Assembly (NCBI GenBank): GCA_018714805.1
Contig: DVMW01000037.1
Span: 1 to 64,000, forward strand
Direction of reading: 5' to 3'
Source: Candidatus Fimenecus excrementigallinarum
Lineage (GTDB): Bacteria; Bacillota; Clostridia; Oscillospirales; Acutalibacteraceae
Length of the DNA stretch: 64,000 nt
In this document: in pieces, positions 1 to 64,000 of the stretch
Layout: each line of letters begins with the position of its first letter
Numbering within the stretch: the first letter of the stretch is position 1
The notes under the pieces: generated by a model
Databases searched by the model: none
Seen by the model: only the letters and a program-made list of their open reading frames with translations
Told to the model about the DNA's origin: nothing
Translations under genes and position numbers: made by a program

Positions 1-2
1 AG

Positions 3-725
3 GATTTGACCGTTCTCGATGCCGCACTCGCAGTGGATGTCAGCGGACTTACGATTTCAGAACAAGCCATTGTTGACACACAAACCAAAGCAATAGAAGA
101 TGCGTTGGCGGCGCTCGAACTGAAAGACGCCGATTACACCGCCTACAACGCCGTTGTAGAAAAAGCGAACGCTTTAGATAGGAGTTTGTATGCAGACACA
201 ACAGAGCTTGACCGCTTGCTCGGCGAAGACATCAGCGGATTGACAATTCTTGAGCAAGACATTGTGGACACGCAAACCCGCGCAATCGAAGATGCTTTGA
301 ACAGCCTTGTATTTAAGCCTGCCGACTATACGGAATACAACAAAGCCGTCGAACAGGCAAAGGCGCTTGACCGCAGCTTGTATGAGGATTTGACGGTGCT
401 TGATGAAACCTTAGCGGTCGATATGTCGGGCAAAAATATTACCGAGCAGGCAGAAGTCGATGCACAGACGCAGGCAATTCTTACAGCGATTGAAAATCTT
501 GTAGAAAAACCTGTAACCGAGCCTGAAACGCCCGAGGAGCCGTCACAGCCTGTGAGCGAAGCACCTTCTGAAACGGAGACAACAACGCAATCGGATGCAA
601 AGCCGTCAACCGATGTAAAAAGCCCTCAAACAGGAGCGAATACATCCTCCGTATTCGGCTTATCCTTCATTTGCATTTGCAGTGCAGTTGTTCTTGTGTT
701 TACAAGCAGAAAAAGAAAGCAATAA
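3..725 (+). CDS. Cell-wall-anchored repeat surface protein, C-terminal part (5' end outside window)
   Basis: The reading frame is open to the left edge, so the true start lies outside. At least 240 residues remain. The visible part has imperfect repeats of about 66 residues: each contains an ADYTxYN segment, an ALDRSLY segment and an IVDTQT-like segment, resembling FIVAR-type helical modules of Gram-positive surface proteins. A Pro/Glu/Thr-rich wall-spanning region follows, then the sorting signal SPQTG, a hydrophobic segment and the basic tail RKRKQ. This is the layout of a sortase substrate: the protein would be cleaved between T and G and linked to peptidoglycan. The motif starts with S rather than L, so the exact sortase class is uncertain. 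The function of the missing N-terminus cannot be told. Confidence 0.85.
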   Translation, partial: DLTVLDAALAVDVSGLTISEQAIVDTQTKAIEDALAALELKDADYTAYNAVVEKANALDRSLYADTTELDRLLGEDISGLTILEQDIVDTQTRAIEDALNSLVFKPADYTEYNKAVEQAKALDRSLYEDLTVLDETLAVDMSGKNITEQAEVDAQTQAILTAIENLVEKPVTEPETPEEPSQPVSEAPSETETTTQSDAKPSTDVKSPQTGANTSSVFGLSFICICSAVVLVFTSRKRKQ

Positions 726-747
726 ACCGGAGACCCTGCAACCGCCC

Positions 748-776
748 AACTCCCCGCACACGCGGGGGTGAACCCC
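748..776. repeat. Solitary type I-E-like CRISPR repeat unit, no array
   Basis: About 29 bases carry the core CCCCGCACACGCGGGG followed by GTGAACC. This is the palindrome plus tail typical of type I-E CRISPR repeats. Only one copy is present and no spacer or cas gene is visible. It sits 23 bases after the surface-protein stop codon. It may be a leftover array unit or a chance hairpin; there is no U-tract after it, so it is a poor terminator. Confidence 0.4.
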
Positions 777-856
777 GGCGGCAGGCTTTGTCTCTTTCGC
801 TTCGGTCGGTTTCTTTTTTTCTTTGTCCATTGGGTTTCTCCTTTCTTAAAAATGGG

Positions 857-893
857 TATAAAAACAGCGCCTTCGCGTAAACGAAGGCGCTGT
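857..893 (-). terminator. Intrinsic terminator, copy 1 of a pair
   Basis: ACAGCGCCTTCG (864-875) pairs perfectly with CGAAGGCGCTGT (882-893). Read on the minus strand, the hairpin is followed by TTTTTATA. It lies just beyond the stop of the minus-strand gene at 910-1188. A near-identical hairpin is at 1567-1603. Confidence 0.8.
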
Positions 894-909
894 GATTATT
901 GAATTGCGG

Positions 910-1188
910 TTATTTCCCGTTTCGCATATGCTTTGGCAAATAGGCAGCCTCTATCCCCGGGATTTGCTTATATCCGGGGCAGTCGTATTTGTCCGCATCC
1001 CTGTATTGCGCAGGCATTTTGCCGTATATTTCGCACTCGGGTTCATCCCACGTACCGTAATGATAGTCGGCATGTATACAAGATTTGCAAATCGGCGTTA
1101 AGACCTCCCCGAGCATAGGCGCTTCCAAATGACTATGCGCTTCATCACAGAGGCGCACATATTCTTTCATTCTTTCCTCATCGGTCAT
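910..1188 (-). CDS. Small cysteine-containing hypothetical protein of the prophage remnant
   Basis: The product is 92 residues, acidic in its first half, with cysteines in the patterns CKSC, ECE and DCPGY, which could form a small metal site. I do not recognise the family. It overlaps the upstream minus-strand ORF by 11 bases and ends just before an intrinsic terminator. The region is AT-richer than the rest of the window, and its neighbour at 1868-2419 looks like a phage head gene, so this is probably phage cargo or a late gene of unknown role. The clean stop/terminator spacing suggests that it is, or recently was, a real gene. Confidence 0.55.
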   Translation of the reverse strand: MTDEERMKEYVRLCDEAHSHLEAPMLGEVLTPICKSCIHADYHYGTWDEPECEIYGKMPAQYRDADKYDCPGYKQIPGIEAAYLPKHMRNGK

Positions 1189-1378
1189 TTACAGCACCTC
1201 CGCAACGATATTTCCCTTTGAATTTCTGCGCTTCTATTATACGATATTCTGCACCGTTTTGCAACAAAACTTCATATTCAGACGGCTTCCCGTTCGCGCG
1301 GTTATAGGAGACCTGCTCGATATACGCCGCACCAGGTTGACCGCCTCGTTTCACAAGCATAAAAATGAGGTCCGGCAT
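1178..1378 (-). CDS. Small hypothetical protein of the prophage remnant, possibly a fragment
   Basis: The product is 66 residues and basic, with a mix of charged and hydrophobic residues; I recognise no family. The same frame stays open upstream of the listed ATG for at least 20 codons, where it overlaps a different ORF that starts at 1485 with a good ribosome binding site. One explanation is a frameshift that split a longer gene beginning at 1485. Its 3' end overlaps the next gene by 11 bases, consistent with an operon read leftward. No function can be assigned. Confidence 0.4.
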   Translation of the reverse strand: MPDLIFMLVKRGGQPGAAYIEQVSYNRANGKPSEYEVLLQNGAEYRIIEAQKFKGKYRCGGAVNDR

Positions 1379-1485
1379 AACCGCTTTTGTACCGTAGTGA
1401 TAGAAAAGCGATACGGCGAAAGTCGCCGCCTTTCTTCCAAAACGGTAATCCCGAAAGCCGAAAGAATCTCCTGAATGTTTTTCAT
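1351..1485 (-). pseudogene. N-terminal fragment resembling a phage scaffold-type protein
   Basis: An ATG at 1485 preceded by GGAAAGG opens a 44-codon frame beginning MKNIQEILSAFGITV. From memory, this resembles the start of phage GP20-type minor structural/scaffold proteins, which lie downstream of the minor capsid gene in many Firmicute phages. After about residue 17 the sequence becomes Arg-rich and ends, while the reading frame of the 1178-1378 ORF is open in parallel. This is what a frameshifted or deleted gene would look like. The family call rests on about 15 residues only. Confidence 0.35.
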
Positions 1486-1566
1486 AAAATCAACCTTTCC
1501 ACATGGCTTTTATACCGCTCTGTCTGCGGTCAAAGATGTTTAGCCCTTTATACGCGGGCAAACGTA

Positions 1567-1603
1567 TATAAAAACAGCGCCTTCGAAAGCTCGAAGACGC
1601 TGT
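1567..1603 (-). terminator. Intrinsic terminator, copy 2 of a pair
   Basis: ACAGCGCCTTCGA (1574-1586) pairs with TCGAAGACGCTGT (1591-1603) with one G-U type mismatch. On the minus strand it is followed by TTTTTATATA. It follows the gene ending at 1636. It shares almost its whole sequence with the terminator at 857-893. Confidence 0.75.
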
Positions 1604-1635
1604 AATTATTGGGTTTTCTGTTATTGGATGCAGCC

Positions 1636-1863
1636 TCAATCCTCACCGTAAAGATAAATGTTGTCATATACGCGCTGTGTGGCTCTGCCGAGGTCGTTGT
1701 AATCCTCCCCGTTTGCTTCCCAGCAGTCGGGATTTCGGTTTATCCAAAAGTTCAATACGCGCAAAATATCATTCACGGTTTGTGCCTGAAAAATTTTGTC
1801 TTGCAAATCCTTCGGTAGATTCTTTTTTATGAATTCCATGTCGCTTTTGCTTATTTTCGGCAT
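1636..1863 (-). CDS. Small hypothetical protein next to a phage head gene
   Basis: The product has 75 residues, mostly charged, with predicted helices at the N-terminus and WINRNPDCWEANG in the middle. It starts 5 bases after the stop of the minor capsid-like ORF and is followed by an intrinsic terminator, so the two were one transcription unit read leftward. Phages often have short ORFs of unknown function in this position. No family is recognised. Confidence 0.5.
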   Translation of the reverse strand: MPKISKSDMEFIKKNLPKDLQDKIFQAQTVNDILRVLNFWINRNPDCWEANGEDYNDLGRATQRVYDNIYLYGED

Positions 1864-1867
1864 ATTA

Positions 1868-2419
1868 TCATTCCTTCTTTTTAGGATTCGTTTGTATAAT
1901 TTTGTTCTCTGTCACACTGTAAGCAACCTCGCACGTATCGCTGATAAATTCTATCCTTTTATCAGCAACTTTCCCACCATTGTGGACCAACACCCGCTCA
2001 TATGTGTCCGAGATTTCTTTCGGGTGCTGCAAGCAATCCACAACCTTATCAATTGGCACGCCAAGACGTTTCCCCTTGTGCGGTGTGGAAACCTGCCCGA
2101 TTACGCGGTCAATAAAATGGGTCGTATACGCTTCGACTGTGTAGCCGTTTTTTGCGGTCAACCCTATCAAGTCGGCGTTTGCCTTTTGTGCCGTTTCGAT
2201 ATAGTATTGAAACCCGACAAGCGGTGAAACATCCCCGCTTTGCACGGCTTTATTGTACCCCATGAGCATCTGATGTTCCCATGTGTCATTATACTTGTTT
2301 TGGTAGTATTCTGCAAGTGTTTTTGGTGCGGCACCGGACGCCCCGATTTCCTTAATCCACTTTCGATAATGGGCTCTTGCGCGCTGCGCCGCTTTGCCGG
2401 CGCAAAAAAGGATTGACAA
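1868..2419 (-). pseudogene. Truncated phage minor capsid / head morphogenesis protein, C-terminal part with PBECR-like domain
   Basis: The 183 residues resemble the C-terminal third of SPP1 gp7-type minor head proteins. An initial segment (KTLAEYYQNKYND to GYNKAV) is followed by a domain with THFIDRVIG, a GVPIDKV motif and the terminal IQTNPKK, as in the phage-associated PBECR nuclease-like domains fused to these proteins. The expected several hundred N-terminal residues are absent: a stop lies about 50 bases upstream and ilvD follows divergently. The TTG at 2419 is simply where the open frame begins. The gene is therefore a remnant. Terminase, portal and capsid genes are missing. The family call is from motif memory, not alignment. 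Confidence 0.6.
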
Positions 2420-2441
2420 GAGGTTTTGTCTGCCGTATAAT
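2413..2441 (+). promoter_or_regulatory. Consensus sigma-A promoter of ilvD
   Basis: TTGACA (2413-2418) and TATAAT (2436-2441) are separated by exactly 17 bases. The -35 box lies inside the left end of the prophage-remnant ORF on the other strand. Transcription would start near 2448, giving a leader of about 60 bases. Confidence 0.85.
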
Positions 2442-2442
2442 C

Positions 2443-2476
2443 GTTGTATGACAACTGCTGTAAAACATCATACAAC
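2443..2476 (+). promoter_or_regulatory. Inverted repeat at the ilvD transcription start, candidate operator
   Basis: GTTGTATGA (2443-2451) is matched by TCATACAAC (2468-2476). The left arm also belongs to a compact palindrome, GTTGTATGACAAC (2443-2455). Placement directly after the -10 box fits a repressor site. GntR/FadR-type regulators favour similar TTGTnnnACAA sites, but no cognate regulator is adjacent, so this is inference. Confidence 0.5.
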
Positions 2477-2507
2477 AGTTTTAAGATGTCTGACAGGAGG
2501 CTTTCCT

Positions 2508-4175
2508 ATGCAGCTGCACAGCAAAAACGTTTTCGAGGGCGTGGAACGCGCGCCGAACCGCAGCCTGTTCTACGCGATGGGGTATACGAAGGAAGAGCTG
2601 GAGCGTCCGCTCATCGGCGTCATTTCCGCGCACAGCGAGATTGTGCCCGGGCACATCCACCTCGACAAAATTGCCGAGGCGGTCAAGGCGGGCGTGCGCA
2701 TGGCGGGCGGCACGCCGATTGAGGTCCCGTCCATCGGCGTGTGCGACGGCATTGCGATGGGGCATACCGGCATGAAGTATTCCCTGCCCTCCCGCGAGCT
2801 GATTGCCGACAGCGTAGAGACCATGGCGACGGCCCACGGCTTTGACGGGCTGGTGCTCGTGCCCAACTGCGACAAAATCGTCCCCGGTATGCTGCTCGGG
2901 GCGCTGCGCATCAACCTGCCGACGGTCGTCTGCTCCGGCGGGCCGATGATGTCCGGCCTGGTCGACGGGGTCGAGACCTCGCTTTCCAAAATGTTTGAAG
3001 CCGTCGGCGCGCGCAAGGCGAACCTCATCGACGACGCAAAGCTCTGCGAGTTTGAAAACAACACCTGCCCGGGCTGCGGCTCGTGCTCCGGGATGTACAC
3101 CGCCAACAGCATGAACTGCCTGTGCGAATCCTTAGGCATCGCGCTGCCGGGCAACGGCACCATTCCCGCCGTACACGCCGGCCGCGTCCAGCTTGCGAAG
3201 CGCGCGGGGATGGCCATTATGCACCTGGTCGAAAACGACGTCAAGGCGCGCGACATCGTCAACGAAAAATCGCTGAAAAACGCGCTCGCCTGCGACATGG
3301 CGCTCGGCTGCTCGTCCAACTCCGTTTTGCACCTGCTTGCCATCGCCAAAGAGGCCGGCTGCCCGATGGACTTGAATATGTTCAACGAAATGAGCGCAAA
3401 GGTGCCGAACCTCTGCCACCTGGCGCCCGCCGGCCCGACGCATATGCACGACCTCAACAACGCGGGCGGCGTGCCTGCTGTGCAGGCGGAGCTTGCAAAA
3501 AAAGGGCTTCTGGACCTGACCCTGCCCACCGTGACCGGCAAGACTGTCGGTGAAAACATTGCGGGCGCATACATTAAGGATGAAAACGCCATCCGTCCCA
3601 TCACGAACCCCTACAGCGAAACGGGCGGGCTTGCGATTTTGTGGGGCAACATCGCAAAGGAAGGCTGCGTTGTAAAGCGCAGCGCCGTCGCGCCCGAAAT
3701 GCTTGTCCACACGGGCCCCGCGCGCGTGTTCGACAGCGAGGACGAAGCGATTGCGGCCATCTACGGCGGCAAAATCCACGACGGCGACGTGGTGGTGATT
3801 CGCTACGAAGGCCCGGTCGGCGGCCCCGGGATGCGCGAAATGCTCAACCCGACCTCGGCGCTTGCCGGTATGCAGCTGGACAAAACCGTCGCGCTTATCA
3901 CCGACGGCCGCTTCTCCGGCGCGTCGCGCGGCGCTTCCATCGGCCATGTCTGCCCCGAGGCGGCCTGCGGCGGCGAGATTGGCCTTGTAAAGGAGGGCGA
4001 CGTGATTGAAATTGACATTCCCAACGCGAAGGTCAACGTCCGCGTTTCGCCCGAGGAGCTCGAAACCCGCCGCAAAGCGTATGTGCCGCATCCGCCGCGC
4101 ATCACAAGCGGCTGGCTTGCGCGTTACGCGCAGATGGTCTCCTCCGCAAAAGACGGCGCCGTCATGAAAATTTAA
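2508..4175 (+). CDS. ilvD: Dihydroxy-acid dehydratase
   Basis: The 555-residue enzyme converts dihydroxyisovalerate and dihydroxymethylvalerate to the 2-oxo acids, the penultimate step in valine and isoleucine synthesis. It is an Fe-S enzyme in the cytosol. Cluster cysteines are visible at Cys121 (PNCDK) and in the [10 protein letters not shown] motif (Cys187, Cys190, Cys193); the C-terminal [11 protein letters not shown] motif is also present. The ATG at 2508 follows AGGAGG at the correct spacing, although the frame is open further upstream to 2394. Length matches the family. It is a single-gene unit with a consensus promoter and a strong terminator. Other branched-chain genes lie at 10398 and 26078-28371. 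Confidence 0.97.
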
Positions 4176-4193
4176 CAGCCGTAAGCATCTATA

Positions 4194-4224
4194 AAATCCC
4201 GCACGCCCGCGTGCGGGATTTTCT
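4194..4224 (+). terminator. Intrinsic terminator after ilvD
   Basis: AAATCCCGCAC (4194-4204) pairs with GTGCGGGATTT (4211-4221), an 11-base-pair stem with a 6-base loop, followed by further pyrimidines. Confidence 0.9.
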
Positions 4225-4248
4225 TTATCCTGCACTATGAAACATCAA

Positions 4249-4293
4249 TTGACAACATAAAATAAATGTGCTATTCTAACAATAGAATTGTTG
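4249..4293 (+). promoter_or_regulatory. Promoter with palindrome at the start site
   Basis: TTGACA (4249-4254), 17-base spacer, TATTCT (4272-4277). The perfect palindrome AACAAT-AGA-ATTGTT (4279-4293) covers the expected start point and may be an operator. It would serve the membrane protein gene at 4428. Confidence 0.65.
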
Positions 4294-4427
4294 CTTTTCC
4301 TTATTTTTTGTATATATTGGCGGGTGATTCCAATGCGGATATCTACAAACCAGCGAACATAAATGCAGCTGCTTTTTAGCCTCTACCCTGTGTGCGAATT
4401 GATTTCGTATGTTTTGGAGGGATTGTT

Positions 4428-4859
4428 GTGCTTGCATGTTCCGTCCTACTGGCAATCAGCGGCCTGTTTTCGGCGCTTACCGCATACATTTTGGTTACGG
4501 ACGTTGCCGCGTCATATTTATCGCTGCCCTTGACACCCGAATTTCTCTACTCCGCGCTGAATTCCTTTTATACTTCTCTTTTCACGGAAACGCTGATTTT
4601 TGTCCCGATTTTGCTCGGTGCGGCGGCTGTCCTTCTGACGGTTGCCAATCTTTGGAATGCGCACGTTTCCAAAACGCTGCGCGCGGCGCTTGCGGCCGTT
4701 TTCGCCGGCGGGGCCCTCTTGACATTTGTGACCGTCTTCTTTGCGCATGCGCATGAAAACAGCGTGCTTTTGCGCGTGTGCGCCGTTTTGTGCCTGCTGT
4801 GCCTGGCTGTATACGCCGTGCTCGCGGTCATAAACGCCGTGCACACCGTTACGGATTAA
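4428..4859 (+). CDS. Hypothetical polytopic membrane protein
   Basis: The product has 143 residues with about four hydrophobic helices: the N-terminus to residue 30, two central segments around 55-80 and 90-110, and one near the C-terminus. It has few charged residues and no recognised family. The GTG at 4428 was chosen over the upstream GTG at 4392 because GGAGGG (4416-4421) lies six bases before it. The leader from the promoter at 4249 is about 140 bases long. It is monocistronic, with a hairpin terminator after it, and gives no neighbourhood clue to its role. Confidence 0.65.
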   Translation: MLACSVLLAISGLFSALTAYILVTDVAASYLSLPLTPEFLYSALNSFYTSLFTETLIFVPILLGAAAVLLTVANLWNAHVSKTLRAALAAVFAGGALLTFVTVFFAHAHENSVLLRVCAVLCLLCLAVYAVLAVINAVHTVTD

Positions 4860-4914
4860 GCGCAGGATTTGACACGCACCCGACAGGGCGGGCAGTAAAA
4901 TACAAACATAACGC

Positions 4915-4952
4915 AAAAGATGGTCTCCGCTCAGACGCGGGGGCCATCTTTT
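4915..4952 (+). terminator. Hairpin terminator, possibly bidirectional
   Basis: AAAAGATGG (4915-4923) pairs with CCATCTTTT (4944-4952). It lies between two converging genes (ends at 4859 and 5041), so it could stop transcription from either side. Confidence 0.65.
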
Positions 4953-5040
4953 ATCGAATCTATTTTGTTTTCAGGCTTCGGCCTAAACAGGACAAGCCCC
5001 CTCTTTTTTTCAGACAGCGGGCGCTTGTTTTTTCTATGGC

Positions 5041-6240
5041 TCAAGCTTCGGGGAACGATGACGTCTCCGTTTTCAAGACGTTCCCCTCCCGGTCGGCAAA
5101 ATCGACGGTGCAGCCGCCGCGGCAAACGCACACGTTGGCGCTGATGTAGTCGCGCTTTCCTTTCGGCATCCCGCCCACCAAGGTGTCGCACGCAAGGCCG
5201 CGCGTGCAGCGTGCGTCGTCGGGGAACATGGTTTTGTCCGCCCCGCGCAGCGTCCCTACAAGCTGCCCGTCGGGCGTGCGGACCGTGCCGCGCGGCAGGA
5301 TATAGATTTCGTGGAAATGCCCGCTGAACAGAAGCTGCGGGCGTATTTTTTCGTTTAGCGCCCTGCACCAGCGCGCGTACAAATCGTCTTCGATGTCGAA
5401 CGGCGCTTCGCCGCGCATCACTTCCCGGTTGCGGACGTTAAACGGCACATGGGAGACGACGAACCGGTACAAAACGTCTTTTTCGCGGTAGCTGCCGCCG
5501 TCGGCGAGCGCTTCGAGATACGCCGTCTGCGCCATACGGAACGGGTGGAACGCCGCCGTCCCGCCGTATTCGCAGTGGCCGTCGACCTTGTCCTCGCCGC
5601 AGTCGAGCACCACGAACCACATGCAGCCGACGCGCGCATAGAAATAGGCGCTGCCGTTCGCGGTCGGGTACAGCGCGGCGAGCTTTTCCGCCGCCGCGCC
5701 GCGCAGGTCGTGGTTGCCGCGCGAGAGCAGGACGGGCTTTTCGCCGCCGACGATGTCGGAAGCAATCTTATACGGCAACAGCGTCTGCGAAACACGCGCG
5801 CTGAAATCCTGGATATCGCCGTTTAAAATAAGCAAATCAAGCCGGTCGCCGAAGTAGCGGCCCGACGAAGCCGCCGCCCTGCGAATTCCGTGGCAGTCGG
5901 AAATATGGCAGATGCGGATATCCTCGGTTTTTTCGAGCGGGAAAAAGCGGTACTGTGCCGCGACGTCCTTGCCGTGCAGGCAGCCGAACGGCAGGCGCAG
6001 ATAGGCGCGTCGGCACACGACGCGGTACGCGCGCGCCGCATTGAGCGCGGCCTGCGGGACGCGGATGAGGTGGACGCGCGTGTCGGAAATGCGCACGCCG
6101 TTTGCCGCGTCATAATACGTTTCCCCATTGATTTCAACGGATACAAGCGTCTTTGCGCGCACGGGGACGGCTATGACGTAGCTGTCCTCCACCGCGCAGA
6201 CCGCCGGGTGGCACAAAAGCGGGTACAAAACGGGTTTCAT
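5041..6240 (-). CDS. Calcineurin-like metallophosphoesterase
   Basis: The 399-residue protein has an N-terminal beta-rich domain of about 130 residues and then a complete two-metal phosphoesterase core: ISDCHG (D-x-H), NGDIQD (GD), RGNHDLRG (GNHD), VVSHVPF (H) and SGHFHE (GHxH). Such enzymes hydrolyse phosphomono- or diesters; the substrate is unknown. No signal peptide is apparent, so it is probably cytosolic. The ATG at 6240 is preceded by GGGAGG; the frame stays open upstream inside the exporter gene but lacks a better start. It lies 16 bases after the ABC exporter gene and is probably the last gene of the MarR-controlled operon. Confidence 0.85.
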   Translation of the reverse strand: MKPVLYPLLCHPAVCAVEDSYVIAVPVRAKTLVSVEINGETYYDAANGVRISDTRVHLIRVPQAALNAARAYRVVCRRAYLRLPFGCLHGKDVAAQYRFFPLEKTEDIRICHISDCHGIRRAAASSGRYFGDRLDLLILNGDIQDFSARVSQTLLPYKIASDIVGGEKPVLLSRGNHDLRGAAAEKLAALYPTANGSAYFYARVGCMWFVVLDCGEDKVDGHCEYGGTAAFHPFRMAQTAYLEALADGGSYREKDVLYRFVVSHVPFNVRNREVMRGEAPFDIEDDLYARWCRALNEKIRPQLLFSGHFHEIYILPRGTVRTPDGQLVGTLRGADKTMFPDDARCTRGLACDTLVGGMPKGKRDYISANVCVCRGGCTVDFADREGNVLKTETSSFPEA

Positions 6241-6256
6241 AGGCTTCCTCCCAAAA

Positions 6257-8098
6257 TCAGCTGAGCTCAAACATACCGTGGTACAGCTTGTAATACATCC
6301 CTTTTTGCGCGAGCAGCTCGTCGTGCGTACCGCGTTCGACGACCCGGCCGTGCGCAAGCACCAGAATGGCGTTCGCATTGCGCACGGTGGAAAGCCGGTG
6401 CGCAATCACAAAGACCGTCCGGCCCTGCATCAGGCTGTCCATCCCCTTTTCAATCAGCCGCTCGGTGCGCGTGTCTATGGAGGAGGTCGCCTCGTCCAGA
6501 ATCAGCACCGGCGGGTCCGCGACGGCCGCGCGCGCAATCGCCAAAAGCTGGCGCTGCCCCTGCGAGAGGTTCGCGCCGTCGGCGGTCACGAACGTGTCAT
6601 ACCCCTGCGGGAGCCGGCGGATAAAGGAGTCCGCGCTCGCAATGCGCGCCGCCTGTTCAATTTCCTCCATGGTTGCGCCGGGCTTGCCGAAGCGGATGTT
6701 GTCGGCGATGGTGCCGGTGAACAGGTGCGTATCCTGCAGCACAATGCCCAACGAGCGGCGCAGGTCGTCCTTGCGGATGTCGCGCACATCAATCCCGTCG
6801 TACAGGACGCTGCCGCCCTGCACGTCGTAAAACCGGTTGATAAGGTTTGTAATAGTCGTCTTGCCCGCGCCCGTCGCGCCGACGAACGCAATCTTCTGGC
6901 CGGGCTTTGCGTACAAACTCACGTGCTGCAAAATGGGGTGGTTCGCCCGATAGCCGAAGGTTACATCCGCAAAGCGGACGTCCCCGCAAAGCTTTTGCAG
7001 CGTCCCGTCCGTTTTGCGCCACGCCCAGGTTTTGGTCGGGACCTCCGTTTCCCGCAAGACGCCGTCTCGCTCCTCGGCGTGGACAAGCGTTACGCCGCCC
7101 TCGTCCGGCTCCGGCGCCATGCGCAGCACCTCAAAAATGCGCTCGGCGCCCGCAAGCGCCGCCAACAGGAAGTTGGACTGCTGGGTGAACTGGTTGATGG
7201 GCGCCGCCGCCTGCCGCACGAACACAAGGTAGCTGGCAAGACTGCCGACGTCCGTAAGGCCCTGCATGGCCATAATGCCGCCCAATACTGCGACAATCGC
7301 GTAATTGACATAGGAAATGCTCACGACGGCGGGCACCATCGTCGCGGCGTAGCCCTGCGCGCCGGTGCCGGCCCTGCGCAGCGCCTCGTTCTTTTCGCGG
7401 AACGCCGCAAGGTTTTCCGCCTCATGGTTAAAGACCTTGACGACCTTCTGCCCGGTGACCGTTTCCTCGATATAGCCGTCGAGCGCGCCAATGTGCTTTT
7501 GCTGGCGGTCATAGTATTTTTTGCTGTGGCGGCCGCTGTAGCGGATATAGAGGAACATCACAAGGTAGCAAAGCGTCACGACCAGCGACAGCCGCCAGTT
7601 AAGCACATACAAAATCACAAGCGTCCCCGCAATCTGGATGAAGCTTTGAATGGTCATGGAAAAGCTGTTGTTGAGCGCGTCGGCAACCGTATCGACGTCG
7701 TTGGTAAAATAGCTCATGACGTCGCCGTGCGGCGTCGCGTCGAAAAAGCGCAGCGGCAGCTTCTGCACGTGGGCAAACAAGTCGCGGCGGATGTCGAAAA
7801 GCACCTTCTGCGCCATGCGCACCGTCAGCTGCGTATAGCCGTATGCCGTGACGACGCCGACAAGGAAAATCCCGCCCGCCTCCAGCACGCCCAAAAGCAG
7901 CGTGTGCCGATTGCCGCCGGCAAGCTCGTTGACTATGGGACGAATCATATACGTCCCCAGAAGCCCCGCCACGCTGCTGACCGTAACAAGCAGCGCCACA
8001 AGAAGCAGCAGCGCAAGGTGCCTGCCCATATACCGGAACAGCATATGCAGGGTAAAGCCCAGATTTTTCGGCTTTTTAGAGCTGATTGTTCTGGCCAT
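6257..8098 (-). CDS. ABC exporter half-transporter, consensus ATPase subunit
   Basis: The 613-residue protein has an N-terminal six-helix exporter domain (about residues 20-310) and a C-terminal ATPase. Walker A is GATGAGKT near residue 408, the signature is LSQGQ near 511, and Walker B ends in the catalytic Glu (LILDEATSS) near 533. An insertion of about 40 residues between the two domains is seen. Together with the preceding gene it should form a heterodimeric multidrug-type exporter (BmrCD/TM287-288 class). The ATG at 8098 lies inside the upstream gene (23-base overlap), so translation is coupled. Substrate unknown; drugs, lipids or peptides are possible. Confidence 0.9.
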   Translation of the reverse strand: MARTISSKKPKNLGFTLHMLFRYMGRHLALLLLVALLVTVSSVAGLLGTYMIRPIVNELAGGNRHTLLLGVLEAGGIFLVGVVTAYGYTQLTVRMAQKVLFDIRRDLFAHVQKLPLRFFDATPHGDVMSYFTNDVDTVADALNNSFSMTIQSFIQIAGTLVILYVLNWRLSLVVTLCYLVMFLYIRYSGRHSKKYYDRQQKHIGALDGYIEETVTGQKVVKVFNHEAENLAAFREKNEALRRAGTGAQGYAATMVPAVVSISYVNYAIVAVLGGIMAMQGLTDVGSLASYLVFVRQAAAPINQFTQQSNFLLAALAGAERIFEVLRMAPEPDEGGVTLVHAEERDGVLRETEVPTKTWAWRKTDGTLQKLCGDVRFADVTFGYRANHPILQHVSLYAKPGQKIAFVGATGAGKTTITNLINRFYDVQGGSVLYDGIDVRDIRKDDLRRSLGIVLQDTHLFTGTIADNIRFGKPGATMEEIEQAARIASADSFIRRLPQGYDTFVTADGANLSQGQRQLLAIARAAVADPPVLILDEATSSIDTRTERLIEKGMDSLMQGRTVFVIAHRLSTVRNANAILVLAHGRVVERGTHDELLAQKGMYYKLYHGMFELS

Positions 8099-9827
8099 CG
8101 CCGTCCCCTCCCCGCATCTGCGTCGCATAAAGCTCCTGGTAGATTGGGTCGCTTTTGAGAAGCGTCTCGTGCGTCCCGACGGCGTGTACGCGCCCGTCGT
8201 CGAGCACCACAATCTGGTCGCTGTGCATCACCGAGGAAATGCGCTGCGCGATGATGATTTTCGTCATGTTCCGCAAAGCGGAAAGCGTCGCGCGGATGTC
8301 CGCCTCCGTCGCGGTGTCCACCGCGCTGGTCGCATCGTCGAAGATAAGCACCTTCGGCTTTTTCAGCAGCGCGCGGGCAATGCAGAGGCGCTGCTTCTGC
8401 CCGCCGGAAAAATTGACGCCGCCCTGGCCGACCTCCGCGTCGAGGCCCGCCGCGTTTTGCTCCAGAAATTCCGCCGCGCCGGCCGCACGGCAGGCCTCCC
8501 ACAGCTCCGCGTCCGTCGCGTCCCGGTCGCCCCAGCGCAGGTTGTCGCGCACCGTGCCGGAAAACAGGACGTTTTTCTGCAAAACAATGCCGACCGCGTC
8601 GCGCAGCGCCGTCAGGTCGTATTCGCGCACATTGCGGCCGCCGACGCAGACCATGCCTTCGCTTACGTCATACAGGCGCGGTATAAGCTGCACAAGCGTC
8701 GTTTTGGCCGACCCCGTGCCGCCCAAAATCCCTATCGTCTGCCCGGCGCCGAAGTGCAACTCCACATCGCGCAGCGCAAATTCACGCGCGTCGGCGTGGT
8801 ACTTGAACGAAACGTGATAAAAATCCACGCTGCCGTCCTCCACCTCGGTGCGCGCCGCTTCGGGCGACACGAGCCCGACGGGCTCGGTGAGCACCTCGCC
8901 GATGCGGTGCGCGCTCGCAAGCGACCGCGTCAGCAGCAGAAAGGCGTTGGAAATCATCATAATGGAATTCATGACCTGCAAAACGTAGCTGAGAAAGCCC
9001 GTCAGCTCGCCCACCTGCAGCTCGCCGCCCAGAATCATGTTCCCGCCGAACCACATCAAAAGCGTAATGGTCACATACATCACGCATTGCAGCGTCGGCA
9101 TATTGAGCACCGCCAGGCGGAAGGTCCGCTGGCTTGTTTTGGTCAGGTTTTCGTTGACGGCGCAAAACTTTTCCGCCTCATAGTCGCCGCGGACATACGC
9201 CTTTACCGCGCGAATCGCGGTCAGGTTTTCCTCCACCACGTGGTTCAGGCGGTCGACCGCCTTTTGCAGCACCGTATACATCGGCGCGACCCGGCGGACG
9301 ATGAAAAGCAGCACGACCGCCAAAAGCGGCGCGCAGACGAAAAAGACGACCGAAAGGCGCGCGTTCATGTAAACCGAAAGCCCAAGCCCCATGACAAGCA
9401 TGATGGGGCTGCGCGCAAGCGGCCGCAGCCCGCCGTTGACCGCGTTTTGCAGGACGGTTACATCCGTCGTCATGCGCGTGACCAGCGAAGCCGAATCGAA
9501 CCGGTCCAGATTGGAAAAGGCGAACTGCTGCACCTTCTCATACTCGGCCTCCCGGATGTTCGCGCCCCAGCCGTAAGCCGCGCGGGCCGCAAAGCGCGCA
9601 TACAAAAGCCCCGTCACAAGCGACAGCAGCGCGCAGACGGCCATCTGCACGCCCTTGTGCAGGATATACGGCACGTCGCGGTTCATCACGCCCTCGTCTA
9701 TTAAATCCGCCATCAAGATGGGAATGACCAGCTCAAACGCCGTTTCCACAAGCACAAGCAGCCCGCCCAAGTACAGGTCCTTTTTGTACGTGCCGAAGCA
9801 GCGAAACAGACGCTTCAGCTCTCCCAT
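8076..9827 (-). CDS. ABC exporter half-transporter, degenerate ATPase subunit
   Basis: The 583-residue partner of the next gene has a six-helix membrane domain and an ATPase domain. Two departures from consensus are visible. Walker A reads GGTGSAKT near residue 370, with Ala where the last Gly of GxxGxGKT is expected. Walker B ends FDDATS near 494, with Asp in place of the catalytic Glu. Asp at this position is typical of the non-hydrolysing site of heterodimeric exporters; the Ala is less usual. The signature SGGQKQR is normal. The start overlaps the end of the MarR gene by 13 bases, placing it second in that operon. Confidence 0.9.
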   Translation of the reverse strand: MGELKRLFRCFGTYKKDLYLGGLLVLVETAFELVIPILMADLIDEGVMNRDVPYILHKGVQMAVCALLSLVTGLLYARFAARAAYGWGANIREAEYEKVQQFAFSNLDRFDSASLVTRMTTDVTVLQNAVNGGLRPLARSPIMLVMGLGLSVYMNARLSVVFFVCAPLLAVVLLFIVRRVAPMYTVLQKAVDRLNHVVEENLTAIRAVKAYVRGDYEAEKFCAVNENLTKTSQRTFRLAVLNMPTLQCVMYVTITLLMWFGGNMILGGELQVGELTGFLSYVLQVMNSIMMISNAFLLLTRSLASAHRIGEVLTEPVGLVSPEAARTEVEDGSVDFYHVSFKYHADAREFALRDVELHFGAGQTIGILGGTGSAKTTLVQLIPRLYDVSEGMVCVGGRNVREYDLTALRDAVGIVLQKNVLFSGTVRDNLRWGDRDATDAELWEACRAAGAAEFLEQNAAGLDAEVGQGGVNFSGGQKQRLCIARALLKKPKVLIFDDATSAVDTATEADIRATLSALRNMTKIIIAQRISSVMHSDQIVVLDDGRVHAVGTHETLLKSDPIYQELYATQMRGGDGDGQNNQL

Positions 9828-10258
9828 GGCGCTTTCTCCTGCCCATCATGCAGATTGCGGTACGCGCGCTCCAAAAGCGCAGCGAACTGCGCTTGTTCCG
9901 CTTCGGAAAAGCCGCGAAGCATTCTGTCCTGCGTTTCCCGGCACGCCTTCTCCCAGCCGGCGCACGCGGTCTCGCCCGCCGACGTCAGATACAGCCGCGC
10001 GCCGCGCCGGCTCTCTTTGTCCTGGCGGCGCTCCATAAAGCCGGCTTTTTCGAGCGCATCGAGCATCCTCGACACGGCCGCCGGGTCAATCTCATAATAG
10101 GCGGCCAGCTCCTTCGGGCGGCACCCCGGGTGTTCGGCCGTATACGCAAGCAGCTTCGGCTGTCCGGACCCGAGCCCAAGCGCAAAAAGCCGCGGGCGCA
10201 GGAAGCTGCGCTGCGCGTGAAACGCACGGTACAGCAGAAAATGAAAGGTCGTTTCCAA
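9815..10258 (-). CDS. MarR-family transcriptional regulator
   Basis: The 147-residue protein has a central winged helix (about residues 40-105): PKELAAYYEIDPAAVSRMLDALEKAGFMERR is the recognition region with the adjacent wing, flanked by dimerisation helices. It probably represses its own operon, which continues into the ABC exporter and phosphoesterase. The TTG at 10258 is preferred because AAGGAGGGG precedes it at good spacing; the further-upstream start at 10303 would lie in the operator. Two palindromes stand between the -10 box and the ribosome binding site. The inducing ligand is unknown and may be a substrate of the pump. Confidence 0.88.
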   Translation of the reverse strand: METTFHFLLYRAFHAQRSFLRPRLFALGLGSGQPKLLAYTAEHPGCRPKELAAYYEIDPAAVSRMLDALEKAGFMERRQDKESRRGARLYLTSAGETACAGWEKACRETQDRMLRGFSEAEQAQFAALLERAYRNLHDGQEKAPWES

Positions 10259-10276
10259 AGCAGGCCCCTCCTTTAT

Positions 10277-10330
10277 TTGACATATCAATAATTGACAAGT
10301 CAATTATACCCGCATTTTACGCGGTGTCAA
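10277..10330 (-). promoter_or_regulatory. Promoter and twin operator of the marR-exporter operon
   Basis: On the minus strand: TTGACA (complement of 10325-10330), 16-base spacer, TATAAT (complement of 10303-10308). Just downstream lie the perfect palindrome ATTGAC-AA-GTCAAT (10291-10304) and a second, TTGA-CATA-TCAA (10277-10288). This is a classic arrangement for autorepression by a MarR dimer. Confidence 0.8.
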
Positions 10331-10355
10331 GCGGTTCCACGCAAAAAGACGCAGA

Positions 10356-10389
10356 AAAACCGGCCGCCTCCGGGGAAGCGGCCGGTTTT
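10356..10389 (-). terminator. Terminator after ilvB
   Basis: AAAACCGGCCGC (10356-10367) pairs with GCGGCCGGTTTT (10378-10389). On the minus strand it follows the ilvB stop by nine bases and ends in T residues. Confidence 0.85.
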
Positions 10390-10397
10390 GCGGCAGG

Positions 10398-12107
10398 TCA
10401 GGCCTGCTCGTTTTTGTAGCATTGCTTTTCACAGGTCGCGCAGGAATCGGCCAGCAAAATGTCCTCCACCGTCGCACCCGCCGGAATCATCGGCACAACG
10501 CGCGCGTCCTTCGGGATGTCGCAGTCAATCCAGACCGGACCGTCGGCAAGCTGCGCCGCCTTGTAAGCGGCCTTAAACGCCTCAATCGTCTGCACGTGGT
10601 AGCCCTTGCCGCCGAAGCCCTCAATCACCTTGACAAAATCCGTTTTGCGCTCGGGGTCGGTCTGCGAATAGCGTTTGCCGTAAAAGCAGGTCTGCCATTG
10701 GCGCACCATGCCGAGCACGCGGTTGTCGAAAATCACGGTGATGATGGGCAAATGGTTGCTGACCGCCGTACACGCCTCGTTGAGGTTCATGTGGAACGAA
10801 CCGTCGCCGGTGATATGCACCACGCGCTTTTCGGGATGCGCAATCTGCGCGCCGATGGCCGCGCCGTAGCCGTAGCCCATAGTGCCGAGGCCGCCGCTTG
10901 TCAGGAAATTGCGGGACTTTGTGTGGGACAGGTACTGCGCCGCCCACATCTGGTGCTGGCCGACGTCGGTGACGTAGATGGTCTCCTTGTCCGTGCCCTC
11001 GCAAATGGCGCGCACCAGCTGGTGGGGCGTCAAAAATTCGTCGCTGTCGCGCGGGATATAGTCCCGCTTTTTATATTCCTCCAGCGTTTGCAGCCACGCG
11101 TCGTGCGAGCCCTTTTTCAGCAGGGGCAGAAGCGCCGTCAGCACCGTTTTCACGTCGCCGGTCAGGTATTCGTCCACGCGGACGTTCTTGTTGATTTCGC
11201 TTGTGTCAATATCAATCTGCACAACCGCCGCATGGGACGCAAAGCGGTCGGGGTCGAGCGCCACACGGTCGGAAAACCGCGTGCCAATCGCCAAAAGCAG
11301 GTCCGCCTCGTCAATCGCCTTATTGGTCACAAGGCTGCCGTGCATCCCCACAAGACCGTAGTTGAGCGGCTCGTCATAGCCGAGCACGCCGGTGCCCATA
11401 AGCGTGTGGCAGGCAGGCGCGCCGGTCGTTTCGACCACGGCGCGCGTAATCTCCGCCGCGTCCGCCGCCGCGACGCCGCCACCGATTTCAATCACCGGGC
11501 GTTCGGCGCGGTTGATAAGGTCCGCCACGCGCCGCAGCTTTTCGGGGTCGAGCATCGTCTCGTCCAGCACGGACACGGGCGCCTTACGCTCAAATTCCGT
11601 GACCGCGGCGGTCACGTCCTTCGGGATATCCACAAGCACCGGACCCTTGCGGCCGGACTGCGCAATCTGGAACGCTTCGCGCAAGATGGGCGCGAGCTCC
11701 GAAATGTTCTGCACCATGAAATTGTGCTTCGTAATGGGCATGGTGATGCCCGTGATATAGACCTCCTGGAACGCGTCGCGGCCAATCAGCGACGTGCCGA
11801 CGTTGCCGGTGATGGCGACCATCGGCACCGAGTCCATATACGCCGTCGCAATCCCCGTAACCAGGTTCGTCGCACCCGGTCCGCTTGTGGCGAGCACCAC
11901 GCCGGTCTTGCCGGTCGAACGCGCATAGCCGTCCGCCGCGTGCGCCGCGCCCTGCTCGTGCGCCGTCAGGACGTGATGAATCCTGTCGCGGTATTTGTAC
12001 AGCGCGTCGTAAATATTGAGGACGGCGCCGCCGGGATACCCGAAAATGGTATCCACCCCCTGCTCCAAGAGCACCTCGGCAATGATGTCTGAACCGTTCA
12101 GTTTCAT
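10398..12107 (-). CDS. ilvB: Acetolactate synthase large (catalytic) subunit
   Basis: The 569-residue ThDP enzyme condenses pyruvate with pyruvate or 2-oxobutyrate, the first common step of valine/leucine and isoleucine synthesis. Glu51 in TAHEQGAAHAADGYA activates the thiamine ring. The ThDP-binding motif runs from GDGSFHMN to IFDN near residues 436-464. Length fits the anabolic class. Unusually, the C-terminus ends with a cysteine cluster, CATCEKQC (Cys556, Cys559, Cys563). The regulatory subunit gene ilvN is not adjacent but lies 16 kb away at 27844. The gene has its own promoter and terminator, with a leader of only about 30 bases, too short for a T-box or attenuator. Confidence 0.96.
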   Translation of the reverse strand: MKLNGSDIIAEVLLEQGVDTIFGYPGGAVLNIYDALYKYRDRIHHVLTAHEQGAAHAADGYARSTGKTGVVLATSGPGATNLVTGIATAYMDSVPMVAITGNVGTSLIGRDAFQEVYITGITMPITKHNFMVQNISELAPILREAFQIAQSGRKGPVLVDIPKDVTAAVTEFERKAPVSVLDETMLDPEKLRRVADLINRAERPVIEIGGGVAAADAAEITRAVVETTGAPACHTLMGTGVLGYDEPLNYGLVGMHGSLVTNKAIDEADLLLAIGTRFSDRVALDPDRFASHAAVVQIDIDTSEINKNVRVDEYLTGDVKTVLTALLPLLKKGSHDAWLQTLEEYKKRDYIPRDSDEFLTPHQLVRAICEGTDKETIYVTDVGQHQMWAAQYLSHTKSRNFLTSGGLGTMGYGYGAAIGAQIAHPEKRVVHITGDGSFHMNLNEACTAVSNHLPIITVIFDNRVLGMVRQWQTCFYGKRYSQTDPERKTDFVKVIEGFGGKGYHVQTIEAFKAAYKAAQLADGPVWIDCDIPKDARVVPMIPAGATVEDILLADSCATCEKQCYKNEQA

Positions 12108-12143
12108 ATCGTTCTCACTCAGTTCGCAATAGGATTTCAGTCT

Positions 12144-12172
12144 ATTTTAATCCCAAATCCGGCAAAAGTCAA
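12144..12172 (-). promoter_or_regulatory. Promoter of ilvB
   Basis: On the minus strand TTGACT (complement of 12167-12172), 17-base spacer, TAAAAT (complement of 12144-12149). The start site would be about 30 bases before the ilvB ATG. Confidence 0.65.
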
Positions 12173-12192
12173 CAGCCTGTGCAAACAGCGGC

Positions 12193-12870
12193 CTATAATC
12201 CGTATTTTTGCCGCAGACGCTCGAAAACGCGCCCGACGGGCCGCGCGAGCACCAGCAGAAACACGACGTTTGACACGGCGTATACCGCCATAAATCCGGC
12301 CGAAGAAACGGCTGCCGCAGCATAGCGCGACAGGCGGAAGCCGCCGTCCCACCAGAGCACCGTCCACACGTCCATCACCAGGGAAAACAGCGCGCCGGAA
12401 AACGCGCCGTACAAAAGGAGCGCTGCGCGGCTTTTTTGCAAGGGCTTCGCAAGCAGGCCGGCCAAAAAGCCGACCATCCCCCACGCGAACATTTGCAGCG
12501 GCGTCCAGGGGCCCTGCCCGAAATAAAAATTGGACAGCAGCGCCGACAGCGCGCCGGTCATAAAGCCCGCCTGGGGGCCGAAATACATGGCGGTCAGCAC
12601 CACAAGCGCCGTCACGGGCTTAAAGCCGGGCAGCGCGGCGAAAAGCACGCGCCCGGCGACGGACAGCGCCGTCATGACCGCCAGCAGCGCAAGCCTTTGG
12701 GCGTTGGCGCGCCCTTTTTCAAAGGACAGAAAAAACGGGACGCAGGAGAGCGCCGCCGCGCAAAGGCAAATCCAGGCGTATTTCTGCGCGCCGAACAAAA
12801 GGTATCCCGCGGCAAGGACAAGCGGCACGCCCGCAACCGGCAAAAGGACAGACAAAACGCGTTTCAGCAT
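12193..12870 (-). CDS. ECF transporter substrate-binding S component
   Basis: The 225-residue integral membrane protein has about six helices. The stretch from residue 62 onward (ALLAVMTALSVAGR, then FKPVTALVVL, GPQAGFMTGALSALLSNF and GPWTPLQMFAWG) matches the pattern of PF12822-like ECF S components. It would capture a vitamin-type micronutrient outside the cell and hand it to the T/A module encoded just upstream. The ATG at 12870 overlaps the ATPase stop by seven bases. The frame is open far upstream inside the ATPase gene, but that extension is a shadow. Substrate not identifiable; no riboswitch precedes the operon. Confidence 0.85.
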   Translation of the reverse strand: MLKRVLSVLLPVAGVPLVLAAGYLLFGAQKYAWICLCAAALSCVPFFLSFEKGRANAQRLALLAVMTALSVAGRVLFAALPGFKPVTALVVLTAMYFGPQAGFMTGALSALLSNFYFGQGPWTPLQMFAWGMVGFLAGLLAKPLQKSRAALLLYGAFSGALFSLVMDVWTVLWWDGGFRLSRYAAAAVSSAGFMAVYAVSNVVFLLVLARPVGRVFERLRQKYGL

Positions 12871-14498
12871 GGCGCGTCCGCCTTTCCCGTACAGCGCGCC
12901 GCAACCGCCGCGCAGGTGACGGCCCGCGGGCACAGGTCGTGCGCTATCCGGGCGGCCGCCGTCGTATAAAAGCTGTTTTCCGAGAAAAAGTCCGCCGGCG
13001 TCCCGGCGCCGACCATGTCGCCGTCGAACAGCAGCGCGCAGCGGTCCGCCGCCGCGGCGGCAAACTCGACGTCGTGCGTCACCAGAAGCACGCAGACGCC
13101 CTGCGCCGCAAGCTGCCGCAGCAGCGCGCGCAGTTCCCGTTTGCAGGCTGCGTCGAGCCCCTTGGTCGGCTCGTCTAAAAGCAGCAGCTCCGGCTCTGTC
13201 AGAAGCGCCTTTGCCAGCGCGCACCGCTGCCGCTCCCCGCCGCTGACGTCGTAAGGGTGGCGGTCCAGAAGCGGCTCGACACGCATCCGGCGCGCAGCCT
13301 CCCGGACGCGCGCTTCCCGCTCTGCGGCGGGCACGCCGAGCACCTCCAGCAAAAGCAGCAGGTCCTGCCGCACGGTTTCCTCCGTGAACAGCAGCCGCAC
13401 CTCCTGCGGCAAAAGCGCGGCTTTGCGCGCCTTGTCCGACAAAATCCGGCCGCGCCAGGGCTTTTTTGCCCCGGCAAGCAGCTGCAAAAGCGTCGTCTTG
13501 CCCGCGCCGTTGCCCCCGAGCACGCAGCAAATCTCCCCGCGGTACAGGTCAAAGCAAAGGCCGCGCAGCACGTCCGGCTCTTTTTTGGCGTAGCGGAACC
13601 AGACGTCGCGCAGCTTGACAAGCGGCTTTTGCGGCGGCTTCGGCGCTTCGGGCGCGGGCGGCCTGTCAAACCGGAACCGCTGCAAAAAGCGTTTTCCCTC
13701 GCGCACCGTAAGCGGGCATTCCCCCTCGCCGCCGAGCCGCTTAAACAGCCGCGCCGCGCCCGGCAGCGCGTCGCACATGGCGTTTTCCGGCTCCCGGCAA
13801 AGCGCTTCGGCAACGCAGCGGGGCGCGCCGTTTGCCGCAAGGCGCCCGCCGCGCAGCAGCAGCACCCGGTCGGCAAGCGGGAACGCCTCCTCGAGCCGGT
13901 GCTCGGAAAGCAGGATGGTCAGCCCCAGCTCCCGGTTGAGCCGGTGCAGCGTTTGCAGAAATTCCGACGCCGCGACGGGGTCGAGCTGCGCGGTCGGCTC
14001 GTCGAGCAGCAGAACGTCCGGCCGCATAACCAGCACCGCCGCCAGGTTCAAAAGCTGCTTTTGCCCGCCGGAAAGCGTGTGCGTCTCCTGCCGCAGCCAG
14101 TTCTGGATGCCGAGCCAGGCGGCGGTCTCCGCCATGCGCCGACGGATGACCGCGGGCGGCAGCCCCAGGTTTTCCGCGCCGAAGGCAAGCTCGCCGAACA
14201 CCCGGTCCGTCACAATCTGCGCCTCCGGGTCCTGCCAAACAAAGCCGAGCTTTGCCGCGCTGTCCCGCGCCGAAAGCGCGGACTGCGGCTGCCCGAAGCA
14301 CCAAATGTCCCCGCGCAGGCTGCCGCGCGGGGCAAGCTCCCGCTTGAAAAGGCGCAAAAGCGTCGTTTTGCCGCAGCCGGTCTCCCCGCAAAGCACAACA
14401 AACTCCCCGGCGCGCACGGAAAACGTCACGTCGGACAGCGCCGCCTTCTCCTCACCCGGATAAGCAAAGCTTATATTTTCGACTCGCAGTATTTCCAT
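12864..14498 (-). CDS. ECF transporter ATPase, two ATPase domains fused (A-A')
   Basis: The 544-residue protein carries two complete ABC ATPase domains in tandem. The first has CGETGCGKTT (residues 38-46) and signature LSGGQKQ near 144, with Walker B VLLLDEPTAQLD. The second has GGNGAGKTT near 332, signature VSGGERQR near 421, and LLLLDEPTKGLD. A Pro-rich linker near residue 285 joins them. ECF modules usually use two separate ATPases; fused versions are known. ATG 14498 was chosen; a GTG at 14513 is an alternative. The gene overlaps the T component (28 bases) and the S component (7 bases), so all three are translationally coupled. Confidence 0.92.
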   Translation of the reverse strand: MEILRVENISFAYPGEEKAALSDVTFSVRAGEFVVLCGETGCGKTTLLRLFKRELAPRGSLRGDIWCFGQPQSALSARDSAAKLGFVWQDPEAQIVTDRVFGELAFGAENLGLPPAVIRRRMAETAAWLGIQNWLRQETHTLSGGQKQLLNLAAVLVMRPDVLLLDEPTAQLDPVAASEFLQTLHRLNRELGLTILLSEHRLEEAFPLADRVLLLRGGRLAANGAPRCVAEALCREPENAMCDALPGAARLFKRLGGEGECPLTVREGKRFLQRFRFDRPPAPEAPKPPQKPLVKLRDVWFRYAKKEPDVLRGLCFDLYRGEICCVLGGNGAGKTTLLQLLAGAKKPWRGRILSDKARKAALLPQEVRLLFTEETVRQDLLLLLEVLGVPAAEREARVREAARRMRVEPLLDRHPYDVSGGERQRCALAKALLTEPELLLLDEPTKGLDAACKRELRALLRQLAAQGVCVLLVTHDVEFAAAAADRCALLFDGDMVGAGTPADFFSENSFYTTAAARIAHDLCPRAVTCAAVAARCTGKADAPC

Positions 14499-15337
14499 GC
14501 CGCCAGTTTCCACCCTTCATAGATTGCCGGCCAAAACGCCAGCACGCCGAACGCCGCGCACAGCCATACGCTCCGGCCGTTCGGGAACAGCGCCGATGCG
14601 CGCGGATAAAAGGAATAGGACAGCCCGCCGCCCGCCGCGAGCGCCGCCGCCGTGCTAAAAAGCATAAGCCCCAGCGTAAGCGCGTCGCCGAAAGAAAGGC
14701 GGTGCAAAGCGCTGCGCGTCCGGCCGCGCAGCGCGAACCCGCGCGCCTGCATGGAGGCGGCCGTTTCCATCGCGCTTTCCAGCGACAGACTCAGCACCGA
14801 CGCAAGCACGCGCAGCTTGCCGCGCACCCGCCCGCGCCCGGTCGCCGCCGTTTGCAGGCCGAGCGAGGTCTGCGCGCCGTCCGCCTCGCGCAGGCGGACA
14901 AGCAGCAGCGGCACAAAGCGCAGCGCCATGCAAAGCGTCAAAATCAGCCGCGGACAGCGCTTCCCGAACAGGTACAGCCATTGCTCCGCGGGCAGCACCC
15001 GCAGATAAATCCCGCACCAGAGCAGCGCCGCGCCGAGCGACACGCTTTGCATCACGCCGTAAAGCAGCGCCTCGAGCGTGACGGGGCGGTCAAACAGCCA
15101 GAACAAAACCGTAACCCCGTCGTCAACGAACAGCGGGTTGCATAAGGCGAGCAGGACAAAGAACGGCAGCGCGCGCACGGCAGCGCGCAGAAGGCCGCGT
15201 TCGAACGCCGCAAAGCAGAGCGCGCCGAGCAGCGAAAGCAGGCGCACAACGGGGTGGCCGGCGAAGACCGTCAAAAGCAGCACCGACAAAAAGCCAAAGC
15301 AGAGCACGCCGGGGTGCAGCCGGCTGTACGCTTGCAT
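14471..15337 (-). CDS. ECF transporter T component (CbiQ/EcfT family)
   Basis: The 288-residue transmembrane scaffold joins the S component to the ATPases. Hydrophobic helices alternate with a cytosolic helical region that includes AMETAASMQARGF, the coupling-helix motif (A-R-G type) typical of EcfT/CbiQ. The ATG at 15337 follows AAGGAGGG. It is the first gene of the T-AA'-S operon and has its own promoter at 15370-15399. The complete set in one operon suggests a dedicated (group I) transporter rather than a shared module. Confidence 0.9.
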   Translation of the reverse strand: MQAYSRLHPGVLCFGFLSVLLLTVFAGHPVVRLLSLLGALCFAAFERGLLRAAVRALPFFVLLALCNPLFVDDGVTVLFWLFDRPVTLEALLYGVMQSVSLGAALLWCGIYLRVLPAEQWLYLFGKRCPRLILTLCMALRFVPLLLVRLREADGAQTSLGLQTAATGRGRVRGKLRVLASVLSLSLESAMETAASMQARGFALRGRTRSALHRLSFGDALTLGLMLFSTAAALAAGGGLSYSFYPRASALFPNGRSVWLCAAFGVLAFWPAIYEGWKLAAWKYCESKI

Positions 15338-15369
15338 ACGCGTCCCTCCTTTTTCGAACGGATTGGTTC

Positions 15370-15399
15370 AGTATACCGCATTTTACACAACACAAGCAA
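15370..15399 (-). promoter_or_regulatory. Promoter of the ECF operon
   Basis: On the minus strand TTGCTT (complement of 15394-15399), 18-base spacer, TATACT (complement of 15370-15375). The leader is about 30 bases, too short for a riboswitch. Confidence 0.6.
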
Positions 15400-15428
15400 G
15401 CTTTTCTGTGGAAATTTTGGCGTTTCGC

Positions 15429-15457
15429 TTGCTTTTTCCTAAGAAGCGTGGTACGAT
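15429..15457 (+). promoter_or_regulatory. Promoter of the AraC-type regulator gene
   Basis: TTGCTT (15429-15434), 17-base spacer, TACGAT (15452-15457). It points away from the ECF operon promoter; the two are divergent and about 30 bases apart. Confidence 0.55.
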
Positions 15458-15528
15458 ACAACTTGAAATATCAAACCATATTTTCCCGTTTTCTGCGAAT
15501 TCCAGGATGAAAGGTTGGAAAAATCAAC

Positions 15529-16347
15529 ATGATTGAAAATTTTCGGGACTTTTCCCGATTTTTGACGCCGGAGCTCCCCGCCGCGGTCAAAATCGTCGGC
15601 GAAACGGTGGACGGCACGGACTTCTATATTGCGCGCGACAAAAGCGATATGCTGTCGCTCGAATACATCCGCCAGGGCGGCGGGACGCTGGAAATCAACG
15701 GCCAGGTGCTGCACCCGAAGGCCGGCGACGTCTTTTTGCTGACGCTGGACAGCCGGCACGCCTATTACGCGGACCCGGAGGACCCGTGGCGGAAATATTT
15801 CGCCGCCTTCAGCGGGCCGGTGGCGCAGCAGATTATCGAGAGCTATTTGCCGGCGGACACGTACCTGTTCCCGCGCTGCAACGTGGAGGCGTATTTCCGC
15901 GAGATTGTCGAGCTGTGCCTGGACGACGCCGTCCCCTTTTATGAAAAGGCGGACCGCAGCGCCATGGCGCTTTTGAAAATCTGTATGTACATCCGCAACC
16001 AGTCCGTTTTGCAGAACCAGGATTTGGCCGATAAAATTCGCAGCCGCCTGGACTTTTACGTGGAGCACCCGTTCTCCTTAGACGTTCTGTGCAAGGATTT
16101 CAACTATTCCAAGAACCACCTGATTCACGTCTTCCGCGAAAAATTCGGCGTCACGCCGTACCAATACTACTGCACCGTCAAAATTGAAACCGCCAAGCGG
16201 TATTTGCAGGATTCCGCCATGCGCATCGGTGAAATTTCGGATTTGCTGGCCTTTTCCGACCGGCAGTATTTTGCCAGCTGCTTCAAACGCGAGGTCGGCT
16301 GCTCCCCGCGGGAATACCGCAACCGGGTGCGCAAGGGAAAACCGTGA
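15529..16347 (+). CDS. AraC-family transcriptional regulator
   Basis: The 272-residue protein has an N-terminal cupin-like sensor domain (about residues 15-135) and a C-terminal pair of helix-turn-helix motifs (about 170-270). The second HTH shows the family signature EISDLLAFSDRQYFASCFKR with the following GCSPREYR. Such proteins usually respond to sugars or related metabolites and activate neighbouring catabolic or uptake genes. The ATG at 15529 is preceded by a weak AAAGG element. The metallophosphoesterase/MFS pair immediately downstream is its likeliest target; this is inferred from position only. Confidence 0.9.
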   Translation: MIENFRDFSRFLTPELPAAVKIVGETVDGTDFYIARDKSDMLSLEYIRQGGGTLEINGQVLHPKAGDVFLLTLDSRHAYYADPEDPWRKYFAAFSGPVAQQIIESYLPADTYLFPRCNVEAYFREIVELCLDDAVPFYEKADRSAMALLKICMYIRNQSVLQNQDLADKIRSRLDFYVEHPFSLDVLCKDFNYSKNHLIHVFREKFGVTPYQYYCTVKIETAKRYLQDSAMRIGEISDLLAFSDRQYFASCFKREVGCSPREYRNRVRKGKP

Positions 16348-16377
16348 TATTTTATATGTTTTGATTGATAAACCCTC

Positions 16378-16405
16378 TTGTTTGAAAAAATTTTTATGCT
16401 ATTCT
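16378..16405 (+). promoter_or_regulatory. Promoter of the phosphoesterase/MFS operon
   Basis: TTGTTT (16378-16383), 16-base spacer, TATTCT (16400-16405). A TTG start with its ribosome binding site follows 20 bases downstream. Confidence 0.55.
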
Positions 16406-16424
16406 GCTAGACGAGGTGAGCAGC

Positions 16425-17828
16425 TTGCCGACTTTCAGCCTGTACATCGTAACCGACACGCATTATTTTGCCAACTGCCTGGGCGCGTCGGGGCCGGCCT
16501 ATGAACGGCGCAGCCGCACCGACCAGAAATGCGTCGCCGAAACCGGCGCGATTATCGACGCCGGCTTTCAAAAGCTTCTCGACGACGAAGAGACGCAGGT
16601 CATCCTCTTTCCCGGGGATTTGGTGTACCGGGCCGAAAAGCAGAGCCACCTTGAATTCATTGAAAAGCTGCGCCGGCTCAAGGCGGCGGGCAAGCGGCTG
16701 TATGTTTTGACCGCCCGCCACGATTACTGCAACGACGGCAACCACCCGTGCGGCTTTGTCGGGGAAGAAGAGGTTCCCGCCGAGGGCACGCGCCGCGACG
16801 AGCTGCGCGAGCTGTACGCGGACTTCGGCTTTGACGGGGCGTTAAGCGAGCACCGCGAAACGCTTTCGTACGCCGCACGCCTTACAGACGGCGTGCGCGT
16901 GCTGATGCTCAACTGCGACGGGGACAGCAAGGATTTTAAAGGCTTTACGGACGACCAGATGGCCTGGGCAAGGGCGCAAATCGAGGATGCGCGCCAAAAC
17001 GGCGACTATATTTTTGCCGTGACGCACTATCCCCTTTTGCCCGGCTGCCCGATTTTCAAGCTGCTCGACGACGCCCACCTGACCGACTGGGAGACGCGCG
17101 CCGACGAGCTGGCGGACCTCGGCATTGACCTGATTTTCACCGGACATATGCATATGCAAAGCCTCACGGCGCGCACGTCGGCCGGCGGGAACACGATTAC
17201 CGACGTCTGCACCGGGTCCTTTGTCGGCTGCCCGTGCGCCTACCGCAAGGTGACGTTTTCGCCGGGGCAGGCGCATATCGAGTCGTTTACAATTGAAGAT
17301 TTCGACTGGGACAAACAGGGCAAAACCGCCGAGGAATATTTTATCTGGCGCTTCGACCGCATGATTACGGATATTTTGGACGCGATGGCGGACGATTTCG
17401 CCTTTTTTACGCGGCTGTTCGGCGGGCCGGAAAAGAACAAGAAGCTCAAGCTCCCCGTGACCGCCGCCGGCAAGCTCCTGAAAAGGCTGAAGCTGCGCAC
17501 GGTCGGCCGGCTCTTTTTCTTCCGCGTGGACCCGTCCATTGCGGATCGCCTGCTGCGGGACGTCTGCGTGGAATTTGTCCGCAACGTTTTCGTCGGCAAC
17601 GAGCCCTACGTGCCCGGCACGCCGATGTACCGCGCGGTCGATACGCTCTGCCGCCGGCTTTCCCCGGTGCTGCGGCCGCTTGGAAAAAAGCTCGGGCAGA
17701 AGGACCCCGTCTTTTCGGATTTGCGCGCGTTTCTGCTGTCGCTTATCGGCGACGAAAAGCAGCTCGATTATGAAGCCACACTGCCCGTCGGCGTGTGGAA
17801 AGAAACCTTAGGAGGCGACACCCCATGA
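16425..17828 (+). CDS. Metallophosphoesterase with altered GNHD motif
   Basis: The 467-residue protein has a phosphoesterase core: VTDTHYF (D-x-H), FPGDLV (GD), VTHYPL (H) and TGHMHMQ (GHxH). The fourth motif, normally GNHD, reads TARHDY, so the metal-bridging Asn is missing while His-Asp remain. The C-terminal 170 residues are helical and unassigned. A TTG at 16425 is taken as start because GAGGTGA (16413-16419) lies five bases before it; a GTG at 16416 would sit in that site. The stop overlaps the next ATG (ATGA), coupling it to an MFS transporter, so its substrate may be what that transporter imports. No signal peptide seen. Confidence 0.82.
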   Translation: MPTFSLYIVTDTHYFANCLGASGPAYERRSRTDQKCVAETGAIIDAGFQKLLDDEETQVILFPGDLVYRAEKQSHLEFIEKLRRLKAAGKRLYVLTARHDYCNDGNHPCGFVGEEEVPAEGTRRDELRELYADFGFDGALSEHRETLSYAARLTDGVRVLMLNCDGDSKDFKGFTDDQMAWARAQIEDARQNGDYIFAVTHYPLLPGCPIFKLLDDAHLTDWETRADELADLGIDLIFTGHMHMQSLTARTSAGGNTITDVCTGSFVGCPCAYRKVTFSPGQAHIESFTIEDFDWDKQGKTAEEYFIWRFDRMITDILDAMADDFAFFTRLFGGPEKNKKLKLPVTAAGKLLKRLKLRTVGRLFFFRVDPSIADRLLRDVCVEFVRNVFVGNEPYVPGTPMYRAVDTLCRRLSPVLRPLGKKLGQKDPVFSDLRAFLLSLIGDEKQLDYEATLPVGVWKETLGGDTP

Positions 17829-19312
17829 GCAAGCCCGCAAAAGCCGGTACGCTCGCTTCGGCAGGCGGCAAAAAGTACCTGCAGACAAAGGAATGGATTT
17901 TCTATCTTTTGGCGGTATTCTTTTTCTCGGCCATGACCGGCATGGTCAACTCCTACCGCCGCGCGTACCTCGTCGACGTTCTGCTGCTGCCCAACGACCA
18001 GCTTTCCTTTTTCAACGGCTTTACGCAGGCGGCGGGGTACGTCCTCTCCTTTTTATACGCGCTGATTCTCGACAACAAAAAGGTAAAGAACAACCAGAAA
18101 TTCAAGCCCCTCGGCCTTTTGGCCGCCATCCCCTGCGGCGTGGTAACGGCGCTAATCTTCTGGACGCCGGACTTTGTGCAGCAAAATCCGAGCGTGCTGA
18201 TGGTCTGGCTCTGCGCGCTCGCCCTTATCCAGGGGTGCGCGACGTATTTCGGCGGCACCATCACCATGGCGGCCGCCGTCATGACGCCCAACGACAAGGA
18301 GCGCGAGCAGCTGCTTTCGTTCCGCGGCATTTCCAGCGCCATCGGCAACTCCGCGCCGCTGGTGATTGTACTGGTCGTCGCCGCAATCGTCAAAGCCGGG
18401 AACGGCGGGCAGGAAAACCCCGCGCTCTCCTATTTCATCTCCGCCATTCTCTGCGGCATTGTCGGTTCCGTTACCATGCTGCTGGGTATGTCCGCGCTCA
18501 AGGAGCGCCTCGTATACCGCGCCGAGCGCAAAAATCCCTTTAAGGGGCTTGCGGCGGTCTTTCGCAGCAAGCACGCGTGGGTCATCCTCATCAGCGAATT
18601 CCTCAAATCCTTCCGTGCCATTGCCACCTATATGGAGCCCTTCATTGCGGCGGCCATTTTGGGCAGCTCCAGCCAGACCGTGCTGTTCGCCCTGCCCGTC
18701 GGCGTGGGCACGATGGTCGGTATGCTTATCATCAGCCGGCTTTTAAAGCGGTACACGAGCCGCGTGCTGTACATTGCCTCCGGCATTTATTCGGTCTGCA
18801 TCAACGTCGTGGCGTTCGGCGTGGGGTACGCGTACTTAACGCACATGGAAGCCCTGCCGTGGCTGAACTATCTGTTTATTGTCTGCCTGTTCGGCACCGG
18901 CATCCAGTTCGGCGCGTCAAACCTGCTGCCGGAGATGTTCAAGGCCGACGTGCTCGACGACATCGAGCTGAAAACCGGCACGCGCCTGGACGCAAGCCTC
19001 GGGTTCTTTATCGGCATCGGCAGCACGATAAGCGGCGTGATTGCGAACTCCTTAGTCCCGCACATTCTGTACGGCGACAATTCCATCATCCTGTACCAGC
19101 AGGGCCTGGGCGACGGGACCATGCAGACGCTGCACACAAAAATCATGCTGCTGCTGTTCTACACGGTGTTCCACGGCATTATGATGCTGCTTGCGGGCCT
19201 GCCCTTCCTGTTCTATAAGCTCTCCGGCAAGGAGGCGCAGCGCGTGCACGAAGCGGTGCTCAAGCAGCGCGAGGCGCTCGCCAAGGAGACCGGGATTCAA
19301 AACGTAGAATAA
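17825..19312 (+). CDS. MFS transporter, possibly glycoside/cation symporter-like
   Basis: The 495-residue protein has about 12 transmembrane helices with a central cytosolic loop (around residues 225-245) and a charged C-terminal tail. The pattern, including LLPEMFKADVLDDIELKTGTR in the second half, resembles the GPH/MFS_2 sugar-symporter branch, where a DxxE-type motif sits between helices 10 and 11. It probably imports an organic solute. Start ATG 17825 overlaps the stop of the phosphoesterase gene, and GGAGG lies upstream. The upstream AraC regulator may control both. Substrate unknown. Confidence 0.85.
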   Translation: MSKPAKAGTLASAGGKKYLQTKEWIFYLLAVFFFSAMTGMVNSYRRAYLVDVLLLPNDQLSFFNGFTQAAGYVLSFLYALILDNKKVKNNQKFKPLGLLAAIPCGVVTALIFWTPDFVQQNPSVLMVWLCALALIQGCATYFGGTITMAAAVMTPNDKEREQLLSFRGISSAIGNSAPLVIVLVVAAIVKAGNGGQENPALSYFISAILCGIVGSVTMLLGMSALKERLVYRAERKNPFKGLAAVFRSKHAWVILISEFLKSFRAIATYMEPFIAAAILGSSSQTVLFALPVGVGTMVGMLIISRLLKRYTSRVLYIASGIYSVCINVVAFGVGYAYLTHMEALPWLNYLFIVCLFGTGIQFGASNLLPEMFKADVLDDIELKTGTRLDASLGFFIGIGSTISGVIANSLVPHILYGDNSIILYQQGLGDGTMQTLHTKIMLLLFYTVFHGIMMLLAGLPFLFYKLSGKEAQRVHEAVLKQREALAKETGIQNVE

Positions 19313-19322
19313 GACGATTGAA

Positions 19323-19356
19323 AACCCCCGCCGCGAAAATGCCGCCGGCGGGGGTT
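19323..19356 (+). terminator. Hairpin after the MFS gene
   Basis: AACCCCCGCCG (19323-19333) pairs with CGGCGGGGGTT (19346-19356). The U-tract is short (TTCT). Confidence 0.65.
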
Positions 19357-19370
19357 CTGCACACAAAAGG

Positions 19371-19399
19371 AAAAGCCCTTCGCAAAGAAGGGCTTTTTT
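19371..19399 (-). terminator. Terminator of the 5S rRNA gene (bidirectional)
   Basis: AAAAGCCCTTC (19371-19381) pairs with GAAGGGCTTTTTT (19387-19399). On the minus strand it follows the 5S 3' end by a few bases and ends in TTTTCCTTTT. Confidence 0.85.
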
Positions 19400-19401
19400 G
19401 A

Positions 19402-19519
<118 letters not shown>

Positions 19520-19561
19520 GCATTGGGAAGGCGTTTGACCGCTTTCCCAAGCGCGAGAGAA

Positions 19562-19590
19562 AGTATAGCATACCCTTTCCGAAAAAGCAA
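19562..19590 (-). promoter_or_regulatory. Dedicated promoter of the 5S gene
   Basis: On the minus strand TTGCTT (complement of 19585-19590), 17-base spacer ending in TGC (extended -10), TATACT (complement of 19562-19567). The predicted start is about 35 bases upstream of the mature 5S end, leaving a leader containing an inverted repeat (TTGGGAAAG and CTTTCCCAA type) that could guide processing. Confidence 0.75.
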
Positions 19591-19620
19591 GCCTTTTTTC
19601 AAAAAAATTTGAAAAAAATC

Positions 19621-20121
19621 TCAGCCGGCGTCGTTTGCATAGACGTGCTCTATCACGCCGACATACATCCGGTGGTAATCCCCCGTGTACCACTTCGCAA
19701 TATCCGGGTCCAAAAAGCCGTCGGGCGCAAGGTCCCAGTACGCCGCCTTTTTGCAGACGATGGTCACGTTGGCCTGCGCAAAGCCGACCGCACCGTCCAG
19801 CGGCTCCGGGGCAAGCCCCGTTTCGGCGCATTTGTCCGTATCGCGGCCGGACTTTTTCCCGCAGAGCCCCAGCTCCGCCTTGTACGCGCCGCCGAAAAAG
19901 CTGAGCGTAAAGCGGTCGTATTTTTCCATAAATTCCCGCGTGTACCGCTGCGGGCGCACAAAGACGAACACAACGTCGCGCCCCCAAAGCTCGCCGACGC
20001 CGCCCCAGCTGACGGTCATCGTGTTAAAGTCGCCCGGCACGCCCGCCGTCAGCAGCGCCCAGTCGTCCGCAATCATTTTGACCGGGGATTCCTTCAGGTC
20101 CTTTACCGATATTTCCTGCAT
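19621..20121 (-). CDS. Flavin reductase / flavoredoxin-like flavoprotein
   Basis: The 166-residue protein fits the FMN-binding split-barrel flavin reductase domain: DWALLTAGVPGDFNTMTVSWGG at residues 20-42 is the flavin-binding segment, and FVRPQRYTREFM and FTLSFF are typical following motifs. Members use NAD(P)H or ferredoxin to reduce flavin or serve as electron carriers in anaerobes. It starts at an ATG preceded by AAGGAGG. It is monocistronic, between the 5S gene and the HtrA-like gene. The physiological partner is not evident. Confidence 0.85.
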   Translation of the reverse strand: MQEISVKDLKESPVKMIADDWALLTAGVPGDFNTMTVSWGGVGELWGRDVVFVFVRPQRYTREFMEKYDRFTLSFFGGAYKAELGLCGKKSGRDTDKCAETGLAPEPLDGAVGFAQANVTIVCKKAAYWDLAPDGFLDPDIAKWYTGDYHRMYVGVIEHVYANDAG

Positions 20122-20209
20122 ACAGGTCGCCTCCTTTTGTCTTCTTTATCATAATACGCGCCCGCGCAAAGCGCAAGACCTTTTCTTTGCCCGGTGCGCG
20201 GAAATAGAC

Positions 20210-20243
20210 GGAGCACCGGCGCGTGCCGATGCTCCACTTTTTT
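20210..20243 (+). terminator. Hairpin with U-tract on the plus strand
   Basis: GGAGCACCGGC (20210-20220) pairs imperfectly with GCCGATGCTCC (20225-20235), followed on the plus strand by ACTTTTTTCT. No plus-strand gene ends before it; the neighbouring genes are both minus-strand. It could block antisense transcription or act as a weak minus-strand stop for the HtrA-like gene. Confidence 0.45.
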
Positions 20244-20348
20244 CTATATTTACAATCCATAGGACGCCAAGCGACGGCCAATCGCCCGGCTTTGGGCAGG
20301 GGCTTCCCCGCCCTGCGGCAAGCCGCCCTCGGGCTGCGCCCGATAGCG

Positions 20349-21956
20349 TCAGCTGCCGTAACCGTAAGCGCCGAACGGATTATAATAGCTTTGCGAGGTC
20401 GGTTCTGCGGAGGCGGTGTCGCCGCGGTCCTCCACAAGCTTGACCGATACCTCAAAGGTATGGATGGCGTAATTGTCTGCGGCGTCCACGCGGCAGAGGG
20501 TCAGCCGCAGCGTGTCGCCGACGTTGGATTCCTCAATCAAATCCGCCAAAAGGTCCGTCGAGGTCAAATCCTCCCCGTTGACCCGGATAATCATGTCGCC
20601 GGGCTGGGCGTCCGTGCCGTTGAGCTCGCTTTCCGCATTGATGGACTGGATAACAAGCGTGCCGTCCGGCAGGTCGTTTGCGCCGACCAGCATACTGTAC
20701 AGCTGGTTGGAGGAGGCCGGGAAGTAGTTGATGCCCAATTTCGGCCGGTTGGTCACATAGCCGTGCGCGACAAGGTCGTCAAACACGTCCTTGACCGTCA
20801 CGCTCGGTACGGCGAAGCCCATGCCCTCATAGTTGGTGCTGGCAATTTTCGAGGAATTGATGCCAACAAGCTGCCCGTAGGCGTTGACGAGCGCCCCGCC
20901 GGAGTTGCCGGGGTTGATAGCCGCCGTATGCTGGATGCACAGACGCTCGTAGCCGATGTCGCTCTCCACCGGCCGGGAAATGGCGGAGACCATGCCGTTC
21001 GTAAAGGAGTTCGCAAACGCCACGCCGCCGGGGTTCCCGATGGCATAGACCGTTTCCCCTACGGAAAGGCTGTCGGAATCGCCGAATTCCATTGCCGTGA
21101 GCCCCGACGCCCGGATGCTCAGCACCCCGATATCGGTCTTGGAATCGTAGCCGACGACCGTCGCGTCATACTGCGTTTCGTCATACAGCTGGACCTTAAC
21201 GGTCTGCCCGTCGCTAATGACGTGCGCGCAGGTCACAATGTAGGTGTACGTCCCGGTGCTGTCCTCCCCGACGATGACCCCGGAGCCCTGCCCGGCAAGC
21301 GCTTCGTTGGAAAACGCGCTGCTGGCATACACCAAAATGCCGACGGAGGATTTTTGCACCTTTTCGTAAACGCCCTTGGCGGTCAGCGCACCGTCTGCGC
21401 CGGTCGACGCCGCCGTCGGCGATTCATGGATTTCCGCCACGGAAGTATCCGGCGTCGTCTCCGCCTTGGGCGCGCGGCTGCGCACCAGCGCCACTGCGCC
21501 GACCGCAATCGCCGCGACCATCACGACCGCCACGACCGCGCCGAAAATCTTGGCGCCGCGCCTGCCGTGCTTCGCCTCGTTCGGATGCACCGCCTTTTTC
21601 TGCGGAGCGGAATACCACACGTTCGGATTCGGGGCGGGATTCGGGTTCGGGTTCGCCCCCTGCCCGTACGGCGGAACCGGCGCGCCGCCCGGCGTCGGGT
21701 TCGCATAATGCGGGTTCCCGTAAAAATTGGGGTTTTGCGGCGGCGTATACGGCCGTCCGCCCTGCTGCGGGCCGGGCGTCTGCTGCGCGCCGGGCGTCTG
21801 CTGCGGGCCGGGCGTCTGCTGCGGGTCTGCCGCGCTCTGCTGCGCACCTGCCGCATTCTGCTGCGCATTGGATTCCGGCTGCCCCTGCGCTTCCCGTTGT
21901 GCGGGGTCCCTGTCGGCCGCCTCGTCCCGGCGGAAATCCTGTTCGTTTCTATCCAT
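20349..21956 (-). CDS. HtrA/DegP-type membrane-anchored serine protease
   Basis: The 535-residue protein has a long, disordered cytosolic N-terminus with Gln/Pro repeats (QQTPGPQQTPGA type, about residues 45-70) and Asn/Pro/Gly-rich stretches, one transmembrane helix near residues 135-157, a trypsin-like domain and a C-terminal PDZ domain (about 410-510). The catalytic triad is visible: His in TCAHV near 241, Asp in KTDIGV near 271, Ser in GNSGGAL near 350. It degrades or refolds damaged exported proteins. ATG 21956 has a GGGAGG site; the longer frame above it is a shadow. It lies downstream of a two-component system, as surface-stress proteases often do. Confidence 0.93.
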   Translation of the reverse strand: MDRNEQDFRRDEAADRDPAQREAQGQPESNAQQNAAGAQQSAADPQQTPGPQQTPGAQQTPGPQQGGRPYTPPQNPNFYGNPHYANPTPGGAPVPPYGQGANPNPNPAPNPNVWYSAPQKKAVHPNEAKHGRRGAKIFGAVVAVVMVAAIAVGAVALVRSRAPKAETTPDTSVAEIHESPTAASTGADGALTAKGVYEKVQKSSVGILVYASSAFSNEALAGQGSGVIVGEDSTGTYTYIVTCAHVISDGQTVKVQLYDETQYDATVVGYDSKTDIGVLSIRASGLTAMEFGDSDSLSVGETVYAIGNPGGVAFANSFTNGMVSAISRPVESDIGYERLCIQHTAAINPGNSGGALVNAYGQLVGINSSKIASTNYEGMGFAVPSVTVKDVFDDLVAHGYVTNRPKLGINYFPASSNQLYSMLVGANDLPDGTLVIQSINAESELNGTDAQPGDMIIRVNGEDLTSTDLLADLIEESNVGDTLRLTLCRVDAADNYAIHTFEVSVKLVEDRGDTASAEPTSQSYYNPFGAYGYGS

Positions 21957-22098
21957 ACTGCAACGCCTCCCAGCGTAGAATTCCGTTTGACAGGCTTTAT
22001 CATAGCCGGCGGATATTAACCCGATGTGAACGCGGTTTGAAAAAAGATTGCGCACTTGTAAACAAACATCCTGCGCCCGGCGCTTGAGCTGCCGCTCG

Positions 22099-23622
22099 TT
22101 AAGGAAGCGGCCGTTCGGGCAGCGTAAAGGAAAACTCCACATACGCGCTGCCGTCGCTTTTGGCGGTAATGGTGCCGCCGTGCATTTCCACAATCGTCTT
22201 GCAGATATAAAGCCCGAGCCCCGCGCCCTTTGTATCATAGCTGCGGGATTTGTCGACCTTATAGAACCGCTCGAACACACGCGACAGCTCCTCCGAGGAA
22301 ATGCCCGCCGTCCCGGTGTTCCGAATGGATACGGTCGTGCCCTCGCCCGGCGCCTGCCGGACCGCCACAAAAATGGAGCCGTTTTCCGTGAATTTCACGG
22401 CATTGTCAATCAGGTTGTAAATCACCTGGTGCAGCAAATCGCGGTCGGCGACGATGTACGTCGGCTCGAGCGCGTCGAGCCCGAGGACCTCAATGTTTTT
22501 ACGCGCAATGAGCTGCTCGAAGCTGAGCATACTGTCAAAAATATCCCGGCACACGTCGAACCGTTTCGGCTGCAGCTGCAGCTCCCCCGCTTCAATCTTG
22601 GACATATTGAGCATGGAGGTGACAAGCCGGGAAAGCCGCTTGGTTTCGTCGGAGACGATGCGCAGGTAGTGGTTCTGCCGCGCCGGTTCAATCGTGCCGT
22701 CCAAAATCCCGTCGATAAAGCCGCCGATGGTCGTCATGGGCGTTTTGAGCTCATGGGAAACGTTGGCGACAAAGCTGCGGCGCGTGCTCTCCTGCAAGGC
22801 GAGCGAATCCGCCATGCGGTTGAACGCCTCCATGAGCTCGGCCAGCTCGTCCCGGCCGCGCACCGTGACGCGCGGGCTGAAATCCCCCGCCGCGTATGCC
22901 TTGGTCGCCTTGGACATTTCTTTCAGCGGCCGGACCAGGTTCGCCGTGAACAGGTATATCACGGCAAAGCCGATGCACAGCGCCAGCAGCGAGGCGAAGG
23001 CGAACAGCCGCAGCATATTGAAGAAATAGCCCTGGAAGCTTAAATTCAGCGGTTCCACGGCAAAAATGTATCCGGCAACCGCCCCGTGCACCACCACCGG
23101 CTCCGCCGCCGCAAGATGCGTGCTCTCATACAGCCCGTCGAGCGTCCCGCGGGCAAAATACCCGCCCTTCGCCGCCTCGCGCAGAACCTCCTGCGGCACG
23201 GTATAGGCGCTGTGGATGTCGCAGACGCCGTCGTTGCGCACAACCAGGTCGGAGGACAAAATATCCTTGCACAAAATAATCTTGCCGTCCGGGTCGCACA
23301 TGAACACGTCCGCGCCAATCGCCTCCGACACGGTCGACAGGTCGTTGCAGATGAAGATGACCGACCCCTGCGGCTCGTCGCGCAGCCAGGAGGACAGCAC
23401 CTGCGCCGTCGACTGCGACACGGTCTTGGCGTTTTCCTGCAGCAGCACGGCCGTCTGGTCGCTCCAGTAATTCATCAGAAACAGGCCGAGCGTGACGCCC
23501 AGCGCCGCAAAGCAGATGGTCACAATCACCAAAAAAACCGAAAAATATTTGACAAACAGGGACTGGTGGCTGAAACGCAGATATGCCCGGCGGGCAAACG
23601 CACGAAAACGACCCTTTTGCAT
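22099..23622 (-). CDS. Sensor histidine kinase
   Basis: The 507-residue protein has two transmembrane segments (about 25-50 and 205-228) enclosing an extracellular sensor domain of about 155 residues, then HAMP (about 229-282), a dimerisation domain with the phospho-accepting His in NVSHELKTP near residue 290, and an HATPase domain with N (LIDNAVKF), G1 (GAGLGLYICK) and related boxes. It starts three bases after the response regulator stop, so the two form an operon. The adjacent HtrA-like protease suggests an envelope-stress role like that of CssRS, but the sensor domain gives no ligand clue. Confidence 0.95.
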   Translation of the reverse strand: MQKGRFRAFARRAYLRFSHQSLFVKYFSVFLVIVTICFAALGVTLGLFLMNYWSDQTAVLLQENAKTVSQSTAQVLSSWLRDEPQGSVIFICNDLSTVSEAIGADVFMCDPDGKIILCKDILSSDLVVRNDGVCDIHSAYTVPQEVLREAAKGGYFARGTLDGLYESTHLAAAEPVVVHGAVAGYIFAVEPLNLSFQGYFFNMLRLFAFASLLALCIGFAVIYLFTANLVRPLKEMSKATKAYAAGDFSPRVTVRGRDELAELMEAFNRMADSLALQESTRRSFVANVSHELKTPMTTIGGFIDGILDGTIEPARQNHYLRIVSDETKRLSRLVTSMLNMSKIEAGELQLQPKRFDVCRDIFDSMLSFEQLIARKNIEVLGLDALEPTYIVADRDLLHQVIYNLIDNAVKFTENGSIFVAVRQAPGEGTTVSIRNTGTAGISSEELSRVFERFYKVDKSRSYDTKGAGLGLYICKTIVEMHGGTITAKSDGSAYVEFSFTLPERPLP

Positions 23623-23625
23623 GGT

Positions 23626-24318
23626 TTATTCCTTCGTTTCGAATTTATATCCGACGCCCCAAACCGTTTTGAGGTCCCATTTGTCGGAAACGCCCTCCAG
23701 CTTTTCGCGCAGGCGCTTGACGTGCACGTCGACCGTGCGGGAATCGCCGTAGTAATCAAAGCCCCACACCTCGTCGAGCAGCTGGTCGCGCGTAAAGACG
23801 CGGTTCGGGTTGGAGGCAAGGTGATAAATGAGCTCCAGCTCCTTCGGCGGCGTGTCCACCGGCTTGCCGTTGACCTTCATCTCGTAATTCGTAAGGTTGA
23901 TGCTTAAATTCTCGTAGTGGACCTCTTTGACGCTCTCCGCGGCGGGGCCGGCACTCGTGCGGCGCAGCACCGCCTTGATGCGCGCAACCATCTCCTTCGT
24001 ATCAAAGGGCTTGGTCATATAATCGTCCGCGCCGAGCTCGAGCCCGAGGACCTTGTCGAACGTCTCGCCCTTGGCCGTCAGCATGATGATGGGCTTGTCG
24101 GAAAACTTGCGAATCTCCCGGCAGACCTGCCAGCCGTCGAGCTTGGGCAGCATAATGTCGAGAATGGTCAAATCCGGGTTTTCCTGTTTAAAGGCGTTGA
24201 CCGCCGAGACGCCGTCGTTCACGCTTTTGACCGCGTACCCTTCCTTTTCCAGATACAGCCGCAAAAGCTCGCAGATGTTCTGGTCATCGTCTACAATCAA
24301 AATCTTTTCGTTGGCCAT
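23626..24318 (-). CDS. OmpR/PhoB-family response regulator
   Basis: The 230-residue protein has an N-terminal receiver with acidic residues D10/D11, phospho-acceptor D54 (LTILDIMLP), T81 and K103 (MTKPFD), then a winged-helix DNA-binding domain (about 130-230) with the RTVDVHVKRLREKL recognition helix. It is phosphorylated by the kinase encoded immediately downstream. The upstream region contains a palindrome, GTTTTCC-n7-GGAAAAC (24362-24382), centred on a TATGAT -10-like box; this may be an autoregulatory site. Confidence 0.95.
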   Translation of the reverse strand: MANEKILIVDDDQNICELLRLYLEKEGYAVKSVNDGVSAVNAFKQENPDLTILDIMLPKLDGWQVCREIRKFSDKPIIMLTAKGETFDKVLGLELGADDYMTKPFDTKEMVARIKAVLRRTSAGPAAESVKEVHYENLSINLTNYEMKVNGKPVDTPPKELELIYHLASNPNRVFTRDQLLDEVWGFDYYGDSRTVDVHVKRLREKLEGVSDKWDLKTVWGVGYKFETKE

Positions 24319-24361
24319 GCTGTCGCACCCTTTCCGTCTTTATGAGATATGCCGCAGTTCC

Positions 24362-24382
24362 GTTTTCCATCATACGGAAAAC
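24362..24382 (-). promoter_or_regulatory. Palindrome over the -10 region of the two-component operon
   Basis: GTTTTCC (24362-24368) and GGAAAAC (24376-24382) flank seven bases that contain TATGAT on the minus strand (complement of 24369-24374). No good -35 box is at the right distance, which suits an activator- or repressor-controlled promoter. Inference only. Confidence 0.4.
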
Positions 24383-24435
24383 TTGCGGACAGTTTGTGAA
24401 CAAAGAAAAAATTTTCCATAAACCCCGGGGCTTCG

Positions 24436-26070
24436 TCAGCCTTCGGCAAGATACGGCGCAATGTCGCAGCTGTAAAAATAGATGCGGCAGCCCCAGGCAA
24501 GCCCGGCGTCCGTTTGCGTCCCCGTCAGATACGGCGCAAGCGCGCGGTAGGTTTCGGATTTTTCAAAGCGGCCGACGTCGGCGGCAAGCAAAATCAGGAA
24601 GCTGCCGTCCTGCTGCTCGTAGGCCGCGCTGTCGCACGGGAACTGCTGGTACTGCTCGAGCACCAGCTCGCCGGTTTCGGAAACGCCGGTGTTGTGCGTC
24701 TGCACCTCGCCGCCCGACAGCACAAACAGGGCGTTTGCGACCCAAAAGCTGCCATAGCCGTACCGAAGCCCCTTGCCGTGCACCGCGTCGTAAAGCCCCT
24801 GGTACTTGCCCGCCGGGGCGGTGGTCCGTTCCATCGAAAGCAGCGAAGAAAAGCTCACGCAGCCAAAAAGGGCAAGCCCCGCGCACAAAAGCGCGCCGAA
24901 GCGTCGCAGCGAGACGCTTTTGCAGGCGTACGCCGCCGCGCAGGAGAAGAGCAGGAACTGCGAAAACACCATCGGAATCAGCCGCCAGCCCGCGTTGGAA
25001 ATGGTTCCGAAAAACCAAAGGAACAAAGTCACGCCGCACACCGCCGCCGTCGCCCAGAACAGGCGGGCAAGGCGCGCGCCGCATTTGCGGTAGAAAACGG
25101 CGAGTGCCGGCAAAGTCAGCAGAAGCGCGCCGGCTATAAGCACGCGCAAAAGCGCGGGAAGCTGCAAGGGGTCTGTCAGGCTCGCGTTATCCGTAAAGCG
25201 GATGTCAAACAGCCCGAAATATTCGGTCAGAAGCGACGCGAGCTTCCCGGTCCAGTCGCGCATATTCGCCATCGTATCGTAGACGGACGACGCGTTCGCG
25301 TAGCCGAACTGCGCGCCGCCGGTCAAAAGCGTCCGCAAAAGGAAGCCCAGCGCCATGGCGGGCAGCGGCAGGGCGGCGCAAAGGCAGGCGGGCAGATTTT
25401 CCGGCGAAAAAAGCCGGGTTTTCACGTCGAAAAACCGCTCGCAGAAAAACGCGGCGCAAAGCGGCACGAGCACGAGCCCCGCCACCTGGAAACCGTCGGA
25501 CGCGACCGCCGTAAAGAACAGGAACGCAAGCGTCCCGCAGACGGCGGACGACGTTTTTTTCTGCGCCGCAAGCGCCGCATACAGCCGGTCCAAAAGCGCA
25601 AAGCCGACCATAAAAAACAGCGCGAACAGGCTGTAGTACAGAATGTGCTCGCAGAACATTTCCCGGAATTTCGGCGAGCAAAGCACCAGCGCGCACACCG
25701 AAAACAGCGCAAACGCGCTGCCCGCCGGCGACAGGCCCATCCGCCTCGCAAAGAAAAGCACCGCCGCAAAAAACAGCAGCAAAAACATGACCATGCCCGC
25801 CGTCTGCGCGGCATAGCCGACACCGAACAGCGCAACGAACGGCTGCATGAGCAGCGCGCCGCCGAACGGCAAAAAGCCCGCGTAGGCAAAGTCCGACGCA
25901 AAAAGCGAGCCGCTTTCGTGCGATGCATACGCCCACATCAGCGTATCCACCGTGTCGGAGGTCACGTTTGCCTTGGCGAACACAATTGTATACACAAGCA
26001 CAGAAGCCGCGCCCGCCACAGCGGCGAGCACGGCAAGTACGGCTGCAAGCTTTCGGTACGTCGGTTTCAT
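24436..26070 (-). CDS. Large polytopic membrane protein of unknown function
   Basis: The 544-residue protein has about 12 hydrophobic helices and an extracytoplasmic C-terminal region of about 120 residues containing YQGLYDAVHGKGL and a terminal CDIAPYL. The topology resembles membrane-embedded glycosyltransferases of the GT-C type, but I see no clear catalytic motif, so that remains a guess. ATG 26070 is the first start after the leuD stop (seven bases away); the open frame continues into leuD but without signals. It would be the last gene of the galM-ilvN-leuC-leuD operon, although it has no obvious link to leucine synthesis. Confidence 0.7.
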   Translation of the reverse strand: MKPTYRKLAAVLAVLAAVAGAASVLVYTIVFAKANVTSDTVDTLMWAYASHESGSLFASDFAYAGFLPFGGALLMQPFVALFGVGYAAQTAGMVMFLLLFFAAVLFFARRMGLSPAGSAFALFSVCALVLCSPKFREMFCEHILYYSLFALFFMVGFALLDRLYAALAAQKKTSSAVCGTLAFLFFTAVASDGFQVAGLVLVPLCAAFFCERFFDVKTRLFSPENLPACLCAALPLPAMALGFLLRTLLTGGAQFGYANASSVYDTMANMRDWTGKLASLLTEYFGLFDIRFTDNASLTDPLQLPALLRVLIAGALLLTLPALAVFYRKCGARLARLFWATAAVCGVTLFLWFFGTISNAGWRLIPMVFSQFLLFSCAAAYACKSVSLRRFGALLCAGLALFGCVSFSSLLSMERTTAPAGKYQGLYDAVHGKGLRYGYGSFWVANALFVLSGGEVQTHNTGVSETGELVLEQYQQFPCDSAAYEQQDGSFLILLAADVGRFEKSETYRALAPYLTGTQTDAGLAWGCRIYFYSCDIAPYLAEG

Positions 26071-26077
26071 ATCCGGC

Positions 26078-26557
26078 TTACCGCAGGGAGGCAAGAAGCC
26101 CGCCCTTTTGAATGATGTTCTGGATAAACGGCGGGAACGGCTCGGCCTTGTAGGTCTCGCCGGTTGCAAGGTTCGTGATAACGCCGGTGTCAAAATCCAC
26201 CGATACCTCGTCGCCGTTTGCAATCGCCCGGCTCGCGGCGGGGCACTCTAAAATGGGCAGCCCGATGTTTAATGCGTTGCGGTAAAAGATGCGCGCAAAA
26301 TTTTCCGCAATCACGCAGGCAATCCCCGAGGCCTGAATCGCAATCGGCGCGTGCTCGCGCGAGGAGCCGCAGCCGAAGTTCACGCCCGCAACCAGAATGT
26401 CGCCCGGACGGACGTTTTTCACAAAGTCCTTGTCAATATCCTCCATGCAGTGCGCCGCCAGCTCCTTCGGGTCGCCGGTGTTGAGGTAGCGCGCGGGGAT
26501 GATGACGTCCGTATCGACGTGGTCGCCGTATTTGTGTACCTTACCCTGTATTTTCAT
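26078..26557 (-). CDS. leuD: 3-isopropylmalate dehydratase small subunit
   Basis: The 159-residue swivelling domain has the substrate-binding signature [14 protein letters not shown] at residues 58-71 and ends with GGLLASL. With LeuC it isomerises 2-isopropylmalate to 3-isopropylmalate in leucine synthesis. The short form is typical of the stand-alone LeuD found with a ~420-residue LeuC. It lies 19 bases after leuC. A broader role in homologous reactions such as citramalate isomerisation cannot be excluded. Confidence 0.94.
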
Positions 26558-26576
26558 GCTGCCTTCCTCCTAAGCT

Positions 26577-27839
26577 TCAGTCAAGCGCCTTCGGGCTTGA
26601 CACTTTCCCGGTCACGGCGCTTGCCGCCGCCACATAGGGGCTTGCGAGATACACCTCGCTCGTGGGGTCGCCCATGCGGCCGACAAAGTTGCGGTTCGTC
26701 GTGGAAACCGCGCGCTCGCCCGCGGCAAGGATGCCCATGTGCCCGCCCAGGCACGGCCCGCACGTCGGCGTGGACACGACCGCCCCCGCTTCGACAAAGG
26801 TTTTTGTCAGCCCCTCTTCGATGCATTGCAGATAAACCGCCTGCGTCGCGGGAATCACGATGCAGCGCACGCCGGGCGCAACCTTCCGGCCCTTCAGGAC
26901 GGCGGCTGCGGCGCGCATATCCTCAATGCGGCCGTTCGTGCATGAGCCGATGACGACCTGGTCAATCGCAATGTCGCCGATTTCGTCAAACGTGCGCGTG
27001 TTTTCCGGCAGGTGCGGGAACGCAACGGTCGGCTCGAGCGTATCCAAATCAATCGTGACGACCTCGTCGTACACGGCGTCTGCGTCGGCTTCAAAAACGG
27101 CGGGCTTGCGGGACGTGCGCCCCTGCATATAGGCAAAGGTTTTGTCGTCCACGGGGAAAATGCCGTTTTTCGCGCCGCATTCAATGGCCATATTCGCAAT
27201 GCAGAAACGGTCGTCCATGGAAAGGCTCGAAACGCCCTCCCCGGAAAATTCCAGCGAACGGTACCGCGCGCCGTCCACGCCGATTTTGCCAATCAGGTGG
27301 AGAATGACGTCCTTGCCGGTCACATACGGCTGCAGCTTTCCGGTCAGCACAACCTGAATCGCGGACGGGACCTTGAACCACGCCTTGCCGGAAATCATGC
27401 CCGCGGCCATATCCGTAGACCCCACGCCCGTGGAAAACGCGCCGAGCGCGCCGTAGGTGCAGGTGTGCGAGTCCGCGCCGATGACGACGTCGCCGGAAAT
27501 GACCAGCCCCTTTTCAGGCAGCAGCGCGTGCTCAATGCCCATCTGTCCGACGTCGAAGAAGTTTTGGATGCCGTAGTCCTTTGCGAACCGGCGCACCTTT
27601 TTGCAGTTTTCGGCGGATTTGATGTCCTTGTTGGGCGTGAAATGGTCCATGACAAGCGCAATGTGCGCATTGTCAAACACACGGTCAAAGCCCTTGTCCT
27701 CCATCTCATGGATGGCGACGGGGGCGGTGACGTCGTTGCCCATTACCAAATCCAAGTTGGCTTCAATCAGCTGCCCGGCGGAAACCGCCTCGAGCCCCGC
27801 ATGGGCGGCAAGAATCTTTTGCGTCATCGTCATTGCCAT
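26577..27839 (-). CDS. leuC: 3-isopropylmalate dehydratase large subunit
   Basis: The 420-residue Fe-S protein of the aconitase superfamily carries the cluster cysteines in VIGSCTNGR and in [28 protein letters not shown] near residue 125 is the substrate-binding region. The length identifies the short, two-subunit (archaeal-like/HacA-related) class. It works with LeuD, encoded immediately downstream. The start is four bases after the ilvN stop, so expression should be tightly linked to acetolactate synthase regulation. Confidence 0.95.
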
Positions 27840-27843
27840 AAGC

Positions 27844-28371
27844 TTATTCCTCGATTTCGTTGATGTTGGTGTCGCCCGTTTCGAGCGCCGTAAGACCCGA
27901 GCGCGACAGCTCGATGATGCCGTGCTTGGTCATTTTTTCAATAAAGCGGTCGATAAGCGACGGCAGACCCGTCAGCTCCGCCGTGATGGTGGTGTGGCCG
28001 ATGTCCTTGACCTTGGCGCCGAAGCCGTTGATGGTCTTGAGCACCGCGGTGCGGCGGCTGTTGGTCGCGTGGACCTTGATAAGCAGCAGCTCGCTGGCGA
28101 TAAGCTGGCCCTCGTTGAGCTTGACGACGCGGATAACGTCGCCGAGCTTTTTGAGCTGCTGCTCGACCTGCATGAATTTGTAGGGCTCCACGTCGGAAAC
28201 GATGGTGATGCGCGAATACAGCGGGTTTTCCGTTTCCGCAACGGTCAGGCTTATCACGTTGTAGCCGCGCCGCGCAAACAGGCTCGCCACGCGCAGCAGC
28301 ACGCCCGTGCGGTTGTAAACGAGCGCCGACAGGAAAATGCGCTCTAAATTTTGCTGTTGCAGTTCTGCCAT
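27844..28371 (-). CDS. ilvN: Acetolactate synthase small (regulatory) subunit
   Basis: The 175-residue protein has an N-terminal ACT domain ([26 protein letters not shown] at about residues 12-37) and a C-terminal regulatory domain. It activates IlvB and confers feedback inhibition by valine. ATG 28371 follows AAGGGGG; the frame is open further up but that part lies before the ribosome binding site. It is separated from ilvB by about 16 kb and instead heads leuC-leuD, with galM before it. The symbol could equally be ilvH. Confidence 0.93.
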
Positions 28372-28384
28372 GGGAAGTTCCCCC

Positions 28385-29443
28385 TTACTCTGCGGAGAAT
28401 TGATAAACGGTGGTGGAAACAAACGGCTTTTCGGGGCTGAACACGCAGGGAATAAATTCCGGGTGGTTGAGCGCGTCCGGGAAATACTGCGTCTCCAGGC
28501 AAAAGCCCTGCCGGTAGCAAAGCGGCTTGCCGGCCTTGCCCGTCTGGCTGCCGTCCATGTAGTTCCCGATATAAAACTGCACGCCCGGCAAATCCGTATA
28601 CCCGCGCATCACGCGGCCGCTTTTCTCGCTTTTGACGCGGGCAAATTCGCGCAGCGTGCCGTCGTAATTTGCAATGCGGAAGTTGTGGTCGTAGCCCCTG
28701 CCGATTTTCAGCTGCTCGTCGTCCGCCCCGACGTCGCGGCCAATCGCCTTCGGCGTGCGGAAGTCGAACGGCGTGCCCGCCACGGGGCGGATTTCCCCGG
28801 TCGGGATGCAGTCGGCGTCCGTCGGCGTGTACGCGTCGCAGAACAGCTGCAGCTCATGCTCGAGGATTGGCGCGGCGTCAAAGCCGTCGAGGTTGAAATA
28901 GGCGTGGTTCGTCACGTTGACGGCCGTTTTCCGGTCCGGCGTGCAGCGGTACTCGATGCGCACCGCGCAGGCGTCGTCAAAGGAGAACGTCACTTCGTTG
29001 CGGACATTCCCGGGGAAGCCCTCGCGCCCGTCTTCGCTTACATAGGCAAACCGCACGGCGCCGTCGCCGAGCACCTCGGGCTGCCAAACTGCCTTTGCGT
29101 ACTCATGGTTGCCGTGCAGGGTGAATTTGCCGTCCACATTTTTTGTGATTGGGTAATTCTGCCCGTCAATCGTAATGCCCTTGCCCGCAATGCGGTTGGC
29201 GACTCTGCCGACGGTGCGGCCCTGGGAGTCGGTGCACAAAATCTGCCCCTCCATGGTGTCGAAGCCGACGAGCACGTCGCAAAGCGCGCCGGTTCTGTCG
29301 GGGACGATGATTTTGTTGAGCGTCGCCCCGTAGGAAAGCAGCTCTATGGAAGCGCCGCCGGCGTTTGTTATCGTAAACGCGTAAACCGTTTCGCCGTTTT
29401 CCGCGGCGCCGTAAACCCGTTTTTCAATCTGCACAACCTTCAC
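28385..29443 (-). CDS. galM: Aldose 1-epimerase (galactose mutarotase)
   Basis: The 352-residue protein interconverts alpha and beta anomers of galactose/glucose. Family features are the N-terminal SYGATLNKIIVPDR, GRVANRIAGK, the catalytic His in NVTNHAYFNLDG near residue 178, and the C-terminal catalytic Glu in CLETQYFPDALNHPEF near 310. Start is GTG 29443 (or GTG 29434, which has a better-spaced GGTGA). It is the first gene behind a strong promoter, 14 bases ahead of ilvN, an odd pairing of sugar and amino-acid genes. Confidence 0.93.
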   Translation of the reverse strand: MKVVQIEKRVYGAAENGETVYAFTITNAGGASIELLSYGATLNKIIVPDRTGALCDVLVGFDTMEGQILCTDSQGRTVGRVANRIAGKGITIDGQNYPITKNVDGKFTLHGNHEYAKAVWQPEVLGDGAVRFAYVSEDGREGFPGNVRNEVTFSFDDACAVRIEYRCTPDRKTAVNVTNHAYFNLDGFDAAPILEHELQLFCDAYTPTDADCIPTGEIRPVAGTPFDFRTPKAIGRDVGADDEQLKIGRGYDHNFRIANYDGTLREFARVKSEKSGRVMRGYTDLPGVQFYIGNYMDGSQTGKAGKPLCYRQGFCLETQYFPDALNHPEFIPCVFSPEKPFVSTTVYQFSAE

Positions 29444-29473
29444 CCCATTATATCTATCCAGTCTATTTTATTT

Positions 29474-29502
29474 AGTATAAGCTTTGCCGCGCGCCTTGTC
29501 AA
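29474..29502 (-). promoter_or_regulatory. Promoter of the galM-ilvN-leuCD operon
   Basis: On the minus strand TTGACA (complement of 29497-29502), exactly 17 bases, TATACT (complement of 29474-29479). The leader before galM is about 25 bases, so there is no space for a T-box. Confidence 0.8.
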
Positions 29503-29528
29503 GTATCGGCGTGCAGGGAAGCAGACGG

Positions 29529-29556
29529 AAAAACCGCCCCTGTCGGAGCGGTTTTT
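29529..29556 (-). terminator. Intrinsic terminator of the GntR/DUF5808 operon
   Basis: AAAAACCGC (29529-29537) pairs with GCGGTTTTT (29548-29556). It follows the stop at 29577 on the minus strand. Confidence 0.8.
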
Positions 29557-29576
29557 AAGCTGTCGGGTTCGACGCC

Positions 29577-30950
29577 CTATTCGCCGGCCTGCCAGGCGGA
29601 AAGCGTCTCGAAAAGCGCCTGCGTCTGCGCTTCGGTCTCGGCGTTGACCAGCAGATATGCCGGGTTGTCCCCCGCAAGGCGCAGGCAGACGTACAGCGGC
29701 ACGTCGTTGTAGACGTACAGCTTGCAGTTCCCGTAGCCGTCAAAGCGGAAATTTCCGTAGCTTTTCGCCGCGCCGCCGTAGCCGTTTGTGCGCGTACCCG
29801 CCGGCAGCGGCGCAGAAAGCAGCTCCACAGAGGCGACCTCCCCGCGCGTTACGGTCAGGTCGTAAAGCGGCGCGTCGCAGCAAAGCGTGCCGTCCTTCTC
29901 TATCGTCACGGTAAAATCGGACAGCGACATTAAGGCGACCAAGCCGAACAGGCCGACGAGCAGAGCGGCAAGCCCCGCGAGGATGGCTTTTCCGGCCGGG
30001 CGGCCGATGTTGACGGTCCAGCCAAGGCTTGCGACCGGCTTCGGGACAAACAGGCGCGGGTCGTTCGGGTCATAGTAGCAGCCCCATTTGTATACGCCGT
30101 CGCCGACCGGCTCCGGCGCGCGCACCGCAAAGGCGGCGCGGTCAAGCCTTTCCTGCCGCACGCTTGCGGAAACCGCGCTGCACGCCAAAAAGACAAGCAG
30201 AAGCGCAACGGCGGCCGGCAGCGCGGCGCGCGCCGAGAAAATAACGGACGCGCAGAGCAGAAGCCAAAATCCCGAAATTCCGGCGGCAAACAGCGCGGCG
30301 CTCTGCGTTTGTATACGCACGCAGCGCTGCGCATACGCGACGGCGGCGGCCGTATCGCTCCCCTTGGTGCGGACCGGGGTGCTGCGAAGCGCATAATACA
30401 GCACGACGCCGCTGCCGGTGCAAAACGGACCCAAGAAGGCAAAGGGCAGCGGGAACACGGCGCGCCATTCCCGGAAAACGAGGAGAAGCACCGCCGGCAG
30501 AAAGCTCAAAAGGAGGCTGCCCCAGGCCCACAACGGCGAGCACGCGCCCTTTTGCTTTTCCCGGCTGACGGTCAGGTCGACGGAAACGGTCGCGGAAGCC
30601 TCCGGCTGCCAGCCGCTTTGCGCACGCAGCGTCAACAGCCGTTTGCGCGCCGCCTGCAGCACGGCACCGCAAAGCAGGAGGAAGCAGGCGGTAAGCGCGA
30701 AAAGGCAAAGCTCCGCATATGCCTGCACCTGCGGCAAAAAAAGCAGGCGGCCCGCCGCCGCGGACACAAGCAGAACCGCGCAAAGTCCGACAACAAAGCC
30801 GCGCAAAACGCGCTTGATTTCCGGGTCGTGCGTTTTGTCCGGCGAAAATGCGACGCCGAGCACGCGCGGCCCGCGCCGCACGGTACAAAGCATGGCGACA
30901 ATTACCAGCAGCGCGATGGTCCAAAACAGAACCGCGAAAGACCAAATCAT
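29577..30950 (-). CDS. Multi-helix membrane protein with DUF5808-like and PH-like C-terminal regions
   Basis: The 457-residue protein has about eight transmembrane helices. Near residue 300 it has the segment YKWGCYYDPNDPRLFVPK followed by GWTVNIGRP, the hallmark of DUF5808 domains. The last 110 residues after a final helix are predicted beta-rich, like a bacterial PH domain (DFTVTIEKDGTL to FETLSAW). The function is unknown; the family often occurs with YtrA-type GntR regulators, as here. ATG 30950 overlaps the GntR stop (ATGA). The longer frame above is a shadow of the regulator gene. Confidence 0.8.
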   Translation of the reverse strand: MIWSFAVLFWTIALLVIVAMLCTVRRGPRVLGVAFSPDKTHDPEIKRVLRGFVVGLCAVLLVSAAAGRLLFLPQVQAYAELCLFALTACFLLLCGAVLQAARKRLLTLRAQSGWQPEASATVSVDLTVSREKQKGACSPLWAWGSLLLSFLPAVLLLVFREWRAVFPLPFAFLGPFCTGSGVVLYYALRSTPVRTKGSDTAAAVAYAQRCVRIQTQSAALFAAGISGFWLLLCASVIFSARAALPAAVALLLVFLACSAVSASVRQERLDRAAFAVRAPEPVGDGVYKWGCYYDPNDPRLFVPKPVASLGWTVNIGRPAGKAILAGLAALLVGLFGLVALMSLSDFTVTIEKDGTLCCDAPLYDLTVTRGEVASVELLSAPLPAGTRTNGYGGAAKSYGNFRFDGYGNCKLYVYNDVPLYVCLRLAGDNPAYLLVNAETEAQTQALFETLSAWQAGE

Positions 30951-31330
30951 TTGGTTTCCTCCTTCCCGTACAGCTCCTCGATTTCCACCTGCAGCAGGCG
31001 CTCGAGCGCCTCCCGGGCGACGCCCTGTGCGCGCGCTTCCGAAAGCAGCAGCCGCGCTTTTTTTTGAAACGCCGCGTCCGGCCGTTTCCCGGGCATTTCC
31101 GTCAAATGCGCGCCGCGGCGGCGGTCGAGGACGAGCAGCCCCTCGTTTTTCAGCAGCGTATACGCCTTTTGCACGGTCATGGGGTTTATCCCGAGGTCCC
31201 CCGCAAGCTGGCGCACCGTCGGCAGCTGCTCGCCGGGCTGCAGGTCGCCCGCGGCGACGCCCTCGACGACCGCGTCGCGAATCTGCCGGTAAATGGGCAC
31301 GCCGCTTGTCAAATCCAGCGTCAGGCGCAT
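30947..31330 (-). CDS. GntR-family regulator, YtrA subfamily
   Basis: The 127-residue protein has an N-terminal GntR winged helix (PIYRQIRDAVVEGVAAGDLQ to GINPMTVQKAYTLLKNEGLL) and only a short C-terminal helical tail, the pattern of the YtrA subfamily. ATG 31330 follows AAAGGGG. It probably represses the two-gene operon that it heads: a 27-base perfect palindrome overlaps the -10 box. The partner membrane protein is coupled by an ATGA overlap. Confidence 0.92.
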   Translation of the reverse strand: MRLTLDLTSGVPIYRQIRDAVVEGVAAGDLQPGEQLPTVRQLAGDLGINPMTVQKAYTLLKNEGLLVLDRRRGAHLTEMPGKRPDAAFQKKARLLLSEARAQGVAREALERLLQVEIEELYGKEETK

Positions 31331-31363
31331 CGCAGCTCTCCCCTTTCCGTGCCAAGCAGGCTT

Positions 31364-31405
31364 CTTTGTATTATTTATTATAATACAAAGAGACGCCCTT
31401 GTCAA
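31364..31405 (-). promoter_or_regulatory. Promoter and perfect palindromic operator of the GntR operon
   Basis: On the minus strand TTGACA (complement of 31400-31405), 17-base spacer, TATAAT (complement of 31377-31382). A palindrome with 11-base arms, CTTTGTATTAT and ATAATACAAAG (31364-31390, 5-base centre), spans the -10 box. This is the expected autorepression site. Confidence 0.85.
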
Positions 31406-31425
31406 CGCCGAAAAAAAAGAAAAAT

Positions 31426-31455
31426 TTGCTTTTTTCGGCGTGCGCGTGCTACAAT
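31426..31455 (+). promoter_or_regulatory. Promoter of the MFS gene
   Basis: TTGCTT (31426-31431), 18-base spacer ending TGC (extended -10), TACAAT (31450-31455). It is divergent from the GntR promoter. Confidence 0.55.
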
Positions 31456-31482
31456 GAAAAAAAGTGCGAAAGGAGCAGGCCC

Positions 31483-32910
31483 ATGCGCAGCGAACAACGC
31501 CGGCTGCGGGAGATTGCACGCCGCGAAAAGCAGAAGGCCAAGCCGAAATTCCACGGATACCTCGCCTACCTCGTTTTCTTAATCAGCCTGGTCTACATGA
31601 CGGATGAGATAGCCTCGCAGATTGGGACGCTGATGAAAACGGAGATTGCCAACGATTTGATGGCGCGCTTCGGCGAACGCTCTGTCGGGGCGCTGGACAT
31701 CGTCGCCTTTATCGCCATCCCCTTTCAGGCGCTGTCCATCTTTTACAAGCCCCTGTCCGACCGGTTCGGACGGCGGCTGTTCTTAGTCCTCAACACGCTC
31801 GGGATGAGCGCCGGGATGCTTCTTATCGCCGTAACCGATTCGCTTGCCCCTTATGTCGCCGGCGCAGTCATCATTCAGTTTTTTGTGCCGCACGATATGC
31901 AGGTCGTCTATATTATGGAATCCGCCCCGCCGCGTCACCGCGCAAAGCTGTATTCTACAATCAAGTGCGTCGCGACGCTCGGCGTCATGCTGGTGCCGCT
32001 TTTGCGGCGCACGCTGATGCAGACCGCGTCGCAATGGCACGCCGTCTACCTCGTCCCCGCCGTCGTGGGGCTCGTCGCCTCGTTTGCGGCGCTGCTGTTC
32101 GCGCGCGAGCCGGACGCCTTCCTTGACGCGCGCCTTGCCGCCCTGCGCGCGGCGCCCGCGGCAAAAGAAAAAGCGGCAAAGGGAAAAGCCCCTCGTTCCG
32201 GCTTTTTTGCCGGGCTTGTATTTGCGCTGCGGCACAAGCAGCTGCGGTGGGTCTTTATCGCAACCGCGCTTTGCAACTTCGGCGTCATTTTAACCATGCA
32301 TTACCAGGTCGTGCTCTCCTACGGCTATGCGTCGCATATGGTTGGCGGCGGCCTTTACGCCTCGCTTTCCGAAGCGCTGGAGGCGGCGAGCGTCGGCCCC
32401 GTAACGACCGCGCTGTTTTTGTTCCCGGTCGGCAGCGCGCTCGCGCAGCTGCTCGTCGGCTATGCCGCGGACGCCTGGGGCCGCAAGCGGTCCGCGCTTT
32501 TGATGACGGCGCTCGTCCTGGCTTCCTTCGTCGGCTTCACGCTCGGGGCCAATTTTGCCTGGCCGCCCGCTTTGGTCGGGATGCTCTGCGGCATGGCGGT
32601 CGGCGGGTTTTGGGGCGCTTCGGACCTCGACATCCTCTTGGCAGGGGAATCCGCCCCGACGGCGCTGCGCGCCTCCGTATTGTCCGCGCAATTCGCCGCG
32701 ATTGGCGTCGGGTACATCCTCGCCTACGGCGTGGGGCTGCCGCTTATCACCCGGTTCGGGAACGCCTCCGTGCCCTTCGTCACGCTGGGGCTTGCCGTAC
32801 CGGGCATGGCCGCCTCGCTCGCGGCGCTTGCCGCCAAGGTGCACGAGACCAGGGGCGTCAATCTGGACACGGTCACCGGCTGCGAATGGGACCCGCCCGC
32901 GCGGCAATAA
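31483..32910 (+). CDS. MFS transporter
   Basis: The 475-residue protein has about 12 transmembrane helices. The loop between helices 2 and 3 reads PLSDRFGRRLFL, matching the MFS signature GxLaDrxGrkxxl, and the equivalent in the second half is AADAWGRKRSALL. A short Lys/Ala-rich cytosolic linker (AAKEKAAKGKA) separates the halves. ATG 31483 follows AAGGAGC; the frame upstream overlaps the promoter. It is monocistronic, divergent from the GntR operon, and could also be controlled by that regulator. The substrate is unknown. Confidence 0.88.
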   Translation: MRSEQRRLREIARREKQKAKPKFHGYLAYLVFLISLVYMTDEIASQIGTLMKTEIANDLMARFGERSVGALDIVAFIAIPFQALSIFYKPLSDRFGRRLFLVLNTLGMSAGMLLIAVTDSLAPYVAGAVIIQFFVPHDMQVVYIMESAPPRHRAKLYSTIKCVATLGVMLVPLLRRTLMQTASQWHAVYLVPAVVGLVASFAALLFAREPDAFLDARLAALRAAPAAKEKAAKGKAPRSGFFAGLVFALRHKQLRWVFIATALCNFGVILTMHYQVVLSYGYASHMVGGGLYASLSEALEAASVGPVTTALFLFPVGSALAQLLVGYAADAWGRKRSALLMTALVLASFVGFTLGANFAWPPALVGMLCGMAVGGFWGASDLDILLAGESAPTALRASVLSAQFAAIGVGYILAYGVGLPLITRFGNASVPFVTLGLAVPGMAASLAALAAKVHETRGVNLDTVTGCEWDPPARQ

Positions 32911-32939
32911 AGTACAACCGAACCCGATATGCCAAAAAT

Positions 32940-32970
32940 GCCCCGGCGCGTTTTGCGGACGCGCCGGGGC
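32940..32970. terminator. Strong GC hairpin between converging genes
   Basis: GCCCCGGCGCGT (32940-32951) pairs with ACGCGCCGGGGC (32959-32970). There is no real U-tract on either side; it lies between an MFS stop (32910) and the FRG gene stop (33001). Confidence 0.55.
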
Positions 32971-33000
32971 GTAATGTTCGGTTTGCAAAGGTTTGCACAA

Positions 33001-33951
33001 TCAGTCCTGCACCGCGCGGGAGATGTCCAGGAGGCATTCGTAGCGGTACTGCGGGACGTTTTGGCGCAGGAAGGCAACCAGCTCCGGGCAAAGCGCGCGG
33101 TCCAGCACATATTTGCGGATGACGAAGCTTTGGCGCACCGACTTTGTAAAATAGTGCGACGAGACGAGCGCGAAATGGTCCAGCAGCAAAAACACGCCTT
33201 GCTGGTACTTCATCAAATCGTTCATCGGCAAATCGATAAGCTTCGCCTGCGGGTACATGCTTTTGACGACCTCGCCGAGCACCTCGAGCGGCGAATCGTC
33301 GCCCGCCCGGCTTTTGAGGAATTCCACCGTGCGCATCCGCCGATTGGCGGATAAATCCGGCGTGTGCGGGAGACTCGGCTCCAAATCCAGCACGGCGACG
33401 TGGTATTGCGCGAGCCACGCGTTAATCTCCGCCAAATCCGAAGATGTATCGTCGTCGCCGATGTCAAAGGCGGTGTAGACGACCGGGTCCTCGGGAAATT
33501 CCCGCCGCCCCTTGAGCGCAAAGGACAGCGCGACGTACAGGCTTTTCGTAAAATCGATAAGCGGGCTTACGTGCAGGTAATGCTGCGCAAAGGCAAGCAT
33601 TTCATAAAGCCCGGGCTCGGGGCGGCCGTCCCCGAGCGTTTCGAACACGCGCATGAAATTTTGCCGGCCCGCGTAATACCGGCGCAGCGCGTCGGCGTCG
33701 ATGTAGCTGAGCTCCGGGTGCGCTTCATCACGAAACGCCGTGTGGTCGCGCAAAATGGACGGCAGCAGCAGGCGCTTTTTGCTGTTGACGCGTTCGCCGC
33801 GGTAATAGATTTTTTCGCCGTTTCGGAAGGGCAAAAACAGCTCGCGCTCAAAGTCGGCAAACGAACCGATTTCCCGCTGGGTAACGGAATAGCTGTAATC
33901 GAAGGCGTCGAAAAGCCTGTCCTTGAGAAACCTGCCCGGTTCCAATTGCAT
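33001..33951 (-). CDS. FRG-domain protein
   Basis: The 316-residue protein contains the FRG domain: YYRGERVNSKKRLLLPSILR near residues 48-67 (the F/Y-R-G motif) and AFAQHYLHVSPLIDFTKSLYVALSFA near 128-153, where QHY and DFT are the family's conserved blocks. FRG domains are found alone or fused to other modules in phages and bacteria, and their biochemistry is not settled; some occur in defence or toxin loci. ATG 33951 follows AAGGAG. It is single-gene with its own promoter, followed by a GC-rich hairpin. No partner gene is evident. Confidence 0.8.
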   Translation of the reverse strand: MQLEPGRFLKDRLFDAFDYSYSVTQREIGSFADFERELFLPFRNGEKIYYRGERVNSKKRLLLPSILRDHTAFRDEAHPELSYIDADALRRYYAGRQNFMRVFETLGDGRPEPGLYEMLAFAQHYLHVSPLIDFTKSLYVALSFALKGRREFPEDPVVYTAFDIGDDDTSSDLAEINAWLAQYHVAVLDLEPSLPHTPDLSANRRMRTVEFLKSRAGDDSPLEVLGEVVKSMYPQAKLIDLPMNDLMKYQQGVFLLLDHFALVSSHYFTKSVRQSFVIRKYVLDRALCPELVAFLRQNVPQYRYECLLDISRAVQD

Positions 33952-33982
33952 ACGCCCGCTCCTTTCCCGCCGTATTGGCCGC

Positions 33983-34011
33983 ATGGTAGCATATTTTGCG
34001 AAAAAAGTCAA
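33983..34011 (-). promoter_or_regulatory. Promoter of the FRG gene
   Basis: On the minus strand TTGACT (complement of 34006-34011), 17-base spacer ending TGC, TACCAT (complement of 33983-33988). Confidence 0.65.
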
Positions 34012-34044
34012 TTTCCGCCGCCCCCCCGCAAAGCCCGCCCCATG

Positions 34045-34087
34045 CAAAAAGCGGCTCTGCACCCCGCTTTCGGGTACAGAGCCGCGC
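34045..34087 (-). terminator. Terminator after the DUF711 operon
   Basis: GCGGCTCTG (34051-34059) pairs with CAGAGCCGC (34077-34085). On the minus strand it is followed by TTTTTGC. It follows the 53-residue membrane protein gene. Confidence 0.8.
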
Positions 34088-34113
34088 TGGAACAGGAGCC
34101 TTTTGCCGGCGCA

Positions 34114-34275
34114 TTATTTCTGGTGCGGATAATACCGGAACAGGCAAATCAGGTAAATGATGCCGACCGCGAGCGCGCAGCACGCGAGCAATACGGCTAC
34201 TACAGGCATGGAGGAAAACACCCATGCCAAGACCAGCAAAACGACCATTGCCGCAATAACCCAGGCCCAGGCCAT
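34114..34275 (-). CDS. Small membrane protein, 53 residues
   Basis: The product has an N-terminal MAWAWVIAAMVVLLVLAW helix and a second hydrophobic stretch ending RYYPHQK, so two membrane helices with a short hairpin turn. No family is recognised. The ATG at 34275 is preceded by GGGAGGGGGG at suitable spacing. It begins 26 bases after the DUF711 gene and ends before an intrinsic terminator, so it is the last gene of that operon. Confidence 0.6.
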   Translation of the reverse strand: MAWAWVIAAMVVLLVLAWVFSSMPVVAVLLACCALAVGIIYLICLFRYYPHQK

Positions 34276-34301
34276 CCTTGTTCGCCCCCCTCCCGCAAAG
34301 T

Positions 34302-35657
34302 TCAGTTCTTCAGGCTCTGAATCGGCGCGGGAATCCGCCCGCCGCGGTGGATAAAATCCGCCGGGGACGCGGGATTGACGCGCATGACCGGTCCGTAGCC
34401 CAAAAGCCCGCCGAAATGGAGCGTGTCGCCAAGCTGCTTGCCTATCGCGGGAATGACGCGCACCGCCGTGGTCTTGGAGTTGACCATGCCGATGGCGGCT
34501 TCGTCGGCGATAATCCCGGAAATCGTCTCGGCGGACGTGTCGCCCGGGATGATAATCATATCGAGTCCCACCGAACACACGGCGGTCATGGCCTCGAGCT
34601 TTTCGAGCGTGAGCGTGCCGCTTTCGGCCGCCGCAATCATGCCCGCGTCCTCCGAAACGGGGATAAACGCCCCCGAAAGGCCGCCGACGTGCGACGACGC
34701 CATAACGCCGCCCTTTTTGACCGCGTCGTTCAAAAGCGCCAGACAGGCGGTCGTGCCGGGCGCGCCGCACTGCTCCAGACCCATTTCCTCCAAAATGTGC
34801 GCAACCGAATCGCCCACGGCGGGCGTCGGCGCCAAAGACAGGTCGACAATCCCGAACGGGACGTCCAGCCGCCGTGCCGCCTCCTTTGCGACAAGCTGGC
34901 CGACGCGCGTAATCTTAAAGGCGGTCTTTTTGACCGTATCCGCCACGTCCGTGATGTTGCCGCCCGGGATTTTTTGCAGCGCGGCGCGCACAACGCCGGG
35001 GCCCGAAACGCCGACGTTAATCACGCAGTCCGGCTCGCCCGCGCCGTGGAACGCCCCCGCCATAAACGGGTTGTCCTCCGGCGCGTTGCAGAACACAACC
35101 AGCTTCGCCGGGCCAATGCAGCCCTTGTCGGCGGTCGCCTCCGCCGCGCGGCGGACGATGACGCCCATGGTCGCGACGGCGTCCATGTTGATACCCGCCT
35201 TCGTCGAGCCGACGTTGACGCTCGAGCAGATATGCTCGGTTTCGGCAAGCGCCTCGGGAATGCTGTCGATAAGCGCGCGGTCGCCCGCGGCGAAGCCCTT
35301 TTGCACCAGCGCCGAATAGCCGCCGATGAAGTTGACGCCTACCGCCCCCGCGGCGCGCTCGAGCGTTTTGGCGTATCGGACCGGGTCCCCGCCGCTCGCG
35401 GCAACCAGCATGGAAACGGGCGTGACGGCAATGCGCTTGTGGATGATAGGAATGCCGTATTCCTTTTCTATCTGCTCGCCGGTCGCAACAAGGCGCGCGG
35501 CGCGGCGGCATATCTTTTCGTAGACCTTATCGCAGGAGGCCTGAATATCGGAATCCGCGCAGCTTAACAGCGAAATGCCCATCGTAATCGTGCGGATGTC
35601 CAGGTTCTCCTGCCGAATCATGTTGATGGTCTCTAAAATATCATGCGTATTTATCAT
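34302..35657 (-). CDS. PFL family protein (DUF711 / UPF0210)
   Basis: The 451-residue protein matches the length and conserved features of UPF0210, which is distantly related to pyruvate formate-lyase-like folds: an N-terminal [23 protein letters not shown], a central Gly-rich VGVSGPGVV and the C-terminal [12 protein letters not shown]. The biochemical role is unknown. In many Firmicutes it is paired, as here, with a small ACT-domain protein (13-base gap), which suggests a ligand-controlled enzyme, possibly tied to amino acids. No glycyl-radical motif is seen. Confidence 0.93.
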
Positions 35658-35670
35658 AAGCCGTGTACCC

Positions 35671-35940
35671 TCAAATGCGGTGCATGGAATTGAAGATGTC
35701 CTCGTGCATGGCGTTTACGGACAGGTTCATCTCCTCGCCGAGCGCCTTCGCCTCGTCGGCGAGCGTGGTGAACGCCACTTTGCACTGCGAAACGTCCGCA
35801 AGCATAATCATGCAGAACATATCCTGCAAAATGCTCTGGGTCACTTCAATGATGTTGACGTTGTGCTGGGCGCACAACGCGGAAATCTTTGCCAAAATGC
35901 CGACCGTGTCGCGGCCGACGACCGTTAAGATTGCGCGCAT
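35671..35940 (-). CDS. ACT-domain protein (UPF0237)
   Basis: The 89-residue protein is one ACT domain: [29 protein letters not shown] carries the Gly-x-Gly-like ligand loop between strand 1 and helix 1. It probably binds a small molecule, often an amino acid, and regulates the DUF711 protein encoded next. The start is ATG with GGAGGG before it. The length and pairing are typical of UPF0237. Confidence 0.93.
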
Positions 35941-36087
35941 AAGCTGCCCTCCGAAAGATTTTTTATCATATTAACACACTTTTTCGGGAAATGACAGGGT
36001 GTTTTCGATTTTTTCAAAAAAAAGATAGGCGGAAAAGCAAAAATATGCTATGATACAGATTGGAGATTTGTAAAGGAAAGTGAAACG

Positions 36088-36900
36088 ATGTACCAGCGAA
36101 AACTTGATTTGCACGTCCATACCGACAACTCCCCCGACGGCAACCATTCGGCCATGTTCCTGTGCGAGCGCGCCGAGCTTGCGGGGATGCGCGCCATTGC
36201 GCTGACCGACCACTGCGAAACGGACGTCTACCGCGCCGAGCACTACGACAAGCGCGTGCAGGCGGCCTATATGGAGGCGACGATGGCGCGTTCGGCCTTT
36301 TGCGCAAAGCTCCTGGTGCTGCGCGGCATTGAGATGGGCCAGCCGCACTACGACGCAAAAACCGCCGACGAAATTATCGGCGCGCGCGACTACGACGTTG
36401 TGATAGGCTCCGTCCACAACCTGCGCGGGCGGCCGGATTTCTATTCGATGGACAGCTTTACAGAGGCGAGCGCCCACGCGCTGCTGGCCGAATACTTCGA
36501 CGAGCTTCTGGGGATGCTGCGCTGGGGCGGCTTCGACGTGCTTGCCCACCTGACCTATCCGCTTCGCTATTTTTACGCAAAGGCGGGCATAGAGATAGAT
36601 TTAAAGGCGTATGCCAAGCAGATTGACGAAATTCTGCTGCAAACCGCGAAGGCCGGCAAGGCGCTTGAAATCAACACGGCGGGCCTGCGGCAGCCGATTG
36701 GGAAGACCTCGCCCGAGCTTGAAACGGTCAAGCGCTTTCGCGAGCTCGGCGGCCAATACGTGACCTACGGCTCGGACGCGCATTACGCCGAGGACATCGG
36801 CGCGGGGCTCGATACCGCCTACGGCATCATGCGGGAGGCCGGATTTACGCACTTCACCTTTTTCCAGCAGCGCACGCCCCTGCAAATGCCCATTGAATAA
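36088..36900 (+). CDS. PHP-domain phosphoesterase (histidinol-phosphatase-like)
   Basis: The 270-residue protein has the PHP motifs: DLHVHTDNSPDG (H9, H11), ALTDHCE, GIEMG, the GSVHN block near residue 110, DVLAHLTYP near 150, and the late GSDAHYAED near 230. Such enzymes hydrolyse phosphate esters using three metals. Length and motif spacing match HisK-type histidinol phosphatases, but no his genes are nearby, so the substrate is uncertain. ATG 36088 follows AAAGGAA. A TATGAT -10 box lies upstream at about 36048 with a TGC extension. ispE follows 28 bases later, possibly co-transcribed. Confidence 0.88.
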   Translation: MYQRKLDLHVHTDNSPDGNHSAMFLCERAELAGMRAIALTDHCETDVYRAEHYDKRVQAAYMEATMARSAFCAKLLVLRGIEMGQPHYDAKTADEIIGARDYDVVIGSVHNLRGRPDFYSMDSFTEASAHALLAEYFDELLGMLRWGGFDVLAHLTYPLRYFYAKAGIEIDLKAYAKQIDEILLQTAKAGKALEINTAGLRQPIGKTSPELETVKRFRELGGQYVTYGSDAHYAEDIGAGLDTAYGIMREAGFTHFTFFQQRTPLQMPIE

Positions 36901-36928
36901 CGCTGCGGCGATACAGAAAGGAAGCGCC

Positions 36929-37792
36929 ATGCAAGTTCAGGCAGCGGCAAAACTGAATCTGATGCTCGACGCCGTCGGGACGCTCCCCGACGGCTACCAC
37001 AGCCTGTTTATGATTATGCAGTCGGTCACGCTCTACGACACCGTAAGCGTCACGGAGACGGACGGCGGGATTGCCGTTGCCTGCGCGGACGCGCGCGTGC
37101 CGACCGACGAGCGCAACATCGTCCACAAGGCGGCGAGGCTGTTTTTTGAGGCCACCGGCAAACCGGCGGGCGTCCGCATTGCCATTGACAAACGCATCCC
37201 CATGGCGGCGGGGCTTGCCGGGGGCAGCGCGGACGCGGCGGGCACGCTTTACTGCCTGCGCGCGATGTTCGCCCCGACCCTTTCGGACCGGGCGCTTTGC
37301 GAGATAGGCGAGCGTACCGGCGCGGATGTGCCGTTTGCGCTTACGGGCGGCACGGCGCTTTGCATGGAGCGCGGCGGCGTCATCGCCCCGCTGCGGGACC
37401 TTGACCCGTGCTGGTTCGTGCTCTGCAAGCCCGACATGGACGTCTCGACCAAGGCGGCCTATCAAAAGCTCGACGAAACGCCGCGGCTGCGGCACCTGGA
37501 TAAAAACGCGATGCTGTACGCCGTGCACAAGGGCGACATGGCGCTGCTCTGCGAAAAGGCGGGCAACGTATTCGAGCAGGTCGTCGAAGTCCCGCTTCGC
37601 CCGTACATCAAGGGCGTCATGCGCGAATGCGGCGCGTCGCTCGCGCTGATGAGCGGCAGCGGGCCGACGGTATACGGCCTGTTTTTCCGAAAAGCGGACG
37701 CCGAACGGTGCGCCGAGCGCCTGCAAAAGAAATTCCGCGAGGTCTATGTCTGCGAACGCGCCGTGCGCGGCATTGAGGAGACCGGCGCATGA
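36929..37792 (+). CDS. ispE: 4-diphosphocytidyl-2-C-methyl-D-erythritol kinase
   Basis: The 287-residue GHMP kinase phosphorylates CDP-ME in the MEP isoprenoid pathway. The substrate Lys is in AAAKLNLML at the N-terminus, the ATP loop is PMAAGLAGGSADAA near residue 91, and the C-terminal GHMP motif is ALMSGSGPTVYGLF. ATG 36929 follows GAAAGGAAG. The stop overlaps the ATG of a 51-residue membrane protein (ATGA). The other MEP genes are not in the window. Confidence 0.95.
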   Translation: MQVQAAAKLNLMLDAVGTLPDGYHSLFMIMQSVTLYDTVSVTETDGGIAVACADARVPTDERNIVHKAARLFFEATGKPAGVRIAIDKRIPMAAGLAGGSADAAGTLYCLRAMFAPTLSDRALCEIGERTGADVPFALTGGTALCMERGGVIAPLRDLDPCWFVLCKPDMDVSTKAAYQKLDETPRLRHLDKNAMLYAVHKGDMALLCEKAGNVFEQVVEVPLRPYIKGVMRECGASLALMSGSGPTVYGLFFRKADAERCAERLQKKFREVYVCERAVRGIEETGA

Positions 37793-37944
37793 AAAACCGC
37801 TTTTCCGCATTTCTCCTTGCCGCGGCGCTGACGGTGCTCGGCATCCTGCTGGTTCTGTGGGCGCTGGAAAGCCGGGAGGTCCGTATGCACGACCCCGCGG
37901 GGCACACAAACCCGCAGACATTGCAAGTTCTGCAAACGAGGTGA
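37789..37944 (+). CDS. Tiny single-helix membrane protein, 51 residues
   Basis: The frame starts MKNRFSAFLLAAALTVLG and continues through one hydrophobic helix (residues 6-26), then a polar tail that ends in LQVLQTR. The ATG overlaps the ispE stop by the ATGA arrangement, and the stop is five bases before the patatin gene start. Its location between two coupled genes argues that it is translated. The function is unknown; it could anchor or regulate the lipase encoded next. Confidence 0.6.
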   Translation: MKNRFSAFLLAAALTVLGILLVLWALESREVRMHDPAGHTNPQTLQVLQTR

Positions 37945-37949
37945 ACGGT

Positions 37950-39107
37950 ATGAAGCCTTACGGACTGGTTTTAGCCGGCGGCGGCGCAAAGGGCGCGTAC
38001 CAGATTGGCGCGTGGCAGGCCATGCGCGAGCTGGGCGTGACCTTCAGCGCCATCACCGGCGTATCCATCGGCGCCATAAACGGCGCGCTGATTGCGCAGG
38101 GCGACTTTGACCGCGCGCTGGAGCTTTGGAACCGCGCCGAGGTCAAGGAGGGCGTACACATCGAGGCCGAGCTTCGGGAGCCCGACAATCTATTCAGCTT
38201 TTCGAACCTCCCGCAGATTTTCCGCGAGATGGTCAAAAACGGCGGCGTGGACGTGACGCCCGCGCGCAACCTCATTGCGGAATACATCGACGAGGGCAAG
38301 GTCCGCGCTTCCGGCATCCCGCTGGGGCTTGTGACTTTTCAAGTTTCCTCTTTGAAGCCGGTGGAGCTGTATCTGGACGAAATTGACGACGGGCGTTTGG
38401 TCGACTACCTGATGCTGTCGGCGCGCTTCCCCGGGCTGCAGACGGAAAGCCCGGACGGCGCGCGGTATCTCGACGGCGGCGTCTATGACAACGCGCCCAT
38501 CGGCCTTTTGCGCAAACGCGGCTACGACCGGTTCGTCGTCGTCGACATTTCCACCCGCAAGGGCATAGGGCACCGGCCGGAGCTCTCCTGCGCCGAAATT
38601 GTGTACATCCGCCCCAACGACCCGAACGACCTCGGCGAGGCCTTTGAATTCGACCCGCGCATGAACGAAATGCGCATGACGATGGGCTACCTCGACGCGC
38701 GCAAGGCGTTCGGCAAGCTCAAAGGGCAAATATACTACTTCAAGCCCCGGGAATACGGGAAATTCCAGGCCGCCTACGGCTACAAGGCCTGCGACGAACT
38801 GGAAAAGCTCGCGCAGCAATGCGGCGTAGAACGGCTGCGGGTCTATATCTGCCGCGGCTTTATGGCGGCGCTTAACGCGGCCGTAAAGGAACGGGAAGCG
38901 CAAGCCGAGGCGCAGCAGGCGCCGCGCGAGGGGCTCGCCTCCTCGCTGCTTCGGGCCGCGCAGCCGCTTTTGGAGCGGGCGGGCGGCGAGCTTGTCCGCA
39001 AAATACGCCGGCCGAAGAAGGAGCCGTTCCCCCTGGCGCGCGAGGCGCTCGAAGCCTACCAAAGCAGCCGAAGGCGGCGCGCCTTAGCGCGTTCGGACGC
39101 AGAATAA
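37950..39107 (+). CDS. Patatin-like phospholipase
   Basis: The 385-residue protein has the patatin core: the oxyanion loop GGGAKGAYQ at residues 10-18, the nucleophile Ser39 in GVSIG, and the catalytic Asp in LDGGVYDN near residue 173. It probably hydrolyses acyl chains from phospholipids. A C-terminal region of about 90 residues is charged and helical, ending Arg-rich, and might bind the membrane or nucleic acid. ATG 37950 follows GAGGTGA. The 3' end overlaps the convergent lipoprotein gene by 24 bases. Confidence 0.92.
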   Translation: MKPYGLVLAGGGAKGAYQIGAWQAMRELGVTFSAITGVSIGAINGALIAQGDFDRALELWNRAEVKEGVHIEAELREPDNLFSFSNLPQIFREMVKNGGVDVTPARNLIAEYIDEGKVRASGIPLGLVTFQVSSLKPVELYLDEIDDGRLVDYLMLSARFPGLQTESPDGARYLDGGVYDNAPIGLLRKRGYDRFVVVDISTRKGIGHRPELSCAEIVYIRPNDPNDLGEAFEFDPRMNEMRMTMGYLDARKAFGKLKGQIYYFKPREYGKFQAAYGYKACDELEKLAQQCGVERLRVYICRGFMAALNAAVKEREAQAEAQQAPREGLASSLLRAAQPLLERAGGELVRKIRRPKKEPFPLAREALEAYQSSRRRRALARSDAE

Positions 39108-39611
39108 GGACAGATACGCCTCCCCGGAAAACAGGGAGAACCGATAGCCGTTTGCCGCGCTTTGGTACCCGTCGTCGGCAAAGTGCAGGCGGTCCGCCGT
39201 GAGCCCCGCCTGATGCACAAGGTCCGCGGCCGCCTGCTCGCTTTCGGCGACGGCCAGCACGCCGCACAGCCGCACAAAGCAGGCAAAAAGCGCCGCAAAC
39301 GTCTCGCGCGTGTACGCCGCCTCCCCGGCCGGGATGCAGGTCAGCTGCAGGCTTTGCACCGCGCCGGCGTCGTCGGCGGAGAGCGTCAGAAGCGCCTTGT
39401 GTCCCTCGGCGAACGAAAAATCGCACAGATAGTCGCCCGCGCGCCCGGCGGTTTCCTTGAAAAATTCTTCGTACACAAGCGGAAAATCGCCCGCCTGCGC
39501 GTTGTAGCGGCGGCAAAATTCCGCGGGGTCCGTATCCCGCTGGTGCGTACACGCGCAAAGCCCGACGAGCAAAAGCAGCGCGCAAAGCCCGGCGGCGCAG
39601 CGTTTTGGCAA
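39084..39611 (-). CDS. Putative lipoprotein of unknown function
   Basis: The 175-residue protein begins with a lipoprotein signal peptide: basic MPKRC, a hydrophobic LCALLLLVGLC run and lipobox GLCAC with modified Cys near residue 21. The mature part matches no family I know. Start is TTG 39611 with GGAGGG seven bases before it. It converges on the patatin gene with a 24-base overlap. It may be a secreted stress or sporulation factor, but that is a guess. Confidence 0.7.
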   Translation of the reverse strand: MPKRCAAGLCALLLLVGLCACTHQRDTDPAEFCRRYNAQAGDFPLVYEEFFKETAGRAGDYLCDFSFAEGHKALLTLSADDAGAVQSLQLTCIPAGEAAYTRETFAALFACFVRLCGVLAVAESEQAAADLVHQAGLTADRLHFADDGYQSAANGYRFSLFSGEAYLSLFCVRTR

Positions 39612-39759
39612 ACCGAAGCCCTCCGTTCAAGCTTTATTCACATTTTCTTTACAAAAATATATGGCAGCGGTTGGCAAATTATTATAGAATATAGTTGATT
39701 ATGTTTATGCGCCGTCGGTTCGGCATAAAAGCAGCCTTTCAGAAAGTGGTGGTGTTCGA

Positions 39760-41340
39760 TTGAAACGGACGAGGAACTGGTCTAAAAAGCGTAAAATTTT
39801 CGTGGCTATCGCGGTCGTGGTGCTCGCAGCGCTGCTTGCGCTGGTGCTGTATTCCAACTTCCGGCCGGAGCCCGACCCCGCCTATCAGGTTGCGACGGTG
39901 CAGCGCGGCGCCATTCAGTCCACCTTTGAAACGCAGGGCACGGTCGAATCCGGCGCAACCGAAACCTTCACCGCGGTCTCCGGCGTGCAGGTGCTGACCG
40001 TCAACGTCGCCGTGGGCGACCGGGTGGAGGCCGGACAAAAGCTTGCGACCTTCGACGTTTCGCCGCTGCAGGATGAGCTGTCGGCCTACAAGACGGCCTA
40101 TACCAAGGCGAAGGCCTCTTACGACGAGGCGGCCGCCGCGGTGGAGACCGCGCAGGCGCAGCTCAAGACGGTAGACGAGCAAATCCCCGCGCTCGAAAAA
40201 GAAGTGGCGGCGCTGGAGAAGCAGGTGGAGGCCGCCGAAAATGCGGGCGCTTCCCTGCCGGAAAACGCCGGGCTCGATACGGAAGCCATAGAGGCGCTGC
40301 TGGCCGAGATACGCGCGCAGGGCGGCATAACGCCCGAGCAGCTCGAGCAGTTTGAGCAGCTGCTCGGCACCGCGGACGGTGTGGACGCCGTGCGCGAGGC
40401 GCTGGAAAATTCCGCGGCGGCAAAGTCCGTCGAGCTTGCGCAGAAGCGCGCGCAGCTGACCGCGCTGCAAACGCAGCGGGCGGTGTACGACGCGCAGACC
40501 GACGATACCGTCGCCGAGCTGTACCGCTCGGTCATGGAAGCGAAAAAGAGCGATTACGACGCGTTCGCAAATCTGGTGGACAGCCTCAAAGCGGGCTGGG
40601 TTGCCGCGGCGGACGGAATTGTGACCGAGGTGAATCTGAAAGCCGGCGAAGCCTTTGTGCCCGCTGAGGCGCAAAGCGGCTCGACCGACCTTTCCTCCCT
40701 TCTTTCCATGGTCTCCGGCAACGCGGACTTAAGCGAGGCGCTGTCGGGGCTGCTGTCCGCGACCGGTTCTGCGAATACGACGCGCGGCGCCGGGATTGTC
40801 GTGGAGGAATACGGCGCGCTGTATGTTTCCTTCACCGTCGGCAAATACGACCTGCCGAAGCTTGCGGTCGGCCAGTCCGCCACCGTGACCTCGGTGGAGG
40901 GCAGCTACGACGCGACCGTCAGCTATGTCAGCGCGACGGCGAACGCCACCTCGGGGCTTGACATCAGCTCGATTGCCACGACGCTGACCGGCGGGTCGGG
41001 TTCCTCCGCCGCCAACAGCGCGCCCGTGCGCGTGCAGATTGCAGAGCCCGACGAGGGCATTGTGATTGGGTTTGACGTGGACGTGAGCATTGACACCGAG
41101 CGCCTGGAGGACGTTTTGGTTCTCCCCGTAGCGGCGGTGACGACGGAGGACGGCGCAAACTACGTCTTCGTCTACGACCCCGAAACCAAAGCCGTCTCGC
41201 GGCGCTCCGTAACGCTGGGGCTCGCCTCCAACGACGCTTACGAGCTGCTCGACGGGCTTTCCGCGGGCGAGCAGGTCGTCTTAAACCCCAAGGCGGCGCT
41301 TATGGAAGGCGATACCATTGACGCGCGCGCGGCGGAATAA
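39760..41340 (+). CDS. Membrane-fusion (HlyD/MacA-type) adaptor protein
   Basis: The 526-residue protein has an N-terminal membrane anchor (residues 12-31), a lipoyl-like barrel half (VSGVQVLTVNVAVGDRVEAGQKLATFD), a long coiled coil (about 85-215, Ala/Glu/Gln-rich), the second lipoyl half (GWVAAADGIVTEVNLKAGE), and beta-barrel and membrane-proximal domains. This is the layout of efflux adaptors in Gram-positives (YknX-like). Start is TTG 39760 with GGTGG upstream. The permease gene follows 12 bases later; the expected ATPase gene (YknY-type) is absent. Confidence 0.9.
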   Translation: MKRTRNWSKKRKIFVAIAVVVLAALLALVLYSNFRPEPDPAYQVATVQRGAIQSTFETQGTVESGATETFTAVSGVQVLTVNVAVGDRVEAGQKLATFDVSPLQDELSAYKTAYTKAKASYDEAAAAVETAQAQLKTVDEQIPALEKEVAALEKQVEAAENAGASLPENAGLDTEAIEALLAEIRAQGGITPEQLEQFEQLLGTADGVDAVREALENSAAAKSVELAQKRAQLTALQTQRAVYDAQTDDTVAELYRSVMEAKKSDYDAFANLVDSLKAGWVAAADGIVTEVNLKAGEAFVPAEAQSGSTDLSSLLSMVSGNADLSEALSGLLSATGSANTTRGAGIVVEEYGALYVSFTVGKYDLPKLAVGQSATVTSVEGSYDATVSYVSATANATSGLDISSIATTLTGGSGSSAANSAPVRVQIAEPDEGIVIGFDVDVSIDTERLEDVLVLPVAAVTTEDGANYVFVYDPETKAVSRRSVTLGLASNDAYELLDGLSAGEQVVLNPKAALMEGDTIDARAAE

Positions 41341-41352
41341 GGCGGTGGTGCT

Positions 41353-42594
41353 TTGAACATTCGGGAAAACATCCGCATCGCCCTTTTCAGCATCCGCACA
41401 AACCTCATGCGCTCGCTTTTGACGATGCTGGGCATTATCATCGGCGTTGCGTCGGTCATCGCGGTCATTACCGTCGGCAACGGCGGGCGCGATTACATCA
41501 TCGGCATGATTCGGGACATGGGCAGCAGCGCCATCACCATCATGGTCAACGCCGCCGAAGCGCAGCCCTCGGACTACATTTCCTCCGAGGACGTCAAGGC
41601 CATTAAGGCGCTCGACACGGTCGAGTACGTCTCGCCCTACGTCATGACGATGGGCTCGATGTCCACAGAGGAAACCGACGCCATCGGCCTGCTGCTCGGC
41701 GGCAACACCGACCTGCGTTACCTGACCGGCGGCGACTGCATTTACGGCCGCTATTTTACCGAAGCGGAATTTGACGCGGGACGCGCGGTGGGCGTCATCG
41801 ACGTGACCTCGGCGCGGCAGCTGTTCGGCCGCTCCAACGTCGTGGGCGAATATGTAAACTTTACGTACAACAACGTCGTCACCCGCGTGCGCATCATCGG
41901 CGTGACGGATATGGCGGGCTCGTTCGGGATAGATTCCGAGGAGCTGATGAATTCCATGCAGTCCATGGGCGGCGCGCAGATGAGCAGCGGCATGCTGATG
42001 GTGCCCTACACGCTCTCCGGCCTTATCACGGGGTCCGCGGACCGGTTTGACACCCTGTACATCATGGCGCTGGACGAAAACGACCTGGAAAGCGCGGGCA
42101 ACGCGGCGCTCAACTGTCTGCGCGCGCGGCACAACAACTATGAACGCGACTGCTACACGGTCACGAACATGGCGACCTACATTGACCTGCTGGACACGGT
42201 CATCAACGTCTTTACCATCTTTATCGCGGCAGTCAGCGCCATTTCGCTGCTTGTCGGCGGCATCGGCGTGATGAACATCATGCTCGTTTCCATCACCGAA
42301 CGCACGCGTGAAATTGGCATCCGCAAGGCGCTCGGCGCAAAGACCTCGACGATTCTGTTCCAGTTTTTGACCGAATCCATCATCCTGTGCCTTATCGGCG
42401 GGCTTATCGGCCTGCTGCTGGGCGTTGCCGGCGCGGCGCTCGTGTCGCATCTGATGAACGTCCCGCTGCAGGTGGAAATTTCCACCGTGGCGCTCGCCAT
42501 CGGTTTTTCCACGGCAATCGGCGTTATCTTCGGCGTATATCCCGCGCGCCGGGCCGCCAAAATGCCGCCGATCGAGGCGCTGCGCAGAGAGTAA
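41353..42594 (+). CDS. MacB-type ABC transporter permease
   Basis: The 413-residue protein has an N-terminal helix (about 18-42), a large extracytoplasmic MacB periplasmic-core domain (about 45-275), and three C-terminal helices with the FtsX motif ERTREIGIRKALGAK near residue 315. It should work with the adaptor encoded upstream to export peptides or toxins by mechanotransmission. A TTG at 41353 is the start. There is no ATP-binding subunit in the operon, so it must come from elsewhere or have been lost. A terminator follows directly. Confidence 0.92.
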   Translation: MNIRENIRIALFSIRTNLMRSLLTMLGIIIGVASVIAVITVGNGGRDYIIGMIRDMGSSAITIMVNAAEAQPSDYISSEDVKAIKALDTVEYVSPYVMTMGSMSTEETDAIGLLLGGNTDLRYLTGGDCIYGRYFTEAEFDAGRAVGVIDVTSARQLFGRSNVVGEYVNFTYNNVVTRVRIIGVTDMAGSFGIDSEELMNSMQSMGGAQMSSGMLMVPYTLSGLITGSADRFDTLYIMALDENDLESAGNAALNCLRARHNNYERDCYTVTNMATYIDLLDTVINVFTIFIAAVSAISLLVGGIGVMNIMLVSITERTREIGIRKALGAKTSTILFQFLTESIILCLIGGLIGLLLGVAGAALVSHLMNVPLQVEISTVALAIGFSTAIGVIFGVYPARRAAKMPPIEALRRE

Positions 42595-42617
42595 TCGCAT
42601 ATCCGAACAAAATAATC

Positions 42618-42665
42618 ACGCCGCACCGACAGGCAAAAGCGCATCGGTGCGGCGTTTGTTTTGTC
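42618..42665 (+). terminator. Intrinsic terminator after the permease
   Basis: ACGCCGCACCGA (42618-42629) pairs with TCGGTGCGGCGT (42644-42655), followed by TTGTTTTGTC. Confidence 0.85.
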
Positions 42666-42694
42666 TTGCTGATTTCGGGCAGTTGTGGTATGAT
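42666..42694 (+). promoter_or_regulatory. Promoter of the esterase gene
   Basis: TTGCTG (42666-42671), 17-base spacer, TATGAT (42689-42694). The ATG is 30 bases downstream. Confidence 0.6.
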
Positions 42695-42723
42695 AACAAA
42701 AACGCGAAAAAGGGGCGGAAAAG

Positions 42724-43503
42724 ATGGAAAGCTTTGCGCTGTATGACAAATACGACTGCCGCGTGGAACCCGCGCGCAAAAAGGTCCGGCTGGACGCCTA
42801 CCTGACCGGGAAAGAGGCGCCCGCCGTGCTGATTCTGCCCGGCGGCGCGTACTGCTTTATTTCCGATTCGAACGAAGGCAGGCCCATCGCCGAACGGTTT
42901 GTCGAAAAGGGCTGCAACGCCTTTGTGCTCTGGTACCGCGTCGGCTTTGCGGCGCGCTACCCGGCGCCGCTCAAGGACGTGGCGCGGGCCCTGCAGTTTT
43001 TGCAGCACAACGCCGCAAGATTCGGCGTTGTGCCCGGTAAAATCGCGCTTTTGGGCTTTTCGGCCGGCGGGCACCTGGCGTCGTTTTTCGGCGCGCAGTA
43101 CCCAAGGTTCGAAACGAAATACGAGGACGCAAGCTACCCGCTCAAGCCCGCGGCGCTGGTGCTTGGGTACCCGGTCGTCACCATGGGGCAGCACACGCAC
43201 AAGCTGTCGCGCCGGCGGCTTTTGGGCCTGTTGTCCGGCAAGGCGGAGCAGGACGCCGCTTCGGTCGAAAAGCTGGTGACGCCCGATTACCCGCCAACGT
43301 TTTTGTGGCACGCGCGCGACGACCAATCCGTCGACTGCTGCAACAGCGAAATGCTTGCCGAGGCGCTCGCGCAAAACGGCGTGCGGCACGTTCTGCGCCT
43401 GTACGACCACGGCGGGCACGGCATCGGCCTTGCTAAAGGAAAGGAGCCGGCGGGCTGGTTCGACGAGGCGTTCGCGTTTTTAGAGGGCGTTTTTCCCGGC
43501 TGA
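42724..43503 (+). CDS. Alpha/beta hydrolase, esterase/lipase family
   Basis: The 259-residue protein has the oxyanion motif LPGGAYCF near residue 40, nucleophile Ser113 in GFSAGGH, Asp in WHARDDQSVD near 201 and His in HGGHGIG near 236, all in the order of the BD-FAE/acetyl-esterase group. It probably removes acyl groups from carbohydrate or small-molecule esters in the cytosol, since there is no signal peptide. ATG 42724 is preceded by AAAAGGGG. Its 3' end overlaps the convergent gene by 24 bases. Confidence 0.9.
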   Translation: MESFALYDKYDCRVEPARKKVRLDAYLTGKEAPAVLILPGGAYCFISDSNEGRPIAERFVEKGCNAFVLWYRVGFAARYPAPLKDVARALQFLQHNAARFGVVPGKIALLGFSAGGHLASFFGAQYPRFETKYEDASYPLKPAALVLGYPVVTMGQHTHKLSRRRLLGLLSGKAEQDAASVEKLVTPDYPPTFLWHARDDQSVDCCNSEMLAEALAQNGVRHVLRLYDHGGHGIGLAKGKEPAGWFDEAFAFLEGVFPG

Positions 43504-43902
43504 AGCCCTGCCGTTCGGCGCGCCGAACTGTTTTTGCAAAAGCCGGCAAAGGCCGCAGCCCGGAATGGACAGCAAAAACCAGCACAGGGAAAACCGCGGG
43601 CAAATCTGCCCGTACAAATTAAGCGGCAGGCCGCTGTAATCCCAGACCTGCCAATGCAGCGCCTTGTTGACGACGAGCCCGACGCACAGCTCCAGCGCCG
43701 TAATCAGCAGGCAGCCCATAAAGCACCGGCTTAAAATCGGCCGGCGGCGAAAGCGGTTGTTGACGCAGTACAGCCCCAGAAGCGCCGCGCCGCCGGTGAG
43801 GCCCATGCTCCAATGCGTAAAGCCGCGAAAGAGAATCTCGACAAGGCAGTACGCCGCCGCGCCGAACGAATAGACGCAGACAAATTCCCGAATGCGTTTC
43901 AT
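43480..43902 (-). CDS. Putative ABC-type membrane protein (CmpB-like, PF06541 family)
   Basis: The 140-residue protein has four hydrophobic helices. The region VWDYSGLPLNLYGQICPRFSLCWFLLSIP near residues 85-113 is the signature block of the putative ABC transporter type IV (CmpB-like) family. Its function is not known despite the name, and no ATPase is nearby. Start is ATG 43902 after GGGTGATGGG. It overlaps the esterase gene at the 3' ends and is divergent from mtaB. Confidence 0.75.
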   Translation of the reverse strand: MKRIREFVCVYSFGAAAYCLVEILFRGFTHWSMGLTGGAALLGLYCVNNRFRRRPILSRCFMGCLLITALELCVGLVVNKALHWQVWDYSGLPLNLYGQICPRFSLCWFLLSIPGCGLCRLLQKQFGAPNGRASAGKNAL

Positions 43903-43974
43903 CCCATCACCCGATATAGCTTTTCCGCTTTGCCGCGGGCTATGCGGGCAAAAGCCAAGCGAAAGGCACAAACC

Positions 43975-45264
43975 ATGCACGTCAAATTTTACACCCTCGG
44001 CTGCAAAGTCAACCAATATGAAACGGACGAAATGGCGCAGGCGCTCACCCGCGCCGGCTTTTGCGTGACGGAAAACGACAAAGACGCGCAGGTGTTCGTC
44101 GTCAATTCCTGCTCCGTGACCGCCGAAAGCGACCGGAAAACGCGGCAGACCGTCCGGCGGCTCAAGCGCAATTTCCCCGACAGCACGGTCGTTTTGACCG
44201 GCTGTATGCCGCAGGCGTTCCCCGAAAAGGCAAGGGCGCTCGACGCGGCGGACGTGGTGCTCGGCAACCGCACAAACGGCTGCCTTTTTGAAGCCTTGCA
44301 GGCGTTTTTGCAAACGCGCACGCGCCAGTTCCACGTCGTCGCGCACCGCGCGGGCGAGCCGTTCTGCGGCGGACCCATCGCACACGTGACCGGCCGCACG
44401 CGCGCCAACTTAAAAATCGAGGACGGCTGCGACCGCTTCTGCGCTTACTGCATCATCCCCTACGCGCGCGGGCGGGTGCGCTCCAAGCCCGTGGACGTCA
44501 TCCGCGAGGAAAGCGAAACGCTTGCGCGCGCCGGGTACCGTGAGCTTGTGCTCGTGGGCATCAACCTGTCCGCCTACGGCAAGGATACCGGCGAAAGCTT
44601 TGCCGACGCGGTGGCGGCGGCCGCAAGCCCCGACGCGGTCGCGCGGGTGCGCCTGGGCTCGCTCGAGCCCGACCACCTCACCGACGAACTGCTCCGGCGC
44701 CTTGCAAAAATCCAAAAGCTCTGCGGGCAGTTCCACATCTCCCTGCAAAGCGGCTGCACGCGGACGCTGGAACGCATGAACCGCCACTACACCGCCGACG
44801 AATATGCCGCGCTTTGCACGGCGCTGCGCCAAAGGTTCCCCGGCTGCACGCTGACGACGGACATGATGGTCGGCTTCCCCGGGGAAACGGAAGCCGATTT
44901 CCTGGAAAGCGTCGCGTTTGCACAGCGCATCGGCTTTGAAAAAATACACGTGTTCCCCTATTCCGTGCGCCCGGGAACGCGGGCGGCATCCTTCCCCGGG
45001 CAGCTCGGGAAGGCGGAAAAGGAACGCCGCGCGGCCGTGCTTTTGGAGACGGCCAAGCGGCTGCGCGACCGGTTTTTCGCTTCGCAGGTCGGCAAAACCG
45101 TCGAGGTCCTTTGCGAGCAGAAGGCGCGCGACGGCGCCTGTTTCGGCTACACGGCGAACTATACGCCCGTCCGGTTCACCGGGGGCGCGGCAAAGCCCGG
45201 CGACCTGGTTTCCGTCCGGCTCGACGGCGTCGGGGCGGACTGCTGCGAGGGCGAAGCGCGCTGA
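43975..45264 (+). CDS. mtaB: tRNA (t6A37) methylthiotransferase
   Basis: The 429-residue radical-SAM enzyme converts t6A37 to ms2t6A37 in tRNAs reading ANN codons. The N-terminal MTTase domain supplies one cluster (Cys10, Cys46, Cys77), and the radical-SAM motif CDRFCAYC gives Cys152, Cys156, Cys159. A C-terminal TRAM-like domain occupies about the last 60 residues. The motif GCKVNQYE at the start distinguishes MtaB from MiaB and RimO. ATG 43975 follows AAAGG; the upstream open frame is a shadow. Confidence 0.93.
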   Translation: MHVKFYTLGCKVNQYETDEMAQALTRAGFCVTENDKDAQVFVVNSCSVTAESDRKTRQTVRRLKRNFPDSTVVLTGCMPQAFPEKARALDAADVVLGNRTNGCLFEALQAFLQTRTRQFHVVAHRAGEPFCGGPIAHVTGRTRANLKIEDGCDRFCAYCIIPYARGRVRSKPVDVIREESETLARAGYRELVLVGINLSAYGKDTGESFADAVAAAASPDAVARVRLGSLEPDHLTDELLRRLAKIQKLCGQFHISLQSGCTRTLERMNRHYTADEYAALCTALRQRFPGCTLTTDMMVGFPGETEADFLESVAFAQRIGFEKIHVFPYSVRPGTRAASFPGQLGKAEKERRAAVLLETAKRLRDRFFASQVGKTVEVLCEQKARDGACFGYTANYTPVRFTGGAAKPGDLVSVRLDGVGADCCEGEAR

Positions 45265-45298
45265 CGCGTTTGTTACAAAAAAATTACGCACAAAGCAC

Positions 45299-45345
45299 AA
45301 AAGGCGCTGAATCGTTAAGGGTTTCTTACGATTCGGCGCCTTTCC
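45299..45345 (+). terminator. Intrinsic terminator after mtaB
   Basis: AAAGGCGCTGAATCGT (45299-45314) pairs with ACGATTCGGCGCCTTT (45328-45343) with one mismatch, followed by CC/TT residues. Confidence 0.75.
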
Positions 45346-45374
45346 TTGACCCTCTGGAACGACTGTGCTAACAT
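45346..45374 (+). promoter_or_regulatory. Promoter of the ABC operon
   Basis: TTGACC (45346-45351), 17-base spacer ending TGC, TAACAT (45369-45374). It begins right at the end of the mtaB terminator. Confidence 0.65.
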
Positions 45375-45421
45375 AAAGCCGAAGAAAGGGCGCGGTGCGC
45401 ACCCGAAAAGGAGGTCTTTTT

Positions 45422-46330
45422 ATGATTGAGGTCCGGGACGTGACCAAGCGGTTCGGCGATTTTACCGCGATTGACGGCATTCGCTTCACCGTCGGCGACG
45501 GGTCGCTGTACGGCCTTATCGGCTACAACGGCGCAGGCAAAACGACGCTGCTCAAAACCATTACCGGCGTCTATATGGCGGACGCGGGCGAGGTGCTTTT
45601 GGACGGCGAGAACGCCTTCGACAACGAGCGCATGAAGCAGCATATGTTTTATGTGCCCGACGAAATCTACTTTGGCCCCTATGCGAGCATGGAGAGGATG
45701 GCGAAGTTTTACGCGGGGTATTACCCGGATTTCAGCTTCGACACCTTCCGCGAGCTTGCCGGCGTCTTTTCGCTGGACACGAAAGCGCGCCTGAACGGGT
45801 TTTCCAAGGGGATGCAGCGGCAGGCCGAGGTGGTGCTGGCCTTTGCGACGCAGCCGTCGTTTCTGCTGTTCGACGAGACGTTCGACGGCCTGGACCCCGC
45901 CAAGCGCGCGCTTATCAAAAACCTGATTCACGAATATATGCGCGAACGCAACGCGTCGGTCGTGGTCTCCTCCCACGACCTGCACGAGCTCGAGGGCCTG
46001 TGCGACCACTTCGGCCTTATCAACGGCAAGCGTCTGGCGCTCGACGCTTCCATTTCGGAATTGAGCGAGAACCGCGCGAAATTCCGGCTGGTCTTCCCCG
46101 AAAGCGTGACGCAGGACGACCTGAAAAAGGCGGGACTCGACGTGCGCTCCTTTAAGCCCGACGGCAAGATTCTCACCATCACCGTAAAGGGAAGCGCCGA
46201 AAGCGCCGCCGAAAAGCTGCGCGCGCTCAACCCGGCCATGCTCGAATCGCTGCCGCTGACCTTGGAAGAGGTATTCTTAGACGAAATGGAGGGAACGGAC
46301 TATGACTTCGCAAAAATCTTTTCAAAATAA
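45422..46330 (+). CDS. ABC transporter ATP-binding protein
   Basis: The 302-residue protein has one ATPase domain: Walker A GYNGAGKTTLL near residue 38, Walker B FLLFDETFDGLD near 158, H-loop VVVSSHDLHE near 188. The signature reads GFSKGMQRQ rather than LSGGQ, a variant common in YtrB/BcrA-type systems. The C-terminal 90 residues form the regulatory extension seen in that group. ATG 45422 follows AAAGGAGGT. Its 3' end overlaps the permease gene by 29 bases. Substrate unknown; antibiotic resistance or acetoin-type roles are known in relatives. Confidence 0.93.
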   Translation: MIEVRDVTKRFGDFTAIDGIRFTVGDGSLYGLIGYNGAGKTTLLKTITGVYMADAGEVLLDGENAFDNERMKQHMFYVPDEIYFGPYASMERMAKFYAGYYPDFSFDTFRELAGVFSLDTKARLNGFSKGMQRQAEVVLAFATQPSFLLFDETFDGLDPAKRALIKNLIHEYMRERNASVVVSSHDLHELEGLCDHFGLINGKRLALDASISELSENRAKFRLVFPESVTQDDLKKAGLDVRSFKPDGKILTITVKGSAESAAEKLRALNPAMLESLPLTLEEVFLDEMEGTDYDFAKIFSK

Positions 46331-48776
46331 TTTCGGCTTCGCCTACCGCTCGGGGCTGCGCGACAACGCGCTGTTTGCCGTGCTGCAGACGGCGTTCCTT
46401 GCGCTTTTCTACTGCGCGATGCCTATTTCCGTTTTCCAGACGAAGTTTTCGTCCGACCCGGAAACCGGCGAGCTCGCCCGCATCGACTACAAGACCATTT
46501 ACAGCTTCCTTTTGGGCCCGACGCAGGATATGCTGTCCTTTTTCCGGTATTTCATCCTCCTCGGGCTTTTGGGCTTCGGCATTTTGTTCGGTATTATGGC
46601 GTTCCGCTTCATCACCGGCAAAAAAACAATTAACGTCTACTACAGTCTCGGCATCAAGCGCGCTAAGCTCTTTTCGGCCCGCTATCTTGCGGGGCTGACG
46701 CTTATCGCCGCAGCCGTGCTCGCGCCGCTGCTCGTCACGTTCCTTTTCAATCTCGCCGAGCTCGGGTTCAGCCGTTATCTGCTTTTGGGCGCGCTTTATC
46801 AGGCGCTCGGGCTCTTTACGGTCACCGCCTTTTCCTTTACGCTGACGGCGCTCGTCTTTTCCACCGTCGGCACGGCCTTTGAGGGCGTGCTGTTTTCGGG
46901 GATTTTGCTGCTGACGCCGGAATTTTTGTGCCGCGCGCTTGAGACGCTTATCACGAAGCTCGTGCCCGGCACGCCGCTCGGCGCGAATTTCCAGTCGATG
47001 TACGTGTACAACGGCTTCGATTTGACCGAAAGCCTGGCGCGCGCCTTCCAAAGCTTCAACCCGCTGCGCTTTTTTGCCGACGGGCTTTTCACCTACGCCA
47101 GCGCCGGTCCCAAGGGAGAGCTGACAAGCGTCCAAAACGGCAAGCTGGTCGCCTGGACCGCGCCCTCGTTCCTGCTGCCCGCGCTGTGGCTGCTCGTGAC
47201 GGCGGGGCTGTTTTTCGCCGGGATGTACGCCTATAAGCGCCGCAAGGCGGAGATTGGCGGCTTTATCGGCAAGAACCGCGTGCTCAACTTTGTCGGGACG
47301 TTCCTCATCGGCTTTTTCGGCTTTGTCCTCGCCTTTTCGGTGCTCGAACGCCGGGGCGTTGCGCTCGCGGCGGCGGTCGGTGCCGTCGTGTTCCTCGTCC
47401 TGGTTCTGCTGACGTACCTGCTGCTTCTGCGCAACCTCCGGCTGTTCAAAAAAGCGCTCACGGCGCTGCCGGTGCAGGTCTGCATTGTCGCGTTCCTGTT
47501 TGCCCTGTTTGCGACCGGCTATTTCGGCGCGGCGAACCGCGTGCCCGAGACCGCAGACATCGCCTCCGCTAAAATCACCGCCCTGCAGGCGGACTACTCG
47601 GATGAAGCGGCGGACACCTACTATTTCGGGATGAACGGCTTTGAATCGCCCAACACCCTGCCCGTCGGCCAATACACAAGCGCGCGGGACATCGACTTTG
47701 TACGCGGCATCCACAAGGCGCTGGCAAGCGCGGGGCGGCTGGAGGCGACCGCGCCGAACGCGGACTACAACGGCGTGCGGCCCGTAAGCCTTCGGATTTC
47801 CTATACCATGAAGGACGGCAGCGAGCTTCTGCGCAACTACTACGGCGTGCCGGAGGACGTGCTGCTCGCCTTGCAAAACGCCGTTGAAACCGATTACCGG
47901 CAAAGTGTGCTCGACAAGCTCTTTCGAGACCCCTTAACGCCGGTGGAAAGGCCCAAGGACAACCCGGCCATGGGCGGCAACGTGTCGGAAACGGAGCTGA
48001 CCGCCTACCGGCAGTATCAGTACATTGAGCTTATCCGGGAAACCGGCGACGTGGTGCTCTACGACGCGGCGCTTGCCGGGGAGACGGTGCTGACGCTTAC
48101 AGAAGCCCAGCGCGCCGCGCTGCTCGACGCGCTGTACCGCGACCTGTCCGCAGAGACGCCCGAAAGCCACTACGACGGGCAGACCGTCGGCCTGTTATGC
48201 TTTGAGGACCGCAGCGGCGATAACGGCGCAGAGGAGCAAAACTACGACTGGAAGGGCGAGCCGCTGCCCGAGGGGATGTTCACGGGCAAGGAGGCCCTGG
48301 CGAACGAGCCGGACTTTTACCTGACGGCGGACATGGAAAACACGCTTGCGTTTTTGCGCTCTATCGGTGCGGCGGGCGCGCTGACGCCGCAGCGGCAGCC
48401 CGAAAAAATCTACGGCGTAAAAGTGTCGCAGCTCTTTTCGAGCACGGCGGTCGAGGTCAACCTCGACTACCGGGAGAATTTCGCCTGCGAGTTCCGCGCG
48501 GCAAGCGGGACGAATGCCTATCTTTCGGAGCTGACCGGCTACTTTGTCGCTGAAGCGGACTCGAACACCTTTGACGGCGTTTACTGCGCGGAAGACGACG
48601 CACAGCAAGCGGCGCTGCTGTCCCGTGCGGCGCTGCGCGGCACGCTGGAGCCCGACGACTATATCCTCGTGCTCTATTTCGAAGACGGCCTGCAAAGCAA
48701 GCTGTATGTGCACGCCGAGGATATGCCCGCCGCACAGAAGGCCGCCATTGAAAAGAATCCCACGTTCTGGTATTAA
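46302..48776 (+). CDS. Large ABC transporter permease with big extracytoplasmic domain
   Basis: The 824-residue protein has about nine or ten membrane helices in its first half (with FRFITGKKTINVYYSLGIKRAKLFSARYL as the coupling region near residue 110) and a soluble C-terminal region of about 390 residues after the last helix near 405-425. The soluble part is acidic and matches nothing I recognise; it would lie outside the cell. The ATG at 46302 follows GGAGGG. It pairs with the ATPase above. The size of the outer domain is unusual for a YtrCD-like permease. Confidence 0.8.
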   Translation: MTSQKSFQNNFGFAYRSGLRDNALFAVLQTAFLALFYCAMPISVFQTKFSSDPETGELARIDYKTIYSFLLGPTQDMLSFFRYFILLGLLGFGILFGIMAFRFITGKKTINVYYSLGIKRAKLFSARYLAGLTLIAAAVLAPLLVTFLFNLAELGFSRYLLLGALYQALGLFTVTAFSFTLTALVFSTVGTAFEGVLFSGILLLTPEFLCRALETLITKLVPGTPLGANFQSMYVYNGFDLTESLARAFQSFNPLRFFADGLFTYASAGPKGELTSVQNGKLVAWTAPSFLLPALWLLVTAGLFFAGMYAYKRRKAEIGGFIGKNRVLNFVGTFLIGFFGFVLAFSVLERRGVALAAAVGAVVFLVLVLLTYLLLLRNLRLFKKALTALPVQVCIVAFLFALFATGYFGAANRVPETADIASAKITALQADYSDEAADTYYFGMNGFESPNTLPVGQYTSARDIDFVRGIHKALASAGRLEATAPNADYNGVRPVSLRISYTMKDGSELLRNYYGVPEDVLLALQNAVETDYRQSVLDKLFRDPLTPVERPKDNPAMGGNVSETELTAYRQYQYIELIRETGDVVLYDAALAGETVLTLTEAQRAALLDALYRDLSAETPESHYDGQTVGLLCFEDRSGDNGAEEQNYDWKGEPLPEGMFTGKEALANEPDFYLTADMENTLAFLRSIGAAGALTPQRQPEKIYGVKVSQLFSSTAVEVNLDYRENFACEFRAASGTNAYLSELTGYFVAEADSNTFDGVYCAEDDAQQAALLSRAALRGTLEPDDYILVLYFEDGLQSKLYVHAEDMPAAQKAAIEKNPTFWY

Positions 48777-48798
48777 GTATCACCCGATATACCGAAAA

Positions 48799-48835
48799 AA
48801 CGCCGCCGCCCGGTTCCCCCCCGGACGGCGGCGTT
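48799..48835. terminator. Hairpin between converging genes
   Basis: AACGCCGCCGCCCGG (about 48799-48813) pairs with CCGGACGGCGGCGTT (48821-48835) with one bulge. It follows the permease stop and precedes the transglutaminase-like stop. Confidence 0.65.
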
Positions 48836-48859
48836 GTGCTTTGTTTGCGCGTGCGGCCC

Positions 48860-49639
48860 TTACAGGACGCGCACCGTCGCTTCAATCGTCTGCTTTTGCG
48901 TACCGCCGCCGATAAACAGCCCGCGGTTAATCCCGCAGTCCGCAAAGTCGCGGCCGTGGCTGAGCTTCAAATAGCGCTCGTCCACCAGCTTGTCGTTCGT
49001 GGGGTCCACGCCGACCCAGTACCCGCCGTCGTAGACCTCGGCCCAGGCGTGCGTCTCCCCCGTCCCCTCCTGTATGCCCGCGACGTACCGCGCCGGCACG
49101 CCGAGCGCGCGGCACAGGGCAATGAGGATGTGCGCGTAATCCTGGCAGACGCCGCAGCCAAGCGTGAACGCCTCCTCGGCGGTGGTCGCGACGTTCGTGA
49201 CGCCGCCTTTGTAGACAAACTGCGCGCGCAGCGCCGCCATGAGCCTTTTCGCCGTTTCGACGGGCGCGAGGCCTTCGCACAGCGGCTTCTGCGCTTCGGC
49301 AAGCGCCGCAAGCCGCGCGCCGCAGAACGCCTGCTGCGACGGGTATTTATAAATCCCGTTAAGCGGCTCGGGTTCGCGTGCGGAAAGGTCCAGCTCGGCT
49401 ACACCGTTGACATAAACCGAAAACAGCGTGTGCGGCTCGGTAATGCGGTCGGTCAAAATGCGGTTGCCGAAGCCGTCGGAAGTCTCGGTGAGCACATTGT
49501 GCGGCGAGACCTCCAAAAACAGCTCGCAGATGCGCTGCTGCGGCGAATCCGGCGGCAGGCAGCGCACCGAAAAGCAATGGCGCACCACCGGCGCGGAAAA
49601 TTCGATTTTCATGGAATAGGAAAACTCCACGCGCTGCAT
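48860..49639 (-). CDS. Transglutaminase-like cysteine peptidase family protein
   Basis: The 259-residue protein has an N-terminal beta domain (about 1-125) and a transglutaminase-like core with Cys165 (GCGVCQDYAH), His197 (GETHAWAEV) and Asp212 (VGVDPTN). These enzymes usually cleave or transfer peptide/amide bonds. It ends an operon with an alpha-E protein and a circularly permuted ATP-grasp protein, a grouping proposed from comparative genomics to make or modify a peptide-like product. ATG 49639 follows AAAGGAG. Confidence 0.9.
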   Translation of the reverse strand: MQRVEFSYSMKIEFSAPVVRHCFSVRCLPPDSPQQRICELFLEVSPHNVLTETSDGFGNRILTDRITEPHTLFSVYVNGVAELDLSAREPEPLNGIYKYPSQQAFCGARLAALAEAQKPLCEGLAPVETAKRLMAALRAQFVYKGGVTNVATTAEEAFTLGCGVCQDYAHILIALCRALGVPARYVAGIQEGTGETHAWAEVYDGGYWVGVDPTNDKLVDERYLKLSHGRDFADCGINRGLFIGGGTQKQTIEATVRVL

Positions 49640-49650
49640 ACGCTGCTCCT

Positions 49651-50349
49651 TTATGCGTAATATTCCGGCGGCGTTGTGACAAACAGCCGCGCCAGCTCGT
49701 TTTGGATGGTCGCCTTGTCCGCCTCCAGGTCGTCTTTTTCCAGGATAATTTTCATAAGCGTGTCCACCGCGGACAGGTTGCACGCCACACCGACCTTGTA
49801 CAGCCGGTTTAAAAGGATGCTGAACTCCTTGCGCACAAGCGGCGCCGGCTGGGAAAACCGCGTATAGAGGTCGAGCCGTTCTACGCTGCGGCCGAATTTC
49901 AGAATGTTGCGCGTCGTTTCGGACTCCACATAGTCGTCCGCCGAGCCCCAAAAGGCAAAAATGCAGTCGAATACCTCCTGCAGCTTGAGCATCGGCGCGC
50001 CGCTCTCCTTGCCGCGCTGCATGGCGTTTACCGCAAGCTGGATATAGGACATCGTCTCGCTGCTTAACTCATTGCGCATGACCACGGCGTTGTCGTAGGC
50101 GCACAAAAGCGTGCTGAGCACCGAATTGGGGTTCCCCTCGTCAAACAGGAAATTCGTAATGAAATCGGATTTGTAGCGGTACGTGTTCGGAAGCCCGAGC
50201 TTTTTTAGGAAATCGACATAGGCGGTTTCATCCACGTCTATAAGCACGTCGTAGCACTTCGTAAACATTTTCAGCGTCGTAAAAACCCGCTCGACGTACC
50301 GCCCGAGCCAGAACAGGTTGTCGGTGGATTTTATCGAGATAATACCCAT
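49651..50349 (-). CDS. Alpha-E domain protein (DUF403)
   Basis: The 232-residue, largely helical protein begins with the family hallmark STDNLFWLGRYVERV and is shorter than the usual ~310 residues. Alpha-E proteins are of unknown function and nearly always adjoin circularly permuted ATP-grasp and transglutaminase-like genes, as here. It overlaps the ATP-grasp gene by 19 bases and the transglutaminase gene starts 11 bases after it. Confidence 0.88.
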   Translation of the reverse strand: MGIISIKSTDNLFWLGRYVERVFTTLKMFTKCYDVLIDVDETAYVDFLKKLGLPNTYRYKSDFITNFLFDEGNPNSVLSTLLCAYDNAVVMRNELSSETMSYIQLAVNAMQRGKESGAPMLKLQEVFDCIFAFWGSADDYVESETTRNILKFGRSVERLDLYTRFSQPAPLVRKEFSILLNRLYKVGVACNLSAVDTLMKIILEKDDLEADKATIQNELARLFVTTPPEYYA

Positions 50350-51644
50350 GTGTCCTTAAAGCCCCCTCCCTGCGAAGAATTGACGACATACGACCCCGCT
50401 TCGCGCGCATAGCGCGTCAGGCCGCTTTTCCAGACCGTAACGTCCCGCCCGCACAGCACGAACGCGCGCAAATCCGCCTTGCGCGTGGCGGTCGTGCCGT
50501 CCGCGGCAACGGGCAGCTCGCAAAATTCGACGACCTCCTGCGCGATAAAGCGCCGCGGGTCGCGCTCCACCGCCTCCCAAAGCGCCTGCCGCCGTTCTTT
50601 TGTCAGTTCGCTGCCGAACACCACGCCGTAGCCGCCCGCCTCGGACACGTCCTTTATGACCAGGCGCTCCAAATGGTCGCGCACATAGCGGCGGTCGGTC
50701 TCGAAATACGGCAAATAGGTCGGCGCGTTCTGCAAAACGGGCTCCTCGCCCAGATAATAGCGAATCATCGCCGGCACGAAATAGTAAAGCCCCTTGTCGT
50801 CCGCCACGCCGTTGCCCGGCGCGTTGACCACGGCGACGTTGCCCGCGCGGTACGCGTCCAAAAGGTGCGGCACGCCCAAAAGCGAATCCGGGCGGAAGGT
50901 CATCGGGTCCAAAAACTCGTCGGAAATGCGCCGGTACACCGTGCCCACGCGCTGCCGCTCGCCGGAATACTCGCTGTAGTACAGCACGTTGCCCTCCACA
51001 AACAGGTCCTGCGGCATGGCGAACACCGCGCCGGTCTGCTCGGCAAGATAGGAGTGCTCAAAAAAAGCGGAATTGTACCGCCCGGGCGTCAGAATGACGC
51101 TAATCCCCCCGGTGTTCACGTCGTCGAGCACGCGCTTTAAGAGCTTGCCGTAATCGCGGTTGTCGGTCACGGCGTTCGTCTCAAACGTTTCGGGCGCGGC
51201 GCGCCGGCAAAGGTCGCGCGCAATCATCGGGTACGACGCGCCCGAGGGAATGCGCAGATTGTCCTCCAGCACATACCAGCTGCGGTCGCGCCCCTGCACA
51301 AGGTCAATCCCCGCGATATGCGTATACACCCTGCCCGGCGGCGCAATGTGCTCGCACGGCGGCAAAAAGCCCTTGGAACGGTAGACGAAATCCTCGGGCA
51401 CCACGCCGTCGCGGAGGATGGCTTTGTCGCCATATATATCGTTTAAAAACAGGTTGAGTGTTCGCACGCGCTGGGCAAGCCCGCGCTCCAAAAAGGCGAA
51501 CTCATCCTTTGTCAGGATGCGCGGGATGGGGTCAAAGGGAAACAGGCGCTCGTGGAACGCATTGTTTTTATAGATACCGAACTTCACGCCGTAGCGCGCA
51601 AGCAGGCGGTTAATCTCCTCCTTATGGGCAATCAGCCGGTACAT
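50331..51644 (-). CDS. Circularly permuted ATP-grasp protein (DUF404/DUF407)
   Basis: The 437-residue protein has the family's N-terminal region (LTKDEFAFLERGLAQRVRTLNLFLNDIYGDK) and downstream ATP-grasp elements, for example VIKDVSEAGGYGVVFG near residue 335 and AQEVVEFCELP near 370. ATP-grasp enzymes join a carboxylate to an amine with ATP. In this neighbourhood it would make a peptide-like bond, and the transglutaminase would act on the product. ATG 51644 follows GGGGAGG. It is the first gene of the three-gene operon. Confidence 0.9.
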   Translation of the reverse strand: MYRLIAHKEEINRLLARYGVKFGIYKNNAFHERLFPFDPIPRILTKDEFAFLERGLAQRVRTLNLFLNDIYGDKAILRDGVVPEDFVYRSKGFLPPCEHIAPPGRVYTHIAGIDLVQGRDRSWYVLEDNLRIPSGASYPMIARDLCRRAAPETFETNAVTDNRDYGKLLKRVLDDVNTGGISVILTPGRYNSAFFEHSYLAEQTGAVFAMPQDLFVEGNVLYYSEYSGERQRVGTVYRRISDEFLDPMTFRPDSLLGVPHLLDAYRAGNVAVVNAPGNGVADDKGLYYFVPAMIRYYLGEEPVLQNAPTYLPYFETDRRYVRDHLERLVIKDVSEAGGYGVVFGSELTKERRQALWEAVERDPRRFIAQEVVEFCELPVAADGTTATRKADLRAFVLCGRDVTVWKSGLTRYAREAGSYVVNSSQGGGFKDTWVLSR

Positions 51645-51673
51645 AAAGCGCCTCCCCTTTTGCATTTTAGAAA

Positions 51674-51702
51674 AGTATACCAAATTTCCTTTCTGTTTAC
51701 AA
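51674..51702 (-). promoter_or_regulatory. Promoter of the ATP-grasp/alpha-E/transglutaminase operon
   Basis: On the minus strand TTGTAA (complement of 51697-51702), 17-base spacer, TATACT (complement of 51674-51679). Confidence 0.6.
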
Positions 51703-51759
51703 GCAATATATACGAAAAATACAAATTTCCGTCTTTTCGCGAAGCGGTCCCAAAAGCCC

Positions 51760-51789
51760 TTGACATTCCTCCCCTCTCGGTGCTAAGAT
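51760..51789 (+). promoter_or_regulatory. Promoter of the MATE gene
   Basis: TTGACA (51760-51765), 18-base spacer ending TGC, TAAGAT (51784-51789). Confidence 0.65.
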
Positions 51790-51820
51790 TCGAGGAAATA
51801 CGGCGCGGGAGGTGTTCTGC

Positions 51821-53173
51821 GTGCGCGTCGATATGCGAAAGGGCAGCCCGGTCGCCGCGGTGCTCCGTTTTTCGTTGCCGCTGATGCTCGGCAACATCTT
51901 CCAGCTTTTTTATAATCTGGCGGACGCCGCCGTCGTCGGGCGGTACGTCAGCTCCGCGGCGCTCGCCGCCGTCGGCGCGGTGGGGCCGGTCAACTCCCTG
52001 CTCGTCGGCTTCGCCATGGGGCTGACAAACGGGTTTGCCATTCCCGTTGCGGAACGCTTCGGCGCCGGGGACCTCCAAGCGGTGCGCAAAACGTTCGGCA
52101 ACGCGCTGACGCTCACCTTAGGTCTTTCCGCGGCGCTGACCGCCGTCTCCCTCGCGCTTTCCCGGCCGCTTTTGCGGCTTATCGACACGCCGCAGGCCAT
52201 TTTGGAGGACGCGAACACCTACGCGGTCATCCTCTATTGCAGCATCGTCTTTATGATGCTCTACAACATGATGGCCGCCATGCTGCGCGCGCTCGGGGAC
52301 AGCCGCTCGCCCCTGATATTTTTGATTTTGTCCTCCGTTATCAACGTGCTGCTCGACCTGTTTTTCGTGCTCGTGCTGCATTGGACCATTGCGGGCGTGG
52401 CGGTGGCGAGCGCAATCGGCAACGCGGTCTCGGTCGTGCTGTGCGCCGTGCTCATTTACCGCGTACACCCGGAGCTGCACGTGCGCAAGGCGGACCTTGT
52501 GCCCGACGCCAAGGTCTGCCGTTCGCTGCTCTCTATGGGGCTTCCCATGGCGCTGCAGCTTTCGGTCACGGCGGTGGGCTCGATGATTCTGCAAAGCGCG
52601 GTCAACCGGTTCGGGGAATTCGCCGTCGCCGCCGTGACGGCGGGCTCGCGCGTGGAAAACATCGTCAACGTCACGATGTCGGCGCTCGGCGTATCGCTTT
52701 CGACCTTTACCGCCCAGAACCGCGGCGCAAAGCTCTATAACCGCATTCTCTATTCCGTGCGGCGCATTTTCCTTCTGGACCTTGCCATTTCGCTGCTCGC
52801 CTCGCTGTTTTTGTGGTTCTGCGGGGAGGCGGTCTGCTCGATTTTCCTGAAGGATTTCGCCGAACAGATTCTGCCGCTGTGCGAAACGTACCTGCGCACC
52901 CTCGCCTGCTTTTACTGGGCGCTGGCGGTCCTGTTCGTGTTCCGCAATTTCCTGCAGGGGCTCGGCTACGGCTACACCTCGGTGCTCGCGGGCGCGGCGG
53001 AGCTGGTCGGCCGGGTGCTCGTCGCCTTCGTTTTGGCGGGGCGGTTCGGGTTTTCCGCCGTGTGCCTCGCCGGACCGATGGCCTGGATGCTCGCCGACGT
53101 CCCGCTTTTGTGCATCTATTTTCAAAAACGGCGCAGGCTCAAACGCCTTGCCGCCGAAACCGAATCAAAATAA
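51821..53173 (+). CDS. MATE-family multidrug/metabolite exporter
   Basis: The 450-residue protein has 12 predicted helices in two similar halves. The start MRKGSPVAAVLRFSLPLMLGNIFQLFYNLADAAVVGRYV is typical of the Firmicute NorM/DinF-like branch, with QxFYNLxDxxxVG in helix 1. It exports cationic drugs or metabolites using Na+ or H+. GTG 51821 is preferred because GGGAGG (51807-51812) is at the right distance; GTG 51812 would sit inside that site. It is monocistronic, with promoter and terminator. Confidence 0.93.
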   Translation: MRVDMRKGSPVAAVLRFSLPLMLGNIFQLFYNLADAAVVGRYVSSAALAAVGAVGPVNSLLVGFAMGLTNGFAIPVAERFGAGDLQAVRKTFGNALTLTLGLSAALTAVSLALSRPLLRLIDTPQAILEDANTYAVILYCSIVFMMLYNMMAAMLRALGDSRSPLIFLILSSVINVLLDLFFVLVLHWTIAGVAVASAIGNAVSVVLCAVLIYRVHPELHVRKADLVPDAKVCRSLLSMGLPMALQLSVTAVGSMILQSAVNRFGEFAVAAVTAGSRVENIVNVTMSALGVSLSTFTAQNRGAKLYNRILYSVRRIFLLDLAISLLASLFLWFCGEAVCSIFLKDFAEQILPLCETYLRTLACFYWALAVLFVFRNFLQGLGYGYTSVLAGAAELVGRVLVAFVLAGRFGFSAVCLAGPMAWMLADVPLLCIYFQKRRRLKRLAAETESK

Positions 53174-53174
53174 A

Positions 53175-53208
53175 AACGTCTCCCGACACGGGGAGACGTT
53201 CTTTTTTT
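53175..53208 (+). terminator. Intrinsic terminator after the MATE gene
   Basis: AACGTCTCCC (53175-53184) pairs with GGGGAGACGTT (53190-53200), followed by CTTTTTTT. Confidence 0.92.
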
Positions 53209-53231
53209 GGTATATTCCGTTTTAGGCCGCT

Positions 53232-54149
53232 TCAGTCCCGCAGCACCAGGTCGCAGTCCTCAATCTCGACGCCGTCGATGTCTGACAAAAACAGCTTGAT
53301 TTGCCGGTAGCCGTAGGCCTTGACCGAAAAATCCTTAAAGCGCTCCGTCAGGCGCGTGTTGACCTCGCCGATGTTCAGGCGCTTGCCGCGGCTTTTTTGC
53401 AAAAGCGACTTGACAAACGCCTCTATCTCCCCGCGGCGCACGGAACGCTCCTCGCAAAGGCAGAGGTTGTGCGCGCCGTCGAGGACCACGCGGAAGCTCG
53501 AGAAGGATTTGAGGAAATTGGAAAATTTCGAAAAGCCGTAGTTGCGTTCGTCAAAATCCGGGAACTTGCGCTGCAAATATTCCTTGACCACGCTGATGAG
53601 CACGCGCGAGCCCGCTTCGCCGCGGGACAGCATTGAGAGAATCTCCTCTTCTATCTGCAAACGCGGCGTAATGCTGCTTTCCGCACCGGAGGCGGGTTCG
53701 TCGTCCGTTTTGCCGCTTAAGACGTCGAGATAGCGGAACGAATCGCAGGCGTTGACAAAGGCCTTGGGGGTTTTGCTTTCGCCCATGCCCACAACCTGCT
53801 TGCCGCTCTCGCGCAACCGCACGGCAAGGCGCGTAAAGTCGCTGTCGCTCGACGCAAGGCAGAACACGTCCACCGTGTCGCGGTAGAGGATGTCCATCGC
53901 GTCGATAATCATGGCGGAATCCGTCGAGTTTTTGCCGACGGTGTTGGCGAACTGCTGCATGGGCTGAATGGCGTATTCCGGCAGGACCGTTTTCCAGCCC
54001 TTGACGTCGTCGCGCGTCCAGTCGCCGTAAATGCGCTTGACCGTCACGGTGCCGATGGATTTCAGCTCGTCAAACACCGTTTCGACATAGCGCGGGGAAA
54101 TGTTGTCCGAATCAATTAAAAGTGCGATGTTGCGGTTTGTGTTTTCCAT
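53232..54149 (-). CDS. NYN-domain putative RNase with OST-HTH/LOTUS repeats
   Basis: The 305-residue protein has an N-terminal NYN (PIN-like) domain: IALLIDSDNISP near residue 8-19, MIIDAMDIL near 80, and ASSDSDFTRLAVRLRE near 98-113 carry the metal-binding acidic residues. Two OST-HTH-like modules follow (about 160-230 and 235-305; KFSNFLKSFSSFRV and QIKLFLSDIDGVEI are equivalent segments), which bind RNA, possibly G-quadruplexes. It is probably an RNA-processing or silencing nuclease. ATG 54149 follows AAAAGGAAA. It is divergent from the GH18-type gene. Confidence 0.88.
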   Translation of the reverse strand: MENTNRNIALLIDSDNISPRYVETVFDELKSIGTVTVKRIYGDWTRDDVKGWKTVLPEYAIQPMQQFANTVGKNSTDSAMIIDAMDILYRDTVDVFCLASSDSDFTRLAVRLRESGKQVVGMGESKTPKAFVNACDSFRYLDVLSGKTDDEPASGAESSITPRLQIEEEILSMLSRGEAGSRVLISVVKEYLQRKFPDFDERNYGFSKFSNFLKSFSSFRVVLDGAHNLCLCEERSVRRGEIEAFVKSLLQKSRGKRLNIGEVNTRLTERFKDFSVKAYGYRQIKLFLSDIDGVEIEDCDLVLRD

Positions 54150-54182
54150 ATGCGTTTCCTTTTCCAAAGCATTTCGGTTATC

Positions 54183-54211
54183 AGTATAGCATTTTCCCGC
54201 TCCGTTTGCAA
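54183..54211 (-). promoter_or_regulatory. Promoter of the NYN gene
   Basis: On the minus strand TTGCAA (complement of 54206-54211), 17-base spacer ending TGC (extended -10), TATACT (complement of 54183-54188). Confidence 0.65.
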
Positions 54212-54228
54212 ATACCGGGTGATTTTTC

Positions 54229-54257
54229 TTGACGCGGGGCGCATTCTCTGGCATAAT
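54229..54257 (+). promoter_or_regulatory. Promoter of the GH18-type gene
   Basis: TTGACG (54229-54234), 17-base spacer, CATAAT (54252-54257). It is divergent from and 17 bases beyond the NYN promoter. Confidence 0.6.
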
Positions 54258-54340
54258 GTACGAAAGAGGCGTTTCTTATAGGAAAATTTGCATGGGAACT
54301 GTCAAAATCGTTCAAAAAGGAGAGGGTTGGGTGTGCATCC

Positions 54341-55837
54341 ATGGCAAAGCTCGGAAAAAAGGGTAAAAGGGTCTTAAAGGTGCTTATCACCATTGTCTGT
54401 CTGCTGCTCGTGTTCGCGCTCGTCTGCACGGGGCTCTCGTTCGGCAACGCTAAAAAAGCCAAGCCCGCCGTGCCGGAAAACGCGCTGACAGAAGCGGTTG
54501 TTTCCGTTTCCGGCGGCGAGCAGAAGGGCGACGGCTTCACCGGGGAAGCGGGCGCTGTGTACACGGCGGAATTCGCCGCCCCCACGACGCTCGACACCGT
54601 CATTTTAGAGGAGGACGGCGTCAACGTCTACGGCTTTACGATTGAGGCCGAGGTAAACGGCACGTTCCAAACGGTCCACGCGCAGGACGACCGCATCGGC
54701 GAGTACCGCTACTGCGCGTTCCCCGCGGTTGAGGCGACGGCGCTGCGCGTAACGGTGCAGGACGCCGACGCGCCGTTCACCATCCGAAGCATTGCCGCCG
54801 GCGCCGCCGAACGCCGTGCGACGGACGATTTCCGCGTGACGGCGTATGTCACGGCGCCGACCGCCTACGACCGCGAGGGTCTGTTTGCGCGCGCGGGCAG
54901 CTTTGACGTTATCACCGACGTGATTTTGATAAGCTCGGTCTATTTCACCGCGGACGGCACGCTGACCTACGCCGGCGTGGACGACGGCAACGGCGGGACC
55001 GTGGACGGCCTTGCGGTGCTGGAAACCGCGCTTACGAACCTGCGCGACGCCATCGGCGAGCGGGACGTGCGCATCCACTGCACCCTTTTGGGGCCGGACG
55101 CGCCGGAGGGGACGCCGGAAGCGGACCAGGCAAACGCCAAGTGCGACCAGCACAATCTCGCGTTTTCCGACAACCGCGATACGCTGATTCAGAACATTTT
55201 GCAGCTCGCCGAGGACTATGATTTCGACGGCATCTATTTCGATTACGAATACCCGCGGCGGTTCAAGGACTGGTTCGCATACAGCCGCTTTTTGTCCGCG
55301 CTGAAGGCGGCGTTCGACGGCGAATACCAGCTCGGCGCGGCAATGCCCGTCTGGAAAACCCTGTGGGAAATGCTGCTTATCCGGCCGCTGGATATTTCCG
55401 AGGTCATGGGCTATGACAGCTTTGACGCGGACGGCTACCATGCGAACTTCGCCGCAACGGCCAGCGGCATTACGGAAAAATATTTGAGCCTCGGCTTTTC
55501 GGCAAGCAAGCTTGACCTCGGAATGCCCTTCTATGCGCGGCCGACGGACGCGGGCGCGTACTGGTACTCCTATTCGGGCGACGCCGGGCAGCTTGGCAAA
55601 TACCAGAACGTTGCCGAAGGCGCGCTTGCGGGCAGCCCCGAAACCGAAGGCGAGAACGTTCCCGACCGCTACTACAACGGCTGGCAGATGGTCTACGACA
55701 AAACCGCCTACGCCATAGACGCGGGCCTTGCCGGCGTGATGGTCTGGCATTACGCCTGCGACTTGCCGTATGAAAACGAATTGTCGCTGTTTCACGCGAT
55801 GGGGCAGGCCATTTCCGACCGGTCGGCGCAGGCGTAA
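54341..55837 (+). CDS. Membrane-anchored GH18-family glycoside hydrolase
   Basis: The 498-residue protein has an N-terminal anchor (residues 11-33), a beta-sandwich region of about 120 residues that resembles an F5/8-type carbohydrate-binding module, and a GH18 TIM barrel from about residue 165. The catalytic DxxDxDxE motif is seen as FDGIYFDYEYP near 297-307. It probably cleaves N-acetylglucosamine-containing polymers such as peptidoglycan, as spore-cortex or cell-wall GH18 enzymes do. ATG 54341 follows GGAGAGGG. A GNAT gene follows 26 bases downstream. Confidence 0.88.
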   Translation: MAKLGKKGKRVLKVLITIVCLLLVFALVCTGLSFGNAKKAKPAVPENALTEAVVSVSGGEQKGDGFTGEAGAVYTAEFAAPTTLDTVILEEDGVNVYGFTIEAEVNGTFQTVHAQDDRIGEYRYCAFPAVEATALRVTVQDADAPFTIRSIAAGAAERRATDDFRVTAYVTAPTAYDREGLFARAGSFDVITDVILISSVYFTADGTLTYAGVDDGNGGTVDGLAVLETALTNLRDAIGERDVRIHCTLLGPDAPEGTPEADQANAKCDQHNLAFSDNRDTLIQNILQLAEDYDFDGIYFDYEYPRRFKDWFAYSRFLSALKAAFDGEYQLGAAMPVWKTLWEMLLIRPLDISEVMGYDSFDADGYHANFAATASGITEKYLSLGFSASKLDLGMPFYARPTDAGAYWYSYSGDAGQLGKYQNVAEGALAGSPETEGENVPDRYYNGWQMVYDKTAYAIDAGLAGVMVWHYACDLPYENELSLFHAMGQAISDRSAQA

Positions 55838-55863
55838 CCCCCGCTAAGCTTTACGGAGGAAAA

Positions 55864-56631
55864 ATGCATTTAAAGGATTGTGTTACCCTGTCGGACGTCT
55901 ATGCGCCGCAGCTTTACGCCGATATGCAAAAGACCGACTGGGGCGTGCTGTTTTGGGCGGACGACAACCCGACGCAGCATGACGCGAACCACGCGGTCAT
56001 ATTGGACGACGCGCGTTTTTCGGAAGCGCTCTGCGCCATTCGGGCGTTTTACCTGCAAAAAGGGCGGGACGCGCGCATATACCTGTTGGACAAACAGGGC
56101 GAACGCTTTTCCGAAGCGCTTGCAGACGCGGGCTTTCGCCTGTATTCCTGCGGCGAATTCCATCACTTTTTGCTGACGGAGGAAAACCGCATCCCGAAAA
56201 CCGATTTTCTGGAAATCCGCGCGCTGGCCGACGCTTCGGAAATAACCGATTTGCTGCTGGAAAACCTGTACGGCATCTATATGGAAGAAGACGCCGACAC
56301 CATCCCCCGGATGCGCCGCCTGCTTACGCGCTGCGTCCGAAATCCGCTGTGCCGCGTTTATGTCGGATATTACGAAGGCGCGCCCGCCTGCATCGCCATG
56401 GCGGCGGATTCGCCCTACGGCATGACCTTTTTCGACCTTGTGGAAACGGCGCAGAAATTCCGCTGCCGCGGCTTTGCGCGCGAGCTAATCTCCTTTATGG
56501 TGTCCCGGGTGACAAGGCCGGCCTTTCTCTATTCCGAAAACCCCGTCGCCATCCGCATTTACGAGCAGGCGGGCTTTCGCAGGCTCGACTGCGGCAATGC
56601 GGTATCGCACCGCGCCGTTTATCCGAAATAA
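55864..56631 (+). CDS. GNAT-family acetyltransferase
   Basis: The 255-residue protein has a divergent N-terminal half and a C-terminal GNAT domain (about 115-255). The acetyl-CoA motif A is QKFRCRGFARELISFMVS near residue 200, followed by NPVAIRIYEQAGFRR near 230, the usual strand-5 region. The N-terminal half may be a degenerate second GNAT domain. ATG 55864 follows GGAGGAAA. It lies between the GH18 and MIF-like genes, probably in one operon. The substrate is unknown. Confidence 0.85.
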   Translation: MHLKDCVTLSDVYAPQLYADMQKTDWGVLFWADDNPTQHDANHAVILDDARFSEALCAIRAFYLQKGRDARIYLLDKQGERFSEALADAGFRLYSCGEFHHFLLTEENRIPKTDFLEIRALADASEITDLLLENLYGIYMEEDADTIPRMRRLLTRCVRNPLCRVYVGYYEGAPACIAMAADSPYGMTFFDLVETAQKFRCRGFARELISFMVSRVTRPAFLYSENPVAIRIYEQAGFRRLDCGNAVSHRAVYPK

Positions 56632-56652
56632 ATTCCGTTTGGAGGTTCTCCC

Positions 56653-56997
56653 ATGCCCTTTATGCACATCAGCACAACCGAAGCCATAGACGAAAGTACC
56701 GCAGACGTTATCAAAGCGCGCTTAGGAGAGGCCGTTTCGCTTTTGCCCGGCAAAAGCGAGGCGTATTTGATGGTGCGCCTGGACGGCGGCTGCAAAATGT
56801 ATTTCCGCGGGACAAACGACGCGCCCGCGGCGATGTGCGCAATCAGCGTGTTCGGCCGCGCGGGCCGCGAGGCGTGCGGCGCGCTGACCGCAAAGGTCTG
56901 CGAAATCCTGTCCGAGACGCTCGGCGTCGCGCCCGACCGGTGCTATGTCAAATTCGCTTTTACCGACACCTGGGGCTTTGCCGGAGACCTGTTTTAA
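56653..56997 (+). CDS. MIF/phenylpyruvate tautomerase-related protein
   Basis: The 114-residue protein has the catalytic N-terminal proline (MPFMHIST, Pro2 after Met removal) and matches the MIF family in length and pattern, including the terminal FTDTWGFAGDLF. Bacterial MIF-like proteins act as tautomerases, and the cytokine-like activity of animal MIF is not implied. Start is ATG after GGAGG. It follows the GNAT gene by 21 bases and ends in a bidirectional terminator. Confidence 0.85.
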   Translation: MPFMHISTTEAIDESTADVIKARLGEAVSLLPGKSEAYLMVRLDGGCKMYFRGTNDAPAAMCAISVFGRAGREACGALTAKVCEILSETLGVAPDRCYVKFAFTDTWGFAGDLF

Positions 56998-57021
56998 ACC
57001 GGCGAGTCCGGCAAACCACAA

Positions 57022-57054
57022 AAAAACGCCGCAGTATTGCGGCGTTTTTCTTTT
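57022..57054. terminator. Bidirectional intrinsic terminator
   Basis: AAAAACGCCGCA (57022-57033) pairs with TGCGGCGTTTTT (57038-57049). It lies between converging genes and has A and T runs on both sides. Confidence 0.9.
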
Positions 57055-57067
57055 TCGCAAGGCGCGC

Positions 57068-57811
57068 TTACCACCGGCCCAGAAGCCGGATATCCCGTTT
57101 CATCGCCTGCGCGCTCTGGTACCGATTGGTCATCTGGGTGGAGGTCGCCTTTTTGACGACCCGGCACAGAGGCCCGCGCGGCAGACCGACCGTCGGGTGG
57201 ACGCCGGTCAGCATGATGTTCAAAAGCACGCCCACGCCGTAAATGTCCGTCGCCTGGCCGCTTTGAGACAGCCCGAACTGCTCCGGCGCGGCATAGCCGA
57301 CCGTCCCCAGCATTTGGGTGTCCTTTGCCTTCGCCCCCAAAAGGCAGCGCGCGATGCTCAGGTCAATCAGCACCACGGTTCCGTCGGGCTTCAGGAGGAT
57401 GTTGGAGGGCTTGATGTCCCGGTGGATAATCCCGTTTCGGTGCAGGCCGTCCAGCGCGTCGCAAAGCTGCCCGGCATAGGCGCAGGCGGTTTTCTGCTCC
57501 AGCAATCCGTCCTCCAGCACATCGGACAGGCGCCTGCCCGGGATATATTCCTCCAAGACCAGCAAATGCGTCTCGGTCGAGCAGACCTCGTAAATGCAGG
57601 GCAAATGCGCCAGCCGCTTGCCCCGCAGGCGGCGGAACACCTCGTCGTTCCGGTTGGCGGAAAGGATTTCGACCAGCGCGTTCCCGGTCTTTTCGTGCCG
57701 CAGCAGGCGCACGCTGCCGTGCTCGCTGTGCTTGAACACCGTCTGCTCGGAATAGCCTTTTTGCAGCATCCCGTCAATATAGGCAAGCAGCGCGTTATCC
57801 GTTTCGCTCAT
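57068..57811 (-). CDS. Small Ser/Thr protein kinase lacking the usual beta-3 lysine
   Basis: The 247-residue cytosolic kinase domain has the catalytic loop HRDIKPSNIL near residue 130, the metal motif LIDLSIAR (DLS for DFG) and GTVGYAAPEQFG activation segment, with a short C-lobe. The N-lobe lacks a clear glycine-rich loop, and the ATP-binding Lys of VAIK is replaced (ALVEIL near residue 46). It therefore resembles a Clostridia kinase group with a reduced N-lobe. The ATG overlaps the HTH gene stop (ATGA). No sensor domain is attached; the upstream membrane protein may supply the input. Confidence 0.85.
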   Translation of the reverse strand: MSETDNALLAYIDGMLQKGYSEQTVFKHSEHGSVRLLRHEKTGNALVEILSANRNDEVFRRLRGKRLAHLPCIYEVCSTETHLLVLEEYIPGRRLSDVLEDGLLEQKTACAYAGQLCDALDGLHRNGIIHRDIKPSNILLKPDGTVVLIDLSIARCLLGAKAKDTQMLGTVGYAAPEQFGLSQSGQATDIYGVGVLLNIMLTGVHPTVGLPRGPLCRVVKKATSTQMTNRYQSAQAMKRDIRLLGRW

Positions 57812-58239
57812 TGCAGCTCCGCCTCGCCGTATTGCGTCAGCAGCTCGGACAGCCGGAAGAAGGAAAGCCGGTTCTCCAGCGCATAAATCAAAATGCAGTC
57901 CCGCCGGACGCGCGGATACAGGCGGGATTTTCCCGAAATCGTCAGCGCAACCTGGCAGTCCTCCATCGACAGCCCCATGGCAAGGGCCAGCCGCACGATT
58001 TTGTCCCGCGAAGGGATTTTCCGGCCGTTAATCACGTCGTAAAAATAGCAATAGCTGAAATCGGAGCGATTGATGATGTTCGACTTGGAGCAGCCGGTTT
58101 TTTCAATCATCTTTTCCCAAAAGGCATGGATGTCCTGCTGCAAAAACGCGGTCCGGTTGTTCTCAAAGTACTGCTCCAGCTCGCAGGCGTTATTTTGCAG
58201 CTCGAAAAGCAGCTCCCCCGTAGACTTGCGCACGGTCAA
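57808..58239 (-). CDS. Small XRE-like helix-turn-helix protein
   Basis: The 143-residue protein has a central segment with an XRE-like HTH pattern (SDFSYCYFYDVINGRKIPSRDKIVRLALAMGLSMEDC near residues 58-94), flanked by helical regions. It may bind DNA, or be an adaptor for the kinase. Both ends overlap its neighbours by ATGA (58236-58239 and 57808-57811), so it is translated with the membrane protein and kinase. Similar genes accompany small kinases in Clostridia, but the role is not described to my knowledge. Confidence 0.75.
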   Translation of the reverse strand: MTVRKSTGELLFELQNNACELEQYFENNRTAFLQQDIHAFWEKMIEKTGCSKSNIINRSDFSYCYFYDVINGRKIPSRDKIVRLALAMGLSMEDCQVALTISGKSRLYPRVRRDCILIYALENRLSFFRLSELLTQYGEAELQ

Positions 58240-59705
58240 TCCCCCTTTTCATACAGCTCGGTCGTCCCGGTAAACGTGCTTCTGCATTGGGCCTCGTACG
58301 AATGCCCCGTTTGCAGGCAGATGCGTTTCAGGTTCGGAAAGCTTTTTCGGAAATACAGCGAATCCGGCGAGTCGACGCCCGACGACTTCGGAATCCAGAT
58401 TTCCTCCAAATACGGGCATCGAATGTTCAAAATGGACAGGCATACATTTTCCGGCAGGCGAAAGCTTTTGTCCTTTTTGCCCGGCGGGTACAGGGAAAAC
58501 GAATACTGCCCGCTGTCGCTTTTGCGGAACAGAACGCCGTCCACCGAAAACGCACGCGGGTTGCCCGCCTCCACGTTGACGGCCTCCAGCGCGTCGTTGA
58601 CCATATTGTCCATCGGGAAGGACGTGGTGTTTTTGTGCATATCAATGCGCTTCAAATACGGGTTCTCATAGAGGTTGCACACGCCCTCAATCCCGGCGCA
58701 CCAGCTCGGAATGGTCAGCGTCTCGTTCGTGCAGGCGGGCGCGTAGTAGCGAAGGAGCCATTTTTGCGAGGACCAGTAATACAGCGCGCCGTTTTCAAAC
58801 CGATATTGGCTGTTGTCCACCGCAATCTCCCGAAGCGACGGGCAGTTTTCGGCAAAGCCGCCGTAAACGCCGAGGTTGGTGTCGGGCAGCCGCACGACGG
58901 TCAGCGCGGGCAAATCCGTCATGCAGCCCGCATCCAGCCACAAAAGCGTCTGCTGCGCGTCGCTTTCAAACGTAATCTCCCGGATACCGGCGTCGCCGGA
59001 AAACGTATTTCTCGCAATTCGGGCGACCGGCTTGCCGTCGATAACCGCCGGCACCGTCACCTTGGACGCATTGCCCGTATATTTGGTCAGCGTTATCCGG
59101 TTGCCCGTGCTGCTGTATGCCTCGTATTCAAAGCTGTCGTATTCCGGCTCGGCCGGCGCTGTGTTCGCCGCGCCGTTCTTATCCGGCGCCGGCGTTTCGG
59201 ACGGGGGCTCCACAGAAGACCCGGCGGTTGTACCCGCGGACGCGCCAAAGGACGACCCGTTCCCGGGCGCCGTTCCCGAAGGCTGCAAAACAGACGGCAG
59301 AGAGCTGCTTTGGGGCAGCAGGCTCCCCTGCTGCACAGAGCCGGCCCCGGCGTTCCCCTGCGGCGAAGGCGACGCCGCGGCGGCCGAGCCCGGTTCGTTC
59401 GCGTCCGCCGCGGTCTCCTCCCCTAAGGTCTGCGGCGCATCGTCCGTCTGCTTCGGCGGCGCCTGCACGGAAAGGTTGCCGGCGTCCAGCACGGACGTCA
59501 GCGTGCCGACGGTTAAGACCAGCAGCAGCACGGCGGCGACAATCCGTTCCGCCGCGCGCCTGCCGCCCGGCAGGCCGGACCGCTTTTGGGGCGCGGGAGA
59601 AGGCCGGTGCGCCTGCGGCGCGTCGGCCACCAAAGAAAAACAGGCGAGGCAGAAATGCGCCTCCTCCGGCATAGCCGCCCCGCAGACCGGGCAGACCTTA
59701 CCCAA
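58236..59705 (-). CDS. Membrane-anchored zinc-ribbon / leucine-rich-repeat protein
   Basis: The 489-residue protein starts with a zinc ribbon (VCPVCGAAM and HFCLAC, four Cys), then a transmembrane helix (about residues 53-75), a Ser/Pro/Ala-rich linker of about 120 residues, and a BspA-type leucine-rich-repeat domain (about 195-450; repeats such as IREITFESDA, LTVVRLPDT and LREIAVDN). This places the ribbon inside and the repeats outside, as in a receptor. TTG 59705 is chosen because AAAGGGGGA is seven bases before it; GTG 59729 lacks a site. It heads the operon with the HTH protein and kinase. Confidence 0.8.
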   Translation of the reverse strand: MGKVCPVCGAAMPEEAHFCLACFSLVADAPQAHRPSPAPQKRSGLPGGRRAAERIVAAVLLLVLTVGTLTSVLDAGNLSVQAPPKQTDDAPQTLGEETAADANEPGSAAAASPSPQGNAGAGSVQQGSLLPQSSSLPSVLQPSGTAPGNGSSFGASAGTTAGSSVEPPSETPAPDKNGAANTAPAEPEYDSFEYEAYSSTGNRITLTKYTGNASKVTVPAVIDGKPVARIARNTFSGDAGIREITFESDAQQTLLWLDAGCMTDLPALTVVRLPDTNLGVYGGFAENCPSLREIAVDNSQYRFENGALYYWSSQKWLLRYYAPACTNETLTIPSWCAGIEGVCNLYENPYLKRIDMHKNTTSFPMDNMVNDALEAVNVEAGNPRAFSVDGVLFRKSDSGQYSFSLYPPGKKDKSFRLPENVCLSILNIRCPYLEEIWIPKSSGVDSPDSLYFRKSFPNLKRICLQTGHSYEAQCRSTFTGTTELYEKGD

Positions 59706-59769
59706 TGCCGGCTCCCCCTTTCCTGACACATTCGTTTTTTGCAGATTTCTGTAACTTTCTGCAATATAA

Positions 59770-59817
59770 TAATAGAATATACACTAATAGAATATAGGGT
59801 ACGGTTTGCCTTGTCAA
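59770..59817 (-). promoter_or_regulatory. Promoter with tandem -10 repeats for the kinase operon
   Basis: On the minus strand TTGACA (complement of 59812-59817), 17-base spacer, TATTCT (complement of 59789-59794). A 12-base direct repeat, TAATAGAATATA (59770-59781 and 59785-59796), gives a second TATTCT 15 bases further on. These may be alternative -10 boxes or a regulator site. Confidence 0.65.
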
Positions 59818-59928
59818 GAAAAAACGGCTAAAAAAAGTTTATTTCCGGGTGTATGCTGTCAGCATATAGAAATATGGAAAAGAATGGAATATACTATTGT
59901 TTTTAATCCTTTTGCGGCTTAGCAAAGA

Positions 59929-59963
59929 CCGCGCCGCCGCCCGGGAAACGGACGGCGGCGCGG
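59929..59963 (-). terminator. GC-rich hairpin after the 38-residue peptide gene
   Basis: CCGCGCCGCCG (59929-59939) pairs with CGGCGGCGCGG (59953-59963). The minus-strand U-tract (TCTTTG) is short, so termination may be partial. Confidence 0.5.
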
Positions 59964-59973
59964 CCTGCGGCAT

Positions 59974-60090
59974 TCAGACGGCAAGCCAATCGGCTTCCTC
60001 GTCCGGCAAAGCCCGGACAGAGGCCGTTAAAATATCCTCCGTCTCCAAACTCTCCAAGCCGAAATCCGGCGTTGCATAAGGCTTTTTCAC
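59974..60090 (-). CDS. 38-residue peptide gene of unknown function
   Basis: A GTG at 60090 with AAGGAGGG in front opens a 38-codon frame with N-terminus MKKPYATPDFGLESLE, then TEDILTASVRALPDEEAD and the terminus WLAV. It is acidic and has no membrane helix. From memory, short Clostridia ORFs of the form KKxYxxPxxxxxxxxEDxLxxS occur widely but are rarely annotated. A strong ribosome binding site and a following hairpin support translation. It lies between the 88-residue membrane protein gene and the kinase operon. A role as a signal peptide, small regulator or substrate is possible but unproven. Confidence 0.6.
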   Translation of the reverse strand: MKKPYATPDFGLESLETEDILTASVRALPDEEADWLAV

Positions 60091-60162
60091 GCGTTGTACC
60101 CTCCTTTTTTGGTTGCCCTTTCCCCGACCCCCGCCCTGCGGGTGCTGTACAAGGAAGCTGCG

Positions 60163-60429
60163 TCAGCCATACCGTTCGGCGCTCAAAAACAGCTGCAGCA
60201 CAAGCGCGCCGACGCCGACCGCGCCCAAAAGCTCCTTGCCGCAAAGGAAAAGCTCCGCCGTAATGCGCGCCATTTTGTCATAGTCGCCGCATTGCCCCAT
60301 AAGCAGCCGCCCGGCGAGCGCGGCGGCAAAAAAGCCCAGCACAAACGGCATTCCCGCGTGCAGCACCCGCCTTGGCAGCGGCGAAAAGCTTTGAAAAAAT
60401 TTGCGCAGTTCCGGAAATAACGCTTGCAT
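60163..60429 (-). CDS. Small membrane protein, 88 residues
   Basis: The protein starts MQALFPELRKFF and has two hydrophobic helices (about 25-44 and 62-82) separated by a short CGDYDKMARITAE loop. No family is recognised. ATG 60429 follows GGGAGGAGGG; the longer frame up to 60723 is a shadow. It has its own promoter (60457-60486) and may be co-transcribed with the 38-residue peptide gene 72 bases downstream. Confidence 0.6.
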   Translation of the reverse strand: MQALFPELRKFFQSFSPLPRRVLHAGMPFVLGFFAAALAGRLLMGQCGDYDKMARITAELFLCGKELLGAVGVGALVLQLFLSAERYG

Positions 60430-60456
60430 TTTTGCCCTCCTCCCTTGTACAATACG

Positions 60457-60486
60457 ATTGTAAGGGCTGTCGTGCGCTTTGTGCAA
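60457..60486 (-). promoter_or_regulatory. Promoter of the 88-residue protein gene
   Basis: On the minus strand TTGCAC (complement of 60481-60486), 18-base spacer, TACAAT (complement of 60457-60462). Confidence 0.5.
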
Positions 60487-60534
60487 CGCACAAATGTCGG
60501 AAGCGCCGGCAGCATTTGGAAAGGAGACACCGCC

Positions 60535-61317
60535 ATGTCCGTCGGCATTTCCACCTCCTGCTTTTATCCGCGCACGACGGAGGATTCCCTGCGCGCCGTG
60601 GGCGAGCTCGGCGCGCCCTGCACCGAAATTTTCATCAACGCCCCGACGGAGCTGCGGCCCGCTTTTATGGACGCGCTCGAGGACATTCGCAAGGCTTACG
60701 GGCTTCGCGTGACGAGCTTCCACACCTACGCGTCTTTCACGGAGTCGTATTATTACTTCAGCGCCTACGAGCGGCGCTTCACCGACAGCTTAGAGGATTT
60801 CAAGCGGTATTTTTACGGCATGGGGCTTTTGGGGGCGAAATTTCTGGTGCTGCACGGCGCGAAAATCCCGGGCAGCATCCCCGACGAGCAGGTGTTCGAG
60901 CGGTTCGGCGTGCTTGCGGACCTCGCAGAGACCAACGGCGTAACGCTTTGCCAGGAAAACGTCGTTCACTACCGCTCGGAAAGCCCGGAATATATGAAGG
61001 CCATGCGCGCCTATCTCGGCGAGCGGTTCCACATGGTGCTCGACATTAAGCAGGCGTGGCGCACGGGGGTGGACCCCTATCTGTTTGCCGAGGAATTTGC
61101 CCGCGAGATTGTCCACATCCACATCAGCGATTACACGGACGCGCACGACTGCGTCGTGCCGTTTGCGGCGGGGACGCGGTTCGATTTTCCGAAATTCTTT
61201 TCGTTTATGCAAAAAAAGGGCTACCGGGGCGACTATATGCTCGAATTGTATGCCGACAGCTTCCGGCGCCCGGACGAGATTCGCTTTGCGCGCGAGCAGC
61301 TTGAAAAATGCCTGTAG
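60535..61317 (+). CDS. Sugar-phosphate isomerase/epimerase-like TIM-barrel protein
   Basis: The 260-residue protein fits the AP-endonuclease-2-like xylose isomerase family: TSFHTYAS, LVLHGAK, the metal-ligand Glu in CQENVVHY near residue 140, Asp in MVLDIKQAW near 170, HIHISDY near 195 and the final YMLELYADS Glu near 235. These ligands form a metal site, so it is probably an isomerase or epimerase acting on a sugar, with unknown substrate. ATG 60535 follows AAAGGAGAC. It is divergent from the 88-residue gene. Confidence 0.87.
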   Translation: MSVGISTSCFYPRTTEDSLRAVGELGAPCTEIFINAPTELRPAFMDALEDIRKAYGLRVTSFHTYASFTESYYYFSAYERRFTDSLEDFKRYFYGMGLLGAKFLVLHGAKIPGSIPDEQVFERFGVLADLAETNGVTLCQENVVHYRSESPEYMKAMRAYLGERFHMVLDIKQAWRTGVDPYLFAEEFAREIVHIHISDYTDAHDCVVPFAAGTRFDFPKFFSFMQKKGYRGDYMLELYADSFRRPDEIRFAREQLEKCL

Positions 61318-61339
61318 CGGCTGCCGAAACGGAAATCTC

Positions 61340-61368
61340 TTTACTTTATGCGGAACATCTGGTATACT
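61340..61368 (+). promoter_or_regulatory. Promoter of nrdR
   Basis: TTTACT (61340-61345), 17-base spacer, TATACT (61363-61368). Confidence 0.6.
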
Positions 61369-61415
61369 GTGGATTTAGAAAGCCGATTTTCTACAAGATA
61401 AGGGAGTGACGCTTC

Positions 61416-61871
61416 GTGAAGTGCCCGTTTTGCGGCTATGAGGAAAGCAAGGTCATCGATTCGCGGCCCACGGACGAGGGCGAGCGGATTCGCCGCCGGC
61501 GCGAGTGCCTGCAATGCAAAAAACGCTTTACGACCTATGAGATAATTGAAAGCGTGCCGATTTTGGTCATCAAAAAGGACAAGTCGCGCGAGGCGTTTGA
61601 CCGCAACAAGCTGCTGCGCGGGATGCTGCGCGCCTGTGAAAAGCGGCCCGTCGCGATGGAAACGCTGGAAAAGGCCGTGGACGATATTGAAAGCAGCCTG
61701 CAAAACTCGCTGGACCGCGAGGTCACGTCCATGCGCATCGGGGAGCTGGCCATGGACAAGCTCAAGGACATCGACGAGGTCGCCTATGTGCGCTTCGCCT
61801 CGGTGTACCGCCACTTCCGCGACATCAACGCCTTTATGGACGAGCTCTCGGCGCTGCTGCAGAACCGCTGA
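61416..61871 (+). CDS. nrdR: Transcriptional repressor NrdR
   Basis: The 151-residue protein has the N-terminal zinc ribbon (Cys3, Cys6, Cys31, Cys34 in KCPFCGYEE and ECLQCKKRF) and an ATP-cone domain (about 47-140, including [16 protein letters not shown]). It represses ribonucleotide reductase genes in response to dATP/ATP. Length is exactly that of the family. Start is GTG 61416 after AAGGGAG. It has its own promoter and a strong terminator. The nrd genes it controls are not in the window. Confidence 0.97.
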
Positions 61872-61886
61872 AAACCATACAAAGAA

Positions 61887-61924
61887 AAAACGGACATTCC
61901 CGGAGAAAGGGAATGTCCGTTTTG
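61887..61924 (+). terminator. Intrinsic terminator after nrdR
   Basis: AAAACGGACATTCCC (61887-61901) pairs with GGGAATGTCCGTTTT (61909-61923) with a 7-base loop. The A-run makes it bidirectional, serving the convergent aldo/keto reductase gene as well. Confidence 0.9.
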
Positions 61925-61945
61925 CTGTCTTTTGTATCCCCGCGC

Positions 61946-62812
61946 TTAAAACCCGACGACCTGGTGCGTGCGCGGCCGCGTCGGCGGGTCGCCTATCCGC
62001 CCGTAGGTCCGCAGGGTCGCGATGCGCGCCATATCCGCTTCGGAAATGGCAAAGCCGAACACGTCGGCGTTGTTGCGGATGCGGTCGGGATGCGTCGACT
62101 TCGGCACCGGCACCACGCCGCGCTGCACCAGCCACCGCACACAAAGCTGGGCGACGCTCACGCCGTAGGCGGCGGCCAGCTCGACCAGCAGCTCGCGCTT
62201 GAACGCCTGCCCCTGGATAAGCGGGCTCCACGCCTCCGGCAAAATCCGGTTCGCCTTGCAATAGTCGACCGTTTCCTCGTCCGGGCACTGCGGGTGCAGT
62301 TGCACCTGGTCGAGCATCGGGTACAGGGAAAAATTGGATTTTATGATTTCGAGATGCTCCGGCATGAAGTTGCTCACGCCCACCGCGCGCAGCTTGCCGT
62401 CCAAGTACAGCCGTTCAAACGCGCGCCAGGTGTCGCAAAGGTCCTCGGCCACATGGTCCTGGTTTTCCACAAGCACGGGCCAATGGATGAGGTATGCGTC
62501 GAGGTAGTCGGTCCCGAGCCGCTTCAGCGACGCTTCGCATGAGGCAATGGTTTTTGCATAGCCGTGGTCGTCGTTCGGCAGCTTGCTGACTAAGAAAATC
62601 TCCCTGCGCGCAACGCCGCTTTGGCGCAGGCCCTCGCCGACGCCGGTCTCGTTTTGGTACGCACCTGCCGTGTCGATATGCCGGTAGCCGCTTTGCAGCG
62701 CGCAGCAGACCGCCGACGCGGCGACGTCGTCCGGCATTTTCCACGTGCCGAACGCAATGCACGGCACCTGCACGCCGTTGTAGAGCGAATAGGTATCCTG
62801 TAAACTGTTCAT
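61946..62812 (-). CDS. Aldo/keto reductase
   Basis: The 288-residue NADPH-dependent oxidoreductase has the catalytic tetrad Asp47, Tyr52 (HIDTAGAYQNE), Lys77 (LVSKLP) and His110 (YLIHWP). The C-terminal VPKSTHPDRIRNNADVF is the NADP-binding region. It reduces aldehydes or ketones; the AKR5-like 2,5-diketo-gluconate reductase branch fits the motifs, but the substrate is not identifiable. The start is ATG 62812 with a GAGGTGA site. It is monocistronic. Confidence 0.93.
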   Translation of the reverse strand: MNSLQDTYSLYNGVQVPCIAFGTWKMPDDVAASAVCCALQSGYRHIDTAGAYQNETGVGEGLRQSGVARREIFLVSKLPNDDHGYAKTIASCEASLKRLGTDYLDAYLIHWPVLVENQDHVAEDLCDTWRAFERLYLDGKLRAVGVSNFMPEHLEIIKSNFSLYPMLDQVQLHPQCPDEETVDYCKANRILPEAWSPLIQGQAFKRELLVELAAAYGVSVAQLCVRWLVQRGVVPVPKSTHPDRIRNNADVFGFAISEADMARIATLRTYGRIGDPPTRPRTHQVVGF

Positions 62813-62918
62813 GGTTTCACCTCGTAACCGCTTCTAAATCTTTCCGCTTTATTGTACCACGTCCGCGCGCATAAAACAATTGTTTCGGCAAAATGTAGAA
62901 GCAAAGGGGGCGGTTTTC

Positions 62919-63269
62919 TTGTTTTGGAAGGCTTTTTTGATTGGCGGGCTCATCTGCATGATTGGGCAGCTGCTTTTGGACAACACGAACCTGACGCCGG
63001 CGCGTATTCTGGTGCTGTTCGTGGTGCTCGGCGTCGTGCTCGGCGCGGTCGGGCTTTATGCGCCGCTTGTGGAATGGGCCGGCGCCGGGGCAAGCGTGCC
63101 GCTGACGGGGTTCGGCAACACGCTCGTGCAGGGCACAAAGGCGGCCATTCGCGAGGACGGCTGGCTCGGCGTGCTGACCGGCCCCCTGTCCGCGGGCAGC
63201 GCCGGCATCACGGCGGCGGTGCTGTCGGGGGTTATCGTTTCGTTTTTGGCAAAGCCCAAAAGCAAGTGA
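62919..63269 (+). CDS. spoVAE: Stage V sporulation protein AE (SpoVAE-type)
   Basis: The 116-residue membrane protein has three to four helices and the SpoVAE hallmarks: FLIGGLICMIGQLLLDNTNLTPARILVLFVVLG at the N-terminus and GAGASVPLTGFGNTLVQG near residues 60-77, ending DGWLGVLTG. SpoVA proteins form the channel that moves calcium dipicolinate into the forespore and out on germination. TTG 62919 was chosen because AAGGGGG (62903-62910) precedes it, giving the family length. spoVAC and spoVAD, normally adjacent, are absent here. Confidence 0.92.
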   Translation: MFWKAFLIGGLICMIGQLLLDNTNLTPARILVLFVVLGVVLGAVGLYAPLVEWAGAGASVPLTGFGNTLVQGTKAAIREDGWLGVLTGPLSAGSAGITAAVLSGVIVSFLAKPKSK

Positions 63270-63291
63270 GGCGAAGCCTTGGGAAGCGCCT

Positions 63292-64000
63292 TTATGCCGG
63301 CAGGCAGTCCGCGAAAAACTGCTCGACCGTTTGCATCACATCGGCGTCCTCGGCGCAGAGGCGGCAAAAGTCCAGCGACTTTGCATAGGCGCGCAGCGCG
63401 TCGTCGCCGCCCTCCTTCTTTCCGGAAAGCACCGAAAAGCGTTCGAGCATCTCGGCGACACCCGCCTCCGCTTCTTTTGTGTTATAGACGTTGTGGCGTT
63501 TTTCGGGATACAGAATCGCGGTAATATGCGCGTTTTCGGCGACCTCGGGCGCATTGGCCGCCGCGTTGGCAAGCGGCACGACCGCATCGTCCCGCCCCTG
63601 CAAGAGCAGCACCGGGACGCGCGCCTCCCGCAGCGTCCGCGAGGTTTTTTGGGCGGCGTTTTTGCCGAAGCGCAGACGCTCCCAAACGCGCAAAAACGGC
63701 TTGAGCGCGCCGAACGGCACGCCGGTTTGAGCGCTCGCCTGCGCGCAGAGAAGTGCGGCGGCGTCCTCCGGCGCGGAAAAGGCGGCGACGCCGCGCACGC
63801 CGGGAAGCGACGCCCCGCGGCAAACGGCATACGCGCCCCACGAGTGACCGCACAGCACCACGGGCAGGTCCTTCGTCTGCGCATTTTGCGAAGCAAACCG
63901 CAGCGCGCTTTGCAAATCCCAAACGCTCTGCCCGAAGCCGCGCAGGGATTTTCCGTCAGACGCCATTGTGCCCGTCGCGTCATAGGCAAGCACCAAAAAG
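63292..64000 (-). CDS. Alpha/beta hydrolase, 5' part outside window
   Basis: At least 234 residues are visible; the frame is open to the right edge, so the N-terminus is missing. The nucleophile is in CGHSWGAY (GxSxG type), the acid in LLLQGRDDAVVP and the base His in EKRHNVYN, in the correct order for a serine hydrolase. A C-terminal helical extension of about 50 residues follows. The substrate is unknown. The gene converges on spoVAE with 22 bases between the stops. Confidence 0.85.
   Translation of the reverse strand, partial: FLVLAYDATGTMASDGKSLRGFGQSVWDLQSALRFASQNAQTKDLPVVLCGHSWGAYAVCRGASLPGVRGVAAFSAPEDAAALLCAQASAQTGVPFGALKPFLRVWERLRFGKNAAQKTSRTLREARVPVLLLQGRDDAVVPLANAAANAPEVAENAHITAILYPEKRHNVYNTKEAEAGVAEMLERFSVLSGKKEGGDDALRAYAKSLDFCRLCAEDADVMQTVEQFFADCLPA

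Follow-up and report, generated by a model that had tools for sequence, protein, structure and literature searches.

The window, i.e. the whole 64,000-nucleotide stretch of Candidatus Fimenecus excrementigallinarum DNA analysed here, contains an operon of three genes coding for a receptor-like membrane protein, an XRE-like helix-turn-helix (HTH) protein and a kinase (Table 1). The receptor-like protein consists of an N-terminal zinc ribbon, one transmembrane (TM) segment, a Ser/Pro/Thr-rich linker and an LRR-type C-terminal domain; its match to LRR_5 is weak in the window copy (12.3 bits, cut-off 27.7) and reaches 39.9 bits in a homologue (L117) whose alignment spans nearly the full length. 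The HTH and kinase genes are joined by an ATGA overlap. The first-pass annotation of this DNA had described the zinc-ribbon/TM/LRR, HTH and kinase genes as one unit, and this is borne out by the recurrence of the trio in Candidatus Fimenecus and its order.

Table 1. Features of the kinase/HTH locus, with positions in the window.
Feature	Position	Strand	Remarks
Kinase gene	57068..57811	-	247 aa; short soluble Hanks-type kinase
XRE-like HTH protein gene	57808..58233	-	141 aa from GTG; 143 aa from TTG 58239
Receptor-like protein gene	58236..59705	-	489 aa from TTG; 497 aa from GTG 59729
Operon promoter-like TTGACA-17-TATTCT	59789..59817	-	
Palindrome TATGCTGTCAGCATA	59852..59866	n/a	candidate operator of the HTH protein
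Weak promoter-like TAGAAA-17-TATACT	59867..59895	+	abuts the palindrome, directed away from the operon
38-residue peptide gene	59974..60090	-	surrounding locus, outside the cassette
88-residue protein gene	60163..60429	-	surrounding locus, outside the cassette

How tightly are the kinase and HTH genes linked? A kinase gene lies within 6 kb of the HTH gene in 52 of 65 cases in a first set (within 1 kb in 40/65) and in 60 of 66 in a second set that includes Ruminococcus bromii (within 1 kb in 53/66), so that a kinase and a transcription factor are found paired in a conserved context. The two sets overlap, with 115 distinct HTH sequences together and 14 common to both; two doubtful rows (L084 and L085, E-values of 2e-12 and 8e-12, 200-aa proteins) were retained among the 65, and weak HTH matches whose open frames run to about 340 aa, which we take to resemble LacI-type regulators, were left out of the counts. 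Because the 94 kinase matches in 59 genomes amount to 1.6 per genome of about 2 Mb, chance would account for proximity in about 1% of cases. A zinc-ribbon TM gene accompanies the HTH and kinase genes in 24/65 and 30/66 loci under a strict pattern. The arrangement of the kinase and HTH genes varies among loci (collinear, divergent or convergent) and the chromosomal position of the cassette differs between species. A search of other Clostridia, which the first-pass annotation had suggested, found the gene set recurring across the order, including in R. bromii, a cultured species that has the HTH and kinase pair. Our literature search, for which subscription journals were mostly out of reach, turned up no paper whose listing describes the gene set, and a search combining cohesin/dockerin with kinase/HTH, judged by titles, found no such regulator described.

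Upstream of the operon lies a palindrome of the form TATGC-N5-GCATA, TATGCTGWCAGCATA, centred 42 bases before the -35 of the operon. A match with at most 2 mismatches is present upstream of 14 of the 65 HTH units, compared with 3 of 190 controls, and by their coordinates all three control matches are the operon's own site read from a divergent neighbour. For 43/65 units there is no upstream match within 3 mismatches, and therefore the site is either not universal or has diverged. In loci with divergent kinase and HTH genes (L131, L132, L133 and L135), a TATGC-N5-GCATA variant with 3-4 mismatches lies between both genes. R. bromii has one site per genome in two strains, the variant CCTGTGCTGWCAGCACAG (at most 2 mismatches), which led us to reject a larger palindrome regulon in this species; the TATGC form (at most 1 mismatch) is absent from two R. 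bromii strains and two further genomes.

The distance from the palindrome to the -10 box is rigid. In the second set of sites, located outside window-type loci, a -10 box stands exactly at +22 from the 15-mer in 27 of 34 cases (shuffles, mean 0.97 and maximum 5; other offsets, mean 0.66 and maximum 4), and in the window-type set it stands one base further, at +23, in 11 of 40 (shuffles, mean 1.0 and maximum 4; other offsets, mean 1.2 and maximum 6), according to a spacing test devised after the sequences had been seen. Such spacing would be expected of an activator sitting near -42, the position from which lambda CI activates at PRM, and it suggests that the bound protein acts positively. In the window, the promoter abutting the palindrome is antisense to the peptide gene, and this geometry is seen again elsewhere in the genome, at a cohesin gene and at an LRR gene. 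A role of the palindrome as a terminator was rejected, since in the window no T-run follows it and the -10 spacing is fixed in many loci.

Which protein recognises this site? We infer that it is the HTH protein of the cassette. The exact palindrome occurs in 9 of 47 genomes with the HTH gene and in 3 of 250 without it (p 5e-6), and in none of these three does it have the -10 spacing. Of the genomes in which the exact palindrome does have this spacing, 7/7 carry the HTH gene, 6 of them having the site at the HTH locus; in G055 and G302, also HTH-positive, the exact palindrome lies within a gene and lacks the spacing. It is unlikely, though worth serious weight, that the palindrome and its promoters belong instead to another regulator, such as an XRE protein of about 111 aa encoded beside the site in several loci, and that the cassette HTH protein works, for example, as an adaptor of the kinase with no DNA binding of its own. 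In L122, L293, L303, L308, L309, L311, L315 and L317 the end of a classic XRE gene lies some 37-84 bp ahead of the site, and the HTH protein is unusually conserved around its recognition helix (Y63, Y65, G70 and P74 at >=90%), as a protein-binding surface would be. However, no XRE gene of about 111 aa was called next to the site in the window operon or in L131, L132, L133 and L135, and the confinement of the exact, spaced site to HTH-positive genomes also argues against another regulator. The HTH protein itself has a lambda-repressor-like domain, scores 12.4 bits against Pfam HTH_3 (below the cut-off of 23) and brings up lambda cI with sigma region 4 in the Foldseek list (E 0.64). It shares with lambda CI and other XRE activators an XRE-type fold and a palindrome centred near -42 by a weak -35, and differs from CI in its extra N-terminal and C-terminal helices and in its association with a kinase.

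Genes after the fetched sites of the window's own genus often encode exported cohesin, dockerin and LRR proteins, surface proteins of the kind that gut bacteria use for enzyme-complex assembly and attachment. An exported product is encoded downstream in 11 of the 16 fetched own-genus sites that have a gene starting no more than 350 bp away, against a background of 54/291, in a count that accepted either flanking gene, included receptor genes and left out the sites in seven genomes. Two of 27 examined own-genus sites fall inside genes, and at 3 mismatches these sites include chance matches (4 in G001 versus 5 for the reversed control).

If the kinase modifies the HTH protein, a candidate phosphosite is Thr5, located at the start of helix 1 in the structure model. 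Position 5 is Thr in 62 of 65 sequences, Ala in 2, Asn in 1 and Ser in 0; the Asn5 copy (L281) comes from a 9.6-kb contig without a kinase and the Ala5 copies (L286 and L288) are second copies next to a Thr copy. Thr5 does not track well with the presence of the kinase, being kept in 5 of 6 HTH genes with no kinase in range (L287, L292, L327, L328 and L331; second set), and in the modelled structure it could simply be a helix N-cap.

The kinase matches PF00069 with 105.3 bits (cut-off 31.7); StkP, PknB and other bacterial Ser/Thr kinases lead among its solved relatives by sequence, and PknB ranked first in the fold comparison. It has the Hanks-type fold, the HRD Asp132, Asn137, the DFG-type Asp150 (DLS), the activation-loop Thr165 and the APE Glu177, and lacks the VAIK Lys and the glycine-rich loop. 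Identity as a PASTA kinase (PrkC/StkP) was ruled out, since no TM segment was called, Pfam gave no PASTA match and the score against the PrkC-type model NF033483 (126.4 bits, E 1.7e-36) is below the cut-off of 450. The kinase had been called Lys-less, which is correct for the window copy (Glu48 at the VAIK position) but not for its three closest orthologues, which have Lys, nor for the family at large, with K in 20 of 42 alignment rows and another residue in 22, window included. This substitution, the absence of a Gly-loop (no GxGxxG) and the shortened helix C region would fit a pseudokinase that transfers no phosphate and works instead by binding its two partners, the HTH protein and the receptor, or releasing them. 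Such a reading is improbable given the Lys of the closest orthologues and the invariance across all 42 rows of Asp132, Asn137, Asp150, Thr165 and Glu177, the residues that pseudokinases often lose. As to architecture, overlapping sets held 34 kinase forms with TM segments versus 78 short ones; kinase-TM fusion is frequent elsewhere and, in the two examined cases (L148 and L151), one polypeptide combines the kinase with a TM segment and an LRR domain. A separate kinase gene in the same genome (L087) adjoins an apparent PP2C phosphatase.

The first-pass annotation had also placed a peptide of 38 residues and a protein of 88 residues next to the system, with the peptide perhaps as its ligand or target. 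Their genes adjoin the operon on the same strand, and peptides of the same family come after two cohesin genes having an upstream palindrome; however, in G012, G019 and G020 both genes are present in a matching neighbourhood from which the kinase operon is absent, the operon being at another place in G012 and G019, and a separate promoter-like sequence lies between the operon and the peptide gene. Because these three relatives keep the neighbourhood without the operon, we place the pair outside the cassette, and a role for it as ligand, target or partner is very improbable. That the cassette is a mobile anti-phage defence system with a PD-T4-6-like kinase is hardly credible: it does occupy different chromosomal places in different species and its kinase does match PD-T4-6 models (best E 1e-36 among 25 of the 36 matching models), but that best match covers residues 69-209 only, the common catalytic core, beyond which nothing matched, the PrkC-type model matches equally well, neither the HTH protein nor the receptor has a PADLOC match, and own-genus targets include surface proteins.

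On balance, and with modest confidence, we favour a model in which transcription of surface-protein genes is controlled, through the palindrome near -42, by the cassette acting as a compact transmembrane Ser/Thr-kinase signalling unit. The receptor, with its zinc ribbon inside and its LRR domain outside, would sense something at the cell surface, and its inner part would alter the activity of the soluble kinase. The kinase would then act on the XRE-like HTH protein, probably at Thr5. The HTH protein would bind TATGC-N5-GCATA near -42 and activate weak promoters, and the surface-protein genes (cohesin, dockerin, LRR proteins and the receptor genes) would follow the signal. The earlier scheme of an outer sensor signalling to a kinase and a DNA-binding protein is retained, without the peptide and the 88-residue protein and with the qualification on 'Lys-less'; at the sequence level, HTH-kinase linkage, the zinc-ribbon TM gene and the L148/L151 fusions support it. 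More tentatively, the cassette may be a movable split LRR receptor-kinase of gut Clostridia, R. bromii included, in which a kinase with a degenerate N-lobe phosphorylates an N-terminal Thr of an XRE-type activator that drives a cohesin/dockerin/LRR regulon from -42, with other lineages carrying kinase, TM and LRR in a single chain.

The fused forms L148 and L151 resemble plant LRR receptor kinases, in which LRR, single TM and kinase are in one chain, though their domain order is reversed and no homology of the receptor parts is implied. With the PASTA kinases PrkC/StkP/PrkA and their substrates ReoM/IreB, as presented in PMC7286690, the cassette shares a related kinase, membrane sensing and a small helical substrate with a Thr close to its N terminus; in ReoM, Thr7 lies in a flexible N-terminal tail and is phosphorylated by PrkA. 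The cassette differs in having no PASTA domains, a sensor on another polypeptide and a proposed target of DNA-binding type. AfsK/AfsR of Streptomyces, a Ser/Thr kinase and a transcription factor of one cluster (PMC10936776), likewise places a Hanks-type kinase gene near that of a transcriptional activator which the kinase phosphorylates, although in that paper phosphorylation had little effect on activation. AfsR is a large SARP-NOD-TPR protein, whereas the cassette has a 141-aa XRE-like protein in which Pfam found no SARP domain. The cassette further differs in its kinase, whose N-lobe is altered, and in having its zinc-ribbon/LRR receptor as a separate protein.

Since the cassette appears to come with its own receptor, transcription factor and recognisable operator, its signal, target and output may be tested as one unit. 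Many bacterial Ser/Thr kinases have broad target sets that are hard to pin down; the kinase described here appears to have a receptor and a transcription factor encoded alongside it, much like two-component systems.

The receptor-like, HTH (141 aa) and kinase (247 aa) genes are best explained, with moderate confidence, as a cassette for outside-in kinase signalling that brings its own transcription factor and a putative operator. The ATGA overlap between the HTH and kinase genes described by the first-pass annotation is present; the second ATGA that it placed between the receptor and HTH genes is absent, because a better HTH start turns this junction into TGA-CC-GTG. The receptor probably begins at TTG 59705; the Shine-Dalgarno sequence AAAGGGGGAG is properly spaced from it and the proteins of relatives begin there. 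The operon is also present in G025, a genome of the window's genus.

The genes form a set that recurs beyond the window: a kinase gene lies within 6 kb of 52 and within 1 kb of 40 of 65 HTH-family genes, and relatives of the kinase and of the HTH protein are found mostly in the same genomes. A zinc-ribbon transmembrane (TM) gene lies within 6 kb of 24 of the 65 under a strict pattern that misses some genes, the window's own included, owing to the start call. For 66 HTH genes from named genomes, a set overlapping the first (14 of 115 distinct sequences common to both), the corresponding counts are 60, 53 and 30. HTH and kinase genes are near each other in Ruminococcus bromii ATCC 27255 and 5AMG, in Pseudoflavonifractor phocaeensis An507 and in a number of genomes that bear the label Lachnospiraceae or Lachnospira. 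The genes come in different orders (receptor-HTH-kinase; HTH-receptor-kinase; HTH-receptor with a convergent kinase; divergent kinase and HTH, often with an intergenic gap of 30-140 bp).

A palindrome close to CTATATGCTGWCAGCATA precedes the operon in the window, as it does in G019, G012, G025, G031, G009, G010 and G323. It was found upstream of 14 (up to two mismatches) or 22 (up to three) of 65 HTH units, compared with 3 and 9 of 190 control units; by coordinates, the three best control matches are operon sites viewed from the neighbouring gene, and with these removed the enrichment reaches p = 2e-9 and 6e-10, respectively. Among 39 own-genus genomes, 8 of 15 HTH-positive and 1 of 24 HTH-negative ones contain a site with at most one mismatch in 18 (p = 8e-4), G007, with a distant HTH homologue, being counted as negative. 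The sole negative genome with such a site, G003, additionally keeps a 3-mismatch palindrome beside a kinase-gene relic (L086, G003:C11), whose neighbours are those around the full cassette in G025. At the level of the order (297 genomes), 9 of 47 HTH-positive genomes (match E up to 1e-15) contain the exact 15-mer, versus 3 of 250 HTH-negative ones; in R. bromii, a search for the site returned only the local one. At eight loci (L122, L293, L303, L308, L309, L311, L315 and L317, the last judged from its near-twin L311) a classic XRE gene of about 111-116 aa lies just downstream of the palindrome promoter on the opposite strand.

In many loci the palindrome also keeps a set distance to a -10 box. 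In a set made up of other families and genera plus divergent HTH copies from own-genus genomes (the last giving 3 of the 27 positives: L074, L076, L078), a -10 box (TAnnnT, 5 of 6 matching) starts exactly 22 bases past the 15-mer in 27 of 34 distinct sites, against a mean of 0.66 (maximum 4) at other offsets and a maximum of 5 in shuffles. In window-type sites from 22 own-genus sources, with up to three palindrome mismatches, the box lies at 23 in 11 of 40 (other offsets, mean 1.2, maximum 6; shuffles, maximum 4). This fixed offset puts the palindrome centre near -42, beside a weak -35; lambda CI and similar XRE proteins activate from near -42. In the window this site-abutting promoter is directed away from the operon, whose own promoter-like element (TTGACA-17-TATTCT) lies on the opposite side of the palindrome, 42 bases from its centre. 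The site-abutting promoter, which runs into the GC-rich hairpin that follows the peptide gene, may yield a short or antisense RNA.

Features of the window and candidate target genes of the HTH protein
Feature	Genome	Coordinates	Strand	Remark
Receptor-like, HTH and kinase genes	window	57068-59729	minus	three genes
Palindrome	window	59852-59866
Site-abutting promoter	window	59867-59895	plus
Site-abutting promoter to hairpin	window	59867-59966	plus
Peptide gene	window	59974-60090	minus	38 residues
88-aa protein gene	window	60163-60429	minus
Three-cohesin protein gene	window's own			downstream of palindrome site
BspA-LRR protein gene, 1021 aa	window's own			downstream of palindrome site
Cohesin protein gene	G019			downstream of exact palindrome site
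LRR protein gene, weak transglutaminase match	G031			downstream of palindrome site; adjoins LRR/dockerin gene
Membrane-anchored C39-type peptidase gene	G009			downstream of palindrome site
Lipoprotein-like and small secreted protein genes	G013			downstream of palindrome sites
GDSL-FHA-kinase gene (L082)	window's own (G000:C5)	6679-8751		3-mismatch palindrome 140 bp upstream

Among 19 fetched sites with up to two mismatches, two are intragenic and 16 have a gene start within 350 bp; an exported product follows 11 of these 16, compared with 54 of 291 in the background (p = 1.5e-5), a count that leaves out sites in G006, G011, G015, G024, G032, G329 and G331. Own-genus target sites include some with three mismatches. 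The L082 product is a single 690-aa protein with GDSL-lipase-like, FHA and kinase domains.

In the structure model, residues 31-102 of the HTH protein form a lambda-repressor-like domain, preceded by helices 5-14 and 19-25 and followed by helices 110-120 and 125-134; the best sequence-search match to a solved structure reached only E 0.0074. All 66 HTH rows have R111 and D112; residue 113, Cys in the window, is Ser in 64 of the 66 (RRDS motif). Thr5 is Thr in 62 of 65 proteins, the exceptions being L281, on a contig without kinase, and L286 and L288, second copies beside a Thr-bearing copy. Thr is, however, retained in five further HTH genes that have no kinase in range, and Thr5 does not follow kinase presence closely. 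In ReoM, Thr7 sits in a flexible tail some 16 residues long (PMC7286690), whereas Thr5, modelled at the start of helix 1, would be less free.

The kinase is predicted to adopt a PknB-like fold, and Asp132, Asn137, Asp150, Thr165 and Glu177 are invariant across 42 rows. The VAIK Lys position is variable (K 20, L 7, E 6, R 3, Q 2, C 2, F 1, V 1), with Glu in the window. The window copy could therefore be impaired; alternatively, the family might put its basic residue elsewhere, and of the 42 rows 22 have R and 5 have K at the next position. The three nearest orthologues have Lys, and the difference could be one base change. A receptor-kinase reading is supported most strongly by the TM segments on many kinases in other loci and by single-chain kinase-TM-LRR proteins (L148, L151). 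Ten receptor proteins scanned share a conserved inner ribbon motif and vary in the outer domain: L065, L077 and L117 have an LRR match above cut-off and L131 a beta-helix match below it; L078, L119, L122, L298, L302 and L309 gave nothing above cut-off besides the ribbon. Two to three tandem zinc-ribbon TM genes lie close to the kinase in L131 and L132.

The window neighbourhood (nrdR, an isomerase-like gene, the 88-aa, peptide and 114-aa genes) occurs without the operon in G012, G019 and G020, with two, no and one other gene, respectively, between the peptide and 114-aa genes, and in G012 and G019 the operon is found elsewhere, adjoining an apparently Agr-like pair of response regulator and sensor. 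The palindrome and three genes therefore seem to have moved as one unit. The peptide and the 88-aa protein, first thought to belong to the system, are not parts of the cassette, both being present in these operon-free neighbourhoods. In L061 (G019) and L062 (G012), the cassette and the divergent regulator/sensor pair have the palindrome between them. The peptide family has several members in some genomes, several with the pattern Y-x-x-P-D-F ... D-I-I-T-x-S ... G-G-D-D-G-W; in L203, L204, L206, L208 and L240 its genes directly follow a cohesin-like or other secreted-protein gene.

Systems that link a Ser/Thr kinase to a transcription factor are already known, as in AfsK/AfsR. The present one would differ in its composition, in having a split LRR receptor and a conserved site at -42, and in its candidate surface-protein targets.
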